From: Natrialba asiatica DSM 12278
GTDB lineage: Archaea > Halobacteriota > Halobacteria > Halobacteriales > Natrialbaceae
NCBI RefSeq assembly: GCF_000337555.1
Contig: NZ_AOIO01000041.1
Coordinates: 62,001-126,000, forward strand
Length of the DNA: 64,000 nucleotides
Reading direction: 5' to 3'
Within the stretch, counting starts at the first letter, position 1. Every line of letters starts with the position of its first letter. The position numbers and the translations under genes are program-made. This document shows, piece by piece, positions 1 through 64,000 of the stretch. The notes beneath the pieces are model-generated. The model was not told where the DNA came from. It was given only the letters and a program-made list of their open reading frames with translations, and ran no database searches.

Positions 1-49
1 CGCCGAAATCATGCACGAGGAATAAAAACAAAATGGGTTTGAGAAGGAG

Positions 50-178
50 CTACAATATAACCGACCATTCGTGTTCGCAGCTTCGGCACTGGAAACTCGC
101 TTTTGCAACCTCTTCCACAGCGTACTTTTCGACCAGTTCACCCAGTCCACTGTCGCATTCGGGGCAACAAGCGTTCAT
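50..178 (-). CDS. small CxxC zinc-finger protein
   Basis: This 42-residue protein carries CPEC near its N-terminus and CRSC near its C-terminus, the usual four-cysteine layout of the very small haloarchaeal zinc-ribbon proteins. The ATG at 178 places the first cysteine pair at residues 4-8. An in-frame start at 262 would add 28 residues that do not resemble a zinc ribbon, so the short form is preferred. The tail (CEHEW) is typical of transcription-factor-type ribbons. Binding of zinc is inferred from the cysteines, and the partner or nucleic-acid target is unknown. Confidence 0.6.
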   Translation of the reverse strand: MNACCPECDSGLGELVEKYAVEEVAKASFQCRSCEHEWSVIL

Positions 179-457
179 CGCGGCTACTGGTAGTAGTTTC
201 CTATTAATAGGCTCAATTCCCATACACGTAGGTGTCCAAAATAATGAACAACAATATTGCACCAGTTGCGAATTACAAGTAGGAGGAGAAGCGGTTAAGT
301 AGTGAACATAACTTAAATCCCTAATTTGAGAAATAGCTACTCACACCGGTATGTCCTTGCCCTCTACGAACAGCAATTACGTATACGAACATATTGCTGT
401 GCTTCGACGTGACCGGAACAGTAACATTTCAATGAGTCCTGTTCACGTCCCTACTTT

Positions 458-643
458 TCAGAACTGTCGTAACAGCCAATCGATCATTAGTACTGTACCA
501 CCGATGACAAGCCAAAGGATAGGAACAACAACGAGCAGTACGACCCAATGGGGGACTGGCGGCGGTGGCGCTTGCGGAGGACCATGTAACGGACTTCCGT
601 ATAACAGAAGCCCAAGCATTGAGAGGATACGTAGAACAAACAT
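458..643 (-). CDS. small hydrophobic membrane protein
   Basis: This 61-residue protein has a short hydrophobic N-terminus, a proline-rich linker (PPQAPPPP around residues 22-29) and a strong membrane helix (about residues 32-57). It lies 21 bases downstream of the DUF2243 membrane-protein gene on the same strand, so the two are probably co-transcribed. I do not recognise a family. It could be an accessory subunit of the neighbouring membrane protein. The existence of the gene rests on hydrophobicity and position only. Confidence 0.5.
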   Translation of the reverse strand: MFVLRILSMLGLLLYGSPLHGPPQAPPPPVPHWVVLLVVVPILWLVIGGTVLMIDWLLRQF

Positions 644-664
644 GAGTATGAAATTGCAGACAAA

Positions 665-1204
665 TTATGTGGCTTCTTCCCGCTCGCCACTACGATTCTG
701 TATCCCCGTTCTATAGACGTAGTACCCCGCAGTGATGAAGAGGAGGCTGACCACTATCCAATGAGGGTTATACTGACCACCCCAAGACAAGGATTTCCCG
801 CCAGGACCGACTGGCTGATGAAGGCCTAACAGAGCGTGGTCAATGAAGGCGTCATAGACATCAAACACGCCGAGACCGATGAGAGCAGCACCAGCCAGCG
901 GTTGGACGGCCAACGGAACAACAGTTCGTCGCTCAGACTGCCACACAAGGCCGGCCCCGACTCCCATAATAATTAACATCGCAAGTGAGAACAGCCCATC
1001 TGCAAGGATGTTTGTCTCAAGGCCGTCCAGCGTGTACATTGGATAGATTCCAGAAACCAAGTGATGCCACTGGAGGATATGGTGCAAAACGAGTACGTCA
1101 ATTAACCCGCTGAATCCAAATCCGAATACTCCTGCCGCGATTAGCGCGCGTTGAGTCACCGTATTCTGGGTCTGATCACGCGTGGTGTCTGGATGATTGC
1201 TCAT
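665..1204 (-). CDS. DUF2243 membrane protein
   Basis: The 179-residue protein has four predicted membrane segments and the histidine-rich stretch of DUF2243 proteins (DVLVLHHILQWHH near residues 35-47), followed by further conserved Asp and His residues. The family is an integral membrane family of unknown function, often found near heme-copper oxidase or copper genes. The histidines suggest metal or heme binding, which is an inference. The ATG at 1204 is preferred to one eight codons upstream because the extra residues add nothing recognisable. The small membrane protein at 458-643 follows directly. Confidence 0.75.
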   Translation of the reverse strand: MSNHPDTTRDQTQNTVTQRALIAAGVFGFGFSGLIDVLVLHHILQWHHLVSGIYPMYTLDGLETNILADGLFSLAMLIIMGVGAGLVWQSERRTVVPLAVQPLAGAALIGLGVFDVYDAFIDHALLGLHQPVGPGGKSLSWGGQYNPHWIVVSLLFITAGYYVYRTGIQNRSGEREEAT

Positions 1205-1319
1205 CGTATTTGCGCTTACTACCAACACAGAAAGTTCTGAGTTATTGCGAACGTGAATTTAACCTCGTACTTTGAGATCATTTTCGTAACCATCTGTACA
1301 GAACGGTAACTACGTGTGC

Positions 1320-2078
1320 TTACTGATCGATGATTTGTTCTTGTTCAGCAAGGATGTTCTCATGTTCGTCACGTGCCTCCTTGTGTGCTTTAACATCCCC
1401 TCCATCTCGGTCTGCAAGTTCCTGTAATCGATCTTCTTTCCCATAGAGGACAACGGTATCTCCCGGTTGGATCTCTGTATCAGGACCGGGGGCACCGATA
1501 TAGTCACCATTTCGCTCAACCCCAAGCAGGATCACGCCTTCGTCAGAGAGATTCAATCCTCTGGCCGTATCATTTGCCAACCATTCATCATCGTTGACCT
1601 CAACTTCAGCAATGCGATATTCACTCTGAAGACCAAGTACCTTCGTGTAATCTTGGATAGCAAGATCCGTCGTCTGGTCAAGTGTCCATTCGATAACTGG
1701 CGTTACTGCTCGATTTAATAGCTGGCTATGAGCGAGAAGAATAATCCCGACAATCCCACTGATAACGTAGATGAGGGTAAGAAAGTCCTCGCCCTCAGCG
1801 TTGATGAACGATAGAAGGACCGACGCAAGCGCACTCACAACCCCGATACTTCCGATTCGGATGAGCCAGATGACAATAGTTCGTCTGCTCGGCTCTGAGA
1901 CCGTAAACTCTGCTTCTTCGGTCGTGTACCCCGCTCCCGAAAATGCCGATGCTGACTGAAATGTGGCCACGTCCGGTGAGAGACCAGTCATTCGAAGCGC
2001 AATCGCTCCGATCCGAACCACCAGTAGTGCGAGGGCAAAGATGATGAAAACGGACAGGATTTGATTGGTCGCTACCAT
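1320..2078 (-). CDS. TrkA-C domain membrane protein (potassium-channel-like)
   Basis: About 252 residues with two domains. The N-terminal half has membrane helices separated by a re-entrant-looking loop with SAFSGAGYTT, which recalls the selectivity-filter region of TrkH-type transporters. The C-terminal half is a TrkA-C (RCK-C) domain: the segment VILLGVERNGDYIGAPGPD and the later GDTVVLYG are typical. The protein is probably a small ligand-gated cation-transport or sensory membrane protein, but the transported ion is not shown by the sequence. The ATG at 2078 starts just before the first helix. A start at 2138 would add 20 unhelpful residues. The acidic, glutamate-rich tail is normal for halophiles. 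Confidence 0.7.
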   Translation of the reverse strand: MVATNQILSVFIIFALALLVVRIGAIALRMTGLSPDVATFQSASAFSGAGYTTEEAEFTVSEPSRRTIVIWLIRIGSIGVVSALASVLLSFINAEGEDFLTLIYVISGIVGIILLAHSQLLNRAVTPVIEWTLDQTTDLAIQDYTKVLGLQSEYRIAEVEVNDDEWLANDTARGLNLSDEGVILLGVERNGDYIGAPGPDTEIQPGDTVVLYGKEDRLQELADRDGGDVKAHKEARDEHENILAEQEQIIDQ

Positions 2079-2195
2079 AAGATGGTGTCCTACAGAGAAC
2101 TGTAAAAATACGCAGTCTCCATTCAACGGGATCGCCATCTTAGCAGACTGTACTGACCGTGAGTTACACGAGTTGTTCTAAATGATGAAATCGTG

Positions 2196-2858
2196 CTAAT
2201 AGACAACGAGCGCCAGATAAAGCTGTCCGGCTCCAGCCACGATCATCAGGCCTCCGGCGAGCCACTTGAGGGGTCCCGAGTAGGCCGCGAACCGACCTGC
2301 ACTCGCAACCAGCCCCATTCCGGTCGCGACCGTCACCGCGATCATCAGGGCGACGACGCTACCGATGTAGGTCATCAGGACGAGCGCCGCCGCCTCGGTC
2401 GGCAGCGATAGCGAGCGGGCGACGACCGCGAGGAAGACGGGCGCGACGCAACCGGCCCCAGCGAGCGCGTACCCCGAACCGAAGAGTCCGAATCCGAAGA
2501 TACTCGAGCGCCGCTTCGGAAGCGGAATCGACAGCGAGGGGGCGCGACCGGCGAGAACGAGCGCGCCGAAGATCACCAGTAGTCCGCCGACGAGCGACTC
2601 GAAGATCGTGAGGTTCGATAGCGTCTGCTGACCGATTACGAACGTCACCCCGATGAGGGCTGCGAGCGTTCCCAGAACGCCAACGCCTGCGGCGATACCG
2701 CGGGTCGTCGCCCCACCGAGTGATGCGTCGCCGTCCGTCCGGCTGACGTATAACCCGACGTACCCGGGCAACAGCGGATACGCACAGGGGCTAAAGAAGG
2801 TCGCGACGCCGGCAGTGAGTGCGAAGACGACCGTCGACAGGAACGGTGCGTCGATCAC
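2196..2858 (-). CDS. CcdA/DsbD-type thiol-disulfide transport membrane protein
   Basis: The 220-residue protein has six membrane helices. The SPCAYPLLPGY motif in the first helix (Cys about residue 25) and a second conserved cysteine in GAGCVAP are the redox pair that carries electrons across the membrane in CcdA and DsbD. It would pass reducing power from cytoplasmic thioredoxin to extracytoplasmic thioredoxin-like proteins. The GTG start at 2858 overlaps the TGA of the upstream TlpA-like gene (GTGA), which shows translational coupling. A much longer in-frame reading starts inside that gene and is not credible. The operon order is SCO1, TlpA-like, CcdA. Confidence 0.88.
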   Translation of the reverse strand: MIDAPFLSTVVFALTAGVATFFSPCAYPLLPGYVGLYVSRTDGDASLGGATTRGIAAGVGVLGTLAALIGVTFVIGQQTLSNLTIFESLVGGLLVIFGALVLAGRAPSLSIPLPKRRSSIFGFGLFGSGYALAGAGCVAPVFLAVVARSLSLPTEAAALVLMTYIGSVVALMIAVTVATGMGLVASAGRFAAYSGPLKWLAGGLMIVAGAGQLYLALVVY

Positions 2859-3442
2859 GCGTCCGTCCTCGTCTTGAGCGCCTGTTCGATCCCCGCCACG
2901 AGTTCGTCCGCCGTTTTGACTCTGGTGTCCGACCACTGGACGCGACCGGACGTATCGATCGCAACCGCAGAGGGATAGCCGCTCGCGAGATACCGTGCAG
3001 TCAGTTCCGCAGTCGGATCGAGGCCGAGAGACCAGTTCCCGTCGTGTTTCTCCCACCAGTCGACTAGTTCTGCTTTCGTCACTGATCGCCCGATCGCTTC
3101 GCTCGTGATCGAGATGAATAGCACGTCGTCACCGATGCGATCGTTCGCCGCCGCAAGTGCAGGCATCTGCTCGATACACGGCGGACACCACGTGCCGAAG
3201 AAATCGATGAACGTGGGTCGGTCGGACGCCGGAACACGGACCTCGCCGGCTTCGCTTCCCGGGGCATCGATCGTCTCGATCGTGAGCGGTTCGGTGTCCG
3301 GAGATCCTGTTCCATCCGAATTCTCGCTCTGGGTTTCGTCTGTTCCATCTCCGAACGACGGTGGACCGCGTATCGCCAGCGCTCCTGCGCCACCGATCGT
3401 ACCCAGACTGCTGACTCCGGCGAGGATATCTCGCCTGCGCAT
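2855..3442 (-). CDS. TlpA/ResA-like thioredoxin-fold protein
   Basis: The 195-residue protein begins with a Tat-like signal (RRRDIL then a hydrophobic run to about residue 24), so it is probably exported. An acidic linker leads to a thioredoxin fold with the active site WCPPC at residues 85-89 and a cis-Pro region (SGYPSA). WCPPC is typical of TlpA/ResA proteins, which reduce cysteines of apocytochromes or copper-site proteins outside the membrane. The neighbouring CcdA would re-reduce it and SCO1 would use or supply copper. The gene starts two bases from the end of the SCO1 gene and overlaps the CcdA start. Confidence 0.88.
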   Translation of the reverse strand: MRRRDILAGVSSLGTIGGAGALAIRGPPSFGDGTDETQSENSDGTGSPDTEPLTIETIDAPGSEAGEVRVPASDRPTFIDFFGTWCPPCIEQMPALAAANDRIGDDVLFISITSEAIGRSVTKAELVDWWEKHDGNWSLGLDPTAELTARYLASGYPSAVAIDTSGRVQWSDTRVKTADELVAGIEQALKTRTDA

Positions 3443-3443
3443 C

Positions 3444-4166
3444 TTACGCTGACACCACCGTTTCGAGATCGTCGACTACCCGTGAGATCTCGACCGTTGC
3501 CCCCCGGGGATACGCTCGCTCGACGATCCCCCGTTCGTTCGCGAGCAGGATCAAATTATAGTGGGGAAACTGATACTCGAGCGAATCGTACTTCTCGGCG
3601 TCGATCTTCTTGAGCGGCAACCCGATCTGATCGGTCAAGATTTTCTTCGCCGTTTCGTACCGCTCCGGTCTGAGGAAGTCCCAGTTCCTGGCCTCGAGAT
3701 CGACTCCCTGCTGACCGGCGAACGTTCGAAGCGCGTCTTCCGTGTCCCGTTCCGGGTCGAACGTCATCGCGAGCAGTTGGACATCGTCACCGTACCCGTT
3801 GGCAGCAGCGGCTTCCTGTGCACGGCGGAGTCGGAGTATCAATGCCGGACACATCCCATCGGGACACGACGTATAAAAGAAGGTCATCAAAACGGCCCGG
3901 TCGCTCTCGAACTGGTCCGTCGAGACGGTTTCACCGGTCAGCGGGTTGGGGAGTTCGACCGACGGAACGTCGTCGCCGTAGCTCGGATGCGACGACTCGC
4001 TCAGATCTTGATCCGGTGGGCCGAGAACCGCTCCGTCGGCACGCTTCCGTTCACTACCGTCGCTGTCGTCTGCCTGTCCCTCGCCACTCGAGAAGGAATC
4101 CAGACAGCCTGCAGTGGTAGCGACACTCGAGGCGGCGATCGATCGGAGCCAGAGACGCCGGTTCAT
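3444..4166 (-). CDS. SCO1/SenC family copper-handling lipoprotein
   Basis: The 240-residue protein starts with MNRRLWLRS and a hydrophobic segment ending in TTAGC (Cys21), which fits a Tat-exported lipoprotein. The SCO domain has a cysteine pair at residues 101 and 106 (CPDGMC) and a distal His at about residue 202 (FPHYN), matching the copper ligands of SCO proteins, though the cysteines are separated by four rather than the usual three residues. Family members deliver copper to the Cu-A centre of cytochrome oxidase or reduce its cysteines. It is first in an operon with TlpA-like and CcdA genes. A dyad element lies 40 bases upstream of the start. Confidence 0.87.
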   Translation of the reverse strand: MNRRLWLRSIAASSVATTAGCLDSFSSGEGQADDSDGSERKRADGAVLGPPDQDLSESSHPSYGDDVPSVELPNPLTGETVSTDQFESDRAVLMTFFYTSCPDGMCPALILRLRRAQEAAAANGYGDDVQLLAMTFDPERDTEDALRTFAGQQGVDLEARNWDFLRPERYETAKKILTDQIGLPLKKIDAEKYDSLEYQFPHYNLILLANERGIVERAYPRGATVEISRVVDDLETVVSA

Positions 4167-4205
4167 ACCTCGACGTTTCGGTGGGAATCGGAAATCCTGC
4201 GCGGC

Positions 4206-4226
4206 GATTCCCCGAGTCAGAAAAAA
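4206..4226. promoter_or_regulatory. putative redox-regulon operator, copy 1
   Basis: The left arm GATTCCCCG is identical to the left arm of copy 2 (4940-4960). It is followed by three bases and a right half starting CAG with A-rich sequence, matching six of nine positions of CAGCAAATC. The element ends 40 bases upstream of the SCO1 start. The same geometry occurs at 4940 and 6394. Confidence 0.5.
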
Positions 4227-4280
4227 GGGCAGCGGCGAGGGTGAACGAGGAGCGCGAATGCCGCTCGGGAGTTCGAGATA

Positions 4281-4544
4281 TCACTTCGTCAACGAAATGA
4301 GAACGAGCACCATCCCGCTCGAGACGATGGCCGCCTGCACGAGGGCGGCGGACGCGATCGTCGTCCCGAACACGTGGTAGATGAGTCCCTCGCAGATCGC
4401 GCCGGCGCCGATGAAGACGAACCCGCCGGAGACGTACAGCATTGGCGTCTGACCGCTGCGCCGATAGCCGTGATACGCCAGATACGCGACGCCGAGACTC
4501 AACACGAACGTGAACAGTTTGGCGATCACGAACGACGCTTCCAT
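4281..4544 (-). CDS. DUF7521-type small membrane protein
   Basis: The 87-residue protein has three hydrophobic segments and a glutamate within a membrane stretch (GAICEGLIYH). It overlaps the stop of the winged-helix regulator by one base. Small three-helix membrane proteins paired with a winged-helix gene are a recurrent haloarchaeal arrangement (DUF7521). The role is unknown. A membrane sensor or anti-regulator for the adjacent HTH protein is a reasonable inference from the fixed pairing. Confidence 0.7.
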   Translation of the reverse strand: MEASFVIAKLFTFVLSLGVAYLAYHGYRRSGQTPMLYVSGGFVFIGAGAICEGLIYHVFGTTIASAALVQAAIVSSGMVLVLISLTK

Positions 4545-4903
4545 CAGTCGTCACCCCGGAGATCGCTCCAGAGGGACGTGAAGTTGTCAGCGAGTTCGTC
4601 GCGGGTCTCCAGCGTCAGCGAGAGCTGCCCGTCGGTGATATCGACGTGGAGCTCCTCGAGCGACGTTTGGAACTTGCTTCGATGGGAGCCGTCCGAATCG
4701 ACGGTGTTCCGTTCCTCGATAAGGTCGTGGTCCTGCAGCGTCGATACTCGCCGATAGATCGTCGTGAGCGAGGCGTCGCATTCCTCACTGAGCGTTTTCG
4801 CGGTCTTCGGCCCGTGATCCGCGGCGAGGAGTATCTTCCGTGCATACTCGTCCGCGAGGATCTGAAAGATTTCCGCCGAGTCCGAAGAGCCTCCGTGTTG
4901 CAC
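4544..4903 (-). CDS. winged helix-turn-helix transcriptional regulator
   Basis: The 119-residue DNA-binding protein begins AEIFQILADEYARKIL, the standard opening of haloarchaeal ArsR-like winged helices, with the recognition helix in ASLTTIYRRVSTL and the wing around EERNTVDSDGSHRSKF. The start chosen is the GTG at 4903. The reading frame extends to a TTG at 4957, but that extension runs through the operator-like dyad. It is co-transcribed with the membrane protein at 4281. The dyads in front of this gene, the SCO1 operon and the 5313-6352 pair suggest that it controls all three, which is an inference. Confidence 0.78.
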   Translation of the reverse strand: MQHGGSSDSAEIFQILADEYARKILLAADHGPKTAKTLSEECDASLTTIYRRVSTLQDHDLIEERNTVDSDGSHRSKFQTSLEELHVDITDGQLSLTLETRDELADNFTSLWSDLRGDD

Positions 4904-4939
4904 ACGATAGACCCCGTCGTTCAGTACCAAATAGGCCAC

Positions 4940-4960
4940 GATTCCCCGACTCAGCAAATC
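4940..4960. promoter_or_regulatory. putative redox-regulon operator, copy 2
   Basis: Left arm GATTCCCCG, spacer ACT, right arm CAGCAAATC. The left arm matches copy 1 exactly and the right arm matches copy 3 exactly. The element ends 37 bases upstream of the GTG start of the winged-helix regulator, consistent with autoregulation. Confidence 0.55.
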
Positions 4961-5002
4961 ACCGTCACCGTCTTATCCCTGACTTTCGGGTAGCACTCGT
5001 GA

Positions 5003-5266
5003 CTACTGTCGGTCGTCATCCGCTTCGTCTCCTGGCGGTAACCAGACGACGTCGAACCAGAACGCCTCGAGCGTGTGGACGACGTCGACGAACCCGTCTC
5101 GGTCATCCGGCTTCCGAATATATGCGTTTGCGCGGAGCGCGTATGACTGTGCGATACATTCCCCGTCTAACTCTGTGAAGACGATGATGGGAACGTCCGT
5201 CCATTTGGGATCGATATCGAGCGTCTCGAGGAGCGGGCGCCAGTTTCGGGAGGGCGTGTATATCAT
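5003..5266 (-). pseudogene. response-regulator receiver domain, 5'-truncated
   Basis: The 87 residues correspond to the second half of a haloarchaeal CheY-like receiver. VPIIVFTELDGECIAQSYAL is the beta-4/alpha-4 region, ANAYIRKPDD contains the conserved Lys-Pro, and FWFDVVWLPP is the usual C-terminal end. The first half, with the acidic pocket and the phosphorylated Asp, is missing, so the product could not act as a phospho-receiver. The upstream sequence does not restore it in any frame I examined. A complete receiver of the same general class is present at 19084-19524. Confidence 0.7.
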
Positions 5267-5312
5267 TATTTCAATAATTCAACAATGCGGTGGTGATTCA
5301 TGGTCGAACGCA

Positions 5313-5807
5313 TCACGGTGTGCAGGTCGGACACGACCGCCTGTGGCGAACGTAGATAAGTCCCGCCAGAATCGCCACGGAGAGCGCGCCGAGGGCCGGT
5401 CGTAACGGATCGAAGTACGTCATGAGCGCGGACGAACTGAACAGGGCGAGCAGGGCAACGTTACAGATCGGACAACCGACCGCCAGGAATCCGCCGACGA
5501 GACCGCCGAGCGCCCAGCGATCCTCGCTGCTCGCGCCGTCGGCCTCGCTCTCGTCGTCGCCCTCGAGGTCGGGATCGGACACCTTGGTCGCCAGTCGCTG
5601 TGCGGTGTAGACGGCCGCCAGCAGCGCGGTCAGCATCAGAAACAGGTAGTCGGTGGGCGTCCGGGGGACCATCCGAACGTACAGGGGGTTCGGGATGAGA
5701 CCGGTGACGAGCCCGAATAGCACGACCACGCCAATTCCGGTGGCCGTTCCCCACAGCATCGCTCGCCGATCCGATCGAATCGATCGGGCGAAGTCGTGTG
5801 CCGTCAT
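5313..5807 (-). CDS. membrane protein with CPIC motif
   Basis: The 164-residue protein has five or so membrane helices, a central acidic loop (SDPDLEGDDESEAD) and a CPIC motif inside a helix (GGFLAVGCPICNVALL), with a second cysteine pair near the C-terminus (SCPTC). The ATG at 5807 overlaps the stop of the upstream membrane-protein gene (ATGA). The cysteine pairs and the neighbouring DsbA-like gene suggest a transmembrane thiol-disulfide carrier, functionally like DsbB or VKOR, although no family is recognised. A reading that extends upstream to 6386 is the wrong frame of the neighbouring gene. Confidence 0.72.
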   Translation of the reverse strand: MTAHDFARSIRSDRRAMLWGTATGIGVVVLFGLVTGLIPNPLYVRMVPRTPTDYLFLMLTALLAAVYTAQRLATKVSDPDLEGDDESEADGASSEDRWALGGLVGGFLAVGCPICNVALLALFSSSALMTYFDPLRPALGALSVAILAGLIYVRHRRSCPTCTP

Positions 5808-6352
5808 TTCGTCGCCTCCGTCGTGATCACACAGTGTTCCGGATGGCCCGCTCGTCCGAGGAAGAACACCAAGAGGGCGAGCCCGCCGATGCGAAGCAAC
5901 GCGCCGTCGTACGGGAGTACTGCCAGTCCCCCGGCGAACCCAAGAAAGCCGAGGAGGCCGGCACCGCAGCTCGCACACCCCGATGCGAGGAGCCCCGGGA
6001 CGACGCCGGAGAGGTCGGTGAGACTCGAGAGACCGACGATCTGCAGTTGCGCAACGGCGTTGACGACCGCGACGCCCGAGAGCAGGGCGTAGAGGACGAT
6101 GACCGCGAGCCCCAACCAGCCGTCGGTTCGGTAAATCGTCTCCGTGAGCGAGACGAGGACGTATTCGAACCAGTGGAGTCCGTCGCCGAGCATCTGGAGC
6201 GAGAACTCCGGCATCGTACTCAGGATCAGGAGGACGTAGGTGGCGACCGTCACGAGTACCAGTCCGATCGTCCCTCGCCACGTCTCGAACGGGTACGAGA
6301 CCGCTGCAGCGAGGTTCGTCAGGTACCTGCTGATCGAATCGCGCGTGAACAT
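5804..6352 (-). CDS. membrane protein with CASC motif
   Basis: The 182-residue protein has about five membrane helices and an intramembrane cysteine cluster (LLASGCASCGAGLLG, near residues 125-140). It is translationally coupled to the CPIC membrane protein. The two proteins have similar size, helix pattern and mid-helix CxxC motifs, so they may form a heteromeric redox carrier. The divergent neighbour is a secreted DsbA-like protein. A perfect dyad lies 42 bases upstream of the ATG. The function is inferred from context only. Confidence 0.72.
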   Translation of the reverse strand: MFTRDSISRYLTNLAAAVSYPFETWRGTIGLVLVTVATYVLLILSTMPEFSLQMLGDGLHWFEYVLVSLTETIYRTDGWLGLAVIVLYALLSGVAVVNAVAQLQIVGLSSLTDLSGVVPGLLASGCASCGAGLLGFLGFAGGLAVLPYDGALLRIGGLALLVFFLGRAGHPEHCVITTEATK

Positions 6353-6393
6353 CTATCCACACCGATGCAGAGATGACTGAAATCACCGACTCC

Positions 6394-6414
6394 GATTTGC
6401 TGGGTCAGCAAATC
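6394..6414. promoter_or_regulatory. perfect dyad in a divergent promoter (redox-regulon operator, copy 3)
   Basis: The arms GATTTGCTG and CAGCAAATC are perfect inverted repeats separated by GGT. The element sits between the divergent membrane-protein operon (start 6352) and the DsbA-like gene (start 6463), 42 and 49 bases from the two starts. The right arm is identical to that of copy 2. Confidence 0.65.
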
Positions 6415-6462
6415 AGCGGATCCGTTTAGGACCGGTCGCGTAAATGTGAGCGCGAACAATCG

Positions 6463-7188
6463 ATGTCGCTCGATCAGCCGTCTCGTCGCGCTCTCGTTAC
6501 AGGTCTCGTTGGAACGCTCGGCGTCGGTGGCGCTTACTATCTCACGCGATCTGACGGCACCGCTCACGACCTCTCCCCGTCGTTTCACTCGAGCGACGAG
6601 ACATCGAACCTCGGCGTCGAATTGCAGGGGAAGCCGATTATGGGTGCGTCCGATGCACCGCTCGATATCTACTACTGGACGGACTTCCAGTGTCCGTTCT
6701 GCGAACAGTTCGAACGGGAGACGCTCCCCGACCTCGTTCGAAAGTACGTCGAACAGGGTACGGTCCGAATCATATTCATCTCGCTGCCGTACTTCGGTGC
6801 TGACTCGATGACGGCCGCGATCGGCGGCAAGTGCGTATGGGACCAGGTTCGCGACGCCGACCCATCGACGTACTGGGACTGGCATGCGGCGATCTTCGAG
6901 GAACAGGGAGAGAAGAACTCCGGCTGGGCCACAGCCGAGAATCTCCTCGAGTACACGCGCTCGGTCGACGGCGTCGACGCCGACTCGCTCGAGTCGTGTC
7001 TCGACGATCGACGATCGGCGCTCGAAGACGAGATCAACGCGGATAGCGAGCAAGCACGCTCGTTTGGCGTTGGGGGGACGCCGACATTCTCCGTCTTCGA
7101 TCCGGACTCCGAATCCGTCGGGACGCTCGTCGGCGCACAGCCAATCGAGCGCTTCGACGAGGCGATCGAGCGGATCGGGGACGCGTAA
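6463..7188 (+). CDS. DsbA-family thioredoxin-fold protein, exported
   Basis: The 241-residue protein has a Tat-like N-terminus (PSRRALVTGLVG and a hydrophobic stretch to about residue 27). The DsbA/thioredoxin_4 fold follows, with the active site CPFC at residues 77-80, a helical insertion, and the cis-Pro loop GGTPTFSVF near residue 206. It would oxidise or isomerise disulfides, or move thiols, outside the cytoplasmic membrane. It is divergent from two CxxC membrane proteins that could recycle it, and the shared promoter has a perfect dyad. Confidence 0.88.
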   Translation: MSLDQPSRRALVTGLVGTLGVGGAYYLTRSDGTAHDLSPSFHSSDETSNLGVELQGKPIMGASDAPLDIYYWTDFQCPFCEQFERETLPDLVRKYVEQGTVRIIFISLPYFGADSMTAAIGGKCVWDQVRDADPSTYWDWHAAIFEEQGEKNSGWATAENLLEYTRSVDGVDADSLESCLDDRRSALEDEINADSEQARSFGVGGTPTFSVFDPDSESVGTLVGAQPIERFDEAIERIGDA

Positions 7189-7229
7189 GAATAACCGCCC
7201 TTATTCCGGTCAGAACGCCGCTTCCGATC

Positions 7230-7790
7230 TCACTCGAGCGTCGCGATCAGTAGGAAGGTCTCCGGTCGGACGGCCTCGTGCTCGACGTCGAACCTGTGGT
7301 CGCGGAGGGCGGTCGCTGCCTCGTCGGCGCTGTAGCGCTCGTCGACCGGCGGACCGTTCTCGCCGGTTCCGGTGGCCGCCCAGTCGACAACAACGAGTCG
7401 GCCGTCGGCAGCGAGGACCCGGCGAATCTCGGCCAGCGCCGCGTCGCTTGCGAACTCGTGGTAGGTCATCGTTGAGAACGCGGCGTCGACGCCGCCGTCG
7501 TCGAACGGCAGGTCGCTCACGTCGCTGGTCACGAGATTGACGTTCTCCGGGACGCCCTTCTCCCGGTAGTACTCGTGCATCTCCTCTTGGACATCCACCG
7601 CGTAGACCGTCCTCGCGTTCGGCGCGACGTCGTCGGTGAAGAAACCGGTTCCGCTACCGAGGTCGGCGACGGTGTCGTCTGGCGAGAGCGAGAGCGCCCA
7701 CAGCAGTTCCTCGGCCGAGACGAACCGATAGCGCCGTCCGGCAACCTCTAACTTGTCCGCTCGCTCGGCGTCGAACGTGTGGTATCCCAT
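7230..7790 (-). CDS. class I SAM-dependent methyltransferase
   Basis: The 186-residue protein shows motif I of SAM methyltransferases (VADLGSGTGFF, about residues 41-51), the acidic ribose-binding residue in VYAVDVQ, and the post-II region (VTSDVSDLPFDDGGVDAAF). A lone Methyltransf_11/25-type fold of this length usually acts on small molecules. The substrate cannot be read from the sequence. It starts two bases after the stop of the DUF302 gene upstream, so the two form an operon, which ties it to the sulfur/thiol cluster. Confidence 0.82.
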   Translation of the reverse strand: MGYHTFDAERADKLEVAGRRYRFVSAEELLWALSLSPDDTVADLGSGTGFFTDDVAPNARTVYAVDVQEEMHEYYREKGVPENVNLVTSDVSDLPFDDGGVDAAFSTMTYHEFASDAALAEIRRVLAADGRLVVVDWAATGTGENGPPVDERYSADEAATALRDHRFDVEHEAVRPETFLLIATLE

Positions 7791-7792
7791 GG

Positions 7793-8233
7793 TTACAGGT
7801 TTTCGAACGCGGTATCGACCAGTTCGCCAGTCTCCGCGACGATATCTTCCATCTCGTCGTCGTCCGGTGCTATTCCGACGAGCCGCGCGATCCGCATGAT
7901 CGAGACGTGGTAGACGCGCTGTCGACCGGATTCTTCCTCCCAGACGACAACGTTACACGGGAAGAGCGCGCCGAGTTCGCCGTCGCTGGCCTCGAGTGCC
8001 CGGTCGGCGACCGACGGATTACACGCGCCGAGGACGTAGTAGGGGTCGCGGTCGGCATCGACCTTCTCGTTGAGCAGTTCCGACGGCGAGAATTCGACGG
8101 GAATGCCGAACCCCGCGTCGGTGAACACCTCGCGGACGTGTTCGACGGCGTCTTCGTGGTCCATCTCGAGGGTCGTCTGTTTCGCACCGATGTCGTCCGG
8201 ATCGATTTGACTAGGGTCGATTGGCAGCGTCAT
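7793..8233 (-). CDS. DUF302 family protein (first copy)
   Basis: The 146-residue protein has the DUF302 core: the VREVFTDAGFGIPVEF helix-strand, YYVLGACNP and LFPCNVVVWE, which hold the conserved Cys residues. DUF302 proteins are small soluble proteins with a TBP-like or heme/thiol-binding fold and often accompany sulfur and copper genes. The biochemical role is not established. The ATG at 8233 is preceded by a promoter-region motif that recurs at 8886 and 9876. A second DUF302 protein is encoded at 14507-14890. Confidence 0.85.
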   Translation of the reverse strand: MTLPIDPSQIDPDDIGAKQTTLEMDHEDAVEHVREVFTDAGFGIPVEFSPSELLNEKVDADRDPYYVLGACNPSVADRALEASDGELGALFPCNVVVWEEESGRQRVYHVSIMRIARLVGIAPDDDEMEDIVAETGELVDTAFENL

Positions 8234-8236
8234 TCA

Positions 8237-8253
8237 TGTATAGTATTGGGACT
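8237..8253 (-). promoter_or_regulatory. TATAGTATTGGG motif, copy 1
   Basis: The plus-strand sequence contains TATAGTATTGGGACT, placed between 4 and 20 bases upstream of the DUF302 start. This position would cover the transcription start of a leaderless mRNA, as a repressor site would. Thirteen bases (GTATAGTATTGGG) are identical to copy 2 at 8886-8905. Confidence 0.45.
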
Positions 8254-8502
8254 ACCACAAAAATCAGTTCTGGATTCCACCATCGATCGCTCGGGACAAC
8301 CACCGATTCGTAGGAGTACACCATCGTGCGCTGCTCCAGCGAAAACCGGGCGGACGAATCGCGTGTAGGAGCCTCCTGCATCGTTCGACAAGCGAGTGGG
8401 CACGTAGCAGAGGGATATCGGGCGGGCGGTCAGTTTGAGACCGCAATCGCTGACTCGGAAAATCGACCGAACACATATTCCCTTCTGTCCTCAAATTCAC
8501 GT

Positions 8503-8769
8503 ATGAGTTCGGACGTTTCCAGTCAATCGCTGCTCGGGCTGGCAGGGCTCGCGAGCCTCTGTTGTATCGGACCGGGGACCGCCGCCATCGCCGGCGGGAC
8601 GTCAGTCGGAATGATCGCTGGAGTCGTACAGGGAGCGGTGATCTTCGCAGTGCTCGGCGTCATCGCGCTACTGATCCGAGTGCGCTCGAACTGTTCGTGT
8701 TCGGCCCGTGACGCGGACCGGGAAGCGCAGCGGTCCCCGAGTGTGGAGCGAAACGCTGACCTCGAGTAA
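8503..8769 (+). CDS. small cysteine-containing membrane protein
   Basis: The 88-residue protein has two hydrophobic helices. The first includes a vicinal cysteine pair (LASLCCIGPGTAAIAGG, about residues 13-28), and the region after the second helix has CSCSAR. The cysteine placement recalls small MerT/MerC-like thiol or metal membrane proteins, without enough similarity to assign one. The ATG at 8503 opens directly before the first helix. The in-frame extension upstream is not protein-like. Context suggests a thiol or metal transport role. Confidence 0.65.
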   Translation: MSSDVSSQSLLGLAGLASLCCIGPGTAAIAGGTSVGMIAGVVQGAVIFAVLGVIALLIRVRSNCSCSARDADREAQRSPSVERNADLE

Positions 8770-8885
8770 TCCATCGACGCAAGCGGTGGACGCTTCCACA
8801 CTGATCGTGACATTGGAGACCGTACCGAACTCGTCGAACAGAGACTCGTGACGAGAGATGCTATCGAAGCAATATCTGTATTAGT

Positions 8886-8905
8886 TTGTATAGTATTGGG
8901 TATAT
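8886..8905 (+). promoter_or_regulatory. TATAGTATTGGG motif, copy 2
   Basis: The sequence TTGTATAGTATTGGG is followed by TATAT and AC, so the element is flanked by GTATA and TATAC half-sites. It lies about 40-60 bases upstream of the reductase fragment at 8945 and shares 13 identical bases with copy 1. Confidence 0.45.
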
Positions 8906-8944
8906 ACAGAAATACCTTAGGCGCTACCGTCCTATTCCTCACGT

Positions 8945-9469
8945 ATGACTGAGACATTCGTCGTTATCGGCGGTGACGCCGCGGGAATGAGCGCCGCGAG
9001 CAAGGCGAAACGCGAGGATCCCGAGCGGGAGGTGATCGTCTTCGAGAAAGGGGAGTGGGTCTCCTACGCCGCCTGCGGGATGCCCTACTACGTGAAGGGC
9101 GCGGTGGACGACCTGGACGACCTCGTTACCGTGACGCCCGAGGAGTTCCGGGAGGGACGGGATGTCGACCTGCGAACGAGCGCAGAGGTCGTCGGTATCG
9201 ATCTCGACGCGCAGACGGTGACGGTCGAGACCTGCGACGAGACGGACGAACAGCCCTACGACGACCTCCTCGTCGCGACCGGCGGCGGCGACGCGAAGAC
9301 ACTTCGAAACGCCGGCGTTCCGACGGTAGAGTTCGCGCTCGCGACGGATACCGTCCACGCGGTCGACGAGTACACGACCGTCGACGCGCTCATCGGGAAC
9401 GCGATGGTGTACGCGCGCCTGCCCGAAGTATGGGCGTCTGCAGTCGACAGGATGGATCCATCCGGATAG
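8945..9469 (+). pseudogene. pyridine nucleotide-disulfide reductase (CoA-disulfide-reductase-like), truncated
   Basis: The first 120-odd residues are a clear FAD-binding N-terminus. VVIGGDAAGMSAASKAKR is the dinucleotide fold, followed by the redox-active cysteine region SYAACGMPYYV (Cys about 43) and LLVATGGG. Typical CoA-disulfide, persulfide or NADH-oxidase-type enzymes of this class are about 450-560 residues, but this frame stops at 174. The last 45 residues do not match the family, and the NAD domain and dimerisation domain are absent. It is most likely a remnant left by deletion. The intact enzyme would fit the persulfide theme of the cluster. Confidence 0.72.
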
Positions 9470-9518
9470 CACTCCGACGCTCGAGCGCTCCGCTGTGCAG
9501 GGTATCCGGAACCGATCA

Positions 9519-9872
9519 CTATCCGATCGTCAGCACTCGATCGGCAGTCGTCACGACCTCAAGGAGATCGTTCATCGTCGAGATTGGGCAGACCTCGCTC
9601 CCATCGCTGTTTCGGATGTCCAGACAGGTACCACAGGCCAGCAACTCCCCGCCGGCCTCGTCAAACTCCTCCATTCGATTCCGTACGTCGAACTGATCGT
9701 CCGTGATCTCCTCGGCTTCGACACCGTCGCCGAGCAGGAACACTGACACGTCGTTTCCGTTCTCTAGTGCGGTGATTCCAAGACGAAAGGCGTTCCACGC
9801 GCGTTCGGGGTCGCTGGTTTCGAGTACGATTCCCAATTGTTCCCCAGTGTCGTCGCCTCCTGGTTCAGACAT
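9519..9872 (-). CDS. DsrE-family sulfur-relay protein
   Basis: The 117-residue protein has the DsrE/TusD-like fold pattern: LGIVLETSDPERAWNAF at the first strand-helix, NDVSVFLLGDGVE, and the conserved cysteine loop GELLACGTCLDIR (Cys about 80 and 83), with a third Cys later. DsrE-family cysteines carry persulfide sulfur between proteins. It sits between the reductase remnant and the class V PLP enzyme. A consensus-like TATA region and a TATTGGGACTATAG motif lie directly upstream of the ATG, which suggests co-regulation with the DUF302 gene. Confidence 0.85.
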   Translation of the reverse strand: MSEPGGDDTGEQLGIVLETSDPERAWNAFRLGITALENGNDVSVFLLGDGVEAEEITDDQFDVRNRMEEFDEAGGELLACGTCLDIRNSDGSEVCPISTMNDLLEVVTTADRVLTIG

Positions 9873-9875
9873 GTA

Positions 9876-9905
9876 TTGTACTATAGTCCCAATATAATAT
9901 AATAC
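9876..9905 (-). promoter_or_regulatory. promoter and TATTGGGACT motif of the dsrE-like gene
   Basis: On the minus strand a TATTATATTATA box lies about 30 bases upstream of the ATG, followed by TTGGGACTATAGTACAATA up to the start codon. The TATTGGGACT core is shared with the promoter at 8237-8253. The transcript is probably leaderless. Confidence 0.5.
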
Positions 9906-10127
9906 TGTCGCCTCCGATCAGGTGTGCAATAACGTTCAGTGGTCACGATAGTTGTTGCCGAATCGCCAGGAACGGTTCTCCGGATGAACGAAGTGTTCGA
10001 GATGGGGCTGGGGACCGGTTTCTTGCAACCCCCGTTACTCGTCGGTGAATTGCTCGTTCACGGTGACTACTCCCAGTATTTCATAGTGAACCCAAGAATA
10101 TTATCTACTGCGTTCGTAAGATACCGT

Positions 10128-11285
10128 ATGCAATCGAGTCCGACGATGACGCCGACCGAGTTCAGGGCGGATATCCCTGCCTTACAGGAGGGAACCTATC
10201 TCAACTTCGGCGCTCACGGTCCAAGTCCGAAATATGTCGTCGATGCCGCCGACGAGTTCGTCCGCGAGCACGAGTACGAGTCACCGGTTGGCGACCACCC
10301 CTACGAGACGGCGTTCCGAGCGTTTGACCGGACTCGAGAGCGGGTCGGGTCGTTTGTCGGCGCCAACCCGGACGAGATCGCGCTCACCGAGAGTACGACG
10401 GCTGGGATCAACGCCGTCGCCAACGCGATCGACTGGCAGCCCGGCGACGTCGTCGTGCGGACGGACCTCGAGCATCCCGCCGGAATCCTCCCGTGGCAAC
10501 GCCTCGAGCGGGAAGGCGTCGAGGTTCGAATCGTCGAGACCGAGGACGGCCGCATCGATCTCGAGCGTTTCGCCGAGGCCGTCACGGATGCCAGAGTCGC
10601 CTGCTTCAGCGCGGTCACGTGGACCCACGGGACGCAGCTTCCGGTAGGGAAACTGGTTGATATCGCCCACGACGCTGGTGCGCTTGCGCTCGTCGACGCC
10701 GTACAGGTCCCCGGACAACTACCAATGAACGTCGCGGAGTGGGGTGCTGATGCGGTCGCTGCTGCCGGCCATAAGTGGCTGCTCGGGCTGTGGGGCGGCG
10801 GCTTCCTCTACGTCGACCGTGACGTCGCTGAGGGTTTCGAGCCGCGAACGGTCGGCTATCGAAGCGTCGAGACGCCATCCGACGATCCCTACAAGTACGC
10901 AGCCGGCGCACGTCGGTTCGAAGTTGGGTCAGCGAACCCGGCACCCCACGTCGCGCTCCGGGAAGCAATCAACGTGATCGATGAAGTCGGGATCGACCAG
11001 ATCGAAGACCGCGTCCGCCGTCTCGCCGGTCGACTAGTAGACGGTGTCCCCGTTGACCGTCTTCTCAGCCCCTCAGTGCCGGAGTCGGGGCTCGTGACCA
11101 TCGATGTTGACGATCCGGCGACGACGGTCGAACGGCTGGCTGCCGACGGGATCGTCGTTCGAGCACTGCCATCTCCGACCGCCGTTCGAGCGTCCGTCCA
11201 CGCAGTCAATACTGCAAACGACATCGATCGACTGCTCGACGGACTGGAGCAAGAGTGGGAATCGCGGGAGCACAATGCAGGGTAA
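10128..11285 (+). CDS. class V aminotransferase / cysteine-desulfurase-like PLP enzyme
   Basis: The 385-residue protein has the fold-type I layout of class V enzymes: TYLNFGAHGPSP at the N-terminus, substrate loop TESTTAGINAVANAI, the PLP-stabilising aspartate in LALVDAVQ (Asp190) and the Schiff-base lysine in AAGHKWLLG (Lys216). It lacks an obvious mobile catalytic-cysteine loop near the C-terminus, so it may be an isopenicillin-epimerase-like or CsdA-like relative rather than a true desulfurase. The neighbouring DsrE, SoxB-like and rhodanese genes favour a role with cysteine or sulfur compounds. The ATG at 10128 is chosen over an upstream frame lacking homology. The next gene follows after 42 bases. 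Confidence 0.83.
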   Translation: MQSSPTMTPTEFRADIPALQEGTYLNFGAHGPSPKYVVDAADEFVREHEYESPVGDHPYETAFRAFDRTRERVGSFVGANPDEIALTESTTAGINAVANAIDWQPGDVVVRTDLEHPAGILPWQRLEREGVEVRIVETEDGRIDLERFAEAVTDARVACFSAVTWTHGTQLPVGKLVDIAHDAGALALVDAVQVPGQLPMNVAEWGADAVAAAGHKWLLGLWGGGFLYVDRDVAEGFEPRTVGYRSVETPSDDPYKYAAGARRFEVGSANPAPHVALREAINVIDEVGIDQIEDRVRRLAGRLVDGVPVDRLLSPSVPESGLVTIDVDDPATTVERLAADGIVVRALPSPTAVRASVHAVNTANDIDRLLDGLEQEWESREHNAG

Positions 11286-11327
11286 CGGCTTGAGTACATG
11301 CTCTCGTAGGAGGTGAAAGAGCATCGC

Positions 11328-13121
11328 ATGGATCTCGACACGGAATACATGAAGGAGTGGAAACGGCTCGACGGATCGGACGCGGCTGACCGCGATCAGG
11401 GACAAGTACCGGACGTAGTCTGTCTCCACGTCAGCGACCTGCACGGCCAGCTCGTTCCCGAATATCACGTCTACTACGATAATCCCGAATCGAGCCCCGA
11501 TTTCGACTTCGGTGGCAACGACCGGATCCTCCGGCGCGGCGGCGGGATCCCGCTGTTAGCCGGCAAACTCAAAGAGATCCGCTCGGCTACCGATGAGACG
11601 CTTACGCTGATGAGCGGCGACACGTTCCATGGCACCGCGGTGACGACGTACACGAAGGGCAGGGCGATGCTAGAACCGATAACCGAGCACGTCGATCCGG
11701 ACGTGTACGTTCCGGGGAACTGGGACTTCGGGAACGAGGCCGCCGAGGACGGGAACCTGCGGGACCTGATGGACGAACTCGAGGCGCAGGTGTTGGCGAA
11801 CAACCTCTACGGGCCAGATGCGGACGGGTTGCTGTTCGAACCCTACACGATTGAACGCGCGAACGGCGTCGACATCGGAATCGTCGGGATGACGAACGTC
11901 TACGTCGACCGTATGGCGCCGGCGTTCCATGAGGGAAAGTATCGGTTCGGAAAACACCCAGCGTTGCTCGAGGAAGCCGCAGACTCCGTGCGCAACGAGG
12001 GTGCCGATGTCGTCCTCGCGGTCACCGAGATCGGACTGCCGTGGGCCGTCCAAGCGGCGAAGGACATCGAGAGTATCGATGTTCTGTTCAGTGCGCATAC
12101 TCACGAGTACACTCACGATCCGATCCTGATCGAGAAGACGGAGACGCTCGTCGTCGAATCAGGAACGGGCGACGGACTTGGACGCGTGGACCTCCACATC
12201 GATGACGACGGCGTCGCATTTCGCCACATCCTCTATTGTCTCGCCGAAGACCACGACTACACATCCGACCCGGCACCGGTGGCCGAACGGACGGTTGCGG
12301 ATATTCGATCGCCGTTCTTCGACGACGAAACTTCCTACGAGCGAGGAGACGGAACCCTCGAGCGGCCGCTGGACACAGTCGTCGGGAGGACGGAGGCGTC
12401 GCTCGATCGACAATCGTTCCTCGAGAGCGACTGGAACGCGCTGTTCGCCGACGCACTACGAACGTACTTCGGCACCGAATTAGCGGTCACCCACGGCTTC
12501 CGTTACGGTCCGGCAGTTCCCGCCGGCGAGATAACGCTCGAGCACCTATATCAAGCGTTTCCGATGACCGCACCGGTGGCCCGTGGCGAAGCGTACGGTC
12601 AGCAGCTGCTGAACCACATGGAAGCGTTCCTTACTGACAACTTCACACCGTACGTTTACGAGCAAGAGGACGGTCGTGTCCGGAACTACTCTTCGAACGT
12701 GGAGGTGATCATCGATCCGACCGCGAAACGCGAACGCAGACTCGTCGATCTCGTCGTCGACGGGGAACCGGTCGATCCCGAAGCGCGCTACTCGATCGCG
12801 ACGTTTACCCGTCCCGGTGATCCCGAACGTGATCTCGGAAACTGCGGCTTCCCGTTCCAAGACATCGACATTGAAGACGGCGTCGTTCCGGTCGACGTCG
12901 TCGTCGACTACCTCGAGGACTACTCGCCGATCGATTACGAGGAGACGACGCTCGTCCAGACGCCCGACAACGGCGGATGGGTCCAGAATACGCCCGCTGA
13001 CGGACCGTACCCGTACGTCCAACCGGGGGTTGATTACGCGGGCGGAGATGAGTACTGCGAGACGCGGTTAATCCCAACCGGGACCCGCTTCCCCGAGAGC
13101 GGGCGAAATCCGTACCGGTAG
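11328..13121 (+). CDS. SoxB-like metallophosphatase / 5'-nucleotidase family
   Basis: The 597-residue protein has an N-terminal dinuclear metallophosphoesterase domain: HVSDLHG (metal ligands Asp37 and His39), MSGDTFHG (residues 95-102), PGNWDFGNEA (129-138) and SAHTHEYTH near 250. A C-terminal nucleotidase-type domain follows (LFADALRTYF, VTHGFRYGP, FPMTAPVARGEA). The usual GNHD/E motif reads GNWD here, and loss of that His to Trp is a hallmark of SoxB thiosulfohydrolases. No signal peptide is seen, whereas bacterial SoxB is periplasmic. The ATG at 11328 is served by a GGAGGTG Shine-Dalgarno. The substrate could be a protein-bound sulfonate or sulfane-sulfur species. Confidence 0.8.
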   Translation: MDLDTEYMKEWKRLDGSDAADRDQGQVPDVVCLHVSDLHGQLVPEYHVYYDNPESSPDFDFGGNDRILRRGGGIPLLAGKLKEIRSATDETLTLMSGDTFHGTAVTTYTKGRAMLEPITEHVDPDVYVPGNWDFGNEAAEDGNLRDLMDELEAQVLANNLYGPDADGLLFEPYTIERANGVDIGIVGMTNVYVDRMAPAFHEGKYRFGKHPALLEEAADSVRNEGADVVLAVTEIGLPWAVQAAKDIESIDVLFSAHTHEYTHDPILIEKTETLVVESGTGDGLGRVDLHIDDDGVAFRHILYCLAEDHDYTSDPAPVAERTVADIRSPFFDDETSYERGDGTLERPLDTVVGRTEASLDRQSFLESDWNALFADALRTYFGTELAVTHGFRYGPAVPAGEITLEHLYQAFPMTAPVARGEAYGQQLLNHMEAFLTDNFTPYVYEQEDGRVRNYSSNVEVIIDPTAKRERRLVDLVVDGEPVDPEARYSIATFTRPGDPERDLGNCGFPFQDIDIEDGVVPVDVVVDYLEDYSPIDYEETTLVQTPDNGGWVQNTPADGPYPYVQPGVDYAGGDEYCETRLIPTGTRFPESGRNPYR

Positions 13122-13191
13122 CCGAGGATGCCTATGCAGGGATGAGAACTATCGGCGGCCTCGCACCAGATAGTATTGTAAGGTGATTCCA

Positions 13192-14340
13192 ATGGTGAAC
13201 CAAATTTCCCCTGAACGGCTCGCGGATATGATTGACTCAAACGAGTCGTTCACGCTCGTCGATACGCGCCCTGAAGATAGTTACGAGGGCTGGCGTATTC
13301 ACGGCGCCGAGAACATCCCGTTCGGTCCAGACAACGAGATCGGGGACGAAGAACTCGAGCGCGTTGAGGAGGCCAAAGACGGAGAGACAGTAGTCGCGAT
13401 CTGTGGAAAGGGGCTTACGTCGACGCCGTTCAGCTTCGAACTCGAGCAACACGGCTACGACGACGTGTCCGTCGTGAAGGGCGGTATGGAGGATTGGAGC
13501 AAAGTCTACGAGGTCGTTCCCGTCGAGACCGAAAACGACGACCTCGTCGTCCTGCAGCTACAGCGACGGGCGAAGGGCTGTCTCGGCTATATCGTCGGCT
13601 CGAGGGACGCCGAGTCGGCGGTCGTCGTCGATGCGACCCGTCAGACGGACCAGTTCAAAATCGTCGCCGAGGAGGCCGGGCTCACGATCGAGCGCGTCCT
13701 CGATACCCACGTTCACGCCGACCACATCTCGGGTGGACCGAAGCTCGCGGACGAACTCGACGTACCGTACCACCTCGGCGAACACGCGAGCGAGCGGGGC
13801 GTCGAGTACGACTACGAACCCCTCGCCGACGGCGAGACGATCGAACTCGGCGAGATCGAGATCGAAGCGCTGCACACGCCGGGGCACACGTCCGAGATGG
13901 TCAACTACCTGGTCGACGGCGAGGCGTTGCTGACCGGCGACACGCTGTTCGTCGAGTCCGTCGGCCGGACAGAGCTTCAATTCGGTGACGAGGATGCGGC
14001 ACGCGGCGCCGAACTGCTATACGAATCGATTCACGACACCATCCTCGAGTTACCGGAGGAGACGCGGATCCTTCCGGGCCACGTGTCGGTCACGGAGGAC
14101 AACCGATACGAGGTCGGCTCGCCCGGCGAACTGATCGTCGCTCGACTGGGTGACCTCCGCGACGACCTCGACCTGCTGGGACTGGACGAGGACGAGTTCG
14201 TGGACCGATTGGTCGACAACGCGCCCGACAAGCCGCCGAACTACGAGCGCGTGATCGAGATCAACACGGGTTCGGAGCCACCCGAGGACGAGTCCGAGGC
14301 GACGGAACTCGAGTTAGGGCCAAATAACTGCGCGGCCTAG
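13192..14340 (+). CDS. rhodanese-persulfide dioxygenase-like fusion (metallo-beta-lactamase fold)
   Basis: The 382-residue protein joins two domains. Residues 1-105 form a rhodanese domain with the active-site cysteine in AICGKGLTST (Cys71). Residues about 120-350 form a metallo-beta-lactamase fold with THVHADH (His173, His175, Asp177, His178), HTPGHTSEM and TGDTLFVESVGRTEL, the pattern of ETHE1-type persulfide dioxygenases. Such fusions oxidise glutathione or other low-molecular-weight persulfides and exchange sulfane sulfur with thiosulfate. Here the thiol partner might be gamma-glutamylcysteine or CoA. Three in-frame starts are close together. The ATG at 13192 has an AAGGTG sequence at good spacing. 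Confidence 0.87.
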   Translation: MVNQISPERLADMIDSNESFTLVDTRPEDSYEGWRIHGAENIPFGPDNEIGDEELERVEEAKDGETVVAICGKGLTSTPFSFELEQHGYDDVSVVKGGMEDWSKVYEVVPVETENDDLVVLQLQRRAKGCLGYIVGSRDAESAVVVDATRQTDQFKIVAEEAGLTIERVLDTHVHADHISGGPKLADELDVPYHLGEHASERGVEYDYEPLADGETIELGEIEIEALHTPGHTSEMVNYLVDGEALLTGDTLFVESVGRTELQFGDEDAARGAELLYESIHDTILELPEETRILPGHVSVTEDNRYEVGSPGELIVARLGDLRDDLDLLGLDEDEFVDRLVDNAPDKPPNYERVIEINTGSEPPEDESEATELELGPNNCAA

Positions 14341-14506
14341 TTCGCGCAGTCAGACTCGAATCGGTTCTGTACGGTCGATCATCGGTTCCGTGGCACGTCT
14401 TCTACATTGGAATCCTTCCAGTCACCTCCTGCCCTGTTCTCTTTGCGAAATTCGCCCTTCGCTTGGGACGACAGGAGCGATCATGAATGGCTGCACCGGA
14501 CCCGAA
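14341..14506. other. convergent intergenic region
   Basis: No gene or strong dyad was recognised in these 166 bases between the rhodanese/dioxygenase fusion and the second DUF302 gene, whose ends converge here. Confidence 0.5.
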
Positions 14507-14890
14507 CTATAACGACTCGAGAACACGTTCGAAGCGTTCGTAAGCATCGTCACCGATCGGGTCGAGTTCGTCGTCGTCAGCGACACCGATCAGACGCTGC
14601 GGGTCGACCGCGCTAACGACGACGCCGTCGTCATCGTCGTAGACGACGACGTTGCACGGGAGCAATGTCCCGAGTTCGAGATCGTGCTCGAGTCCCTGGT
14701 GGGCCAACTGCGGATTGCACGCACCCAGAATTCTATACTGTCGGAAGTCCTCGTCGAGTTTCTTTTTCAGCGTTTCCCGGACGTCGATATCGCAGAGCAC
14801 GCCGAACCCCTCGTCCTCAAGGGCGTCGATCGTTTTCTCGACGATGTCGTCGAAGTCGCCGTCGACTTGCGTGCGAATCGTGTAGGACAT
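14507..14890 (-). CDS. DUF302 family protein (second copy)
   Basis: The 127-residue protein has the same core as the first DUF302 copy: EDEGFGVLCDIDVRETL, RILGACNPQLAHQGL and TLLPCNVVVYD with the conserved cysteines. It starts at the ATG at 14890. The frame continues upstream but without homology. Two DUF302 paralogues within 7 kb, flanking DsrE, SoxB-like and persulfide dioxygenase genes, support a role in sulfane-sulfur handling, which is an inference from context. Confidence 0.85.
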   Translation of the reverse strand: MSYTIRTQVDGDFDDIVEKTIDALEDEGFGVLCDIDVRETLKKKLDEDFRQYRILGACNPQLAHQGLEHDLELGTLLPCNVVVYDDDDGVVVSAVDPQRLIGVADDDELDPIGDDAYERFERVLESL

Positions 14891-14999
14891 ACTGTACGAT
14901 CGACTTCGAGAATGATTGTAGTTGGGGTAGCAACGGCAAGCCCACGGCGCGTGCTCGGGTCGGGGAAGACTGTAGTCAGTCCACGATGAAGGGTTTACT

Positions 15000-15662
15000 A
15001 TGGTTTCGCGTCGTACCGTACGAGCGATCGCCGCTCTACTCGGACTCACGGTGCTCGCCGGACTCGGATACGCCCTCCGGTGGCGATCGAACCCGTCACC
15101 GTGCCCGTACGCCCAGCGCCACGCGATCAACTTCCCGCGTCCGGTCATTACTCGCTCCCGGCTGCGCGACGTACTCAAGCCCCAGCCCAGTGAACGTCTT
15201 CTCGAGGTCGGACCGGGAACCGGCTACTATACCGGGATGGTCGCACGGGCAATCGAACCGTCGGGGACACTGCACGCCGTGGACGTCCAATCGGAGATGG
15301 TCGAACACGTCCGAACGCGAATGCGACAGGAAGGGAACCCGAACGTCGAACCGATCCGCGGCGACGCACGATCGCTTCCGTATCCGGACGACACGTTCGA
15401 CGCTGCGTATCTGGTCTTAGTCCTCGGGGAAATTCCTGACCAAGAGCGAGCCCTCGACGAACTCGAGCGGGTTTTGAAACCCGACGGTCGACTCGTCATC
15501 GGTGAGTCTCTCCCCGACCCGCACTTCGTCGGATTCGAAGGGCTGCGACGCCGTGTCGAACAGCGGGGACTGACGTTCGACGCGCGCGTCGGAACGCGAG
15601 TTGGGTATTTCACCCGCTTTGACGCGGGTATTTCAGATCGGTCGGCCGACTCTGTCGAATGA
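15000..15662 (+). CDS. membrane-anchored class I methyltransferase
   Basis: The 220-residue protein begins with a single membrane-anchor helix (about residues 5-25), then shows SAM motif I LLEVGPGTGYYTG (about 66-78), LHAVDVQSEMVEH, and the motif around DARSLPYPDDTFDAAYLV. It resembles the Ubie/COQ5-like Methyltransf_11 group. It is not a paralogue of the cytoplasmic methyltransferase at 7230 beyond the shared fold. The substrate is unknown. A membrane anchor suggests a lipid, quinone or membrane-linked thiol substrate. Confidence 0.8.
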   Translation: MVSRRTVRAIAALLGLTVLAGLGYALRWRSNPSPCPYAQRHAINFPRPVITRSRLRDVLKPQPSERLLEVGPGTGYYTGMVARAIEPSGTLHAVDVQSEMVEHVRTRMRQEGNPNVEPIRGDARSLPYPDDTFDAAYLVLVLGEIPDQERALDELERVLKPDGRLVIGESLPDPHFVGFEGLRRRVEQRGLTFDARVGTRVGYFTRFDAGISDRSADSVE

Positions 15663-15849
15663 GCGGTTGTTAGGTTACTGTGCAAAACCGATCGGGACGG
15701 TTCGACCGACGAAAGCGTTGTCACGTCTCCTCAATCATCCTCACCGAACCTCTACTTAGCGCGGTCCACGGATCGGTTCGTTCGTCGTAGTGTGGAGAAT
15801 GAAGACAGCCTTTACTATGGCCCCTATATTGTGCAATTCTCACAAAACC

Positions 15850-15855
15850 TTTAAA
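15850..15855 (+). promoter_or_regulatory. TATA box of the thioredoxin operon
   Basis: TTTAAA lies about 28 bases upstream of the ATG at 15881, the spacing expected for a leaderless haloarchaeal transcript beginning at or just before the start codon. Confidence 0.5.
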
Positions 15856-15880
15856 TGCTATCAGTCCATACGTAGTGGTG

Positions 15881-16237
15881 ATGGCAACTGATGCACGCGG
15901 TGCCTCCGGAGAATCGCTCGACGAACCGATCTACATCGACGGGAGAAGCCACCTCGAGGACGTCACGACGGCGCACGACGTCGTTCTCGTGGACTTCTAC
16001 GCCGACTGGTGTGGCCCCTGTCAGATGCTCAATCCCGTCCTCGAGCAGCTCGCGGACACGACCGAGGCCGTGATCGCCAAGGTCGATGTCGACGAACACC
16101 AGCAACTCGCGGGCTCGTTCGGCGTTCGGGGTGTGCCAACGCTAGCCCTCTTCGCTGACGGCGAGCAGGTCGAACAGCAGTCCGGCGCGCTGCCGGAAGA
16201 CCGACTCCGTAGCCTGATCGGGAGATACACCGAATGA
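15881..16237 (+). CDS. trxA: thioredoxin
   Basis: The 118-residue protein has the canonical thioredoxin active site WCGPC at residues 43-47, the preceding strand VVLVDFYADW, and the cis-Pro loop RGVPTLALF. It is cytoplasmic, with no signal peptide. Two GTG codons precede the ATG at 15881 in frame. The ATG fits the TATA spacing. The stop overlaps the start of the thioredoxin reductase gene (ATGA), so the two are produced together. This pair is the obvious electron source for the CcdA, TlpA-like and DsbA-like proteins nearby. Confidence 0.92.
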   Translation: MATDARGASGESLDEPIYIDGRSHLEDVTTAHDVVLVDFYADWCGPCQMLNPVLEQLADTTEAVIAKVDVDEHQQLAGSFGVRGVPTLALFADGEQVEQQSGALPEDRLRSLIGRYTE

Positions 16238-17277
16238 ACGAGGAAACAGACACGACCACGGATGTTCGCAACGTAGTGATCGTCGGTTCCGGCGTCGCCG
16301 GCCTCTCCGCGGCCGTCTACGCCGCGCGGGCCGACCTCGAGCCGTTGGTGCTCGAAGGACCCGAACCGGGCGGCCAACTGACGCTGACGACCGACGTCGA
16401 GAACTACCTCGGCTTCCCTGAGGGCGTCGGCGGGATGGAACTGATCCAAAACGGGAAGGACCAGGCCGAGCGCTTCGGCGCTGAGTTCACCCACGGCACT
16501 GTCGAAAACGCGATGCTCGCAGAGCGGCCGTTCGAACTCGAACTCTCGAACGGCGACACGTTGCAAACGCGTGCGCTGATCGTCGCGAGCGGCGCGAGCG
16601 CTCGCTGGGTCGGCGCCGAGAACGAAGACGAACTGATGGGCTATGGGCTCTCCACGTGTGCGACCTGCGACGGCGCGTTCCACCGCGGTGACGACGTCCT
16701 CGTGATCGGCGGCGGTGATTCGGCGATGGAAGAAGCGCTCTTCCTCGCGAAGTTCGCCGATAATGTGACGATCGTTCACCGTCGCGAGGAACTGCGCGCC
16801 TCCGAGATCATGGCCGACCGCGCCCGCGACAACGAGACCATCGAGTTCCGCTGGAACACGGAACTCGAGGCGATACACGGCTCGCAGGAGGAGGGCGTCA
16901 CCAGCGCGACGCTCGTCTCGCATCCCGACGGCTATCCCGCGGAGAAGGCCGCAACCGGCGTCGACGTCGACCGAGAGACCGTCGATGTCGGCGGCGTGTT
17001 CTACGCCATCGGCCACACACCGAACACCGAATTCCTCGAGGGGACCGCCGTCGACCGCGACAAGAGCGGCTATCTCCGCACCCGTACGGACGACGCCGGC
17101 CGCGCGACGACCGAGACGGCGGTCGAGGGCGTCTTCGCCGCCGGTGACGTCGCTGATCCGCACTATCAACAGGCGGTCACCGCTGCCGGAACCGGCAGCA
17201 TGGCAGCACTCGATGCCGAAGCGCACCTCGAGACGCTCGAGCGAACGGAAGAGGCCGCATTTGAGATTCCTCTGTAG
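16234..17277 (+). CDS. trxB: thioredoxin-disulfide reductase
   Basis: The 347-residue flavoprotein has an FAD-binding fold (VVIVGSGVAGLSAAVYAAR, residues 14-32), the redox pair CATC at residues 142-145, an NAD(P) fold (VLVIGGGDSAMEEA) and the second FAD motif GVFAAGDVAD. This is the low-molecular-weight thioredoxin reductase layout. The start codon overlaps the stop of the thioredoxin gene by four bases. A 401-residue open frame on the opposite strand is an antisense shadow of this gene. Confidence 0.94.
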   Translation: MNEETDTTTDVRNVVIVGSGVAGLSAAVYAARADLEPLVLEGPEPGGQLTLTTDVENYLGFPEGVGGMELIQNGKDQAERFGAEFTHGTVENAMLAERPFELELSNGDTLQTRALIVASGASARWVGAENEDELMGYGLSTCATCDGAFHRGDDVLVIGGGDSAMEEALFLAKFADNVTIVHRREELRASEIMADRARDNETIEFRWNTELEAIHGSQEEGVTSATLVSHPDGYPAEKAATGVDVDRETVDVGGVFYAIGHTPNTEFLEGTAVDRDKSGYLRTRTDDAGRATTETAVEGVFAAGDVADPHYQQAVTAAGTGSMAALDAEAHLETLERTEEAAFEIPL

Positions 17278-17438
17278 CTGGAAACATGCATTCTATGAAT
17301 TATTAGATTAGGAACGGCTGCTCAGTAAGTCTATAGAATTCAAGAACTAGAGCTCACTCGCTGGCTTTGTCACTGTATCCACAATATCACGCCGATTTCG
17401 AACCACCATTTTATGTGTCGATATCGGACGAAGAGACG

Positions 17439-18458
17439 ATGGCTACTGATTCAACTGTTCACGATTACGAAGTTCTCGTCGTCGGAGGCGGTCCGGCTGG
17501 AATGACCGCAGCGCTGTATACAACGCGACTCGGTCATCGAACGGCCGTCGTCGATCGAGGCGGTGGACGCGCAGCGATGATGCAAGAGGTCCACAATTTA
17601 CTGGGTATCACGGAGGAGACATCCGGGAACGAATTTCTCTCGGTTGGTAGAGACCAACTTCGGGAGTACGGGTGCGATATCCACAATGATCTACTCGTCT
17701 CCTGCGACAGTACTGAGGATGGTTCGATCCGTCTCTGCGGGAATAATGCTGACTATCGCGCAGAGTACGTTGTTCTCGCGACGGGATTCAACGATATCCG
17801 CCCGGAACCGCCACTACCGCGGACCGGTCGCGGGCTCCACTACTGCTTGCACTGTGATGCTTACATGTTCGTCGATGAACCCGTCTACGTCATGGGATAC
17901 GGGGAGAGCGCTGCACACGTAGCTGCGATCATGCTGAACTTCACCGACGATGTTGATCTACTCACTCGCAATGATAGCCCTGAATGGAGCGACGAGACGG
18001 CAACGATGCTCTCGAACCATCCGATCGATATCATTCACGAGGACATCACTGGCGTTCAAAACGACAAAGATGGCTGGTTAGCAGCCTTCGAGTTCGAAGA
18101 CGGCATGATTCGCGAGTACAAGGGTGGCTTCGCCATGTACGGTGCCGAGTACAACAACGGTCTGGCCCGTAATCTCGGCTGTGATGTCAACGATGATGGG
18201 ACGGTCGTCGTCGATGATCACGGGCAGACAACAGTCGATCGCGTCTATGCAGTGGGAGACCTGACACCTGGGCACAATCAACTCCCGATTGCATTGGGCG
18301 AAGGAGCAAAGGCTGGTATTTCATTGCATTTCGCGTTACGTGAATTCCCCCGCGATCTCGACGTCATCGAGGAACAGGGTCCAGTCCGTTCCGATGAAGT
18401 TCCTGGGATTCCCGACGAACTTCTCGAGCAAGAAGTTGATTTTCATACATATGACTGA
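17439..18458 (+). CDS. thioredoxin-reductase-like FAD-dependent oxidoreductase
   Basis: The 339-residue protein shares the two-nucleotide-fold layout of thioredoxin reductases: VVGGGPAGMTAALYTTR (residues 14-30), the cysteine pair CLHC at 136-139 in the position of the redox pair, a degenerate NAD(P) motif (VYVMGYGESAAHVA) and VYAVGDLTPGHNQL. Codon use is less GC-rich than in trxB. The altered NAD(P) motif suggests a different electron donor or a ferredoxin-dependent or oxidase-type relative. The ATG at 17439 is preferred to a frame opening 24 codons earlier. Confidence 0.82.
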   Translation: MATDSTVHDYEVLVVGGGPAGMTAALYTTRLGHRTAVVDRGGGRAAMMQEVHNLLGITEETSGNEFLSVGRDQLREYGCDIHNDLLVSCDSTEDGSIRLCGNNADYRAEYVVLATGFNDIRPEPPLPRTGRGLHYCLHCDAYMFVDEPVYVMGYGESAAHVAAIMLNFTDDVDLLTRNDSPEWSDETATMLSNHPIDIIHEDITGVQNDKDGWLAAFEFEDGMIREYKGGFAMYGAEYNNGLARNLGCDVNDDGTVVVDDHGQTTVDRVYAVGDLTPGHNQLPIALGEGAKAGISLHFALREFPRDLDVIEEQGPVRSDEVPGIPDELLEQEVDFHTYD

Positions 18459-19083
18459 ATGACTATAGAGTAGATATGATGCAGAATCAGCTTGACCATC
18501 TCCCAAAATAGTTCATCTTCCAAAACTGTAGAGGAAGTGGATTGTTGAGTTAGGAACGACACGAAACATTCACGGCCCCTATTCACCTCAACGATGTGTG
18601 AAAAGAATCATTGGGAACTGTTTCCGAGAATAGAAGTCACACCGTAGGTGCCAGTTCTCTCTATAGTCCCCGTTGTGAGTCAATCTTCTGTTTCACCTAC
18701 GCTTTGCTTTGGCAAGCCGGACAGTATCTCACCCCTCTGTAGAATTCTAACCGCGTACTGCACGAATCATACCTCATGTCTGTCATACGCCTCTCACCAA
18801 ATTCGAATCCACAGGTCTATCTTGGAGTGTCTGTGCGAGTTTCAATGTAGACAAAAATACGGCCCTCACACGGTTAAAACTCTGGAGGAGAGTGCACACC
18901 AAGTGAGAGGCTATCGGCTCTGTTGAAATCCTCTTCTTTAAAGAACCATTCATGTAAATCTACTGTACACCAAACGTGCTTACTGATCAAGAGTCTTCAG
19001 CAATAGCTGATACCGGAGCTTGAAATTCCGCTTAATAGGCACCTCACCGAATTCTTATACCGATTCACTCGGATCATCATACT
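18459..19083. other. 625-base intergenic region, no gene recognised
   Basis: AT-rich sequence with many stop codons in all frames. At 18911 the string GGCTCTGTTGAAATCC resembles the terminal inverted repeats of IS6-type elements, but no partner end or transposase is nearby. A TATA-like AATTCTTATACCG about 30 bases upstream of 19084 may be the promoter of the response-regulator gene. Confidence 0.4.
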
Positions 19084-19524
19084 ATGGGGAGTGGCTCATC
19101 AGGGGCGGTGATACTGCTGGTAGAAGACAACCCTGGCGATATCCGTCTCATCGAAGAGGCCTTCTCAGACGGCAACATCGGAAATACGCTCACCACCGTC
19201 ACTGATGGCCGAGCAGCACTGGACTTTATCGATCAACGTGGCGAGTACGAAGACGCTCCTCAGCCGGACATTATACTGCTTGATCTGAACCTACCGAAAG
19301 TGGACGGAGAGGACGTTCTACACGAGATCAAACACCACCCAGAACTGGATGACGTACCAGTGATTGTCTTAACCGGGATGGATGAGAGCTTGATTGAATC
19401 CCGGGATCTCGATCATGATACGGACGAAGATGCAGTCCTCGAAAAACCGGTTGATCCTGGCGAGTTTGTTGAGCTAATTCGGTCGTTCGAGCAGTTTCGG
19501 TTAGCAATTATGAGAGTGGACTGA
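19084..19524 (+). CDS. stand-alone response regulator (receiver domain)
   Basis: The 146-residue protein is a complete CheY-like receiver: acidic pair in LLVEDNPGD (Glu14, Asp15), phosphoacceptor in IILLDLNLPK (Asp67), the Thr in VIVLTGMDE and the Lys-Pro in VLEKPVD. There is no output domain. Haloarchaeal stand-alone receivers of this Rcp1-like type usually accept phosphate from a hybrid or PAS-containing histidine kinase, and none is adjacent here. It is bounded upstream by a long non-coding stretch. Confidence 0.87.
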   Translation: MGSGSSGAVILLVEDNPGDIRLIEEAFSDGNIGNTLTTVTDGRAALDFIDQRGEYEDAPQPDIILLDLNLPKVDGEDVLHEIKHHPELDDVPVIVLTGMDESLIESRDLDHDTDEDAVLEKPVDPGEFVELIRSFEQFRLAIMRVD

Positions 19525-19615
19525 TAGGAATAGCTTCTGCAGTAAGTCCTTGACCTCTACTGAGCGATTGGTAGTGTAGAAACTACCATAGGTTAGGGAT
19601 TCCACCAGAGCCAAT

Positions 19616-19828
19616 CTACGGATTTGTGAGGATCCGTACATCGGACTGCGTAACGAGGACACGAAACTCACCAACCGAGAATCTTACTTCGAGGTCATTG
19701 TTCACCGAGTCCACGAGTTGCTCGAGTGCTTCGATGTCGATCACCCGTTGCAGTTGGTACTCGTCACGATCGAGTCCCTCCGTTTCGAGCGCGTCGACGA
19801 TTTCGAAGAGGAGGTGCCGATTACTCAT
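19616..19828 (-). CDS. HalOD1 output-domain protein
   Basis: The 70-residue protein is essentially one HalOD1 domain: LLFEIVDALETEGLD at the first helix, the central LEQLVDSVNNDLEVRFSVGEFRVLVT and the terminal strand. HalOD1 domains are small haloarchaeal modules often fused to receivers and proposed as signalling outputs. The start overlaps the end of the ArdC/zincin gene by eight bases, so they are co-translated. A second HalOD1 protein is at 36337-36609. Confidence 0.75.
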   Translation of the reverse strand: MSNRHLLFEIVDALETEGLDRDEYQLQRVIDIEALEQLVDSVNNDLEVRFSVGEFRVLVTQSDVRILTNP

Positions 19829-20759
19829 CTGTGATCACCTCGTCGACGACATCAATAATCTCCGCAGCGGTCGAACTGATACGCTCAAGTCGATCGAGGA
19901 TAGCCTCCGACTCTTCGCCCTCCCATGCAGCAAGGTAGAACGCCGACCCGCTCGTGTCCAGCCCGAAATACCGTCCGACGATGTAGGCGACTGCTTCGGC
20001 CTCGAGTTCGCGTTTCGAGCGTTCGGTCTCGTCGTCGACGTCACCGTGCAAGAGTGCGTGGGCGTACTCGTGGACAGTCGTTACGGCAAGGTCGGCGCTG
20101 TTCTCACGATCGCGGACCTCGATTAGTGGTCGCTCTGAAGGAGAGCGGTACTGACACACGCCTCTGGCATCTCCATGAGTCCATTCCGCTGGAGAAACGA
20201 CCTTGGATTCCACTTCAAGCATCGAAGCTCCCTCGAGGAGCGCTGGCACCAGTTCGTCGGCCTCCCCGGTCGCCTCCGTCTCGAGTTCGGGCAGTGGCTC
20301 TCCCTCAGTCTGGGAAATATCAAAGACTGGCGCTGGCCGAAAGCCGACAAGTCCTTTCGACCACTCTTCTGGTGACGTCTCGTCGTATTCGCAGTCGCTT
20401 CGATCGTGGTATGACGGTGAGTTCTCACACTCGGGGCACTGCTTTGCGATGATCGGTGCCCAGATCCAGATCGCGCTCTCGCCTTCCGTCACGTGCCGAT
20501 CGAACTCGTTTTGCCACGTTCGATAGCCAGCGACGCGAGTCGCGTTCGGACACTGGCGAGTGATTAGCAGTGTGTTTCGGTAGGAGTAGTCATGGAAGTG
20601 ACTCTGCACGTCGAGCCACTCCTGGAACTGCTCACTCGAGACCGCGTCATCAACCTCGTCAACGAGGTCTTCGACCCAAGTTTCCATCGTGTTATGCATC
20701 TCGTCACGTCTGGTGTCCGAATCATCGAAGGACACCTGCGAACAGTCGCTCGTAGTCAT
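19821..20759 (-). CDS. ArdC-like protein with zincin metallopeptidase motif
   Basis: About 312 residues. The N-terminal part (roughly 20-130) matches the ArdC-type ssDNA-binding domain (SYRNTLLITRQCPNATRVAGY, TWQNEFDRHV, GESAIWIWAPI) with an inserted cysteine loop (CPECENSPSYHDRSDC). The C-terminal part has the gluzincin motif TTVHEYAHALLHG followed by ELEAEAVAYIV, whose Glu completes the metal site. ArdC proteins protect incoming plasmid DNA from restriction during conjugation. The gene is therefore expected on a mobile element. The ATG at 20759 follows the leader at 20791-20827. A longer frame that reads through the leader is rejected. Confidence 0.82.
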   Translation of the reverse strand: MTTSDCSQVSFDDSDTRRDEMHNTMETWVEDLVDEVDDAVSSEQFQEWLDVQSHFHDYSYRNTLLITRQCPNATRVAGYRTWQNEFDRHVTEGESAIWIWAPIIAKQCPECENSPSYHDRSDCEYDETSPEEWSKGLVGFRPAPVFDISQTEGEPLPELETEATGEADELVPALLEGASMLEVESKVVSPAEWTHGDARGVCQYRSPSERPLIEVRDRENSADLAVTTVHEYAHALLHGDVDDETERSKRELEAEAVAYIVGRYFGLDTSGSAFYLAAWEGEESEAILDRLERISSTAAEIIDVVDEVITDE

Positions 20760-20790
20760 CGTTCTCGACGACGGACGCTCCGTTCTGGAA

Positions 20791-20827
20791 CGCCCCTCAC
20801 CCCTTTGGGGGAAGAAAAACACACTCG
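20791..20827 (-). promoter_or_regulatory. hairpin leader element, copy 1 (ardC-like gene)
   Basis: In mRNA orientation: a GTGTGTTTTT box, then CCCCC-AAA-GGGG as a hairpin, then the purine run GGTGAGGGG. It lies 32 bases upstream of the ATG. This is the same arrangement as the leaders at 34121, 36061 and 37298, though more diverged. Confidence 0.55.
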
Positions 20828-20878
20828 AGGGAACGCTCGAGCGGCTCCGTTACAAGTGTCTCATCCGGGTTGCGACGA

Positions 20879-21808
20879 TCAGGTTTCGGCTTCAATCTCG
20901 AGTAACTCGTCTCGCCGATTGCGGAGCGTGTTCGGTGATGTTCCTGCGATATCGGCGATCCGTTGTTGCGAGAGACAGAATCCGACTCGCTGGGCAGCGA
21001 GATAGAGACAACCTGCTGCGACGCCACTCGGCCGGCGGCCGATCGTCATTCCGCGTTCGCGTGCCTTCTGTGCGAGTTCGAGCGCTCGTCGACGCACGTG
21101 GTCCGGAACCTCGAGTTCTGTCGCAAGCCTCGGAATCCGATCTGTTGCTGCAATCGGCTGTGTTGGTAATTCGAGTTCGACGTTCATCACGGTGTAGGCG
21201 TTGGTGAGTCTCTGCTGATTACAGCGTGCACAGGCTGCGATTTCTGCTCGTGATCGCCCGAGTCCGTTACACCGGGTTGTTGCGTAGACACTGGCTGCAG
21301 CCACCGCCTCGAGCGATCGTCCGCGACAGAGCTGTTCGGACTGTGCAGTTCGGAACAGCGAACACGCCTGATCCCGGATACTCTGTGGAAGGCCGAGACT
21401 CGCAACAACCCGCCGGATTTCCCCGAGTCCATAGGCGAGGTTCCGTTCAGCTTTCGACTGCCACTGGGCACGGGACTGTTCGCGACGGAGCCGGTTCAAT
21501 TGTCGGCGCTTCGTGTTCGAGAGGGCGTTTCCATGTCCGTCTTGCTTGTACCCGATCTCAGTGGAGAGGCCTCGATCGTGGCGTGTCGGTGTCAGCGGGG
21601 CACCGGTCCGTCTCTTGGATCCCTGCTCGTCATGTCGACCCCAGTCTGGTCCTCGGTCTAGTTTGGTGTCCTTGAGGATACGTCCACAGTCCTCACAGAT
21701 CGTCTCGCGGTCAGTCGTTCGAACGCTGCCGCCACAGTCTGGACAGGTAGTTGTAGCCGTCTGAACGCCGTCGTCAAACGTCGTCGTGTAGATGTCTCTC
21801 GTTGCCAT
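20879..21808 (-). CDS. tfb: transcription initiation factor TFB
   Basis: The 309-residue protein has an N-terminal zinc ribbon (CPDC at 22-25 and CEDC at 38-41), the B-finger region with DRGPDWGRHDEQGSKRRTG, and two cyclin-like repeats, including YATTRCNGLGRSRAEIAACA and the C-terminal HTH-containing repeat (SQQRIADIAGTSPNTLRNRRDEL) that reads BRE DNA. Haloarchaea carry many TFB paralogues with partly specialised promoter sets. The ATG at 21808 is preferred. A TTG at 21829 would start inside the spacer after the leader. A divergent TBP is encoded at 40980. Confidence 0.93.
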   Translation of the reverse strand: MATRDIYTTTFDDGVQTATTTCPDCGGSVRTTDRETICEDCGRILKDTKLDRGPDWGRHDEQGSKRRTGAPLTPTRHDRGLSTEIGYKQDGHGNALSNTKRRQLNRLRREQSRAQWQSKAERNLAYGLGEIRRVVASLGLPQSIRDQACSLFRTAQSEQLCRGRSLEAVAAASVYATTRCNGLGRSRAEIAACARCNQQRLTNAYTVMNVELELPTQPIAATDRIPRLATELEVPDHVRRRALELAQKARERGMTIGRRPSGVAAGCLYLAAQRVGFCLSQQRIADIAGTSPNTLRNRRDELLEIEAET

Positions 21809-21837
21809 CGATAACTCCGAAGAGGACAACTGATCAG

Positions 21838-21870
21838 CCCCTTCACCGCTACTGGGGCGATAAACACCAC
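21838..21870 (-). promoter_or_regulatory. hairpin leader element, copy 2 (tfb)
   Basis: In mRNA orientation: GTGGTGTTTATC, then GCCCC, seven loop bases, and GGTGAAGGGGC. The arms GCCCC and GGGGC pair. It ends 29 bases upstream of the TFB ATG. Confidence 0.5.
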
Positions 21871-21960
21871 TAGTTGATTCTAGAGTCCAGTAGAAGGGTC
21901 CGTGATATCAGTGCCACATATTTAGGAAGCTTCAACCCTACAACGGTCCTGCTGAAACTC

Positions 21961-22252
21961 TCACTCCGTCTCGGCGATAATCGCGGTACTGACCTCGAAG
22001 GTTACCGGTCGCGTCGACAGCATCTCGGCGATTTCCTGGTGCTGCTTGAGTGTGAGGTCGTCGCGCTCAAGGAATTGGCGAGACGCCTGAACAAACTTTA
22101 AAACGTCGTCACAGACACTCACCGCCGCTTTTGTCTTATTGCAGTCGTAGAAGTGAGCTGGACGTTCGATCGCGTCTCGTCGATATGCATAGTCGCCGTC
22201 GATCCTGCATACTCGTACACACGACCCCCGAATTCCTTGTTTTTCGGCTCAT
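21961..22252 (-). pseudogene. DUF7692-like small helical protein, frameshifted
   Basis: From about 22235 down to 21961 one frame encodes a coherent acidic helical protein containing RRDAIERPAHFYDCNKTKAA and DDLTLKQHQEIAEMLSTRP, the pattern of the haloarchaeal plasmid family DUF7692. The only plausible start, ATG at 22252, is in the next frame (MSRK...). Removing one A from the run of five at 22240-22244 joins it in frame and yields about 96 residues. It is either a real one-base frameshift or a homopolymer sequencing error. Similar homopolymer shifts occur at 26228, 33248 and 51089. Confidence 0.6.
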
Positions 22253-22362
22253 TGAACGGCCCATTTCGGTCCAAAATCGGCGTAACGTGTCGGCTATTCA
22301 GAGACAAACAGCGGCTCAAACAACAGGTTGACTCGAGATATACACACGATGAGTCGTGACTC

Positions 22363-22503
22363 GTGTACATATTCGGGAAACGGATTCTGTCGACGTGCAA
22401 TCCTGTGATCCAGAAGCGGAAGGAGAAGCAGCACGCCCTGTTCCGGAGTCTGGAGGAGGTCATTAAAGATGCCGAACTAAAGATCGCCAAGTACCTGAAT
22501 TAG
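22363..22503 (+). pseudogene. orphan basic helical fragment
   Basis: A GTG-initiated 46-residue frame contains QKRKEKQHALFRSLEEVIKD and ends KIAKYLN. It looks like the C-terminal coiled coil of a larger protein whose 5' part is missing: the frame is blocked by a stop directly upstream. No family is recognised. Confidence 0.3.
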
Positions 22504-22542
22504 ACACGAAAGCAAGAATTAGGATTGATTAAGGGGATATCC

Positions 22543-22560
22543 GGTGAGAAGGTTCTCACC
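22543..22560. terminator. hairpin spanning the stop codon of the 22556 gene
   Basis: Arms GGTGAGAA and TTCTCACC with a two-base loop form a perfect dyad that contains the TGA of the minus-strand gene. No T-run follows on either strand, so a role in termination or mRNA stability is only possible. Confidence 0.35.
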
Positions 22561-23212
22561 AGGCCTCGGGGAAGGCCGGATGGAACTTCTTTTTCCGACC
22601 TACCTGCTCTTTCTCGAGCAACCCGAGTTTCGCATACCACGACGTGAAGTACCCAGTAAAGTACTTCCCAGATCCACCGAACCGGTCGATCATCGCATCT
22701 TCCAGATTCTGACGGAGGATGCCGTCCTCACGGTGCTCATCCAGCAGCGAAAGATACGCGAAGCCACTACCGTAGGGCTGGAGGCCACACAATAATGCCC
22801 GTTCAACGGGACGAATCTCCTTGTGGTCGTCGAACACGCTGGCGATCTCCTCTCCGATCGGTGTCAGCGAAATCTCGGTATCAGCCTCCTGGCCACCGGT
22901 CGTGTTGAAGACGGGGTCGTCCTCCTCTACCGAGACGATCCCGAAGTTGTACTTCCCCTCATCGGTATCGGCGTAGTCCAGATTCACGAGGTGCTGACGC
23001 AGTTCCTCATAGGTGACCGTGCCATTGTCCGAGATGAAGTTGAGCGTGGCTTTCACGGCGGCAGGGTTCGGTGCCCAGTTGAGGACGGGGTAGACGTCCT
23101 CTGTCTGGACTTCTTTTAGGAGTTCCTCCCGTTCGTCTTCTGGGAGGCTCTTCACGTATTCCTTGAGCTGTTCAGGATCGATATCGTCTGGAGTGTCCGA
23201 TGGTTGCGTCAT
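22556..23212 (-). CDS. uncharacterised haloarchaeal protein with winged-helix-like middle
   Basis: The 218-residue acidic protein starts MTQPSDTPDDIDPEQLKEYV, continues with a helical segment EDEREELLKEV, then NPAAVKATLNFISDNGTVTYEELRQHL, which reads like a winged-helix DNA-binding motif. A second HTH-like part with LTPIGEEIASVF follows. The C-terminus is aromatic and basic (YFTGYFTSWYAKLGLLEK, GRKKKFHPAF), like another winged helix. I do not recognise a named family. It probably binds DNA. The frame opens 12 codons earlier, but MTQPSD is the more natural start. Confidence 0.65.
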   Translation of the reverse strand: MTQPSDTPDDIDPEQLKEYVKSLPEDEREELLKEVQTEDVYPVLNWAPNPAAVKATLNFISDNGTVTYEELRQHLVNLDYADTDEGKYNFGIVSVEEDDPVFNTTGGQEADTEISLTPIGEEIASVFDDHKEIRPVERALLCGLQPYGSGFAYLSLLDEHREDGILRQNLEDAMIDRFGGSGKYFTGYFTSWYAKLGLLEKEQVGRKKKFHPAFPEAW

Positions 23213-23358
23213 TGCGACCTCTGTGCTATCCAACTTCCCCCTGTCCAATAACTCTTACGTTGGCTCACATAGATACACATGAGTTGAGGAAAGATGAGGG
23301 AAAAGTAGGTGACCATATAGTGGAGGGGTTGAAGGGTTCATAGCCCATGGTACCACTA

Positions 23359-23366
23359 TTTTTAAG
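23359..23366 (+). promoter_or_regulatory. TATA box of the first padR gene
   Basis: TTTTTAAG is centred about 28 bases upstream of the ATG at 23391, the standard position for a leaderless haloarchaeal promoter. Confidence 0.45.
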
Positions 23367-23390
23367 CCGTTGATAGCCATGGGGGCTGAT

Positions 23391-23678
23391 ATGTACGATC
23401 TCACCGGCTTCCAGCGCGACCTGTTGTACGTTACTTCGGGACTGGACGAACCACACGGCCTAGCGATCAAGGATGAACTCGAGGAGTACTACGAGAAGGA
23501 TATCCATCACGGCCGGCTCTACCCGAACCTCGACACCCTCGTCGACAAAGGATTGGTCGAGAAGGGGGAGGCGGATCGGCGGACGAACGTGTACTCAACC
23601 ACGCGGCGAGGAACACGGGAGACCGAAGCCCGACGTGACTGGGAGGAACAGTACGTGGAGGGCCTCTTCTCCGAGTAA
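23391..23678 (+). CDS. PadR-family transcriptional regulator (first copy)
   Basis: The 95-residue winged-helix protein matches haloarchaeal PadR proteins: MYDLTGFQRDLLYV, GLAIKDELEEYYEKDIHHGRLYPNLDTLVDKGLVEKG and the wing NVYSTTRRG. The C-terminal dimerisation helix is short, as is usual in this subgroup. A TTTTTAAG box about 27 bases upstream of the ATG at 23391 indicates a leaderless transcript. A close paralogue is at 46785-47060. The target is unknown. Confidence 0.87.
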   Translation: MYDLTGFQRDLLYVTSGLDEPHGLAIKDELEEYYEKDIHHGRLYPNLDTLVDKGLVEKGEADRRTNVYSTTRRGTRETEARRDWEEQYVEGLFSE

Positions 23679-23837
23679 ACACTATTCTTTCCCAGCTTTG
23701 AAACAGGCAGGATAGGAAACTGTACGACAGTACCGCGAGTTCTTGATTGGAAACTCTTCTGACCAGTCAAGACGGTGAAACCGTTTTTCTCCCTCTTCCT
23801 CAATCCACTACCCGAACGTTTGGATGACTACGGTGAC

Positions 23838-23923
23838 AGCAGCCCACCACGGACACGGCGAAGATCCGTTCGGCGGACGAACCGGAGACACGGCTGTTCC
23901 GCTGCACCCGGTGCGACCACTGA
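23838..23923 (+). pseudogene. transcription factor S (TFIIS-like) zinc-ribbon remnant
   Basis: One plus-strand frame reads PTTDTAKIRSADEPETRLF followed by RCTRCDH and a stop. The string RSADEPETRxF-x-CTxC is the signature of the archaeal TFS / TFIIS C-terminal ribbon. The first cysteine pair and the intervening residues that normally separate PTTD from the IRSADEPET part are deleted, and there is no start codon. The fragment is a decayed TFS copy, in a region that also carries TFB and TBP genes. Confidence 0.6.
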
Positions 23924-24135
23924 TAGCGCGACGACTAGGTTCATTTTTGTCCGAGAACACTGGTTCCACTTCAGAGACATAACATCGCTCACGGCTGCTC
24001 CTGCCAGCTACCTTCTCAGACTATGAACGTTCATACCCAGTGATCCACCCACCGAACCTCCGATATACATTCATAGACTCTGAATTCACCTCACAGTACG
24101 TAAACATTATGAGGCCAGCAGCCGTCGCCTCAGGT

Positions 24136-24870
24136 ATGTCCGAACGGGACACCAAGGAGCGGATCGTGACCACGCTCCGGAATACTGACGAACCTGCACT
24201 GTCCGCACAAAAGCTCGCCGACGAACTCGGCCTCTCCGTCCGCACCATCAACAACCACGTTGACACACTGCTCAAGGATGACCGCATCGCCGCGACACAG
24301 ATTGGGAACGCCACCGCGTACTTCATCCCGTTCGGCGACCTGCCCTCGCACAAGAAGCCGGATCACACCTGTCAGCGGTGTGGCCGTGATGTCGACGAAA
24401 ACTATGACTTCGCGAAGATCGACACTGACACATACTTCTCCGGCGACACCTCGGAACCCGGGCTGACTGATTTCTACGTGCTGTGCCGGTTCTGCTATAG
24501 CGACTTGGTAAGCTGGCTGTACAACGACCTGGGATCGATCGGGGACTACCCGTTTGTCCATAACTGGGACCTCCCCACCGAACAACTCGAGGAAGTTCGG
24601 GAGGACCCGGATACCCAGACAGTGTACGACGGAGACAACCCGCGTCTCCATCTGAGCGACGAAGAAACAGCGGTCTACGACTTCATCCATGAACATGCCG
24701 GGACCGGTGACGAGGATGAGGCCGATCCGGTTCGACGAGAAACATTGATCGAGTCCATCATGGAAGATTACAACCTGTACCGGCATGAGGTCGAATTAGC
24801 GATTCAAGACCTGAAGCAGCGCGGCCAACTGTTCGAACCACAATACGACCAGTACCTTCCTGCAAAATAG
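24136..24870 (+). CDS. HTH protein with zinc-binding cysteines
   Basis: The 244-residue protein starts MSERDTKERIVTTLRNTDEP and has a clear winged-helix domain (LSAQKLADELGLSVRTINNHVDTLLKD) in residues 15-55. The middle holds two cysteine pairs, CQRC (about 78-81) and CRFC (about 118-121), that could bind one zinc. The C-terminal part (residues about 170-240) looks like a second winged helix (RRETLIESIMEDYNLYRHEVELAIQDLKQRGQL). A transcription regulator is likely. An in-frame start at 24040 would add 32 residues lacking any match. Confidence 0.75.
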   Translation: MSERDTKERIVTTLRNTDEPALSAQKLADELGLSVRTINNHVDTLLKDDRIAATQIGNATAYFIPFGDLPSHKKPDHTCQRCGRDVDENYDFAKIDTDTYFSGDTSEPGLTDFYVLCRFCYSDLVSWLYNDLGSIGDYPFVHNWDLPTEQLEEVREDPDTQTVYDGDNPRLHLSDEETAVYDFIHEHAGTGDEDEADPVRRETLIESIMEDYNLYRHEVELAIQDLKQRGQLFEPQYDQYLPAK

Positions 24871-24977
24871 CTGGTCCATCACGTTATACGCTGGAGATGA
24901 GATGCTTGTAGCAGACCAGATGCACCTCCCAGAGGCGTGGCTTCCAATCCCGGTACTCGTTCCGAATCCACTTGCAA

Positions 24978-25205
24978 TCAGGTTTCCGGATGATCGTATT
25001 GGTGGAACCCGTACTTTCCCTTCCGCATCACCCAGTACCGGTCATCAAACTCGAGAAGATCATCGTTTCTTAGCGCCTCTGAAAGGATATCCGGGATGTC
25101 CGTATCAATGACACCGTGATCGGTTGCCAGATCGGTAATTTCCTTGAGGGTGGTCCCCGGACTCTCCGCCACGAGTTCCAGGATCTGGTTGTACTCCTTG
25201 TCCAT
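24978..25205 (-). CDS. small winged-helix protein
   Basis: The 75-residue protein has MDKEYNQILELVAESPGTTLKEITDLA and then EALRNDDLLEFDDRYWVMRKGKYG, the profile of a minimal winged helix with an aromatic wing. It starts three bases downstream of the zinc-ribbon gene at 25209, so the three small genes 25523-24978 are one operon. The function is unknown. A DNA-binding regulator is likely. Confidence 0.65.
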   Translation of the reverse strand: MDKEYNQILELVAESPGTTLKEITDLATDHGVIDTDIPDILSEALRNDDLLEFDDRYWVMRKGKYGFHQYDHPET

Positions 25206-25208
25206 AGG

Positions 25209-25361
25209 TCAGGATATCCGATGTTGTACGATCGTTTCTGTCCGGCATTCAGGACAGGTATCGGTATCTTTGTCGACAGTGGTGCCACAGCGCCGACACT
25301 CGTACACGACGTCCTTTTCGTTCACTAGGCCAAACAACCGGCCTACTCTGTCACATAGCAT
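25209..25361 (-). CDS. 50-residue zinc-ribbon protein
   Basis: ATG at 25361 to TGA at 25209 encodes 50 residues with CRRC and CPEC motifs (YECRRCGTTVDKDTDTCPEC), a rubredoxin-like or treble-clef zinc ribbon common in haloarchaea. The gene falls in a gap of matching size between two other short genes of the same operon, which supports it. Confidence 0.65.
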   Translation of the reverse strand: MLCDRVGRLFGLVNEKDVVYECRRCGTTVDKDTDTCPECRTETIVQHRIS

Positions 25362-25370
25362 GGGCGGTGG

Positions 25371-25523
25371 TTACTGTGGGTTCACGACGTCGCGGCACTC
25401 AGGACACTCGGCGTATACGGCCGGTCCCGTCTCGGTCTCATACTCGAGGATCACATTGAGCGTCGTGATCTCGGCCTGGCAGAACGGACACGCACCGAGA
25501 TCCGGTGGGTTCGTCGTGGACAT
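25371..25523 (-). CDS. 50-residue zinc-binding protein (CPFC/CPEC)
   Basis: This short protein begins MSTTNPPDLGACPFCQAEI and ends YAECPECRDVVNP, with two CxxC pairs spaced about 30 residues apart, as in haloarchaeal small zinc-binding proteins. It is first of a three-gene operon with a second zinc ribbon and a winged helix. Longer in-frame starts upstream add no recognisable sequence. Confidence 0.68.
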   Translation of the reverse strand: MSTTNPPDLGACPFCQAEITTLNVILEYETETGPAVYAECPECRDVVNPQ

Positions 25524-25987
25524 GAATTTGTGAAGGTAATATAGAGGGAGCGTGTGACTGCGACAGGGGATGATGTGGTTACTCCCTCTACAAGTAGGAG
25601 AGTATCCGTATTCACAAATAGGCGATCCAACCACGGTGAAACTGAAAATGGATGGCGCACGAACGCATCAGTTCGCATCTTGAGGACTTTCATCTAAAGA
25701 ATAGACATAGCCATACCTTCCCTAAGAAATCCAACGCTCCGCCGATACAGAGAACAACCGGGTCCCACCCGATGAGATTCACGGCCTTCAGAGGGAGACG
25801 CTAACCGGAACCACCAACTACTGATCAGGAGCGCCAAGATTACTGCCAGTCTACCGACTACTGCTTCATAGGAAACACCGATCCCGCCGGTCGATCCAGT
25901 TATCGCCAATCCAGAGAATAGACCAGGTGACCGAATCTCAGCCGTCACCTCAGTCGAAAAGCTCGGCGAATAACTTTGGAATAGGTC
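25524..25987. other. about 460 bases without a supported gene
   Basis: A minus-strand frame at 25694-25948 has a hydrophobic stretch (VVGRLAVILALLISSWWF) but no start context or family, so it may be a decayed membrane-protein gene. Nothing else was recognised. Confidence 0.35.
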
Positions 25988-26666
25988 TCAGTTGCCATTT
26001 CCGACGAACCGCCGTGCACGACCCCAGATCGAGTCACCGTCATCAGCACCCGTCTCATCTATCTCGGGTTCGAATATTGATCACGACGCTCGAGTACCTC
26101 TTGATAGTCACTGAGTTGCTCTCGAAGCGCTTCATTAGTCGCCTCAAGTTCGTTGATACGGTCGTCTTTCTCCCCGAGTGTTGCCTCGAGTTCGTCGACG
26201 CGGTCGTCGATGCCGAACTCGCTGGCACGGGGCGATCGAGTCGTGTTTCGACCTTGCGATGGCTGACGTCAGCGCCGAAATCCTCGAGCGAGGTCGCAAC
26301 ACTTTCTTCGGTCGGTTCGAGTCCACCGTCAGCGGTGAACCTGTCTGTTGTTGGATCGTAATCTCGGGTCGATCTGTTATCTGGAAAAACATCCACCCCT
26401 CTCGAGGGTACAAACAACACTCTCAGATCTTCGCAGGCGTCGTAATCGGTGGACCAGTCACGACTCCTCACGAAGTTCTTCAGCTCGTGGCCTAGCTGTT
26501 TGAGGATCGGAAGGCGTTGTTGGTGCTGGTTTTCGTAGGCGACACACGCCTGAAGTGTCTCCATGTCGGTGATCGTCGCGATTCCCGCATCAATGATCCG
26601 GGGATTCGATGACTCGAGGCGCTGCTGGGGCGTCAGCGGCTCGTTAGTGCGATTATGTTCTGACAT
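25988..26666 (-). pseudogene. coiled-coil accessory protein, frameshifted
   Basis: The frame from ATG 26666 encodes an acidic protein (MSEHNRTNEPLTPQQRLESS, then MRVVP-free helical sequence to VSHRKVETRLD). At the G4 run (C4 on the coding strand) at 26228-26231 the sense continues in another frame, which reads as an ideal coiled coil (DDRVDELEATLGEKDDRINEL, EALREQLSDYQEVLE). A third frame then supplies a typical C-terminus (SIWGRARRFVGNGN, stop at 25988). Adding one base at 26228 and one near 26060 would restore about 220 residues. The gene has the standard hairpin leader. It is either decaying or affected by base-calling errors. Confidence 0.6.
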
Positions 26667-26670
26667 CGTA

Positions 26671-26708
26671 GAATTCTCTCACCCTTCGAGGAGAGAAACA
26701 ACGCCACA
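26671..26708 (-). promoter_or_regulatory. hairpin leader element, copy 3
   Basis: In mRNA orientation: GGCGTTGTTTC, then TCTC-CTCGAAGGGT-GAGA as a hairpin, then TTCTACG and the ATG at 26666. The GCGTTGTT box is identical to the copies at 37298 and 47608. Confidence 0.6.
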
Positions 26709-26953
26709 AGACGGTGCCTCTGGTCTGACAACCACATTGAAGCAGCGAGAGGGTCTCGCCGTTCACGTTCCTAGTAGTGCTTTAACCGTCGATTGATGGA
26801 TTCAGTATTCTCCAAGACTGGAGAGAGGGTCATTATCTGATAGAAACGGCGTGCGAGATATAGAGGTTGGATTCAGTATACTGGTTAGCGCCGAACATTG
26901 GAAGGATCTTGCCCCTATATTGATATGTAAGCGACTCCACCTTCGATGATAGG

Positions 26954-27865
26954 ATGGACATCCTTTCGTGGAACGTGCAGGGAGCTTTTCCCCCTTATAC
27001 CCCGATTGAACGAATAGAAAACCAACTTCAATACCTTGAGGAGAGTGTTGATTATCCAGACATCATTGCGCTCAACGAGGTCAGCCGTCATCGACGTGAT
27101 GTGTGGATTGATAAATTGAACGACATTGGGTATACAGAGGTTGTGCACACGCTTGATTGGGCTGAAGAACTAGGTGAGAGCGAGATCCCTCCGCACCAGG
27201 ATTATAACCACGTGAATGGAAATCTCACTGCTGTTCATGACGACTTTGTCGGGAGCAACCTCACCCGCTTACAACCGAGTATTCGGTACGGCCCCTGGGA
27301 AGGGGCAGACCTGAAAGATTGGGATACGAACGTGCCTGAGAAAATCCTCAATGCTACGGTAGAGTTCAATGATACTACCCTTGAACTCTGGAATGTTCGT
27401 GCTGTCCCTGGGAGTATGCACGGCGAGGAGAAAATTAAGATTCTCGAAAACACCTATAATCGGATCGCCAAGGGTAGCAAGTCACTATGCCTCCTTACTG
27501 GCGATTTCAACGCCCCAGATAGGGAATTGGCAGATGGAACAACTATCCCATGGCGACACCATGAAGACGGGAAAATTGCTCGTCGATGGCAGAAAGCGGA
27601 GTTGAATATTCTCACTGGGCTGGAAGAGAAGGGGATGATCGATGTATTTCGGGAGCAGCATGGTTATGGCAAACTTGACATTCTTGATGTGAGCCACGCC
27701 ACCCAAACTGATGATCCGTTAGCGGTCACACCTGAGGATATCCAAGGGAAGCGGTTCGACCATATGATTGCTTCTGCTGAACTGAACCCAAAAGATTGTT
27801 ATTACGACCAAGACGGCTTCGGTTGTAGTGACCATGCTCCGATGATTGCAACTTTCGAGGTATAA
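26954..27865 (+). CDS. endonuclease/exonuclease/phosphatase-family enzyme
   Basis: The 303-residue protein has the EEP fold motifs in order: MDILSWNVQG (strand 1 with catalytic Asn), PDIIALNEVSRH (metal-binding Glu about residue 42), LLTGDFNAPD (catalytic Asp and Asn about 186-188), KRFDHMIAS and the C-terminal CSDHAPMIATF with the catalytic Asp-His pair. All key residues appear intact, so it should be an active Mg2+-dependent nuclease or phosphoesterase. It lacks a signal peptide. Its lower GC content and isolated position suggest separate acquisition. The substrate cannot be inferred. Confidence 0.83.
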   Translation: MDILSWNVQGAFPPYTPIERIENQLQYLEESVDYPDIIALNEVSRHRRDVWIDKLNDIGYTEVVHTLDWAEELGESEIPPHQDYNHVNGNLTAVHDDFVGSNLTRLQPSIRYGPWEGADLKDWDTNVPEKILNATVEFNDTTLELWNVRAVPGSMHGEEKIKILENTYNRIAKGSKSLCLLTGDFNAPDRELADGTTIPWRHHEDGKIARRWQKAELNILTGLEEKGMIDVFREQHGYGKLDILDVSHATQTDDPLAVTPEDIQGKRFDHMIASAELNPKDCYYDQDGFGCSDHAPMIATFEV

Positions 27866-27989
27866 TTCGATCATAGTCGATAACCGATACGTGCCGTGTA
27901 TCTCGCATGTGGTAGGAGAACTATTTGTTCTTGGACGTCTGGGTGCGAGACAACGAACTCATCAGTCTACGATTGACGCAACGCTATAT

Positions 27990-29048
27990 TTAGCGGTAGT
28001 GCGTGTTTGCTCTCGGACTGTCAGGACTCGGGCCGTGCCGGGGTAACTGACACTGAGTACACTCCCAGATCGGTGAGCCGGGAATCTCTGGAACTGGCAC
28101 TTCATCGAAGCCACCGAACGTGTGGTGCGTCGCCTCACCGCAAGACTGACACTCTAGATTGCGACGGGTTCGCCCCTCACGAGGAGGGTTCTCGGAGCGA
28201 TCCGGTGGGGAGACGTGTTCGAGGGCGATCGCGGGAACGATCCAGGTGCGTGTTGGCTCCTCACGTCGCGGATATTCGTCAGTATCCCAGTTGGAACTGG
28301 TTCGCTCGAGCGTGCCGCCGGCAATTAGCTGTCCGACCTCCTCGATGTCAGTGATTGGCTCGCCTTCAGCGTCGAACAGCACTGGCTCGAGCGTCGGTCG
28401 GTTTCCCTCGGTGTTGGCGGTACTCTCCTCAGCAGCTATAGTGTAGTCGTGGCCGGCGTTCTGGCGGATGAGATCGAGCTGGCGCTGTCCTTCAGTCGTG
28501 TCGAGGTCAGCGGCACCAGGCAATTGACCCCATTCACGAGAGAATCGCGTCACGAGCTCGCCCTTGAGGTCAGCAATCACTTCGCACTCGTCGATACCGT
28601 CGATAGAGGTAGTGAAGGGATTGCTAGTCAATCCTCTGAAGATGACTTTGGCTTTGCTAATGGCATTGTGATCAGTTTTCGCGTCGACGAGGACGTGAAT
28701 CAGCCCAGTGAGCTCGCGCTTGGTGTCAGGTTGGACCGTCAGATCACCGTAGTCGAGGCTGTTCGTGAGACAGAAGTCGCACTTCGTCCGGTTGTGTGCG
28801 ATATCTGTGCCACACTCGCACTGATTCTCAGCGGTGGAGCCGTCCTCGTAGGATGCTGATTCAGGAGCGTCTGGATACTCCACGTGATTGATTTTGAGGG
28901 AGTTGTTGATGCGTTCGTAGCTGCCGTCGTCGACGGCTCTCGAGTCAGTCACATCGGGGGCAATACTTCCTTCGTCTTCGGGAGCGAACTCCCAGCGGTC
29001 GTCAGCATCGTAGTTCATGGTGTTGTGGAACTCTTCGTGTGTCGTCAA
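27990..29048 (-). CDS. uncharacterised plasmid protein with two zinc ribbons
   Basis: About 352 residues. The N-terminus is acidic and low in complexity. Around residues 80-105 there is CECGTDIAHNRTKCDFC, and near the C-terminus CQSCGEATHHTFGG and CTQCQLPRH. The middle is an alpha/beta stretch (LIHVLVDAKTDHNAISKAKV, ELVTRFSREWGQLPG). No named family is recognised. It is typical of haloarchaeal plasmid cargo. The start is either TTG at 29048 or ATG at 29018. The TTG is 12 bases from an AGGGA Shine-Dalgarno that belongs to a diverged leader element. Confidence 0.65.
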   Translation of the reverse strand: MTTHEEFHNTMNYDADDRWEFAPEDEGSIAPDVTDSRAVDDGSYERINNSLKINHVEYPDAPESASYEDGSTAENQCECGTDIAHNRTKCDFCLTNSLDYGDLTVQPDTKRELTGLIHVLVDAKTDHNAISKAKVIFRGLTSNPFTTSIDGIDECEVIADLKGELVTRFSREWGQLPGAADLDTTEGQRQLDLIRQNAGHDYTIAAEESTANTEGNRPTLEPVLFDAEGEPITDIEEVGQLIAGGTLERTSSNWDTDEYPRREEPTRTWIVPAIALEHVSPPDRSENPPREGRTRRNLECQSCGEATHHTFGGFDEVPVPEIPGSPIWECTQCQLPRHGPSPDSPRANTHYR

Positions 29049-29059
29049 TTTTCGCTCTT

Positions 29060-29110
29060 ATCCCTTCCCTCGTGAATCTCCGAGTAGTGGAGTGAAAGTG
29101 AAACAACATT
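29060..29110 (-). promoter_or_regulatory. hairpin leader element, diverged copy 4
   Basis: In mRNA orientation: ATGTTGTTTCACTTTCAC, a weak C-rich/G-rich dyad, then GAGGGAAGGG. The TGTTGTT box and terminal purine run match the other leaders, but the hairpin is poorly conserved. Confidence 0.35.
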
Positions 29111-29443
29111 TTGTCTATAGATCAAAAGAATTATCTATACGTATTAGTTGGTTTATATGTGGGGAGGCCGGGCGGTTGTCGTCCGTTCGGCTGTTACCTG
29201 TCAGAGGCACCCTCACCCGCGCTTTCCGTATGTTTTGTTTCCCACCGTAGAGCATGAGTCGCTAGTCCACTCGTCTCCATCTCAACAGTTCCTATATCCC
29301 TCTTTGAGGGTCGAATAGCGCTCTTTCGAAGTGTCCGTTCACTCCGAAAACCGGGTCAGTCGAATCTCAGCGTCTCCTCCGGACAAAAGTAACAGTCGCA
29401 CTTCTCGAACGGATCTCCTTAACACGTTTGGCAATGCCTCCGC
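29111..29443. other. 330-base intergenic region
   Basis: No gene was recognised. The part nearest 29110 is AT-rich (TATAGATC, TTATCTATACG) and probably holds the minus-strand promoter of the 27990-29048 gene. Confidence 0.4.
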
Positions 29444-29875
29444 CTACTGCTGCTCCCACAGCATCTCGATGCGTTCCTCGATGTGATCAAGGACGAGGCG
29501 GCTCACGTCGCGGTGGTCGTCCGGCCACTGAGCGTTCTCCGCATCGATGCGGCTAGCGGCCGGTGGTGGATGGAAGTGATCCCGTGAGTTGTGTGCGTTT
29601 GGGTGCCGATCCCATCGACACTTCCAGTCGCTGTCCCGCCGCTGCTCCTGGTAGTGGAAGTTGAAGTCGTCGTTGCGATACCAGCGAATCTCAAAGCGAG
29701 CAGACGCCTCGTTCGGATAGTAGTCGCCTGACAGCTCGACGCGGAGGTGCAACTTCCCCTCCTTGACGATCTCCGCCGATTCGAACATGCGACGCCCAAC
29801 GAATCGGGAACGCATTCGTTCCAACACCGACCGGTCTATCGGTGCGGGACTCGAACCATCATCCGTCGGCACCAT
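29444..29875 (-). CDS. haloarchaeal partner protein of a DUF7342-type HTH
   Basis: The 143-residue protein contains MRSRFVGRRMFESAEIV, a beta-rich core (ARFEIRWYRNDDFNFHY) and the conserved tail CRWDRHPNAHNSRDHFHPPP with many His, Arg and Asp residues. The start (29875) is one base from the stop of the HTH gene. The two genes form a fixed pair seen widely in haloarchaeal genomes. The His/Asp-rich conserved tail suggests metal binding or catalysis, perhaps an RNase-like toxin, which is an inference from the two-gene architecture. Confidence 0.7.
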   Translation of the reverse strand: MVPTDDGSSPAPIDRSVLERMRSRFVGRRMFESAEIVKEGKLHLRVELSGDYYPNEASARFEIRWYRNDDFNFHYQEQRRDSDWKCRWDRHPNAHNSRDHFHPPPAASRIDAENAQWPDDHRDVSRLVLDHIEERIEMLWEQQ

Positions 29876-29876
29876 C

Positions 29877-30395
29877 TCAGCTGTGCGACGGGGCCGTCGA
29901 GCCGGCGGCCTTTGTTCTGGCGCGTTCGTGTAGGCGACGCTCCTCGATAAGGGTGGCCCAATTACTGAGTTCCACGTACACGTCATCAATCCGCTCCGCG
30001 TCGAACTCAAGGACATCGACCTCGGCGGGCGAGTCGACCCCATATTCCCCGCGGTATTCCTCGATCCGGTCGGTCAATTCCGACACGTGGGCCTGCAACT
30101 CGTCGACAGTGTTCTCCCGCGCCAGCTTGTTGACCCGCCGCCACTCGAAATAGTCATCGTTGCGCTCGTACCTGACCGGCCGGCCCTCATGCCGAATGAC
30201 GATGCCGAGGTCGGCGTAGAAGGACAGGTGTGTCCGTGCCGACTCCCCAGAACAGTCTGCTCGCTCGGCGATCTCGGCGGCCGTCATCGGCTCTCGAGCG
30301 TGTAACACCGCACCGTACACGCGCTGCTTCGTGTCCTCGCCTTCGAACGGTCTATCGAACGGAGGTGGGCCGTCGTGACGGACATCGTCTGTCAT
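29877..30395 (-). CDS. DUF7342-type helix-turn-helix protein
   Basis: The 172-residue protein opens MTDDVRHDGPPPFDRPFEGE, then TKQRVYGAVLHAREPMTAAEIAERADCSGESARTHLSFYADLGIV, a winged helix, followed by a coiled-coil helix (VDELQAHVSELTDRIEEYR) and a C-terminal helical part. These features match the haloarchaeal DUF7342 HTH proteins. It is the upstream member of a two-gene operon. A GGTAGGAGT Shine-Dalgarno precedes the ATG at 30395. It probably represses its own operon and neutralises its partner if the pair is a toxin-antitoxin system. Confidence 0.75.
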   Translation of the reverse strand: MTDDVRHDGPPPFDRPFEGEDTKQRVYGAVLHAREPMTAAEIAERADCSGESARTHLSFYADLGIVIRHEGRPVRYERNDDYFEWRRVNKLARENTVDELQAHVSELTDRIEEYRGEYGVDSPAEVDVLEFDAERIDDVYVELSNWATLIEERRLHERARTKAAGSTAPSHS

Positions 30396-30551
30396 ACTCC
30401 TACCAACGGGATTAACACACATATTTCTTCCTCTGGGCAAAATATATCGCTCAAAGTCATAGTCACTCGCCGTGTACCCCAACCATCTTCGACCCCACGC
30501 TCGCCGCCACCCACGCCATCGTGTTCTGGATCTCGATCGTCACGGTGAGGA

Positions 30552-30695
30552 TCAATCCTCCTCGGTGTTGCTGTCTGCGCTGAGTCCGTCGTAGGGCAGT
30601 ATCTGTTCCTCGCTGTCCCCGTCTCCGACGGGCGGCTCTCGAGAGAGGGGGACGTCTTCGTCGAACGTGTGTTCGTATACGTCTAGGAGTGGCAT
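30552..30695 (-). CDS. 47-residue acidic protein
   Basis: This very acidic small protein (MPLLDVYEHTFDEDVPLSRE then an Asp/Glu/Ser-rich tail) starts at the ATG at 30695, 36 bases after a hairpin leader element. The leader is the main support for the gene. No family is recognised. A DNA-mimic or anti-restriction peptide would fit its acidity, but that is speculation. Confidence 0.5.
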   Translation of the reverse strand: MPLLDVYEHTFDEDVPLSREPPVGDGDSEEQILPYDGLSADSNTEED

Positions 30696-30731
30696 GATGA
30701 TCAGTCTTGGAGAGCGTGTATCGCTTGTACA

Positions 30732-30770
30732 CGCTCCTTCCACCCCTCTGAGGGGGTGAGCAACACCACA
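30732..30770 (-). promoter_or_regulatory. hairpin leader element, copy 5
   Basis: In mRNA orientation: TGTGGTGTTGCTC, then ACCCCCTCAGAGGGGT as a hairpin, then GGAAGGAG. It is a strong match to the leaders at 34121 and 36061. Confidence 0.65.
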
Positions 30771-30888
30771 ATCGATCGCGTCGAAAGCGCAGAGGGCTAC
30801 AGAGAACCCAAGTGGTACAATCGAGAGACTCTGTTGGAATACTTAGAATATGATGGGTTTGGCGCCCTCTGCGGTAAGTACAGCTGAC

Positions 30889-31332
30889 TTAGTTATTGGT
30901 CTGTTGTTTACCAGTTATTTCGTTGAACAATGAATTAACCCTAATCTCAATTTCATCGCGGATCTCCCGTACCGTCTCAAGATCCTTTCCGTGGGGATCA
31001 GCAAGTCCCCAGTCACGGTTTTCACCGCTCCATGTGGCTGGACAGACTCCTTCTGCGGAACACCCCATTGTAATTACGTATTCACAGTCTTGGAGATCAT
31101 AATGTATAATCTCTCGAGGTGTTCGATTACGGAGGTCGATATCTTTCTCTTGCATAACCTCGACCACTTCCTCGTGAACGGAATTGGCTGGCTGCGTGCC
31201 ACCAGTCCTGATCTCGATAGAATCGGCTAACTTCCGGACGTTCCGCTCGCGCTCAGCGAAAGCAAACGCCATCTGCGAGCGGCCAGCGTTCTGCACACAG
31301 ACGAACGCGATACGTGTAATGTTCTGACTCAT
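30889..31332 (-). CDS. arsC: arsenate reductase, low-molecular-weight phosphatase type
   Basis: The 147-residue protein has the LMW-PTPase/ArsC loop VCVQNAGRSQ (Cys12 to Arg18, CX5R), the conserved TGGTQPA, and a downstream cysteine pair (GCSAEGVCPATW) that would relay the disulfide. It reduces arsenate to arsenite using thioredoxin-type electrons, which the trxA/trxB pair at 15.9-17.3 kb could supply. It is the last gene of arsR-acr3-arsC, nine bases downstream of acr3. Confidence 0.88.
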   Translation of the reverse strand: MSQNITRIAFVCVQNAGRSQMAFAFAERERNVRKLADSIEIRTGGTQPANSVHEEVVEVMQEKDIDLRNRTPREIIHYDLQDCEYVITMGCSAEGVCPATWSGENRDWGLADPHGKDLETVREIRDEIEIRVNSLFNEITGKQQTNN

Positions 31333-31341
31333 GGTTGTTGA

Positions 31342-32505
31342 TTAGTCGTCTTCTGAGACGGCTGTTTCGGTCGGATCGACTATCTGTCCCGTCTCAAAGC
31401 CATCCCAATCGAATGCACGCTGGAAGTACAGTGCCACATGGACGAGTGCGAGTAAGACGGGTACTTCGATGAGCGGGCCAACGACGGTCGCAAAGGCAAC
31501 GCCAGATCCGACACCGAAGACGGCGACCGAGACGGCAATCGCCAACTCAAAATTATTCGAAGCCGCTGTGAATCCGATTGCTGTCGTCGTCGAGTAGTCT
31601 GCACCAATACCGCGACCCATGCCGAAGCTCACGAGGAACATCACGACGAAGTAAATCGTCAGTGGGACGGCAATCAACAGAACGTCTGCGGGGGCCGCGA
31701 CAATGTTCTCGCCCTGCGTGGCAAACATTACAATGATGGTGAACAGCAGTGCGATCAGCGTTAATGGGTCTATTTTCGGGATAAATTCGTCGTCATACCA
31801 GTCCTCGCCCTTTGTTCGTGTTCCGACATACCGAGTAAGGAACCCGCCCGCAAAGGGGATACCAAGGAAAATTACAATCGCTGCGAACACTTGCATCGGC
31901 GTGATATCGAAGGTCGTAATCCCGTCAACAAGCGTCTCCATGCCCAATAGCGGTGGAAGGAAGAGGGCAAAGAACCAGACGTACACTCCGTAGGTGATGA
32001 TCTGGAAGAGACTATTGAACGCGACTAAGCCGGTTACATACTCAGTCGATCCTTCCGCAAGTTCGTTCCAGACCAGCACCATCGCGATACACCGGGCCAT
32101 TCCGATGAATATCAGTCCAAGGAAGTACTCGGGACGAGCCGGTAGACCGGGCACGAGTCCGCTGAAGAAGACGACTGCAAGCCCGAACATTAGCGTCGGG
32201 CCAATCAGCCAGTTCTGAATGAGGCTCAACCCGAGAACCCGCCAGTTACTAAATACAGTTGGAAGCCGTGAGTAGTCCGCCTTCGCTAACGGGGGGTACA
32301 TCATCAAGATGAGACCAATCTCGACGAGATGGAGGTCCTGAATTGGCCCAGTCACTGACGGAGCAGCATAGCCGAGGCCGACACCGATTGCCATCGCACC
32401 GAAGATCCAGACGGTGAGATACTTATCGAGGAAATCCATCGACCGTGGATCGCCACAGCTCTTACAGCCGCAGTTCGGGCCGTGTTCGTGGGTCGCGTTA
32501 CTCAT
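31342..32505 (-). CDS. acr3: arsenite efflux transporter, ACR3 family
   Basis: The 387-residue protein has ten predicted membrane helices and the ACR3 signature GMARCIAMVLVWN with the essential cysteine (Cys139), plus the conserved helix-10 region. The N-terminus carries a cysteine/histidine motif (HEHGPNCGCKSC) that could bind metalloid before transport and is not universal in the family. It exports arsenite across the cytoplasmic membrane. Its start overlaps the arsR stop by eight bases. Confidence 0.92.
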   Translation of the reverse strand: MSNATHEHGPNCGCKSCGDPRSMDFLDKYLTVWIFGAMAIGVGLGYAAPSVTGPIQDLHLVEIGLILMMYPPLAKADYSRLPTVFSNWRVLGLSLIQNWLIGPTLMFGLAVVFFSGLVPGLPARPEYFLGLIFIGMARCIAMVLVWNELAEGSTEYVTGLVAFNSLFQIITYGVYVWFFALFLPPLLGMETLVDGITTFDITPMQVFAAIVIFLGIPFAGGFLTRYVGTRTKGEDWYDDEFIPKIDPLTLIALLFTIIVMFATQGENIVAAPADVLLIAVPLTIYFVVMFLVSFGMGRGIGADYSTTTAIGFTAASNNFELAIAVSVAVFGVGSGVAFATVVGPLIEVPVLLALVHVALYFQRAFDWDGFETGQIVDPTETAVSEDD

Positions 32506-32896
32506 CGCTCACGCTCCCTTCGAGGACTGTTACGAGGGCAACAGCGCGGTTGGTCGCTCGGTACTTCTTCCAGCGTCCGTCTTTCCGGCTCGAGACGAGT
32601 CCCGCCTCGACGAGTGCTGAGAGCGCATGACTGAGGCCACTCTCGGTCACATCAACGACAGCGTTCAGTTCGCAGACGCAGAGTTCCGCTTCTGCGGCGA
32701 CAAGAACGCGAACGAGCGTATAGCGCGTCTCGTTGGCCAGCGCAGAAAGAACGTCGAGTTCGGCGTTGACTTGTTCCGCTCCAATCGCTTCCTCGAGCGT
32801 GCTGAGTTCGTTGAGCCGTTCTTCGACATCTTCGCTGCGACACTCTCCGAGTTCGTCTTCGAGATATCGTTGGAGTCGCTCCGTCGCTTGTGCCAT
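32498..32896 (-). CDS. arsR: ArsR-family metalloid-responsive repressor
   Basis: The 132-residue winged-helix protein has ELCVCEL (Cys73, Cys75) at the start of the recognition region, the classical ArsR metal-sensing motif, followed by VTESGLSHALSALVEAGLVSSRKDGRWKKY. An extra N-terminal helical extension of about 40 residues is present. It should leave DNA on binding As(III). An inverted repeat lies directly upstream of the start codon. Confidence 0.9.
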   Translation of the reverse strand: MAQATERLQRYLEDELGECRSEDVEERLNELSTLEEAIGAEQVNAELDVLSALANETRYTLVRVLVAAEAELCVCELNAVVDVTESGLSHALSALVEAGLVSSRKDGRWKKYRATNRAVALVTVLEGSVSDE

Positions 32897-32899
32897 CAC

Positions 32900-32925
32900 T
32901 AATTGATTGAGTGACGATTCAATTA
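32900..32925. promoter_or_regulatory. inverted repeat, probable ArsR operator
   Basis: Arms TAATTGA (32900-32906) and TCAATTA (32919-32925) lie 4 to 30 bases upstream of the arsR ATG. The distal arm overlaps a TTAATTGAA TATA-like box on the minus strand, so bound repressor would block TBP/TFB. Confidence 0.55.
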
Positions 32926-33038
32926 ATGCTTCCGGTAGAAATCCATGGTGACGAGCCTAATACCCTGTAATACGGATATCAGACCGCATAATTAGAAATA
33001 CCCCAACGCTTTTAGTTGAGAGATATCTAAACTCTGCT

Positions 33039-33487
33039 ATGGAAAACAAGCAGAGAGTCGAGTCCAGTCCTGTTCGTGTCAGTGAAACCAGTCGGAAGCA
33101 ACGGGACGGATCAGAGTTCGTTGGTGCGTTCGGGAAGAAAACCGGGAGTTCTGATCTTGTCTTTATTGAGGGCTTGCTCCCAGAACAGGATGGCGAAGTC
33201 GCTCGTAGCGAACCACCATCGCAGCAATTAGAAATCTGTCTCCAAAACTCAAAGCGGAACTGAACCGATATGGCAAAGACCCATCTCATGTTCTTCAATT
33301 AACGTTGTATCTTGCAGATATGGACGCGTATGAAGACGTCAATGACACTTACGAGCAGTTTTTCGCTAAGACATGCCCTGCACGTACAACAGTGGGTATC
33401 TGTGAACTCCTTGGTGGTGCAGCAGTGACCGTTGAGGGCTACTCGTATTCGACTTGCTCAGTTACCATGACTCACCTCCTCCGCTAG
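33039..33487 (+). pseudogene. RidA/YjgF-family protein, frameshifted with an altered C-terminus
   Basis: The first frame (from ATG 33039) gives a RidA N-terminus with LVFIEGLLPEQDGEV and ends at a stop after LQNSKRN. From about 33248 the next frame continues correctly as KAELNRYGKDPSHVLQLTLY, LADMDAYEDVNDTYEQFF, PARTTVGICELLGG and AAVTVEG. One missing base near 33248 accounts for the shift. The last residues after AAVTVEG do not match RidA, and the sequence runs into the convergent zinc-ribbon gene, so the 3' end was replaced at a junction near 33435. RidA deaminates reactive enamines. This copy should be inactive. Confidence 0.72.
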
Positions 33488-33622
33488 CCCGGCCCCTGCT
33501 CCATGATATCGCTCGCGCTGGGATCGGCAGTTCGGACAGGCGTGGAGCGTTCCGGTGTTGTCCGCAAATACCCGCTTGTATTGTTCTGTGACGTGCGCGC
33601 CGCAGTTCGAACACTCAGGCAT
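33458..33622 (-). CDS. DUF7563-like zinc-ribbon protein
   Basis: The 54-residue protein starts MPECSNCGAHVTEQYKRVF and continues to LHACPNCRSQRERYH, giving two CxxC pairs. The layout CxxCG-x-(F/H)VTEQY-x-RVF is typical of the haloarchaeal DUF7563 ribbons. Its ATG (33622) overlaps the stop of the upstream gene, and it is the last gene of a seven-gene coupled series that begins at 36056. Confidence 0.72.
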   Translation of the reverse strand: MPECSNCGAHVTEQYKRVFADNTGTLHACPNCRSQRERYHGAGAGLAEEVSHGN

Positions 33623-33800
33623 CATCAGGCCCCATGTCCGTCTGCTTGTACATGGTGATCGTCGTCTCGATCTCAGTGATCGCACCTGAGAGAGTCAACG
33701 GCTCGGCCAGGTGCTCCTCGAGCGTTTGCAGATCGGCCAGTACTGCTTCGAGTTCGGCCTGCACTCGTTCGTCAGACCAGCTGTCGGTGGACTCGCTCAT
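33615..33800 (-). CDS. 61-residue acidic helical protein
   Basis: The small protein is predicted to be helical (ERVQAELEAVLADLQTLEEHL, TLSGAITEIETTITMYKQ). The ATG overlaps the stop of the preceding zinc-finger gene (ATGA), and the next gene starts within its end. No family is recognised. Coupling to two zinc-ribbon genes is the strongest evidence that it is real. Confidence 0.6.
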   Translation of the reverse strand: MSESTDSWSDERVQAELEAVLADLQTLEEHLAEPLTLSGAITEIETTITMYKQTDMGPDDA

Positions 33801-34120
33801 CGCGACTCACGCTCTGGGCAGCCGGGCGCATGCGACAGGTTGTCCTGTCCACCGAGTTCGACCAGCAGTTCGCGTTCGCAATACGTACATCGGACGTACT
33901 CCTTCCCGCCCTGTTCCGGCGGTTCGACATGCTGCGTGTACGTCGGTTTCTCGGACTCACTCCGAGTAGCCTCGGCGGTTACGGTCCCGCCGTCAGGAAC
34001 CAACCACTCTGTACGAGCAATCACCTCGGCTTCCGCACGCAGGCGCAGTTTTCGGCCCGTATCGGTTTCATAGTATTCGGATCGTTGTACAATCTGTTTC
34101 AGCTCTCTGAATCGGCTCAT
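33797..34120 (-). CDS. 107-residue zinc-finger protein
   Basis: The protein begins MSRFRELKQIVQRSEYYETD and carries CTYC and a distal CPE at the C-terminus with an intervening His (YVRCTYCERELL and LSHAPGCPE), a CCHC-type arrangement. The middle contains a short beta-rich part (RLRAEAEVIARTEWLV). It is preceded by a near-perfect leader element that ends seven bases from the ATG, so it starts its own coupled subset of three genes. The function is unknown. Confidence 0.68.
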   Translation of the reverse strand: MSRFRELKQIVQRSEYYETDTGRKLRLRAEAEVIARTEWLVPDGGTVTAEATRSESEKPTYTQHVEPPEQGGKEYVRCTYCERELLVELGGQDNLSHAPGCPERESR

Positions 34121-34163
34121 CTGTCAAACCCTCCACCCCTCTCGAGGGGAGAACAACACCACC
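34121..34163 (-). promoter_or_regulatory. hairpin leader element, copy 6 (best conserved)
   Basis: In mRNA orientation: GGTGGTGTTGTTCT, then CCCCTCGAGAGGGG (seven-base-pair palindromic stem-loop), then TGGAGGG and TTTGACAG to the ATG. The GGAGGG is a Shine-Dalgarno at good spacing. The hairpin sits directly before it. Confidence 0.72.
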
Positions 34164-34220
34164 GAACGGCAAGGAGGACGTCCAGTGCTGTCGCTAGGTG
34201 TCTTCGTGTCTAATTGAGCG

Positions 34221-34607
34221 CTAGTCAGCTTCTGCGGTCACTGTCTCTCGATCCCACGCTGGCTCCCACTCGTTCTCATGCCCGTCAACGTGGTCTGCAT
34301 ACGCCGAAAACCAGTAGCGATCGTAGCCACGAGACTCGGTCCCAAGCCACTTGCCCGACGCGAGCGCGCCGTACTCATCAGTCTCAGGAATCGGCTCAGC
34401 CTCTTCGACGGACCACGTGTACTGGCTGTCGAACTCGGCGATGAAGCCCTGGTCGCCAGACGCTTCACGCAGCGTACACCGAGTGTTGCAGGTCACACAG
34501 AAAACGCCCTGATAGACAAGGTGTGTCCATTCATCGGAGCCACAGACAGGACACTCCACCGTGTCGAACGCACCAGCATACCGATCTTCAGTATCGACGA
34601 TCGCCAT
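34221..34607 (-). CDS. 128-residue protein with a four-cysteine zinc ribbon
   Basis: The N-terminal third has CPVC and CVTC (VECPVCGSDEWTHLVYQGVF, CVTCNTRC), a typical zinc ribbon. The remainder is acidic and aromatic (YDRYWFSAYADHVDGHENEW). The ATG at 34607 overlaps the TGA of the preceding gene (TGATG). It is fourth in the run starting at 36056. No named family is recognised. Confidence 0.65.
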   Translation of the reverse strand: MAIVDTEDRYAGAFDTVECPVCGSDEWTHLVYQGVFCVTCNTRCTLREASGDQGFIAEFDSQYTWSVEEAEPIPETDEYGALASGKWLGTESRGYDRYWFSAYADHVDGHENEWEPAWDRETVTAEAD

Positions 34608-34951
34608 CACCCGTCACCTCTCTCTGGACCGATCCGCGTCACGCGTCCGATCCTGGCGTGGGCGCCAGCCAGTACCAGCGAAACGTGCTCGAGCATCGAG
34701 ATATCGGTCACGATCGTGTTCCCGTCCTTCTGGAGGACGAGGACACCGCTGTCGTGGACCCAGACAGAGATGCCGATGCCCCAATGATGCCATCGGTCAG
34801 CCGAGAGTGCTCTCGACGGAAGTGAGAGACTCCCGTCACCGCGATCGATCGCCGCCTGCACGCCCTGGCGAAGCGCCCACACTTGCGACTCGGTGAGCGT
34901 GTCCTCGGGTGCGTCACTCTCGTCGACGTACGTCAGCAGATCGGCCACCAT
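34607..34951 (-). CDS. 114-residue uncharacterised protein
   Basis: The protein has a helical N-terminus (TESQVWALRQGVQAAIDR) and a beta-rich C-terminus (HHWGIGISVWVHDSGVLVLQ, NTIVTDISMLEHVSLVLAG). The start overlaps the preceding stop (TGATG) and the end overlaps the next start, so it is translationally coupled on both sides. I cannot assign a function. Confidence 0.62.
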   Translation of the reverse strand: MVADLLTYVDESDAPEDTLTESQVWALRQGVQAAIDRGDGSLSLPSRALSADRWHHWGIGISVWVHDSGVLVLQKDGNTIVTDISMLEHVSLVLAGAHARIGRVTRIGPERGDG

Positions 34952-35415
34952 CACGCCTCACCTCTGATGATCCGATCGACCTCAGCCAGTTCACGCGCTT
35001 CAGCGGCCTCGTCCGCATATCCGACGTCGGTGGCATAGCTCTCGAGGACGGCCACGGCTCCATCGTCGTCCGTGGCTGCTCGTTCGAACAGTTTCTCAAG
35101 GACGGTGACGACCACCCGATCAGCGACCTGGCGGCCAGCATCGGCTACCTCGCTCTCGATACGACCAAGCCGTGACTCGGGATATGCGTAGGTTTTCGAA
35201 GGCCTGGACTTCAGGCTCGAACAGTAGACGACATCAAACACGCGATCGTCGTTGGTTGTGTCGAATCGTGAGTTCCCGTAATTATCGAGTAGATTGTAGT
35301 TGTTTGCCTCGGACCACTCGGCTACGGTCTGGCCAGTATCTGCGATCACGTGGACTGGCCGCCCCTGTGCGAGATCCAAACAGACGTCACCAAGTTTGAT
35401 CGACTGTTCGCTCAT
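34951..35415 (-). CDS. 154-residue uncharacterised plasmid protein
   Basis: The protein begins MSEQSIKLGDVCLDLAQGRP and has a beta-rich first half (VHVIADTGQTVAEWSEANNY, DRVFDVVYCSS) and a helical second half (VADRVVVTVLEKLFERA). The ATG overlaps the stop of the preceding gene (ATGA). It is second in the operon. The family is known to me only as haloarchaeal accessory-region cargo without a function. Confidence 0.65.
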   Translation of the reverse strand: MSEQSIKLGDVCLDLAQGRPVHVIADTGQTVAEWSEANNYNLLDNYGNSRFDTTNDDRVFDVVYCSSLKSRPSKTYAYPESRLGRIESEVADAGRQVADRVVVTVLEKLFERAATDDDGAVAVLESYATDVGYADEAAEARELAEVDRIIRGEA

Positions 35416-36056
35416 CGGCTCACCTCGTCGTCACTGAGAGTGCGAGCAAGCGTTGCGGCCTGCTGTTCAATCGGCTCGTGGTGGGCGTGTCTGACGTTCA
35501 GGAGCGCAAGGTGCGCCCCAAGCCCCCACAGCTCTGCCCGATGCAGCTCGTCAGCAAACTCCGTGAGAACGTCGTCAGTCGTCTGGCGACCATCAGTGAG
35601 ACCGTTGATCCGAGCTGCAATCTGATGAGGGATTGCATCTCGACAAGAAGGATCTCGTCCTGTGTAGTCGGCCATCGTCTCGACGAGTCCCGCAAATGCC
35701 TCAACACGTCCGTCGACCGTGACGTCCCACTCTTCGAGGTCGTCCTCGTCGACGGCGTACGTCACAGCGTCGGGTTCCTGTCTCTCGAGGAGAGCCTCGA
35801 GAGCCGCTCGCTTCCAGCTGCGGTAATCGTGGAAGCCCCAGAACGTGGCGAACTCCTCGAGCGTTTCGATCGAGTACTCGATTGAGATGTCGGCGCGAAC
35901 ACGCTCGGTTGTCTCGTCACTATGGTCAGTGATCCGAGTGACCGGCCCACTGGCAGTCGCGAGGAACCGCCGTGGAAGCGGCGTCGTGTAGTCGGTTGAC
36001 TGCTCGTTATCGGGTGTTTCCGTTGGCTGTGCTGCCGTATCGTCTACTCGTGACAT
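35412..36056 (-). CDS. 214-residue uncharacterised protein, first gene of a coupled operon
   Basis: The protein has an acidic, disordered N-terminus, then ETTERVRADISIEYSIETLE and ATFWGFHDYRSWKRAALEALL, and a helical C-terminal half (IAARINGLTDGRQTTDDVLT, LWGLGAHLALLNVRHAHHEP). The ATG at 36056 follows the leader at 36061-36098. A frame that opens at 36098 simply reads through the leader hairpin. It heads a chain of overlapping small genes that ends at 33458. Confidence 0.66.
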   Translation of the reverse strand: MSRVDDTAAQPTETPDNEQSTDYTTPLPRRFLATASGPVTRITDHSDETTERVRADISIEYSIETLEEFATFWGFHDYRSWKRAALEALLERQEPDAVTYAVDEDDLEEWDVTVDGRVEAFAGLVETMADYTGRDPSCRDAIPHQIAARINGLTDGRQTTDDVLTEFADELHRAELWGLGAHLALLNVRHAHHEPIEQQAATLARTLSDDEVSR

Positions 36057-36060
36057 CTGT

Positions 36061-36098
36061 GATACCCTCCATTCCTCTCGAGGGTGCAACAACACCAC
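36061..36098 (-). promoter_or_regulatory. hairpin leader element, copy 7
   Basis: In mRNA orientation: CGTGGTGTTGTTG, then ACCCTCGAGAGGAAT hairpin, then GGAGGG, TATCACAG and the ATG. Spacing from GGAGGG to the ATG is identical to copy 6. Confidence 0.7.
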
Positions 36099-36336
36099 GT
36101 GCGGTACGTTCGTGCGGTAACTTACGGAGCCAACAAATTCATTCTGGCTAGCTCTGTGGAAGTCATTTTTTCTCGGACGCCTATCACAGTGAAACGCCCG
36201 ATCACTACAGGTGCTTACTGACCGTTTAGACCTTCAAACAACCAGCAAAGCAATTCGAACCTCCTTATTTCGAGGGAACACCTGTAGTTTCTTATATAAA
36301 CAGCTATACCGGCCGTTCACAATAGACAGTAGCGTA

Positions 36337-36609
36337 ATGTCAGATCGAACTGAAAGGGAGGTCGTCCATCGGGATCTAGACCCTGATGGCGATAACCCAT
36401 CAGTGCAGGTTGTTGAGGAGATCATGGATTTTGAAGGTGCAGATGCTACCGAACTACCCACGATTTACGACTGTATAGACGGAATGCTCAATGAACTCTT
36501 TTCTAATCCACCGTCACCAGAGGCCCAAATGGAAGTCAAGTTCAGTTATCACGGGTATCGAATTACTGTCAAACAGAATGGTAACGCGAAGTTCGTGAAA
36601 ACAGGGTAA
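36337..36609 (+). CDS. HalOD1 output-domain protein (second copy)
   Basis: The 90-residue protein is a single HalOD1 domain with a short acidic leader: VQVVEEIMDFEGADATELPT, YDCIDGMLNELFS and the terminal strands VKFSYHGYRITVKQNGNAKF. It is plus-strand and monocistronic, with an AT-rich upstream region. It probably relays or terminates signals from two-component sensors, as inferred for the domain. Confidence 0.75.
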   Translation: MSDRTEREVVHRDLDPDGDNPSVQVVEEIMDFEGADATELPTIYDCIDGMLNELFSNPPSPEAQMEVKFSYHGYRITVKQNGNAKFVKTG

Positions 36610-36674
36610 ATTCCTCCCTCCTATAGCTTGGGAACACTCAGTAAATTGCTTATTGAGACAGTCAAGCTTATCAT

Positions 36675-37025
36675 CTACAGGAGGTTTCCACAGAGCTTTT
36701 TTGACCTACACTTGCAGGTATTCAGTTCGCGAATCCGCTGTACGTTGCGTGCAGTCTCGAGAACGGACGTTCGGATCGCGACCGCAACCCGATGTTTGCA
36801 TGCACCTTGGTAGTGTTCGTCTGCTGGACACGGACAGCTGTGCGGCAAGCCGTCCTCGATCGTGACCAGATACTCATGGTCCCCGGGATTTGCGTGGCTG
36901 GCGTTGCGAACGAGGACGCCCTGTGCGACAAGTTCGAACTCGAAGGCTTCGTACTGGGCGCGTCGGAGCGTCCGCTGGGTCGGTTCAAGTCGCTCGATCG
37001 GATGTGCTGATGGTGATATTGACAT
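36675..37025 (-). CDS. SWIM zinc-finger protein
   Basis: The 116-residue protein contains the SWIM motif CxCx(n)CxH (HSCPCPADEHYQGACKHRVAVAI), preceded by a beta strand (HEYLVTIEDGLPHSC), as in many haloarchaeal SWIM proteins. SWIM domains bind DNA or proteins and occur in recombination-associated and plasmid proteins. The extra C-terminal CKCRSKKLC looks atypical. The protein may be mildly altered at its 3' end. Confidence 0.78.
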   Translation of the reverse strand: MSISPSAHPIERLEPTQRTLRRAQYEAFEFELVAQGVLVRNASHANPGDHEYLVTIEDGLPHSCPCPADEHYQGACKHRVAVAIRTSVLETARNVQRIRELNTCKCRSKKLCGNLL

Positions 37026-37067
37026 AGGCTAGGTGTAACTACCGGTAGACTGGTCGATCGTGTCGAG

Positions 37068-37289
37068 TCACGCGCTCTCGCAGTCGGAGCAGATGAGTTG
37101 AACGCCAAGATCACGGGCAGTTTCACAGCTCTGGGTCGGAACAAGCCCGAACTTTCCGCAGTAGTCACAGCTCGTGTTAGTGTGCTCAGACGCGTCGAAT
37201 ACGTCAAAGCGGGAATGCTCGACGGTCGAATCGGACTCGGTAGTGAACTCAACGGCGAGTGGATTCGTGATCTGGCTGGCAGTTTGCAT
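37068..37289 (-). CDS. 73-residue zinc-ribbon protein
   Basis: The protein opens MQTASQITNPLAVEFTTESD and has CDYCG and CSDC pairs in the second half (TSCDYCGKFGLVPTQSC, LICSDCESA). It is preceded by a leader element ending just before the ATG at 37289. The function is unknown. The zinc ribbon suggests nucleic-acid or protein binding. Confidence 0.66.
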   Translation of the reverse strand: MQTASQITNPLAVEFTTESDSTVEHSRFDVFDASEHTNTSCDYCGKFGLVPTQSCETARDLGVQLICSDCESA

Positions 37290-37297
37290 CGTCTTTG

Positions 37298-37333
37298 ATC
37301 CCTCTACTCCTCGTGAGGAGCGAACAACGCCAC
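37298..37333 (-). promoter_or_regulatory. hairpin leader element, copy 8
   Basis: In mRNA orientation: GGTGGCGTTGTTCG, then CTCCTCACGAGGAG hairpin (six-base stem), then TAGAGGGATCAAAGACG and the ATG. Confidence 0.68.
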
Positions 37334-37363
37334 CGGCTGTACGTTCGTTGCGAGGCTGTTGGC

Positions 37364-37612
37364 TCAGACGATCAGCTTTGGTCCCCGCGACGAGAGGTCG
37401 ACCTCGCCGTTCTCTCGCTCGTCTTCCGTCAACAGATCGTATTGCTCCTCGAGGCCACTGCAGACGGTTTCTGCGATCTCGAGTGTTGAGACTTCGGCTT
37501 CGATCGATCCCCAGTCCGGATTTGCGTTCGGGTAGACAGCCACTTGATACGTGACGCCGAAGCGATCACGCCAGCTTACAGAATCTCTGCGGTAACGGTT
37601 GTGAAAAAGAGT
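37364..37612 (-). pseudogene. 5'-truncated gene fragment
   Basis: A minus-strand frame ending at 37364 encodes a coherent acidic protein (GVTYQVAVYPNANPDWGSIE, EVSTLEIAETVCSGLEEQYD, LSSRGPKLIV) but has no ATG, GTG or TTG upstream before a stop near 37615. The 5' part appears to have been lost at the boundary with the AT-rich island that begins at about 37.6 kb. Confidence 0.5.
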
Positions 37613-37692
37613 ATCAAAAGAGCAACTTTATAACCAGAGAGTGGCAGGAAACTAATGAAATCAGTCCACGCATCCCCTTTCGGTAGTCATCA

Positions 37693-38310
37693 ATGACAAT
37701 CACTTCACAGGATCTAAGAACTGCGGAAGTTCAAATCGGCCAGTTTGGAGCTCAAGATGAGCTGACAGCAGACCTTCCAAATGTTCTTCAGAATATGCTT
37801 CATGAATTCGCTGATCGAGATGGTGTACCTGATGATCTTACCTTAAGTGAGAGACGGGCAAAAAAGATCTGTGATACCTGTAACACAGGGAACTATTCGC
37901 TTGATATTGCGTCTCGGTTAACAGCTGAGCTAAGCGATTACCCGTTCAAGGCCTGTTATGAAGACAGTCTCATGATAGATGAGTTGAAGGCGGTCGCAGA
38001 AGATGACAACCGCTCGTTGCCGGCGGTGCAAGTTTCTCCCGCCTATTTTCAATACTGTCAAGGATATTCTGCGCAAACCGATTCTCGAAATAGCGGCAAA
38101 GAGCTATACGTTCTTGTGATGAACGTGAACCACACCGAAGTACTGCTTTACGACCCATACCGGTTTCGGAACAAGGGCCAAGGGAATATGGAGCCAACCC
38201 AGATCGATAAAAATGATTTTGAGGAGGTCTGGCTTGGTAAGTACGAAGTAACGAGTACGCTATGGGTAGAGGGAACAGATCAACAGCGGATATCTCAATT
38301 CAGCACATGA
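37693..38310 (+). CDS. peptidase C39-like domain protein, nucleophile not evident
   Basis: The 205-residue protein ends in a segment resembling the C39/papain-like fold: ELYVLVMNVNHTEVLLYDPY, a spacer and NDFEEVWLGKYEVTSTLWV, where the His and Asp would be catalytic. In C39 enzymes the nucleophile lies in a QxDCG-type motif near the N-terminus. Here the comparable part reads QDELTADLPNVLQNML, without Cys. The protein may be a non-catalytic relative or a different fold. It is AT-richer than the surroundings and is translationally coupled (ATGA) to the next gene, near the restriction-methylation operon. Confidence 0.6.
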   Translation: MTITSQDLRTAEVQIGQFGAQDELTADLPNVLQNMLHEFADRDGVPDDLTLSERRAKKICDTCNTGNYSLDIASRLTAELSDYPFKACYEDSLMIDELKAVAEDDNRSLPAVQVSPAYFQYCQGYSAQTDSRNSGKELYVLVMNVNHTEVLLYDPYRFRNKGQGNMEPTQIDKNDFEEVWLGKYEVTSTLWVEGTDQQRISQFST

Positions 38311-39269
38311 GCCAATCAAGACTGGAACCAGAGGTCGTTCACATTCCTCGTAGTGAGGAGTACCCCTTGGAAAATCTCATTGAACGAAAGCTGAAGCAAA
38401 TATATGGCTCAGGGACATACATATCCGACTACTACGAAACTGAGGAAGGGAATCTGTCTATCAAAATCGGGAATTCCTTCCCCAAGGATGTAACCGACTG
38501 TAGACCAGGGGAAGAACCGGTTATAAAATTCATTGACATCGATGGTATTGCAGAGCTGACTGGCGAGCAGGTGGACTCGAGGTACAAGATCCAAATCAAA
38601 TCTCGAGAAGAAGTGTCTGAAGGGCTTACTAGGGAGAAGCGGAAGCTGCGTGAGGATCTGGGTGATGCTATGGCGCGGGCGACTTACGATAAGATTGCTC
38701 AGACACCGGCTGTAGAGAATCAGCTTAATCCTATTAAACAGATTCTTCGGTGGACAAGGCTGTATCATCCGGCGTCTTTTGAGGATGTTAGGGATGCTCA
38801 GGACAAAGATGATGGGAAGACTCTGCAGTACGTACAGACCTTAGAAACTCTGGGGTTCATCAGGTTTGATGGGAAAAAGCTGTATGCTGAGGATCCTCTC
38901 AACAAATATGATCTTGATGACATCTCCACTAAGAAGTTCAACGAGAAAATACTTGGAGAGGTTGTTGAACGCGGATACAAGCAGTTGAGTGAACAATTGG
39001 GCTTGAATATCCTGCGTCATTTGCCTAAATTTGCGAACGGGTACTATTTCGATGCGATCGAAAGGAATGATCCGGACCTTCATTTGGATCTCGATTCGAT
39101 CCGGTCGAATATTGTCGATCTCTACGGCTATCAGTCGGGGCTGCATGATTGGGTGCTCCGTGACAAAATGGATGAGCTGGTTTCATTGAAGATCCTGGAT
39201 GATGAGGAGGACTATTACCATGCGAATGAGAAAACGTTTTACAAAGTAGCTGAAAGAACAGCGGTCTGA
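38307..39269 (+). CDS. uncharacterised protein, partner of the C39-like gene
   Basis: The 320-residue protein has an N-terminal alpha/beta part (LENLIERKLKQIYGSGTYIS, IKIGNSFPKDVTDCRPGEEP), a linker, and a C-terminal half rich in helices that reads like two winged-helix units (SFEDVRDAQDKDDGKTLQYV then LETLGFIRFDGKKLYAED, and LVSLKILDDEEDYYHANEK). No named family is recognised. It overlaps the preceding stop by four bases and converges with the membrane-protein gene at 39278. It may be the DNA- or RNA-sensing component of the island. Confidence 0.6.
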   Translation: MSQSRLEPEVVHIPRSEEYPLENLIERKLKQIYGSGTYISDYYETEEGNLSIKIGNSFPKDVTDCRPGEEPVIKFIDIDGIAELTGEQVDSRYKIQIKSREEVSEGLTREKRKLREDLGDAMARATYDKIAQTPAVENQLNPIKQILRWTRLYHPASFEDVRDAQDKDDGKTLQYVQTLETLGFIRFDGKKLYAEDPLNKYDLDDISTKKFNEKILGEVVERGYKQLSEQLGLNILRHLPKFANGYYFDAIERNDPDLHLDLDSIRSNIVDLYGYQSGLHDWVLRDKMDELVSLKILDDEEDYYHANEKTFYKVAERTAV

Positions 39270-39277
39270 ATGGTGTC

Positions 39278-40864
39278 CTAGCTAGTTTGTTCTCCCAGTT
39301 CTTGGATGAAAAGTTCGACTTCACGGTCGGCAGGGCACATCTGGCGTAATGATTCTGGCGAGTCTGTGCCCTTGATGGTGCTAAGAAGGCTTGATAGATG
39401 GTCTTCAGATACTTCGTCTTCGAGATGGTGTCGGAATCGGTCGGGGTTTTGCTCCCGATGAACGGAGAGTTCGACAGCAGCGATCGCTAAATTCTTTGCA
39501 ATGAGTTCATCGGTCTCGTATATTGAGGATAAGACAGAGAGTAGGCTCGATTGGAGTTCAGTAAGAATGTTGTGCTCTATCCCTTGTGCATCAGCGTTCT
39601 CTGTTTCAGAGACTTGGAGTTTATTTATCAAGTTCAGCAATATTGTGTCAATTCTGTTGATCGCGTTTTTGCTGGTTCGGCGGCGGAGACCCTTGCTGAT
39701 TTCTTCGCGCTCTGTGATTGTTTTGAGATTGTTTATGGTATGTGATAGGCCGCCTGAGACGACGTCTCTTCGTTCTCCAGAGAGGTAGTCGATGTAGTCT
39801 TGATCGACAGGGTCTGTTGTCGTTATGTCCTCGCAGATACGCAGTCTCGAGGAGAGAATTGGCTCGATCAGATTTGTCTCATCGGCATCTATAGCGGTTG
39901 AGACTAAGTCGCTGTATGATTCGAGCAGTTCAGGCTCGATATAGTTGATTTCGAATGCCTGTAAGTGGATGGAGGCGAGTTCGTCGAGTCGATTATTCAC
40001 TGGTTCTGTGTATCCTTCTTTGATCAGGAGGTTGGTGAGCTTTAGATGTGTAGCGTTAAGCAGTTCTATCCGTCCTTTTTCTCCGTTGGTCCCGATCTCG
40101 ATGCATGTTCTCCAGTGTTCGAAGATGTAGGCGCATTGCTGGTTGATATCGCTATTATCTGTGATCTCGAGGTCTGTTTCTGTGTCTTCGTTTTCGGAGT
40201 TTGTGATGGGGTAGTTTAGGAGGAAGTCTGAGATCATGTTGCTCATGTAGTAGATGGATTGACGTACTGTGAATTCGTCATCTCGGTTGGAAGAAGAGAT
40301 CAGTACTTGTTCGATAGTAAGCAAGGGTGTGCGTTTTGGCGGTTCGATATTCTCTATTGTGGAGGGATTGAGTTCAGACTGGTCTTGGATCAAGCTCTCT
40401 GTGTCGGCATTATCAGCGGTTCGTCGAAGAATGGTTTCTGGGGCGACGAGATCTGCCATCACCTGTTGTATAGGTATTAGTGAGAGCAGGCATACAGTTG
40501 CGACTCCCACGGGGATACCAAGTGTTGTATTGAGGTTGAGTCCATGCTGGAATAATGGGTCTGAGAGTGTTATTAGATGAAGTAGGTCCAATAGAATTGA
40601 TGAGACATATAACAGTATGAGGCCGGTCAATATATTCGGTCTTCCAAACTGCTCCAGGGTCAGCGGGCTGAATACATTAGCATTTACTTGGAGGCTGAGC
40701 AGGAACACTGAGATGACGATCGCTAAGAAGGATCCTTGGACTGTGGCCAGCAGTATGAGTGCTCGGGCAGGGGTTTCAATGTCTCGAGCGATATAAGCAA
40801 AGAGAAGCCCGACAAGAGCGCCTGCGCCTAAAACTAATAAGAAATCAAGATGGTTATCGTCCAT
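39278..40864 (-). CDS. membrane protein with a large cytoplasmic helical domain (DUF2254-like layout)
   Basis: The 528-residue protein has four membrane helices within residues 1-160 (LDFLLVLGAGALVGLLFAYI, LLATVQGSFLAIVISVFLL, GLILLYVSSILLDLLHLI, VGVATVCLLSLIPI), then about 370 residues of soluble helical sequence. The loop LQVNANVFSPLTLEQFGRPN recalls DUF2254 proteins. It follows the TBP-like gene by about 115 bases on the same strand and is probably in the same operon as the restriction-methylation gene. A membrane effector or anchor for the defence complex is a plausible inference. Confidence 0.65.
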   Translation of the reverse strand: MDDNHLDFLLVLGAGALVGLLFAYIARDIETPARALILLATVQGSFLAIVISVFLLSLQVNANVFSPLTLEQFGRPNILTGLILLYVSSILLDLLHLITLSDPLFQHGLNLNTTLGIPVGVATVCLLSLIPIQQVMADLVAPETILRRTADNADTESLIQDQSELNPSTIENIEPPKRTPLLTIEQVLISSSNRDDEFTVRQSIYYMSNMISDFLLNYPITNSENEDTETDLEITDNSDINQQCAYIFEHWRTCIEIGTNGEKGRIELLNATHLKLTNLLIKEGYTEPVNNRLDELASIHLQAFEINYIEPELLESYSDLVSTAIDADETNLIEPILSSRLRICEDITTTDPVDQDYIDYLSGERRDVVSGGLSHTINNLKTITEREEISKGLRRRTSKNAINRIDTILLNLINKLQVSETENADAQGIEHNILTELQSSLLSVLSSIYETDELIAKNLAIAAVELSVHREQNPDRFRHHLEDEVSEDHLSSLLSTIKGTDSPESLRQMCPADREVELFIQELGEQTS

Positions 40865-40979
40865 ATTCGGTAATCTCACGCACATGTTGCCAAGATGGTT
40901 TCGGTTCTATAGAGAGTGATCAGAGAATCAGTGAGCGCCGGAAGTGGGAAGACCAGTATCTCTGAGGTGCAGCTGAGAT

Positions 40980-41534
40980 TTAGTTTAGCTGGTATTGCTC
41001 GAGTGTTTCTTGCAGATCAGTGAATGCACTTTGTGCTGTTTCTTCGCTGGTTGCCCCGGCAATGATCGTCTTACCTGAGGCGAAGATAAGCAGTACACAG
41101 CTTGCGTCTGTGGGGCGGTAGACTAGCCCGGGGAATTGTTCTGGTTCGTATTCGGTTTGTTCGAGGCCGAGGCCGATTGCGAGAGCTTCCAGGTTCTGGC
41201 TTTTCTCGAGGTCGGCTACGAAGACATAGTTCTGGATAGTGAATGGGGTGTCGGAAGGGTCTGAGACTACGCCCATCTCAGTGAGAAGGTTGAGAAACCG
41301 GTCTCGGTACTGGTGTGCTTGCTCCCGGGATTTTGCACCTGTGACGATGTATTTCCCGGTACGGTAAATGGTGATGAGAGGTGCATCGTCGCTGAATCGG
41401 AGGTAGACTCCAGGGTATTTGTCAGGGTCGTAGTCGGCGATCGAGGGATCCAAGTCATCTACGAGCTGAGAAAGCTCTATTTCGATGTCGAGAGAACCAG
41501 ATTCTACGACGTTGACAACATCTATATGTCGAAT
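40980..41534 (-). CDS. divergent TATA-binding protein with no standard start codon
   Basis: The frame encodes two TBP half-repeats. Repeat 1 runs IDVVNVVESGSLDIE to ADYDPDKYPGVYLRF and TGKYIVTGAK. Repeat 2 has NLEALAIGLGLEQTEYEPEQ, FPGLVYR and ASGKTIIAGA. Together they match a full TBP of about 180 residues, although both repeats are diverged. The first ATG/GTG/TTG in frame is TTG at 41453, which would remove the first strand. Upstream codons run in frame without interruption to the TAA of the restriction-methylation gene. Translation may begin at ATT (41534), at TTG, or by readthrough of that TAA. It should bind TATA DNA with TFB. Confidence 0.8.
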   Translation of the reverse strand: MRHIDVVNVVESGSLDIEIELSQLVDDLDPSIADYDPDKYPGVYLRFSDDAPLITIYRTGKYIVTGAKSREQAHQYRDRFLNLLTEMGVVSDPSDTPFTIQNYVFVADLEKSQNLEALAIGLGLEQTEYEPEQFPGLVYRPTDASCVLLIFASGKTIIAGATSEETAQSAFTDLQETLEQYQLN

Positions 41535-44500
41535 TTACTCTTTCTGCTTGGCAGTTTCTTCTACGATCTCAATCTCTTCGTCAGTCAACTTGTACAGTTC
41601 ATAGACTATCTCGTTGATTAGGTCATTTGTTCTGTCGATCTTTTGCTCCAATTCATCGGCGTGATCCTTTACCTGAAGATAACTATCTAATCCACTCTCG
41701 ATATCACTGATTTCGGGAAGCGTAAGCTTCCGCAGACGATCCACTAAGGAATTGGTCTTAGTTGCTGTCTCACGGAAGTTAGCGAACCCGCCTGCTTCGC
41801 TTATGGCTACCGGCACAAATTCTTCAATCAAATCTGCCTCAGTCTCAGAGAGATCGGTGATTTGTAGAGCCGGCTTGAGATCGGTTTCGGTGTATCCCCA
41901 CTGGTCTGTCTCATAGTCACCTTCTTCTTCGTCTTCCGGCTTGTAGCGTGCGGTCAGCTGTATCTCGATAGAGGTTGGTGACTCACGGACTACTTCTACG
42001 GTTCCAACTTTGAGCTTTTCACGGTCCTCTGCTGTATCAGTTAAGATAGAGTCTGACGAGCCTGCTGGCGGTTGAGAGAGCCCGACTTCTGACAGCGTTT
42101 GGCCATCTGAGTAAGATCCAAGATGGTCGAGGAGTGAGAGATTGCAGTTTTGATACTGTGAATTGAGATCAGTTATTTCTTGAGCGAAATATGCGAGCAG
42201 GTCATGGATGACGTCAGTACTGTTCTCGTTGATGTGCTGTTCTACTAAGCTCAGTACTTCACTGGTATCGCCCGTTTCTAACGCAGACTCGTAGGCGGAG
42301 ATCGCATTTTCAAGTAGAGATTTGCGTTCAGCTTCAGGAGTGTTAAATTGGATTTCCCGAATGGGAAGCTGCTGGAAGTATTGCTTAGTGCAGGTGATAT
42401 AGCCCCCTCGGAAGACATTGCTGATCGATTGTAGGCACATGAACAGCAGGTTCGAGTTGATAAGTGAAAGGACATAAAGCTCAGAGTAGTCAGTATCCTC
42501 CACAAGGGAGATGGCGAACCCGCCGCTAGCCATGAGAATGTAGTCGGATTGTGGTTCCGGATATTTCGAGAAGGAAGGCGAATCAGCGAGAAGCGGGATT
42601 AGCAGTTCTGCTTCATCATGGATACTCAGGTTCCGCGGTGCACTGTAGTCGTACCAGTACGAGTAATCTGCTCTATCCTCCAACAGATCTCGGTTCTCTT
42701 CCAAATAGCTCCATGCCTGCGGATAGTTGGTAGAGAACTCGTCTTCAGGTATTAGATTGTAGTCTGAGTCATAAGGCCAGATCAAGCATTTGTCCTCAGG
42801 ATCGGTGAACGTGTATTTTCCGAAGTCAGTAGAATGAATGGGTTTTCTCAGCACCTCCGTTTCAATGTTGAACGTCTCGGATTTGGCGTCTGAGGTACAA
42901 ACTGTGATACTGTTGTGTTGGTCTTCCTTTTGCAATTCGAAGACGCTGTCGTCACCGGAGCTGGTTCCGCGCCCGATCGCTGCAGCGATTTCTTCTAATG
43001 GCTGGGCCTTGCTTTCTGCCTTGTTGATTATGGTTTGTATCTCTCTGCGGTGGAAGTTCCAGCTCTCACCAGAGAGCGATTCATTTTCAAAGGTGTTTTT
43101 GTCCCATTCATCTGAGTCTTCGAGTTCTCGAATAGTGCCGGGATCGCTATCGTCTTCAAGTTTCCAATGGGGGAACGCTTCCTCTTGTTCTTGGCCTTCT
43201 AAAAAGAGTAGTGTGGTGTATGTGGTTGCAGCTCCTGCGAACACTTGGTTAGATCCGAAATCGGCGATACCAGAGATCTGTTTGTTTGTGGCTAGTTTAT
43301 TCCGGAGTGCTTCCCCGTAATCGACTTGGAATACTTTGTTGGGAATAATATATCCAAATTTCCCTTCATTGTTGAGTAGATCGGCCCCTTTTTCGATAAA
43401 TAGCACGTACAAATCGTAGTTCCCGATCGCAGTATCATAGACTGACTTGAAATAGCCGGTGAATTGCTTGGGCAGCCGCTGGATTGGCGAATATGGCGGG
43501 TTTCCGATTACGGCATCGAATCCTGCGTTATCGCGTTTCTCACCTTCTTCGTCGAAGAAAACTTCTGGATATTCGAGTTCCCAATGGAAGAAGACGGTAT
43601 CGGAATTTAGAGCTTGTGCGGACTTGAACCAGTCTTTCTCTTGGATCTCGCTCCATTTGTCATCATCATCGATCGCTGCCGCCATTTGCTCATAGGCATC
43701 TTGAGGAACATCTAGATCGAATCGTTCGGCTGTGTGTACGTTGGTCAGCTTGAACAGCCGTTGGTAGAGAGGATCGTCCCGGATTTGATCGTAGATCTCC
43801 TCCATAGACTTGACGTCTTCCAGGGTTTCGTTGTCGATTTCGAGGAGTTCCTGCATCCTCTCCATGACGTGCTCAAGAGTTTTCTGGCGGACTATTGCCC
43901 AAGCTTGTGTGAGGGTGATCTGACCGTCATCATTGTTGGGCGACCCGTTTGACAGTACTTCGGTGACATCAGAGCCGATTAACGAGTTGCCAGTCTTCAG
44001 GTGATGGTCGAGGAAGGCGAGTGGGCGGTCAGCTGCTAGGGTATCGAGCCACATTGAGAGTTTTGCGAGTTCGACAGCCATCCCGTTCAGGTCCACGCCG
44101 TAGATGCATTCTTTGGCGATCTCCCGGCGGATGTGTTGCTCGTCGAACGCAACACCCATCTCGGTTTCAATCTCTCGGACCTCGTTCATCACCTGTTCTG
44201 TGAGGTAGCCGGTCGCCCTGGTGAGGAAGTGCCCGCTCCCCATCGCAGGATCCAAGATCTTCAGATCGGTTACATGGCGGAGAAACGGCCCTAAGTACTC
44301 CTGTGTTCCTGGTTCGAAGCCTTGCTCGATCAAATCCTCTCGGACCTCATTGACTAAGGGATCAACAGTTTCCTCAACGATGTGAGTCACCACATAGTCT
44401 GGAGTGTAATATGCGCCTGTGGCCTTACGCTCGCCTTCATCATTGACAACGTACAGGCTGTCCTCAGGAACGGTTTCAACTGCGTCAGCTACAGTGACCT

Positions 44501-45872
44501 CGGTCGCAGGCTTCCAGACTTGGCCACCATCCTCCTCGACTGCCGCGTAATCTTCAGGAGCGATCCGGAACTGGTGCTCCAACAGGCCTTCATACACACT
44601 TCCGAGATGCCGAGTATCTAGGTCTGCGTAATCCGCTAAAACATACCGGCCCTCACTGTTTTCGGTGGTCGACAACCTGTAGATGACCTCAGCCAAGTGC
44701 CGGTTGCTGACCGAGTTCTCAGCAAGGAACGTATGGTTCTCTCGGTCGAACAATCCGCCGTTGTATGGAGGTATCCCCAGTGACTCCTCACCTTTATCGA
44801 TCAGTCTGAAGAGATCCTCGAGTCGCCGCCACATCGTTGTGGAGTGCTCGCTGTACTCGTTTTCGAACCCTTGGTCCACTTCCCCGATTGTATCATGGAT
44901 TTCTAATCGGAGCTGGTCCAGACTGAAGTTGTTCTCATATTCTTTGATTGCGTCCTGCCCTTCAGGATGGATCAGGTTCCGAGATTCAGCGTACAGGACG
45001 AACATCAAGCGGTACAGCAGCACTAGTGACTGCTCTTTCAGTTCGTTTAGGCCATCGGTATTATCTGGGTCGATGTCCAGGTTGTTCGACTCGATGAAGC
45101 CGTGTCCGAGGACTCGTAATGCGGTGAAGACGTTGTCTTGAAGGTCTTCGCCCAGCTGCTGAGATGCTGTCTCGCTCTCAGACCAAACCTTTTCCAAGAA
45201 AGTGGAGCCTGATGCCCCACGGAGTGCTTCTGGCCGGAAAAACAGGTAGAAATATTTGAACTGCTCCAGATCACCTTGGCTGAGCAATTCGGGTAAGTCG
45301 ACTTCGTAGTAGGTTTTGGTCTCGTAGTCTTTAGTGCCGTATAGCCTCCATTTCCTACCGTTAGTAAGAATACCCCATTCGATGTCCCCAACGTTCTCGA
45401 GGTAGTGTTTGACTTGGTGGGATGCGTCTCTGTAAGGGCGTTGTTCGCTGAAACGGACATTGAAGTCTGCATCCCATTGTTTCGCCTCGACGATTCCAAT
45501 GCCTTGGTTGAAGAGGTCTGTCGTGTCGTCGGTATCTATATTGACCAGCGCTGCGTCTCGTCTTTTCTCCTCGTTTTCGAAGAGAAGGATGTCAACATAG
45601 CCGTGGCCTTCTGGTAGCGTGGTTTCGACTTGGGTGCCGTAGCCGAGGATGTCGAGTACTTCGTCGATCCAGTTGTCGATCAGTGCGTCTTCTTTGTAGC
45701 CTTCAACGAGATCTCCCTCTAACTGATAGAGTGATTGAAGCTCACTCATAGCCTCTTCTGCTTCGCTGTCGCAATCCCATTCGGGACGGTGTCTTATGCG
45801 TTCATCAAGGTAGTGGCTTGAGAAGAGATTGGAGTTTTGGTAGGCTCGGTCGGTGATAGTAAGCTGACTCAT
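41535..45872 (-). CDS. type IIG/IIL-like restriction-methylation enzyme
   Basis: The 1445-residue protein has an N-terminal PD-(D/E)XK nuclease (GYVDILLF with Asp94, then IGIVEAKQW with Glu129 and Lys131), a helical connector, an N6-adenine methyltransferase with motif I LDPAMGSGHFLTRATGY near residue 540 and motif IV VIGNPPYSPIQ near residue 790, and a C-terminal target-recognition part ending in coiled coil. This single-chain layout is typical of Eco57I-like type IIG/IIL enzymes that methylate one strand and cut nearby DNA. No separate S subunit, helicase or BREX genes were seen. It is lower in GC than its surroundings. The TBP-like gene follows in the same frame after one TAA. Confidence 0.87.
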   Translation of the reverse strand: MSQLTITDRAYQNSNLFSSHYLDERIRHRPEWDCDSEAEEAMSELQSLYQLEGDLVEGYKEDALIDNWIDEVLDILGYGTQVETTLPEGHGYVDILLFENEEKRRDAALVNIDTDDTTDLFNQGIGIVEAKQWDADFNVRFSEQRPYRDASHQVKHYLENVGDIEWGILTNGRKWRLYGTKDYETKTYYEVDLPELLSQGDLEQFKYFYLFFRPEALRGASGSTFLEKVWSESETASQQLGEDLQDNVFTALRVLGHGFIESNNLDIDPDNTDGLNELKEQSLVLLYRLMFVLYAESRNLIHPEGQDAIKEYENNFSLDQLRLEIHDTIGEVDQGFENEYSEHSTTMWRRLEDLFRLIDKGEESLGIPPYNGGLFDRENHTFLAENSVSNRHLAEVIYRLSTTENSEGRYVLADYADLDTRHLGSVYEGLLEHQFRIAPEDYAAVEEDGGQVWKPATEVTVADAVETVPEDSLYVVNDEGERKATGAYYTPDYVVTHIVEETVDPLVNEVREDLIEQGFEPGTQEYLGPFLRHVTDLKILDPAMGSGHFLTRATGYLTEQVMNEVREIETEMGVAFDEQHIRREIAKECIYGVDLNGMAVELAKLSMWLDTLAADRPLAFLDHHLKTGNSLIGSDVTEVLSNGSPNNDDGQITLTQAWAIVRQKTLEHVMERMQELLEIDNETLEDVKSMEEIYDQIRDDPLYQRLFKLTNVHTAERFDLDVPQDAYEQMAAAIDDDDKWSEIQEKDWFKSAQALNSDTVFFHWELEYPEVFFDEEGEKRDNAGFDAVIGNPPYSPIQRLPKQFTGYFKSVYDTAIGNYDLYVLFIEKGADLLNNEGKFGYIIPNKVFQVDYGEALRNKLATNKQISGIADFGSNQVFAGAATTYTTLLFLEGQEQEEAFPHWKLEDDSDPGTIRELEDSDEWDKNTFENESLSGESWNFHRREIQTIINKAESKAQPLEEIAAAIGRGTSSGDDSVFELQKEDQHNSITVCTSDAKSETFNIETEVLRKPIHSTDFGKYTFTDPEDKCLIWPYDSDYNLIPEDEFSTNYPQAWSYLEENRDLLEDRADYSYWYDYSAPRNLSIHDEAELLIPLLADSPSFSKYPEPQSDYILMASGGFAISLVEDTDYSELYVLSLINSNLLFMCLQSISNVFRGGYITCTKQYFQQLPIREIQFNTPEAERKSLLENAISAYESALETGDTSEVLSLVEQHINENSTDVIHDLLAYFAQEITDLNSQYQNCNLSLLDHLGSYSDGQTLSEVGLSQPPAGSSDSILTDTAEDREKLKVGTVEVVRESPTSIEIQLTARYKPEDEEEGDYETDQWGYTETDLKPALQITDLSETEADLIEEFVPVAISEAGGFANFRETATKTNSLVDRLRKLTLPEISDIESGLDSYLQVKDHADELEQKIDRTNDLINEIVYELYKLTDEEIEIVEETAKQKE

Positions 45873-46385
45873 TCGCGTTAACCGTAGCTACGTAATTGAA
45901 AGGTCATAGAATTACTGAAGATCAGAAACGACATCGGCGGTGTTGGCATTAAGGGTCAAAGTTTGGTACTTTGATTGTCTGATACATAAGTAGCAGAAAG
46001 AACGGATATCGTCTGGCGTTATCGTTCCAGACTACTTCCGAACGCCGCGATTCCGTTGTTCCAACTGTCATCGAAGAGAATCAGACGCTCCTCGACGCCG
46101 CCGACGCATTTCTCGAGACAATCCTCCCGCCAGAGCGATACAGTGATCCCGACGACCCCTAGGCAGCGTACTGTTCTGGCCGCCGGACCCCCAGCGATTA
46201 CTCAATCACTACCGAGTTGGATCGTGGCTGCGACTAGCAGTTGCGCTCACAGCAATAGGACCTACCGGGAACAACTAGACCGTGCAGATGGGCCCACCGC
46301 TCGAGCAGCAAGCGCTTTCTCAGACAACTCGTAGGATTTAGGATTTAGGATTTAGGATTTAGTGAACCGAGATCGCGCTGCCAGT
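45873..46385. other. about 510-base intergenic region with decayed coding traces
   Basis: Upstream of the restriction-methylation gene the sequence is AT-rich and should hold its promoter. Between 46030 and 46160 a plus-strand frame (VVPTVIEENQTLLDAADAFL then ETILPPERYSDPDDP) reads like the end of an old gene with no start. A heptamer repeat ends the region (46333-46360). Confidence 0.4.
46333..46360. repeat. four perfect AGGATTT heptamer repeats
   Basis: The seven-base unit AGGATTT is repeated four times without mismatch, directly upstream of the 3' end of the 46386 gene. Read as TTTAGGA it resembles telomere-type heptamers, which is likely coincidental. Confidence 0.8.
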
Positions 46386-46673
46386 TTAGCTGTTGTTCTT
46401 CCGGCTGGGGACGCCGTAATCGATGTGGACTTCCGGTGTGCTCGGTGATTCGGATGCAGCGGTTCCGTTCCAATCGAGAACATGCACGTTCGCCAGTTCT
46501 CCAGAAAACCGGAACCGTTGGACTCCAGTTTCGATCGTCCCCTCGACAGCATGTTCCGAGACCACTGTGGGTTTCTCGAGCGGGTCAGCCTCAACTGGTT
46601 CGATATCACCATCGACGCTAATTTCGTAGTTGGATGGCACTCCACGACCGATTACTGTAACAATATTTGTCAT
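46386..46673 (-). CDS. 95-residue conserved haloarchaeal plasmid protein
   Basis: The protein begins MTNIVTVIGRGVPSNYEISV and is an all-beta sequence with VEGTIETGVQRFRFSGELAN and the conserved end STPEVHIDYGVP. I recognise it as a common haloarchaeal extrachromosomal hypothetical with no known role. A GGGAGAACG Shine-Dalgarno precedes the ATG at 46673. Confidence 0.7.
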   Translation of the reverse strand: MTNIVTVIGRGVPSNYEISVDGDIEPVEADPLEKPTVVSEHAVEGTIETGVQRFRFSGELANVHVLDWNGTAASESPSTPEVHIDYGVPSRKNNS

Positions 46674-46784
46674 CGTTCTCCCACTTGGCATACAGTGGTA
46701 GACTCAATTTTGCCAGTATAAGCCTTCTCATTGGCAAAACGGTCGAAATTTCCAACGTTCTCGAAGGAACGAATATGGGTTGGA

Positions 46785-47060
46785 CTACAACTCGACGTAC
46801 TGATCTTCCCATTCTTGTCTATCCTGCATCGCTTGCTCCCCTGCGTCGCTGATCGCGTAATAGTTCGTCCGTCGATCGAGTTCGCCCTTCTCGACCAACT
46901 CCTTGTTGACAAGCGTGTCGAGGTTTGGGTACAGCCGGCCGTGATTAATTTCACTCTCATAGTACTCCTCTATCTCCTCTTTGACATCTTGGCCAGACGG
47001 TCGGTTGGCACCTGCGATCACGTACAGGAGGTCTCGTTGGAAGCCGGTGAGGTCATCCAT
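46785..47060 (-). CDS. PadR-family transcriptional regulator (second copy)
   Basis: The 91-residue protein is nearly a duplicate of the regulator at 23391: MDDLTGFQRDLLYVIAGANR, VKEEIEEYYESEINHGRLYP, NLDTLVNKELVEKGELDRRT and YYAISDAGEQAM. The wing and dimerisation helix are complete. The ATG at 47060 is chosen by alignment with the paralogue. Longer readings upstream are not protein-like. Confidence 0.87.
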   Translation of the reverse strand: MDDLTGFQRDLLYVIAGANRPSGQDVKEEIEEYYESEINHGRLYPNLDTLVNKELVEKGELDRRTNYYAISDAGEQAMQDRQEWEDQYVEL

Positions 47061-47458
47061 ATTACGAGAGTATTCAACGATGCTGCATTTGACTTCTTTC
47101 CACGGAGAATTGTATGTCTTCGCACTGTGAAGGTAGAAGGGTGCCATAGAACGATCCGCATGACGTTATTCTCACCCAATCTGGTTCGAACTATCCGTTC
47201 ACTACACTCGCCTACGTACCTTTTTCCGCCTCGGGATTCCTCACTCCGTTCGGAACCGCTCGGCGCAAAAATCTACGCTAAAAAGGCCGCCTCCGCGGGC
47301 TTTGCCCGCTTCGGCGGTGAACTGCTCACTTCGTTCGCAGATGCTCGTCGCGGGAACGTCTTCGCCTGTACTTACCGTTTATCAGGTAGTCACAAAGGGG
47401 GTATGGGAACTTTTCTATGACACCCTGTTAGCAACTGCGGATAGCGTACCTATCTGGC
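47061..47458. other. about 400-base intergenic region
   Basis: No gene was recognised. Around 47275-47330 the string AAAAAGGCCGCCTCCGCGGG followed by CTTTGCCCGCTTCGGCGG contains nested GC-rich dyads (GCGGGC/GCCCGC, CCGCC/GGCGG) able to form a stable hairpin, as in many haloarchaeal intergenic regions. Confidence 0.4.
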
Positions 47459-47602
47459 TTAGGGGTAAGAATGAAGAGTGATTTCTAAGATATTGTCCTT
47501 CGACTTCTCGTTCGTGGCTGTAGCACGTCTTCCCCGACGCCGTACCCCTATTCGACAGAGCAAACTCAACAATCGACTCCTGCGCGCTGTCTGTCCAGTC
47601 AT
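47459..47602 (-). pseudogene. short reading frame behind a leader element, frame uncertain
   Basis: A leader element points to an ATG at 47602 that opens a 47-residue arginine-rich frame. A different frame over the same DNA (DWTDSAQESIVEFALSNRGT, SGKTCYSHEREVEGQYLRNH) has more normal composition and continues to about 47418. A one-base shift soon after the ATG would join the leader to it. The locus probably held a small gene that is now damaged. Confidence 0.35.
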
Positions 47603-47607
47603 CTCTG

Positions 47608-47646
47608 GTCCCTCTCCCCCTCGCGAGGGACGAACAACGCCACAAT
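47608..47646 (-). promoter_or_regulatory. hairpin leader element, copy 9
   Basis: In mRNA orientation: TTGTGGCGTTGTTCG, then TCCCTCGCGAGGG hairpin, then GGAGAGGGACCAGAG and an ATG. The box and hairpin are as well conserved as in copies 6-8. Confidence 0.65.
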
Positions 47647-47904
47647 CGCGTCGAACTGAGCAGCTACTCGAGCGGTCTCGTCTCTGCCTTCTCTACTGCT
47701 GTGAGTGCGGCTCGACTGGACAGCTCCGTATTGCTCTCTGAGCCGTGCCAGCGGTGGCGCGCGATGAATGCGCGTTTCAGCGCGCAGAACGTGCGAGGGA
47801 CGACCGAGGAGGCGCACGCGAGTGCGCCCCGCAGGGAGGAGGCTGGGGAGGACGCGAGCGAAGCGAGCGTGTGGTCGAACACACAAAAAAGAGAGCTGTC
47901 TCGC

Positions 47905-48786
47905 CTACTCCTGGGTCCACCACTGCCCGCGTTCGGGGAACTCGAGGCGGCTCCAGCCGGTCACGGCCAGGCTGCATCGCTCGTTGTGCCAGTTCTTCGC
48001 CGCGTTCCTGATCCGCACCGTCTCTCCCTCGCTCACTATTGTCTGGTAGGAGTTCTCCCAGATCGTGAACTTCATCTTCTCGGTCTCATCCGCGATCAGT
48101 CCAACCTGGCTGATCGACGGCTGCGAGGGCTCCCACAGTTTGATGATCTCGCCTTCCACGTCCACTTCGCCTGCCTCCACCTCCGGCACGTCTGCGATGT
48201 CGACGATCGTTCCCGACTCCGCTTTCACTTCGTCCATCTCCTCGAGTGTTGCATCGATTATCGACGTCCCGTCCGTCATCTTCTCCGCCAGTCCACGGCT
48301 CACTGCCGCCCGGCTTGGACCCCCACGCACCGTCTCCGTGATTCGCACCGATTGTTTGTTGACCGCCGCCAACTGCTCTTGCTCCAGCTCCGAACGGGGG
48401 TCCACCCGTTCGACCCGCCGCTCTCGGCGCTGCTCAACTACGACCTCTCTCGTCCGCTTCTCTCGCCCCTCCTGCGTTCCGAACGTCGCCCTTGCGCTGA
48501 TCAACTCGAGTTCCTCCTCTCGAGCCCGAATCCGCTCTTCCTGTGCCAGTGGCAGGTGTCCGAACTCGTTCTCCTCGCGTCCAACCACCGTTTCTGGGTG
48601 GTTCGTCTCGACTTTCGTGTTGATCTCCTGATCGACCGACGCTTGGAACTCCAGCGTCTCATCCACGATGTCTTCCGCGAACTCGTCTTCCACCGCCACG
48701 CCTGCGTCCGTCTTCTCCGCAGCCGCCTCTTGGTTGACACTCGATCCATCCAAAGTTTTTTCATCTTGGAAGTTCGTAGAACTCAT
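47905..48786 (-). CDS. RPA-like OB-fold single-stranded DNA-binding protein
   Basis: The 293-residue protein has a long acidic helical N-terminus (residues 1-165, with ELEQEQLAAVNKQSVRITET) and a C-terminal OB-fold: IIDATLEEMDEVKAESGTIV, DIADVPEVEAGEVDVEGEII, SQVGLIADETEKMKFTIWEN, GETVRIRNAAKNWHNERCSL and the terminal EFPERGQWW. This is the RPA-type module found on haloarchaeal plasmids. It should protect single-stranded DNA in replication or transfer. The ATG at 48786 is preferred to an earlier one. Confidence 0.8.
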   Translation of the reverse strand: MSSTNFQDEKTLDGSSVNQEAAAEKTDAGVAVEDEFAEDIVDETLEFQASVDQEINTKVETNHPETVVGREENEFGHLPLAQEERIRAREEELELISARATFGTQEGREKRTREVVVEQRRERRVERVDPRSELEQEQLAAVNKQSVRITETVRGGPSRAAVSRGLAEKMTDGTSIIDATLEEMDEVKAESGTIVDIADVPEVEAGEVDVEGEIIKLWEPSQPSISQVGLIADETEKMKFTIWENSYQTIVSEGETVRIRNAAKNWHNERCSLAVTGWSRLEFPERGQWWTQE

Positions 48787-49540
48787 TGCTTGTAACCCGA
48801 AGGCGCTTTCCAACGCGTCTTCACTCCAACACCTCTGAGTCCCAACTATGTTCATCTCCTGCAACCGCTCTCGCTCGCGCCTTCAGGTCCCCTGAGGCGC
48901 GAGTAGAGCGGGACACTCACCCCCACCAGCCAGCACCGCGCGCCGAGACGACCGGCGCGAGCGTCCAGCGGAGTAACCGTGGGGGGTGAGCAGCGACGCC
49001 GCGCAACCCCTCGCGGTTACCCGCTGGCGTCGAAACCAGAGCCCGGCAGCACAGCGACCACCGGGAGCGAGCAGCCTGGAATGGTCGGTCGCGAGCGATG
49101 CAGAGGGAGGGAAGGCGAGCGGGGCGTGCCGTCTCGTTCACACCAGTTGAGGGACAGCTACAGCATCCCCACCTTTAGCACAGCCTGGCGGGCTTCGAAA
49201 GGGCGAGGACGTCTCGGCCGTCCCCCGCCGACGTAAGCACCGCAACGACCGAGCACAGCGAGGGAGTGAGGCGCGCAGCGAGGCGCGGGATGCCGAGCGG
49301 CCGAGGGCTTTCGGTAGAAGTGTACTCCTTTCTCCCTCTCTTCTCGAGTGTCCCGTTCACCACCAATATTGAACTCATCGATCGTCCACGTCGCATCCCC
49401 GCCAGGCCGATCTCAGTTGTCCAACACTCGGACTGCTGTCTCGATCGTCACCCAGAGGTACTGGCTGTTTCAACTGCACAATACTCGGTCTGCCCTCAAA
49501 AAGCAAGATCACCAGACCAAACGCGTTAGGTATAGAGCAA
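48787..49540. other. 750-base GC-rich non-coding region with dyads
   Basis: No protein-like frame was found. The DNA has many short GC-rich dyads (for example GCGCGAG/CTCGCGC-type and GGCGCGAGCG) and includes one member of a repeat pair at 49047. The position beside an RPA-like gene makes it a candidate for a replication or partition locus, without direct evidence. Confidence 0.4.
49047..49088. repeat. bipartite repeat, copy A
   Basis: AGCCCGGCAGCACAGCGA, a variable spacer, then GAGCGAGCAGCC-TGGA. Copy B lies at 50666-50702 with the same two conserved blocks in the same orientation. Confidence 0.55.
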
Positions 49541-49542
49541 AC

Positions 49543-49569
49543 ATTTATTTGTGAGACGCACGTCTCACA
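49543..49569 (+). promoter_or_regulatory. promoter and palindromic operator of the toxin-antitoxin operon
   Basis: TTTATTT is the probable TATA box. It abuts a perfect palindrome with arms TGTGAGACG (49550-49558) and CGTCTCACA (49561-49569) separated by CA. The palindrome ends five bases before the antitoxin ATG, where a ribbon-helix-helix repressor would block transcription. Confidence 0.7.
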
Positions 49570-49574
49570 GAGTA

Positions 49575-49862
49575 ATGAGTACTGACACTAACGATGCCGG
49601 TGAAGGGAACGGCAACGGCACCAGCAAAATCGACGTCCGGGTTCCAAACCGGCTCCTCGAGGAGATCGACGAGGAGTACGAGCGTCGCGGGTATACCTCA
49701 CGGTCGGAAGCGATCCGCGACGCACTCCGCGACTGGATCGATCCACCGACGAGGCTCTCTGATGAGACGCTTGAAGAACTTGAAAAGAGCCGCGAGCAGC
49801 GAGAGCAGGGCGAAACGCAATCAGCCGACGACGTTCGCGAGCGCCTCGGCTTGAATGACTGA
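49575..49862 (+). CDS. ribbon-helix-helix antitoxin (CopG/ParD-like)
   Basis: The 95-residue protein has a ribbon-helix-helix domain in residues 17-53 (SKIDVRVPNRLLEEIDEEYE, RRGYTSRSEAIRDALRDWID) and a charged C-terminal tail (LEELEKSREQREQGE) that should wrap the toxin. The start overlaps the downstream palindrome region, supporting autorepression. Its stop overlaps the RelE-like toxin start by eight bases. The ATG at 49575 is used. A GTG at 49551 would lie inside the operator. Confidence 0.87.
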   Translation: MSTDTNDAGEGNGNGTSKIDVRVPNRLLEEIDEEYERRGYTSRSEAIRDALRDWIDPPTRLSDETLEELEKSREQREQGETQSADDVRERLGLND

Positions 49863-50118
49863 CGTCAAGTACACTGAGCAAGCGATCGGCCACCTTGAGA
49901 ACCTTGACCCGCAAGTCGCCGATCGTGTGATGAATAAAGTCGATGAGGCGACTGACTGGACCGAACACCGACTCGAGCGTCTTTCCGGCTACCCATATTA
50001 CAAACTTCGCGCCGGCGACTACCGAGCGATCATCACATGGGATCGCGACGATAACGTTCTCATCGTCGAGGCGATTGGTCACCGACGGAACGTGTATGAC
50101 CGGCACCTTCCCCCATGA
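49855..50118 (+). CDS. RelE/ParE-family toxin
   Basis: The 87-residue protein matches archaeal RelE toxins: YTEQAIGHLENLDPQVADRV, ERLSGYPYYKLRAGDYRAII and VLIVEAIGHRRNVYDR. The Arg and Tyr residues of KLRAGDYR and RRNVYDR are those used for ribosome-dependent mRNA cleavage in RelE. It is translationally coupled to the antitoxin and would stabilise the replicon. Confidence 0.87.
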   Translation: MTDVKYTEQAIGHLENLDPQVADRVMNKVDEATDWTEHRLERLSGYPYYKLRAGDYRAIITWDRDDNVLIVEAIGHRRNVYDRHLPP

Positions 50119-50311
50119 CGCCCCTTAATGCGAAAGTATCGGGGTGCGAAAATTACTTCCTTTACGGAGGGCGACAGACAGTTGTTGAGGAGAGGTACCG
50201 TTCAGTGCGCACTCTTGCATAATGAGCTGATGCTTCAGTTCGAATCACTTCAAGAAGACTCCGTGTTATGTACAGGTGAAGGAGCGAACAGTATATTCAA
50301 AAATGACCGCG

Positions 50312-50527
50312 TCACGAATCCGGTTCGAGAGCCTGAACGCTTACCGAGATAAAGTAGACGAACATGAACAAGAAGAATCCGATAATGAGCGGAATGAGCC
50401 GCTGATCAATGACGGCGAGTTCCAATATTGCCGAGACAGCGATCCCGCTTATGAAAACCAGTATCACGAACCCACCAACCGCATAGTAGAACCGGAGATC
50501 GGATTCAAAGTAGCTTTGAATACCCAT
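50312..50527 (-). CDS. 71-residue two-helix membrane protein
   Basis: The protein starts MGIQSYFESDLRFYYAVGGF and has two membrane helices (VILVFISGIAVSAILEL and LIPLIIGFFLFMFVYFISV). The ATG at 50527 is preferred because the upstream part of the frame is not helix-forming. It lies in an otherwise empty interval between the toxin gene and the zinc-ribbon gene. No family is recognised. Confidence 0.6.
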   Translation of the reverse strand: MGIQSYFESDLRFYYAVGGFVILVFISGIAVSAILELAVIDQRLIPLIIGFFLFMFVYFISVSVQALEPDS

Positions 50528-50665
50528 TACGCTCTGTTGGCGACCGGCAACGAAAAGTACAGCGAAGTTCGCACAGTCTGCCCACCTACATACCAGCTGA
50601 TTCACTGGTGTGTCGAGAGAAATTAACTTTGAGAAGAACCTATGGCACCCTGCACTGGGGGAAAG

Positions 50666-50702
50666 CCCGGCAGCACAGCGAGCTCGAAGAGAGAGAGCGA
50701 GC
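50666..50702. repeat. bipartite repeat, copy B
   Basis: AGCCCGGCAGCACAGCGA followed after 11 bases by GAGCGAGCAGCCCGGA. It matches copy A at 49047 in both blocks but differs in the spacer. Confidence 0.55.
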
Positions 50703-50838
50703 AGCCCGGAACCTGGAGGTGGGCGGGTGATCGTGGGAGGGCGGTACTGTGCGGTGCGGTCCGCCCGTCGTCCCGCTCGCCATACTCACCTCATCTCACC
50801 ACTCCCGTCCTCCCACTCACTCAAACCGCACCGACTCC

Positions 50839-51395
50839 CTACCTTCTGTACGGTTTCCGGATCCAGGATCTCATTGAACTGCCCCATGCTCGCAGCTGTA
50901 CTTGGATCGCTCGTCGCAGATCCTGCCCCAGCACCGCCACTTCCGAGTAGTACGATCGCGCACCCCTCGGCAATTCGCGGAACCGTTCCTGACACTCCAG
51001 ACACGTGTACTCGAACTCGGCTCGAGCTCTGTTCTGGTGCCCCTCGAGCTCGCCCTCCTCGCTGTAGTGGAACTCCTCGTACACGAGCTTTTTCGAGCGA
51101 GCTCGCGACCGTCACACCGCGGACACTGGTCCATCATCAGTGGCTTGTCTGACCCCTGCCTCGAGACAGTACCTGAACTCGTCGATGCAACCCTGGCCTG
51201 GTCACCCTCACTGCTCACCTCACTATCCTCGGCTGAACTCTCGGCTTCGTCCACTGTGGTATCAGCTTGGTCTGCCTCCGATTCGTCTTCCTCACCTAGC
51301 GCTGCTCCTTCTCGAACCCAGTCGTCGAATTCCTCGCTCAGGATCTGGTCGTCGTCCTCTGCGTCTTCCGTCTGGTGTTGATCTGTCCAGTTCAT
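50839..51395 (-). pseudogene. acidic zinc-ribbon protein, frameshifted
   Basis: From ATG 51395 the frame encodes a very acidic N-terminus (DDDQILSEEFDDWVREGAAL) and CPRC of a zinc ribbon, then loses sense. The next frame continues as LVYEEFHYSEEGELEGHQNR and EYTCLECQERFRELPRGARS, with the second cysteine pair, to a stop at 50839. Adding one base to the T5 run at 51089-51093 (A5 on the coding strand) restores about 185 residues. A leader element sits in front of the ATG. It may be a true pseudogene or a homopolymer error. Confidence 0.65.
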
Positions 51396-51433
51396 ATCCG
51401 GCTTACCACTCTCAGGTGGGCGAACAACACCGC
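51396..51433 (-). promoter_or_regulatory. hairpin leader element, copy 10
   Basis: In mRNA orientation: GGCGGTGTTGTTCG, then CCCACCTGAGAGTGGT dyad, AAGCCGGAT and the ATG at 51395. The box is identical in its GGTGTTGTT core. Confidence 0.6.
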
Positions 51434-51499
51434 CTCGCGATCGCCTAGCCTGACGTCTTCCCTGCCACTCTACGTACACCACCATCACGATTATCTACC

Positions 51500-52190
51500 C
51501 TGACGTCCTCCTAGCTGCTCTTCACTCACCACCGCCCTCGAGTCCAATCTCACCGCCGACGTCCTCGCCCACTGCCTCTATCCGCTCTTTGAGGAGAACA
51601 ACCTACGTTCCGTCACCACCTCTTCCAGGTCCGCTCTATCCTCGAGTCCTTCTCCACATTCCCTGTCACGCCCGGCTCCTAACCTGTACGTTCCTCTCTC
51701 CCCATGCCTCAGCTTCATCTTCAGTCTCCTGCCCCACTCCTCTCCACCCGATCACCACCCTCTACCCTGTTCTCCGCCCTTCACTCGTTCTCCAGACCTC
51801 ACTCTCTTTTCTCGAGCACCATCCTCTCTCTACTTCTCCCACCCCTCTTCTTTCTCTATTGGCCCCTCACATTCTGCTCTCTTCTCAACTTTCTTTTATA
51901 TCTATCACCTCGCTTCACACCTCTCCCTCACCCACCTCTCTACCGCTCTCCAGTCCCCCACTGATCGTATTCTGAAAATGCTTCTCACTCCTCTCTCATT
52001 CTCCTTCCGTCCGCCCCCTTGTTATGCCCCTACCTTCCACCCTTCTACACCCAACTCAATCCCACCATTCTCGAGTCATAACACACCCCCTATCTAATTC
52101 TCCATATCCTGATGTATTTACCTACCCTGCTCTCTGACTCTCCACGTCTCATTCCCCGTCGCGCACACCTCTGTTTCTGCATACCTCCCC
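51500..52190. other. pyrimidine-biased non-coding tract
   Basis: The plus strand is about 80 percent C plus T in the lines I counted by eye (51721-51960) and very low in G, with no convincing gene on either strand. A further leader-like GTTGTTCTCCTC box lies on the minus strand at 51585-51603 without a convincing gene after it. Confidence 0.6.
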
Positions 52191-52635
52191 ATTCCTTTGG
52201 ACGATTTTTCGTCATTCACGACCAGTTTTGCGGACTCAAATCATTTTAAATTCCCGTTGCACATATCTAAGGCCGTAACAACACGCGCAACAAGTGAAAA
52301 TTTCAAGCACGAAAGTCAAAAAACGCGCAACGGGGAGTTTCAGCCACCCAACTCAGTCGATTCTGAGTTTCAATGTTCAAATTGAAGAACGGCAGAAGGG
52401 ACAGTTCGATATCACATTCTTAGAAGAATATCCCTTATCTGCTGATTTCTCCATCACGAAGGCTCAGATAATACGCAACGTGATTTTATCTCCTGTTTAG
52501 TATATGTAATTAATGTATTCCAGATATTATATTGATTTAGTAGAATAGCGCCAAATCCGGTTTTAAGATCCTCTGTATAGTTGTGAAATGAATGGGCTAA
52601 AGAGAGGGTTGGATCCGAGGGAGTTCATCGCTATA
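52191..52635. other. AT-rich intergenic region with weak open frames
   Basis: Two short plus-strand frames (52197-52385, 52294-52500) have ordinary composition but no family, start context or neighbours. They may be remnants. The region is clearly less GC-rich than both sides. Confidence 0.35.
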
Positions 52636-54171
52636 CTAAACGGGGTCGGTTTCCTCGAGTTGGTCGTACATATCGTCGGGGAATGGAAGGCTACCATAAA
52701 TTGAGTAGGGGCACTGCTCTTTGCCAATACAGTACCGTTGCATATCGTCATTATTACAATTCATTGGCAGGGGTGTGTTCCCGTCGGGGCCAATTCCACG
52801 ATCGCCCCGTCGGGCTTCGTACTTGATCTGGTAGGCAGAGATCTCTGGATCAAACCATGGCCACCGGCTGAACAGGTCTTTGAGTTCATCGGTGATCGCG
52901 TCGACGGATTTCTCGCGGTACTGCGGGAGCCACATTACCATCCGAACGAGGTTGAAGAGGTCTTTTCGGACCGGTTTCTCCTCTTGGAGTCGCTCATCCA
53001 TCGCAGCAAGACAAGGCAGTTCAAACAGGTCTTCGAGTTCCGTAATCTCGAGTGGCCGCGATCCACCGCCCGAGTGGCCGATTCGATACGTATTGACGCG
53101 GTCACCCCGATCGACTGTCACCGATCGATGCGATAAGTGATCTGCAAGCGAGTTCCCTACACTTCGGGGGGTCGACAATTGTGTGAGCTGGGCTCGTTCA
53201 CTCTCGTTTTCTGGCTCATATACTTCAAGAGCATCGGACAACTCCTGAGCAGTATGAAACTCACCGATCTGAGTGTGTGGTGATGCTTGCACAGCATTTC
53301 GGAGCAGTCGGACGATCTGCTCGCCTTGATCCCAGTTTTTCCACACCTTCTCGTAGTGGCCGATCTCGAGGGCGTAGTCAGTCCGCTCGGTGATGGCAGT
53401 TTCGTGCTCTCGAAGCCACTTGCGTTGTGGCTCGCCGAGTTCATCCTCTTGGACTGCCTGTAGCCGGCCAAAACACCGCTTGCCGTACGATCGATAAGTG
53501 TCATGGAGGTGGTCGAGCGGGACGTAGAGATGATTGTCCTTGACCTGCGTTCGAATCTCGCCCGTTTCGTCGGCACTCGTCGCTTCGGTGGATGCTCGAG
53601 CGAGACACTTTCGAGAGGCAGCCGCCATTGGGATCTCGACGTAGAGATCGTACTCGGTATCGGCAGTCACCTCCTCGTCGAATTCGGGCATCGGTTTGAC
53701 GTCCGTACAAACGCGACCCGGGTGGGGACCGTCCTGACTGGGGCCTTTCGCGTAGAGGACCTCAGCCATCTCTTGGTAGAGCGTTGGATCGTCGTACTCA
53801 TGCACAAGTGCGAGGAGGTTAGTCGCGAACAGTTCGCGGATGTTGTGAAGGACTTGGTTCTGCCGAGGCGGCGTGTCCTCGAAGCGAGGTTGTTCGCTCA
53901 CGCAGATTGAACTGAGAGTAGCCAGCAAAACGAGCGTTGCGGGCTCGTCGACGAATGGGTACTCGAGCGGACGGTTACGCTTGGAACTCTTGAACGCAGC
54001 AGTCCCGAACTGTTCGATATCCGAAAGCAGCGTCTCTCGGTCTGGCGTATTATCGACGACGTAGCGGTCGTACCCGCGGGTGAACAATTGAACGATCTCT
54101 CTGTCAGTGTAGTTGATAGGGATCGCTGCAGCGAGGTAGGCGTCTCGCTCGGTCTCTCGTGGATCAATCAT
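52636..54171 (-). CDS. primase large-subunit-like (PriL) protein
   Basis: The 511-residue protein is helical through most of its length (YLAAAIPINYTDREIVQLFT at the start) and has a C-terminal domain with four well-spaced cysteines: ELPCLAAMD, PMNCNND, RYCIGKEQCPYS. This is the pattern of the iron-sulfur domain of PriL, which helps primer initiation. The start (54171) overlaps the stop of the PriS-like gene by eight bases. The pair probably primes replication or the complementary strand after conjugative transfer. Confidence 0.75.
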   Translation of the reverse strand: MIDPRETERDAYLAAAIPINYTDREIVQLFTRGYDRYVVDNTPDRETLLSDIEQFGTAAFKSSKRNRPLEYPFVDEPATLVLLATLSSICVSEQPRFEDTPPRQNQVLHNIRELFATNLLALVHEYDDPTLYQEMAEVLYAKGPSQDGPHPGRVCTDVKPMPEFDEEVTADTEYDLYVEIPMAAASRKCLARASTEATSADETGEIRTQVKDNHLYVPLDHLHDTYRSYGKRCFGRLQAVQEDELGEPQRKWLREHETAITERTDYALEIGHYEKVWKNWDQGEQIVRLLRNAVQASPHTQIGEFHTAQELSDALEVYEPENESERAQLTQLSTPRSVGNSLADHLSHRSVTVDRGDRVNTYRIGHSGGGSRPLEITELEDLFELPCLAAMDERLQEEKPVRKDLFNLVRMVMWLPQYREKSVDAITDELKDLFSRWPWFDPEISAYQIKYEARRGDRGIGPDGNTPLPMNCNNDDMQRYCIGKEQCPYSIYGSLPFPDDMYDQLEETDPV

Positions 54172-55090
54172 GGGTAAGTTCACGCTCGGTTTCAAGGAAC
54201 TGTGGTCGGGCTTCCGTTTGGGGATCGAACGCTGGGCTCTCGATCGGCTGGACGACACGGCAGACCTCTGCGTGCAACGAGTAGGGCACGCGAAGGAGAC
54301 GGCTTCGGTCGGCAGTCACAACGGGATCGATCGGGATCTCATAACGCTCGAGCAAGAGATCGTTGAGCACTTCTCGGCTTTTCTCGTCATACCCGTACTC
54401 AAGCTCGTTGTCGAGCAGATAGACGTGGACGCCTTGACCGGAATAGACGACCATCGTCTTCTCGGCAGCAAATACATCCATGAAGAGGTCTCGTGTTTCG
54501 AAGCCGTACTCGATCGCACGGTCGATGTCCTCGAACGAGTAGGGATACCCCCTCGGATCGGCGTCACAAATCTCGAATTCGGCGAGCAACGCGTCGTCAC
54601 GACTCACATCTGTTGATTGGATCTCGAGGTCATTCTCGTCAAGTTCGCGTTCAGCGCGTGCTGTGGCGATGCCTTTCGCATCGATATCGACCGCGAGAAC
54701 CCACGATCGGTCCCAGTTGTCCAACCCGTAGTAGACGCCATCCGAAATCGGATCACTCTTCTCGAGCAGATCGGGATCAGCCAAGGCGTATTCACTCCCC
54801 TGGAACGGGTCGTACCGTGCGGGAGATTGGATGAACGAGACGAGTTCTTCGACGTTGCTGAAGTTCTGTGCAATCGGCTCGCCATCTGAGTCAGTGCGCC
54901 ACGTCGGCCGTCGAATGAAGTCGCGATCGGGGCGCTCCGCTTTGCGGATGGGATGGCGCTCGCGGAAGCTGATCCCGAACTCTTTCGGTGCCGTTGGTGT
55001 GATGAACGGCGGCAACTGGTCTACATACTCGGGGAACTCCTCGGTATAGTACGCATAGACCTCGCCACGGGTTGCCTGTCGCCAAGTCAT
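54164..55090 (-). CDS. primase small-subunit-like (PriS) protein, AEP fold
   Basis: The 308-residue protein has the catalytic motif of archaeo-eukaryotic primases, WVLAVDIDAKG (metal-binding Asp-x-Asp), the nucleotide-binding motif VVYSGQGVHVYLLD (SGxGxHxY) and a downstream PVVTADRSRLLRVPYSLH, where the Asp and Arg complete the site. An N-terminal extension of 100 residues includes FGISFRERHPIRKAERPDRD. The two motifs indicate an active primase. It is likely expressed with the PriL-like partner. Confidence 0.85.
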   Translation of the reverse strand: MTWRQATRGEVYAYYTEEFPEYVDQLPPFITPTAPKEFGISFRERHPIRKAERPDRDFIRRPTWRTDSDGEPIAQNFSNVEELVSFIQSPARYDPFQGSEYALADPDLLEKSDPISDGVYYGLDNWDRSWVLAVDIDAKGIATARAERELDENDLEIQSTDVSRDDALLAEFEICDADPRGYPYSFEDIDRAIEYGFETRDLFMDVFAAEKTMVVYSGQGVHVYLLDNELEYGYDEKSREVLNDLLLERYEIPIDPVVTADRSRLLRVPYSLHAEVCRVVQPIESPAFDPQTEARPQFLETERELTHD

Positions 55091-55147
55091 AAGGGTCTAC
55101 CACCGGTGAATGCGAATGTCATATCAACCTTCATTATTTCACCTTGT

Positions 55148-58100
55148 TTAGGTCAGCTTCCTGAAGGTGTGGATAGTCGCCATTCCATCGGCTTCGAATC
55201 CTTCGACTGCCTCCTGGAGACGTGAAAATGAGTTAGCTGTTCGACCACTCACATTCTCAGGAAGACGTTCTGCATCGGCGAGCACATTCACGATCTCGCC
55301 AGCGTCGTCACGTGACGGGAACGCCCACACGGCATCCGCGTCGACCGCAGCCATCTTCTCGTAATCACTCACAACTGCCTCCACGTTATTTGAGGTCATC
55401 TCCACTTCTCCAACCCACACAAGTTCATCATCAACGTCGAACGCGGCAGCGTCGAAAATCGTCTCCGAGGACTGCTGATAGTATCGCTCCACTCGATCGA
55501 CCTCCTCGAGAGTCTCGAGCCAGCGCACCAGGAGTTCGACCCCAACTTTGTGTGGCGTCTTCTCTCCAAGATCTCCAATCCCCGGTTGGGCGGTGATTGT
55601 CTCGCCGAGAAGCTCTCGTCCATCCGGAAGCACCGTATAATACGGTCGTCGGTCCACCTTCCCTTTCTCGAGCAGCCCGAGTTCGATCAACACGTCGACG
55701 TCAACCCCATCAAGATCCTCTTGTAATTCGCCCATCCCTTCCAACAGCGTGTACTCCGGGAGGTCACGGTTCATCGCGTCAAGAACACGTTTGAGGAAGA
55801 TCGCGTCGTCTCGAGAGAGCCCCCGCCGCCGAAGTTCATCGTCCGAGACTGGGCATTCCTCTTCGCCCGTGGACGAATCGAAGAAGGCGGCTCCGTTTGC
55901 AACGTCAACTGGATCGTCGTCGGTAGTCTCTGCTTTACTGCTATCGTCTCGATCATCGTACTGATCGTCGCCCCCATCGTCAAGGCTGGTCTTCTCGAGC
56001 GGCTGCTGGGCTTCTATGACCTCACTCTCTTCGTTGGACTCCACTATCTCTGCACTCTCATCTTCGTCCAGCGCCGGCGACGCACCAGCCCGCCGATCTG
56101 TGTCGCTCCAATTTGACCACTCCATCGCGTCCTCGTGGGTCGGTACGTATAACCCGTACTCGTCCTCAGTCCGCTCGAGCACCTCCGGCAGAAGCTCTTC
56201 GTCGAATTGCTGCTGTTCGGCCGCCGTCAACGGCTCGTCGCTTTCTGGATGCCCGCTTATGATCGGGGGCGAGTGCAGAGTCAACGGCGCTGGTCGCTCC
56301 TCACCGAACCCAGGGGAAACGAGTTTCGTGAACCACTCGCCCGCTGCCATCCGGTTGTTCCGGTTCCGGACATCCTCCACAGACAACTCGTCGTGCGTGA
56401 ACGTCTTCGCGAACCGGTTCTTCATCGAGATGTCACCAATCAGTTTCGTATGCACCTCTGTCAGCAGTTCTTCGTACGCACCATTCCCATTGTGGAACTT
56501 CTTGACCTGCTCGGGATACTGCATGACGAAGCCGAGGCTCAGTCCCGACGATCGGCCCTGGGGGAGCAGTTGATCGGCGACCAGTTCGGTCGCGACGAAC
56601 GGTGCAGCCTCTTCCATGATGACGTTGACCACGTTCTCGGGGTTCGTCCGCCGCCGTCGCTGGATTGAATGCCACAGATTACTCAATAAGACTGTGGTGA
56701 ACCCGCGCTGGGCGGGTAACGACAGGTCACCCAGGTCGAACAGGATCGTGACATCTTCCTCGAGGAACTCACTGAAGTCGAAATGGGTCTCCTGCTGGTG
56801 GAAGCCGTAGAGATCGTCTCCGGTGGATTCGACTTCGCGACCGGGTTTGTGTCGAAGCATCCAGTGAAGGTGGCGATCCTCTTTCAGTTTGTTCAGCCGG
56901 TTCATCACCGCCCCCATCGTCGTGTCGAACTGGTTCTCGTCCTTGGCGAACTGGGCGGCGAGTGAGTCGTGGATGTCGGCATTGATCTCCGAAACCTCCG
57001 GCAGCTCCTGATGACGATGCATTCTCGTCGCGGCCCCGACGAGATCATCCAACCCGAAGACGTCGTCACCGTGTTTCGGATCGAACAACGCTTGGATCAG
57101 GAACGTCAGAATTTCGTTCGCCACGAACGCCTGTTCGTACTTCTCCGCTCCCATGATCATCCGCATCAGTTCATGGAAGTGGTCGACTTTCTCCTTGACT
57201 GCCGTCTCGCGATCGTTCCCATCGAGTGCTGGTCGAATATCGAAGAACGAGATTGCAGGAAGCGTCTCCGGTACGCGGAAGTGGTATACGTCGTCGAGGT
57301 GCCCGAATTTCTTATAGTGGGCCATCAGGTAGTTCTGACACATGTTGTCGCCTTTCGGGTCGAAGAGGACGTTCGGCCCAGGTGTCGTCTCGGCGAGCGA
57401 GCGCAACATGTGGTACGTGACTTGGCTCTTCCCGCTTCCAGTTGCGCCACAGAGCAACCAGTGGCGTGTTTGCCGGCTCGGCGGTAACCGAAGCGGCCCC
57501 TCAACAGCACTGTTGGCGTCCTGACCGAGGACCATTCCCGTGGTGTACTGGCGGCGTTGGGCGGTGTCCAACCCGGGAAGAGCCGTGCGGCTTTCTGGAT
57601 TCGCATGCGTCTCTTTGACTGCTTCATCAGTCAAATGCTCGGTACTGGGAACGATCACCAGATTGCAGAGCTCGCCGGGATCGAGATGGAGGTCGGGTTC
57701 GGAGCGGCTCACCCGCCCACCAGCGACGACCTCACCCTCGAGAAACCGATTAAAACAGCGTCGCAACCGCTTTCGCCGACTGCGCTCAAGAACTCCTTTC
57801 TCGTAGAGGATTTCGCTCTCGAGTTTGTAGTAGTCACCGGCAAGCGGATCGAACACGGTACTCAGATTCCGTAGGCCGTGTTCGATTTCGGATGTGTCGC
57901 TCAGAGACGAGTTCGTGGGGACAGTCACTACCCGCAGGTTGGTCGTGAACGTATGGCCCCAGTCTTCGTTTTTGATCTCGGTAATGCGCTCAGATCGAGA
58001 TTCACTGAGTGACTCTGACCGCGACGAAGACGACTCGTTATTCTTTGGACCGCGTAGAAGCTCTTCAAGGGCTATGGCGGCTTCACCCCACAGCGTCTCG

Positions 58101-59692
58101 CGACCCTGTTCGATTTCGTCGATGTGGTATTCACCCTCTTTCGTTAGATCGGGCTCGCCTTCGAACGCGGCCTGGAAGACGATTGGATGGTCCGTGCTTG
58201 CAAAATGATCGATTAGCACGGTCAACGGCGCGTGTGAGCTCGCCTTCGACCGATCAGTTTCTCCCATTTTCTGATCGAATTTCTTGATTGCTGCCAACGG
58301 GTCTCCGCTGCCGGTCCACCGCAGTCCGTACGGTTCAACTTCATCCGGATGTGGCCGGGCGAGTACCCCCTCACCAGTGTCAACTGGCGTCTCGAGGGCG
58401 AACGTGAGCGACCCTGGATCGCGGTTTTCTGCCTTCTCTTTCGCACGGAGTGCATCGAGGTCGATGCTCGGGAGTTGCTTGCCGAGTAGGAGACTGGAAT
58501 CGGAGCTGGTAGGAGAATAAGACTCAGAAGCGGAAGCCTCGGAATCAGACGCCTCCGTACTGGTGTTCTCTTCGGTAGTCTTGTCTCGATCAACCTGCTC
58601 GCCGATGGTCGTAGCTCCTCCGTCAGCAAGCGTCGGTTTGGAGCCCCGGACACGAACGAGCGCATCGACTTCAGCCGGTGTACACTGGAGAGTGCCGTTC
58701 TCGAGGGCGGTCTCGAACTCGTCGTACGAATACTGCTGTGGGGTGATGAGCTTCTCCGCAAAATCAACAGTCACACGCTCGATTTCCACGGAGTCGGGGT
58801 AGGCCGAGTTGAGCCGATCGTAGAGCGTGGAGAGGTGCTGCTCACAGGAATAATAGAATTCGATCGGTGAATCCGTCCCGTCGCTGTAAATCACAAACTC
58901 GAACGTGAGCGGGTCGGGATCCGAAAGCGGGTTGAGCTGTTGCCACCACGGCACCCCACCTCGTCGGACGTCGTGCAAGGGACGGATCTGGTTGATAACT
59001 TCCCGTGGCGGTCGCTCGCCCGTCGACGGCACAACTCGGATATACTCTTGTTTACGCTCGAGCGGCGAGCTAGCGGACGCCTCAAGCTCGAGCACTCGTT
59101 CGTGAAGCTCTATTGGGTCCTCAATCGCCCAGCACTGGATTTCGGGCGACGTGTGGTCGAACGTACTGAACGTGACGGTTCCATACGACAACAGCCGGCC
59201 GATGGAGGACTGATGAAAAGTAGTGTCGACGACATGGTCGAGCGGGAGTTTCGTGAATCCATCGCCATGAATTCCCCGTGTGCGGACGTAGAGTTTCTCC
59301 GAGGTGAGGACGTAGGTGGTGCGAAGCGCCCGAACAATCGGACGCACACTGATCGCGATGCCTATCAGGCCAACCAGGAACGGAATAGCACTCAGCCACC
59401 ACAGTGGGATTTCGATACTGGTTCCCTCCACCGCGAGCGTATAGGACTCGAGCCCGACGAGCGACGATCCTGTTGTGACCCCGGCGATGCTCTCGGTCGC
59501 AAGAGCAAGCGCGACCGCTATGAAGACGAGTGCGACCAGAAACGTCAGAGATCCGCCTCGAAACAGTGGCGTACCAGTCCACTGCACGTCTAGGTCGGAG
59601 ACCTGCTTCACTTGCTCGTCCTCTGCCACGATCCATTCAAGGGATTCAGCGCCGATGTCGGGGGTACTCTCGGTTTTCTCAGTCGTCTGCAT
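55148..59692 (-). CDS. VirD4/HerA-like conjugation coupling ATPase with PH-like and nuclease-like ends
   Basis: The 1514-residue protein has two N-terminal membrane helices and a bacterial-PH-like domain (TYVLTSEKLYVRTRGIHGDG, about 125-205), long acidic linkers, and a FtsK/HerA-type ATPase with Walker A LLCGATGSGKSQV (about 745-757) and Walker B NVIMEEAAPFV (about 1022-1032). The C-terminus has a winged helix (LGLLEKGKVDRRPYYTVLPD) and a segment DDELVWVGEVEMTSNNVEAV that resembles a PD-(D/E)XK nuclease core. It should bring DNA to the transfer channel. The start overlaps the VirB4 stop by 14 bases. Confidence 0.83.
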   Translation of the reverse strand: MQTTEKTESTPDIGAESLEWIVAEDEQVKQVSDLDVQWTGTPLFRGGSLTFLVALVFIAVALALATESIAGVTTGSSLVGLESYTLAVEGTSIEIPLWWLSAIPFLVGLIGIAISVRPIVRALRTTYVLTSEKLYVRTRGIHGDGFTKLPLDHVVDTTFHQSSIGRLLSYGTVTFSTFDHTSPEIQCWAIEDPIELHERVLELEASASSPLERKQEYIRVVPSTGERPPREVINQIRPLHDVRRGGVPWWQQLNPLSDPDPLTFEFVIYSDGTDSPIEFYYSCEQHLSTLYDRLNSAYPDSVEIERVTVDFAEKLITPQQYSYDEFETALENGTLQCTPAEVDALVRVRGSKPTLADGGATTIGEQVDRDKTTEENTSTEASDSEASASESYSPTSSDSSLLLGKQLPSIDLDALRAKEKAENRDPGSLTFALETPVDTGEGVLARPHPDEVEPYGLRWTGSGDPLAAIKKFDQKMGETDRSKASSHAPLTVLIDHFASTDHPIVFQAAFEGEPDLTKEGEYHIDEIEQGRETLWGEAAIALEELLRGPKNNESSSSRSESLSESRSERITEIKNEDWGHTFTTNLRVVTVPTNSSLSDTSEIEHGLRNLSTVFDPLAGDYYKLESEILYEKGVLERSRRKRLRRCFNRFLEGEVVAGGRVSRSEPDLHLDPGELCNLVIVPSTEHLTDEAVKETHANPESRTALPGLDTAQRRQYTTGMVLGQDANSAVEGPLRLPPSRQTRHWLLCGATGSGKSQVTYHMLRSLAETTPGPNVLFDPKGDNMCQNYLMAHYKKFGHLDDVYHFRVPETLPAISFFDIRPALDGNDRETAVKEKVDHFHELMRMIMGAEKYEQAFVANEILTFLIQALFDPKHGDDVFGLDDLVGAATRMHRHQELPEVSEINADIHDSLAAQFAKDENQFDTTMGAVMNRLNKLKEDRHLHWMLRHKPGREVESTGDDLYGFHQQETHFDFSEFLEEDVTILFDLGDLSLPAQRGFTTVLLSNLWHSIQRRRRTNPENVVNVIMEEAAPFVATELVADQLLPQGRSSGLSLGFVMQYPEQVKKFHNGNGAYEELLTEVHTKLIGDISMKNRFAKTFTHDELSVEDVRNRNNRMAAGEWFTKLVSPGFGEERPAPLTLHSPPIISGHPESDEPLTAAEQQQFDEELLPEVLERTEDEYGLYVPTHEDAMEWSNWSDTDRRAGASPALDEDESAEIVESNEESEVIEAQQPLEKTSLDDGGDDQYDDRDDSSKAETTDDDPVDVANGAAFFDSSTGEEECPVSDDELRRRGLSRDDAIFLKRVLDAMNRDLPEYTLLEGMGELQEDLDGVDVDVLIELGLLEKGKVDRRPYYTVLPDGRELLGETITAQPGIGDLGEKTPHKVGVELLVRWLETLEEVDRVERYYQQSSETIFDAAAFDVDDELVWVGEVEMTSNNVEAVVSDYEKMAAVDADAVWAFPSRDDAGEIVNVLADAERLPENVSGRTANSFSRLQEAVEGFEADGMATIHTFRKLT

Positions 59693-62360
59693 CGGTTGTC
59701 ACCTCCGTGCTCGAAGAAGCGTCACCACTCGCGGTCTCTGGTTCACACATCGTGCTGGCAGCATCAACCCACTCATCAAGCAGCGTGAGCGGGATCGACG
59801 TCTCCTCTGAAAGAGACTCAATATCTGCCACAGCGAGCTCGCCAACCGTCTCGACACCTGCGTCGGCGAGATATCCTGCGTACGTCTCGCCGACTCCAGT
59901 GATCGTAGAGAGATCGTCGCCTCGATCTTCTGCCGCTTCAGCACGCGAATCCTCTGCCACCTTCTCATGCGGTTCCTCTACTGCTTCTTCATGCGGTTCC
60001 TCCGCTCCCTCATCTGCAGCTGCTATCGCTCCTTGACTGGCCTCAACAGTCTCACTAACGTCTCTTTCGTGATATTCGGTCTCCACATCGGCTCGCTCCC
60101 GATCGGCGTGCTTGACGACCGTCTCATCGGTTTCGGGGTCCCTGTCGATCTCATTCAAATCCACCTCCTCGAGCACCGACTCCGGAATCTCGTAGTCATC
60201 GAGTCGGTCCTCTGCGGCAAGGAAACTGGCGTCGTCGGCGTCGATATACCGGTTCTCGGCGAGATACTCCCACGGATCGAGGTCATCGTCGAGGACGCTG
60301 ACTTCGTAGTCGTTCACGTGGAGTGCGAGTGGTTTCGACCACTCATTGACACCAAGCAAAAACTCCGAGTAGCCCCCGTCTTCGCCAGTCTGAGCCGTCG
60401 TCAGGAACGTTTGCTCGGAAGGGGTGAGATCATGGAAGTCGATCATCTCGTCGCTGACCGACTCGTGGTGGAAGATTTGCTTGATATCGCAGAGATTGTA
60501 GACGTTGCGCGCTTTCTCGGCGGCCTCCTTGGACTGGTCGTCCGACTGGGCGACGAACTCATCGACAGTCTGGGAGATGAGCGTGATTGCCGTGTTGAAA
60601 TGGCGACTGTGCCGGATGAACAGATCGATCATATCTGTCGTCGCCTCCCGTCGCAACAGGTAGTGAGCCTCGTCGATCGTCACCTGCGTCCGGCGATCGT
60701 GATCGCTGGCCGCTCGCTGGTAGATCCAGTCGAACATCACGTGCATAAACAGTGGTGCCTGCCCCGTGTCGGCAAACATCGACATGTCGATGACGACTAA
60801 ACGGTTGTCGAGTTCGACGTTCGTCCGGCCGGTCAAATTGTCGTTCTCGCCGCCCTTCTGGAACGCCTCGAGACCAAGCAATAATTGGTAAGCGTACTGC
60901 TCGTCGCCATCCCGAAATCGCGTCTCGAGCTGGTCAATCTCGGGCCACACTCGCTCGTCGTTCGCATCCTCGTGCAGTTCCAAGAATTCCGATGGTAGGC
61001 CACCGTCGGCGATTTCTGCGAGGATATCAAGGAGGTCCTCGATCGTCGGGCTCGTGTTCTCGTGGGTCACCGTCTCTTCCGTGATACCGTATTGGAGGTA
61101 GGCAAGTCGGACCGCTCGCCGCAGGATTCCCTCCTGTTCCTTGCTTAACGACTGCTCGGTCACCGCCGAGAAATGGATGCGAAACAGCTCCATCACCGAG
61201 CGCAATTTCTTCTTAAATGGATCGTCCACAGCGTCGTCGATACCCCGCTGGATCTCGAGGGGGTTGACTGTGTTATCGCCGCCGAAGCGGATCACTTGCC
61301 CACCAAGATCGTTCGCGAAGTCAACGAAGTCTCCAAGCGGATCGAGAACCAGCATCTCGATCTCGGGGTCCATCATCAACCGATGGTACATCTCGTGTTT
61401 CTCGGCGAACGTCTTTCCGGAGCCCATTGTGCCGGCGATTGCTTTTGAGTACGAGGAGAGCTCGTATCTGTCGAGGATTACGGGTGTGTCCGTCGTATCA
61501 AACCCATAGAAGATTCCCTCGGGATCGGTGATCACCGGCTCAATGAACGGAAACATCGTGCCGATGGCGGTCTCCTGCATCAACTGGGTCGACTTGATCG
61601 GATCGTCACCAAGCGGGCCGAGTGCGTCCTGTGATTCGACTTGCCGTTTCTCGAGGGGGACTGCTTCCGCGTTCGCGGTACTGAGCGAATCAACGACGCG
61701 TTCGGTTGCCTCGTTGAGTTCCTGTTCAGTGTCGGCGACCACTTCGATGTAGATCGCGAAGTCGAACAGCTTCGTCTCCCCGAGGATGATATCCCAGATG
61801 AGATCCTGGACCATGTCGCGGTCGGCCTCCTCCTCGTGGGTGTCGGTCTGACTCTTCTCGTGTTTCTTGTGGAGGCGAGCCCGTAACTGAGTGAGGCGTT
61901 TCTGCAACTTACGGAGGACGGAGCCGGTATCGCGTGGCTGGATGTGTTGAGTGACCCGAACGTGATCGTTCGTCGTATACAGTTCATCGAGCCAGCCTAA
62001 GGGGACGCGTTCGGGGTAGCCGTGAATCGTCAGTGTACGGACGAACTTGTCGTTGCGGATCATATACCCCGATTCGAAGAAGTTGGAGACCTCTTTCAGC
62101 TTTCGTGGGGCGATGATATCTCGGTCGGCGAGCGACTGTTCGGTGTCGTCCTGGACGACCCCCAGTCGGAACTCACCTTCGTCGACCTCCTCGAGTTCGA
62201 GGAGATGCTCGGCTTGCTCGCGGATGTTTTCCTTGGTGAGGTCGTCGCCGTTGGCCTCGACGATCGCTGCTGCCCGGTCGAACGTCTCGTCATCGATCTC
62301 CTTGAGCGTGTGCTTATTGCCCGAAGTAAGACGAGAACGAAGTCCTGAAAGGAAGCCCAT
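59679..62360 (-). CDS. VirB4-family conjugation ATPase with C-terminal HhH-like domain
   Basis: The 893-residue protein has a VirB4/TraC N-terminal part (residues 1-270), Walker A IAGTMGSGKTFAEK near residue 310, and Walker B QVTIDEAHYLL near 557, with TLISQTVDEF beyond it. The tail after residue about 770 is an acidic low-complexity linker and then LSTITGVGETYAGYLADAGV and ETVGELAVADIESLSEET, a helix-hairpin-helix pair of the type that binds DNA. The ATPase powers the type IV secretion machine. It overlaps the coupling-ATPase start and follows the 62360-63310 gene by one base of overlap. Confidence 0.88.
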   Translation of the reverse strand: MGFLSGLRSRLTSGNKHTLKEIDDETFDRAAAIVEANGDDLTKENIREQAEHLLELEEVDEGEFRLGVVQDDTEQSLADRDIIAPRKLKEVSNFFESGYMIRNDKFVRTLTIHGYPERVPLGWLDELYTTNDHVRVTQHIQPRDTGSVLRKLQKRLTQLRARLHKKHEKSQTDTHEEEADRDMVQDLIWDIILGETKLFDFAIYIEVVADTEQELNEATERVVDSLSTANAEAVPLEKRQVESQDALGPLGDDPIKSTQLMQETAIGTMFPFIEPVITDPEGIFYGFDTTDTPVILDRYELSSYSKAIAGTMGSGKTFAEKHEMYHRLMMDPEIEMLVLDPLGDFVDFANDLGGQVIRFGGDNTVNPLEIQRGIDDAVDDPFKKKLRSVMELFRIHFSAVTEQSLSKEQEGILRRAVRLAYLQYGITEETVTHENTSPTIEDLLDILAEIADGGLPSEFLELHEDANDERVWPEIDQLETRFRDGDEQYAYQLLLGLEAFQKGGENDNLTGRTNVELDNRLVVIDMSMFADTGQAPLFMHVMFDWIYQRAASDHDRRTQVTIDEAHYLLRREATTDMIDLFIRHSRHFNTAITLISQTVDEFVAQSDDQSKEAAEKARNVYNLCDIKQIFHHESVSDEMIDFHDLTPSEQTFLTTAQTGEDGGYSEFLLGVNEWSKPLALHVNDYEVSVLDDDLDPWEYLAENRYIDADDASFLAAEDRLDDYEIPESVLEEVDLNEIDRDPETDETVVKHADRERADVETEYHERDVSETVEASQGAIAAADEGAEEPHEEAVEEPHEKVAEDSRAEAAEDRGDDLSTITGVGETYAGYLADAGVETVGELAVADIESLSEETSIPLTLLDEWVDAASTMCEPETASGDASSSTEVTTDADD

Positions 62361-63310
62361 CAGTACTCACCCTCCGTTTTGGTCGCTTGATTGAACTTCT
62401 CGAACTGCGGGTCGACGTGGTTGTAGTAGTGGTACAGGATTTCCATGGTTTCCTGACGGTCGGTTACCTGGTCAATCGAGACCTCCGTCCGGCCGAGTTT
62501 GTTCGTAATCCGGCGCTGTCGCTGTCTCACTTCGCGAATGCAGAGCTCAGTTCGTGCGTCCTCGTGCGAATCGCCGAATGGCGTATGGGCAAGCACTCGT
62601 GAGCAGGCAGCGCCGATAAGCGGGAGATCGCCAAGCTGGCTCAGAACGCTTCCCGTGTCGAGATTCTTGTGGACTTGATCAGCGTCGACACGGGTGACGA
62701 TGTAGAAATCGCGTTGTTTGAGGTCGGCGTCTCTGATCCGGTTGCTCGCCCACTGGATGTAGAACTTCCGTCCGTACTGGAGGATCGGCGTCTCTTCTCG
62801 AGCAGTCGTCCTCGATGATGCCGTGTAGAAGCGCTCGAGGTGTCCCGTAAGGTCGAACGTTTTCGGGTAGCAGGGGACGGCCACGCTGAACTCGAGCGAC
62901 ATCAGGAAGGACATGTACGCGCTCATCGTGTCGTGTCTGGCCTGTTCACTGAGCGAGAGCCAGTTCTGTGGATGGACTTTCAAGAGGCCGATATAGCTGT
63001 CACCGTCGACGGCGATACCATCCTCCCGGACGTAGTCGAAGCTGAGTGTCTCCTGGGTCGTTGTCGATCCACCAAGGCGATCCTTGAGGTCGAAGTGATC
63101 ACGCGCTCGGGAGCGCTCTCGAGCGGTTGGGAGGTTCGTGTCAATATCGTCAAGGAATTTGTCGAGTGCTCGTAGGACCTCGAGGTCGGACTCGGGTGTG
63201 GGCGGCGTGTGATCACTGCTGGCAGTCGACTGGACAACAGGCTCCTCGTCCTCTTCGTGTGATTCTGAGGCTATTTCGGTGGCTGTCTCGTCGGTGGGTG
63301 CAGTTCCCAT
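62360..63310 (-). CDS. VirB4-associated conjugation protein
   Basis: The 316-residue protein has an acidic N-terminus, then the segment LSFDYVREDGIAVDGDSYIG and LLKVHPQNWLSLSEQARHDT, and a C-terminal part with QRDFYIVTRVDADQVHKNLD. It resembles the N-terminal, non-ATPase half of VirB4-type proteins and always lies between the VirB3/PrgI-like gene and virB4 in haloarchaeal conjugation modules that I know of. It probably joins the inner-membrane channel. It is coupled to virB4 by overlapping codons. Confidence 0.72.
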   Translation of the reverse strand: MGTAPTDETATEIASESHEEDEEPVVQSTASSDHTPPTPESDLEVLRALDKFLDDIDTNLPTARERSRARDHFDLKDRLGGSTTTQETLSFDYVREDGIAVDGDSYIGLLKVHPQNWLSLSEQARHDTMSAYMSFLMSLEFSVAVPCYPKTFDLTGHLERFYTASSRTTAREETPILQYGRKFYIQWASNRIRDADLKQRDFYIVTRVDADQVHKNLDTGSVLSQLGDLPLIGAACSRVLAHTPFGDSHEDARTELCIREVRQRQRRITNKLGRTEVSIDQVTDRQETMEILYHYYNHVDPQFEKFNQATKTEGEY

Positions 63311-63316
63311 TATCGA

Positions 63317-63709
63317 TCACCGTCCGTCAGCTTCCGCTTCCTGTTCGGCTTCGATCGTCTCGATATCGAGGCCAGCCTGCCGAACGTAGACGACGTCCTG
63401 GGCGACGGGTGTCTCTGGTTCGGGTCGCGTTCTCCGGTTGTGGTACCCATTCGACCCGAGATAGTACTCGGCGGCGGCACGGGCGTAGCTGATGGGTCGT
63501 TGGCCAGCAGGGGAAACCAGTAGGGTGAGGATGCCGATGGCGAGTCCGATCCCGCCGGCACCCAGGAACAGTGTCCCAGTGAAGCCGAGGCTTTGGGCGA
63601 TACCCATGGCCAAGAACGGGACCACGAGAACCTCGCCAGCTTCTCGGGCGGTCAACCCGAAAACCAACTTCGTATTAACGACACGCCCTGCGATAGGGAA
63701 TGTTTCCAT
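63317..63709 (-). CDS. VirB3/PrgI-like small membrane protein
   Basis: The 130-residue protein has METFPIAGRVVNTKLVFGLT, two membrane helices (VLVVPFLAMGIAQSLGF and LGAGGIGLAIGILTLLV) and a charged C-terminal tail. The two-helix hairpin followed by a VirB4-type gene is the archaeal equivalent of VirB3 or PrgI, an inner-membrane scaffold of type IV secretion. It starts six bases before the next gene in the operon. Confidence 0.78.
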   Translation of the reverse strand: METFPIAGRVVNTKLVFGLTAREAGEVLVVPFLAMGIAQSLGFTGTLFLGAGGIGLAIGILTLLVSPAGQRPISYARAAAEYYLGSNGYHNRRTRPEPETPVAQDVVYVRQAGLDIETIEAEQEAEADGR

Positions 63710-63715
63710 AGGCAA

Positions 63716-63828
63716 TCTGTACGTCTTAGGGATATCTAGTTAAAAGTTACTCCCAATTTTGATGTTCCAATGAAGCGCCCATTTTGAACGATCTTGCGGC
63801 CCCAACCTACCTCTTGCTGAGTACGGTC
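63716..63828. promoter_or_regulatory. short intergenic region upstream of the conjugation operon
   Basis: AT-rich sequence (AAAAGTTACTCCC, TTTTGATGTT) between the AAA-ATPase gene and the VirB3-like gene. It may hold the operon promoter. No operator-like dyad was found other than the one over the AAA stop codon. Confidence 0.35.
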
Positions 63829-64000
63829 TCAAGACCGTTGGTCTGGTTGGTCTGGGAGCGACATGTGGAGATCCTCGAGCGTAAGTTCGTCAGCGTCGCG
63901 TTCGGCGGCGCGCATCGCGGCGTCGTCGACAATCCCAGCGATATCTGCGCTACTGACTCCTTCTGTCTGCTCGGCCATCTTCCTATATGCGTTGTTGTCA
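63829..64000 (-). CDS. AAA ATPase, C-terminal end (gene continues beyond the window)
   Basis: The 56 visible residues include KMAEQTEGVSSADIAGIVDD and AAMRAAERDADELTLEDLHM, which match the C-terminal helical lid of Cdc48/proteasome-type AAA ATPases (SGADI...AAxxAA pattern). The rest, with the Walker motifs, lies upstream of the window edge. It precedes the conjugation genes on the same strand and may belong to the mobile element's core. Confidence 0.7.
   Translation of the reverse strand, partial: DNNAYRKMAEQTEGVSSADIAGIVDDAAMRAAERDADELTLEDLHMSLPDQPDQRS

Follow-up and report, generated by a model that had tools for sequence, protein, structure and literature searches.

A conserved dyad at exported thiol and copper genes of Natrialba asiatica and its probable regulator, a winged-helix protein paired with DUF7521

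Three similar 21-bp dyads lie upstream of start codons in a 64,000-nucleotide stretch of the Natrialba asiatica DSM 12278 genome (here called the window; C41:62001-126000). An original prediction, made from the letters alone, had read them as a compact regulon for exported thiol and copper chemistry under a linked winged-helix/DUF7521 pair. This raises the questions of whether the dyads are operators, which protein would read them and in which direction control would run. Our best overall explanation, drawn from sequence comparison, is that the dyads are likely to be the operators of one regulon under the linked winged-helix protein.

Dyad sites and neighbouring genes

The dyads predicted at 4206, 4940 and 6394 are all present, together with a further one at 8444:

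4206..4226: dyad 1, degenerate, GATTCCCCGAGTCAGAAAAAA; 39 nt before SCO1; 18.0 bits, rank 3
4940..4960: dyad 2, GATTCCCCGACTCAGCAAATC; 36 nt before the winged-helix gene; 27.2 bits, rank 2
6394..6414: dyad 3, GATTTGCTGGGTCAGCAAATC; perfect 9-3-9 palindrome; 35.5 bits, rank 1 in the window
8444..8464: dyad 4, CAATCGCTGACTCGGAAAATC; 38 nt before the ATG at 8503; 15.9 bits, rank 4

The window reads GATTCCCCG-AGT-CAGAAAAAA at 4206, GATTCCCCG-ACT-CAGCAAATC at 4940 and GATTTGCTG-GGT-CAGCAAATC at 6394. The description as nine-base half-sites around a three-base spacer holds in full for 6394, the only perfect 9-3-9 inverted repeat among these three. The site at 4940 is a mixed dyad with one GATTCCCCG and one CAGCAAATC half, and that at 4206 has GATTCCCCGAGTCAG in common with the other sites and a degenerate right side ending in CAGAAAAAA. 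The 37-42 bases to the start codons given earlier were coordinate differences; the real gaps are 39, 36 and 41 nt. Dyad 3 has a shared position, with CxxC_A starting 41 nt away on the minus strand and the divergent DsbA gene 48 nt away on the plus strand. The genes concerned are:

2196..2859, minus strand: CcdA/DsbD-like membrane protein, assigned by inspection only; conserved beside TlpA in many loci
2855..3442, minus strand: TlpA-like exported thioredoxin-fold protein (Redoxin/AhpC-TSA)
3444..4166, minus strand: SCO1/SenC-like lipoprotein, first gene of the SCO1-TlpA-CcdA operon (PF02630, E 8.5e-13)
4281..4544, minus strand: DUF7521, 87-aa membrane protein, proposed partner (PF24365, E 6.7e-17)
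4544..4903, minus strand: winged-helix protein, 119 aa, proposed regulator; HTH_20/ArsR-like fold, conserved cysteine C42 at the end of helix 3
5313..5807, minus strand: CxxC_B, membrane protein with conserved CPiCN and a C-terminal CxxC; no known family
5804..6352, minus strand: CxxC_A, helical membrane protein with invariant ASGCASCGAG; no known family
6463..7188, plus strand: DsbA-like exported thioredoxin-fold protein (CPFC), divergent from CxxC_A (PF13462/PF01323)
8503..8769, plus strand: 88-aa membrane protein with CCIGP, MerT-like by motif only; no significant family match

When a matrix of 60 distinct sites, taken from other genera only, was applied to 63,980 window positions, the four dyads took ranks 1-4 and the next position scored only 4.0 bits. 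Dyad 4 is conserved in other loci at 38 nt (42 in one) before the CCIGP gene. Allowing up to 3 mismatches, the consensus GATTTGCTGANTCAGCAAATC is matched three times in the whole genome (4.40 Mb, 99.8 % complete), and the three matches fall within 10.2 kb on a single contig; a simple composition estimate gives about 0.1 chance matches, and the reversed-pattern control gave none. These canonical matches are 6394, 4940 and C41:58178, the last 3.8 kb left of the window, between multicopper oxidase and carbamoyltransferase genes and 54 nt before the carbamoyltransferase. The multicopper oxidase itself has a variant, GATTCC-N9-GGAATC (L034:8023-8043, C41:58022-58042), 39 nt before its start; it is the only perfect match to that pattern in the 4.4-Mb genome, and several relatives have similar elements at the same place. 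The three-site regulon was thus real in its sites and too small in its extent. The loose half-site pattern GATT-N13-AATC was not enriched in the window (2 found, 1.2 expected), so the argument for an operator depends on the complete dyad and on how it is conserved.

The theme of exported thiol and copper chemistry fits the gene content, which now also includes multicopper oxidases, a four-helix copper-binding protein, the carbamoyltransferase and a gene annotated as polysaccharide deacetylase. Judged from these genes, the common theme would be copper handling together with disulfide chemistry at the cell surface. The DUF326/Csp-type four-helix copper-binding protein has homologs in 11 loci, and the Haloterrigena turkmenica pHTUR01 cluster has its gene after DsbA, as well as two multicopper oxidases. 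For the carbamoyltransferase and the polysaccharide deacetylase no role in copper or thiol chemistry is obvious; they may form a cell-surface modification branch. No Pfam or PDB match was obtained for the CcdA-like protein, and an AlphaFold model of CxxC_A (20 sequences, pLDDT 70) had no PDB fold match.

Some further features of the region were observed. The carbamoyltransferase gene (L034:8254-10039, C41:58253-60038) is split over several frames here and is one frame of ~580 aa in relatives, indicating a pseudogene or an assembly error; the operator is still present. A short ORF at 8945-9469 of the window opens as a CoA-disulfide reductase (residues 1-114), closes like an M20 peptidase and looks like a recombination or deletion junction. 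An 87-aa fragment at 5003-5266 resembles a response-regulator receiver domain; several genomes conserve it in the interval that separates the CxxC pair from the winged-helix gene.

Conservation and co-occurrence with the winged-helix gene

Conservation in related genomes had been named as the check on the original prediction, and the dyad does recur in dozens of haloarchaea, with target genes and distances unchanged. It was found in 33 regulator-bearing relatives at fixed distances from the target genes. Of 149 genomes, 43 had a match to the pattern and one had a match to the reversed control; winged-helix orthologs occur in about 40 of the 149, and 40 regions were read out. The dyad lies 36 nt before the winged-helix gene in 58 of the 59 aligned loci that keep it, and the best dyad at SCO1 lies at 39 nt in nearly all SCO1 loci. 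Across loci the distances are 41-43 nt for CxxC_A, 43-51 nt for DsbA, 53-60 nt for the carbamoyltransferase and 49-57 nt for the gene annotated as polysaccharide deacetylase (14 loci; 54 nt in H. turkmenica pHTUR01). A second collection of 50 named loci, from Natrinema, Natrialba, Haloterrigena, Natronorubrum, Halostagnicola, Halobiforma, Natronococcus and others, agrees. Upstream of the winged-helix gene, column information averages 1.10 bits per column in the dyad compared to 0.53 in the flanks. Where the carbamoyltransferase and winged-helix genes are divergent (e.g. L054, L057, L059, L063), a single dyad lies between both. Large plasmids often carry the clusters (30 plasmid records).

The fixed 36 nt might instead have reflected an in-frame start codon upstream. 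The region is open in the genomes viewed by eye, but the candidate starts are not conserved while the TATTT box is, and promoter spacing is therefore the better reading.

Site and regulator occur together. With orthologs taken at 53 % identity or more, 34 of the 149 genomes have both ortholog and site, 7 the ortholog only, 9 the site only and 99 neither, i.e. the two agree in 133 (Fisher p = 1.6e-18 without phylogenetic correction, which is overstated because relatives are not independent). All seven ortholog-bearing genomes without a canonical site have orthologs of at most 63 % identity, and several genomes have kept the site at DsbA/CxxC_A and lost it at the regulator's own promoter. Carbamoyltransferase homologs (66-75 % identity) in 17 regulator-negative genomes had no dyad upstream, the best candidates having 8-11 mismatches as in the background, and upstream of most DsbA/CxxC_A homologs in regulator-negative genomes only background similarity was found. 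Every genome with CxxC_A at 68 % identity or more also has the regulator.

The sites without a close ortholog are exceptions that, on sequence grounds, mostly support the link between regulator and dyad. In four of these genomes (G130, G064, G146 and G139) winged-helix proteins of 39-42 % identity, paired with DUF7521, have the dyad directly upstream. In G139 and G146 the pair (40-42 %) lies beside CxxC_A, CxxC_B and DsbA, with GATTCGCTGGCTCAGCAAAAG upstream; in G130 and G064 the pair (39-41 %) and its dyad are divergent from a halocyanin-like blue-copper protein. Another genome without a close ortholog (G007) has a decayed site with 6 mismatches at the carbamoyltransferase. Winged-helix/DUF7521 paralogs that have the dyad and are divergent from a halocyanin-like copper protein lie at L104:12385 and L105:9823.

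In G022 and G046, SCO1-TlpA-CcdA, the carbamoyltransferase and CxxC_A are on a contig other than that of the main winged-helix gene, with the dyad at 39, 56 and 41 nt, which points to control in trans, beyond a conserved block of genes. The regulon is hence compact, as predicted, where its genes are clustered, but not in Natribaculum-type genomes, which have some targets on another contig. A second winged-helix gene (41-42 %) lies 4-5 kb from the off-contig SCO1 copy, and its product could take part in control.

On this evidence the dyad is almost certainly the switch of a previously undescribed gene-control circuit. The proposal that the linked winged-helix/DUF7521 pair supplies the regulator is supported in that the site tracks the ortholog, follows the divergent pairs and is mostly absent without the regulator. 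Because the dyad co-occurs with the regulator and is carried by cousins as distant as 39-42 % identity, the linked winged-helix protein, paired with DUF7521, is very probably the regulator of the dyads, and we regard its binding to them as highly likely.

Two other elements were noted. In two genomes (L106:9427 and L117:9386) a dyad variant lies 39 nt before a gene for a 131-aa membrane protein that has another winged-helix gene ~0.5 kb away; this may be a second regulon of the family. At L035:14466-14486 (Haloterrigena) an AT-rich near-dyad lies 28 nt before the start of a ZIP metal transporter, and a similar element occurs at 28-29 nt in L040, L041 and L044.

Regulator, promoter geometry and alternative readings

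The winged-helix protein scores above the Pfam HTH_20 cut-off, and its AlphaFold model (pLDDT 83) matches Phr, SmtB and CzrA in the PDB, best of all Phr of Pyrococcus furiosus (2p4w, E 4e-5). It scored 23.4 bits, below the cut-off of 55, with the NCBIfam metalloregulator model NF033788, and the conserved Cys/His metal-ligand cluster of ArsR proteins (helix 3 or 5) was not found in its alignment. C42 is the sole nearly invariant cysteine; it adjoins the recognition helix in the monomer model and is also conserved in paralogs. H74 is nearly invariant but is located in the wing. With one conserved cysteine and no ArsR metal cluster, a signal would more likely arrive by thiol chemistry or via DUF7521.

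The DUF7521 protein matches PF24365 with 62 bits (cut-off 27), and its gene overlaps the stop of the winged-helix gene, which it directly follows in nearly all loci. In this genome all five DUF7521 genes adjoin a winged-helix gene. The protein has three hydrophobic segments, identified by inspection, and the conserved motifs YRR, PMLYV and GAiCEG; the cysteine of the last is absent from the halocyanin-linked paralogs. Neither DUF7521 nor the dyad sequence turned up in literature searches. One winged-helix/DUF7521 pair, at 29 % and 32 % identity, is also present in a Nitrososphaerales MAG (L244:6334-6999); the pair may predate the haloarchaea, or the contig may be misassigned.

Every dyad lies upstream of a TATA box, and transcription starts were assumed from the TATA position. 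At the winged-helix gene the AT box, read as TATA, begins at +6 from the dyad in 31 of 35 distinct sites, in the window as a TATTT 6 nt past dyad 2. For SCO1, CxxC_A, DsbA, the carbamoyltransferase, the polysaccharide deacetylase and the CCIGP gene it is at +9/+10, i.e. the regulator's own dyad is 3-4 bp closer. The core promoters of the targets look weak (GTTACG, ATTTC). For OxsR and regulators of the TrmB type, a motif upstream of BRE/TATA goes with activation and a downstream one with repression (PMC9426492, PMC4158304). As the dyads lie upstream of BRE/TATA, activation of the targets is favoured, and the closer dyad at the regulator's own gene favours negative autoregulation.

In the mechanism that we propose, a homodimer of the winged-helix protein (4544-4903) would bind GATTTGCTGAnTCAGCAAATC and weaker variants at the SCO1-TlpA-CcdA and CxxC_A/B operons, at DsbA (followed in some genomes by the copper-binding four-helix protein), at the carbamoyltransferase and CCIGP genes and, in other genomes, at the polysaccharide-deacetylase-like gene. 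The dyad ends ~9-10 bp before the target TATA, just upstream of the TFB-recognition element, and the dimer would most likely act by aiding TFB/TBP at weak core promoters. We consider such activation of the targets somewhat favoured by the promoter analysis. At its own gene the closer dyad may well limit regulator synthesis, the chances of autorepression being about even. A copper or thiol signal has slightly better than even chances, and DUF7521, encoded in the same operon, would be the candidate to relay copper or thiol/disulfide stress from the envelope, although its role as the sensor is assigned tentatively. The fully combined scheme, in which DUF7521, through the Cys-Glu of its second hydrophobic segment, senses envelope copper or disulfide state and controls the winged-helix activator, with one operator activating the targets and damping the regulator's own gene, is speculative and rather doubtful as a whole.

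The same regulon could be run by a repressor, the dimer covering the upstream edge of BRE, blocking TFB and being released by copper or oxidised thiols as in classical ArsR proteins. The ArsR-like fold and the only 6 bp between own-gene dyad and TATA would suit this, and a dyad abutting BRE at every target could equally repress. None of the sites, however, lies on the start site; all precede TATA, the activator position in characterised archaeal regulators, and weak core promoters are expected for activator-dependent genes; we therefore regard repression of the targets as a less likely, minority reading. It is also conceivable that the sites are divided between two related regulators, the first acting at canonical dyads (those of the regulator gene, CxxC_A, DsbA, carbamoyltransferase and deacetylase) and the second at sites of a GATTCC type (SCO1, multicopper oxidase, CCIGP), since the SCO1 sites have a consensus of their own (TTTTTCCGACTCGGGGAATC type), the SCO1 and CCIGP sites are weak, and the multicopper oxidase element, 39 nt before the start, is a sole perfect genome match. 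Dyads closer to the canonical form nevertheless occur, at the same distance, at the SCO1 promoter in three genomes (G022, G058, G081) and at the CCIGP promoter in Halobiforma, so that the two types grade into each other and a division appears unlikely.

That another protein, e.g. the nearby TrmB/Sta1-like one (L034:5620-6027), binds the dyads and the winged-helix gene is merely one of its targets is quite improbable. The TrmB-like gene is found in many of the same clusters, and palindromic operators are common to many winged-helix families, but none of the loci showed the dyad upstream of the TrmB-like gene, the presence of the site goes with that of the winged-helix ortholog, and the dyad follows the 39-42 %-identical winged-helix/DUF7521 pairs to loci without a TrmB-like gene. 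A chance or neutral likeness of three AT-rich sequences in a GC-rich genome would agree with the poor palindrome of site 1 and with the ordinary frequency of GATT-N13-AATC, yet a dyad that is rare genome-wide and fixed in sequence and spacing in dozens of genomes leaves it practically no probability; conservation has already refuted it.

Relation to known regulators and significance

The regulators VNG1179C of Halobacterium and CopR of Pyrococcus are of the Lrp/TRASH type. They share with the present system the archaeal control of copper genes (PMC3551603, PMC7830388), but instead of a copper efflux pump the genes regulated here would encode exported chaperones, thiol proteins and oxidases, and the regulator is ArsR-like. 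The thiol-based OxsR of Haloferax volcanii, of the TrmB family, is, like the regulator proposed here, a single haloarchaeal winged-helix protein with a conserved cysteine; it controls thiol-relay genes, and its palindromic motif upstream of BRE/TATA goes with activation (PMC9426492). OxsR differs in family, in its CG-rich motif and in its broad regulon, compared to the HTH_20 protein, AT-flanked GATTTGCTG dyad and membrane partner gene found here. ArsR/SmtB metalloregulators and Phr (2p4w) have the winged-helix fold in common with the protein, which is set apart from ArsR/SmtB by its metalloregulator score (23 against a cut-off of 55), by having one conserved cysteine and no metal-ligand cluster, and by sites upstream of TATA. 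Also comparable are other haloarchaeal winged-helix/DUF7521 pairs, some distant ones using the same dyad.

The regulon is of a known kind, one winged-helix factor with one palindromic operator, and is unusual in its DUF7521 partner and in its two TATA spacings. The analysis gives a precise operator and a target list for a regulator family without a described function, and would be the first to assign a role to a winged-helix protein that is paired with DUF7521. With the same operator at two distances from TATA, the system provides a natural comparison for studying what makes an archaeal regulator activate or repress. For the haloarchaea, it suggests that exported copper delivery, copper storage and disulfide chemistry are controlled as one circuit.
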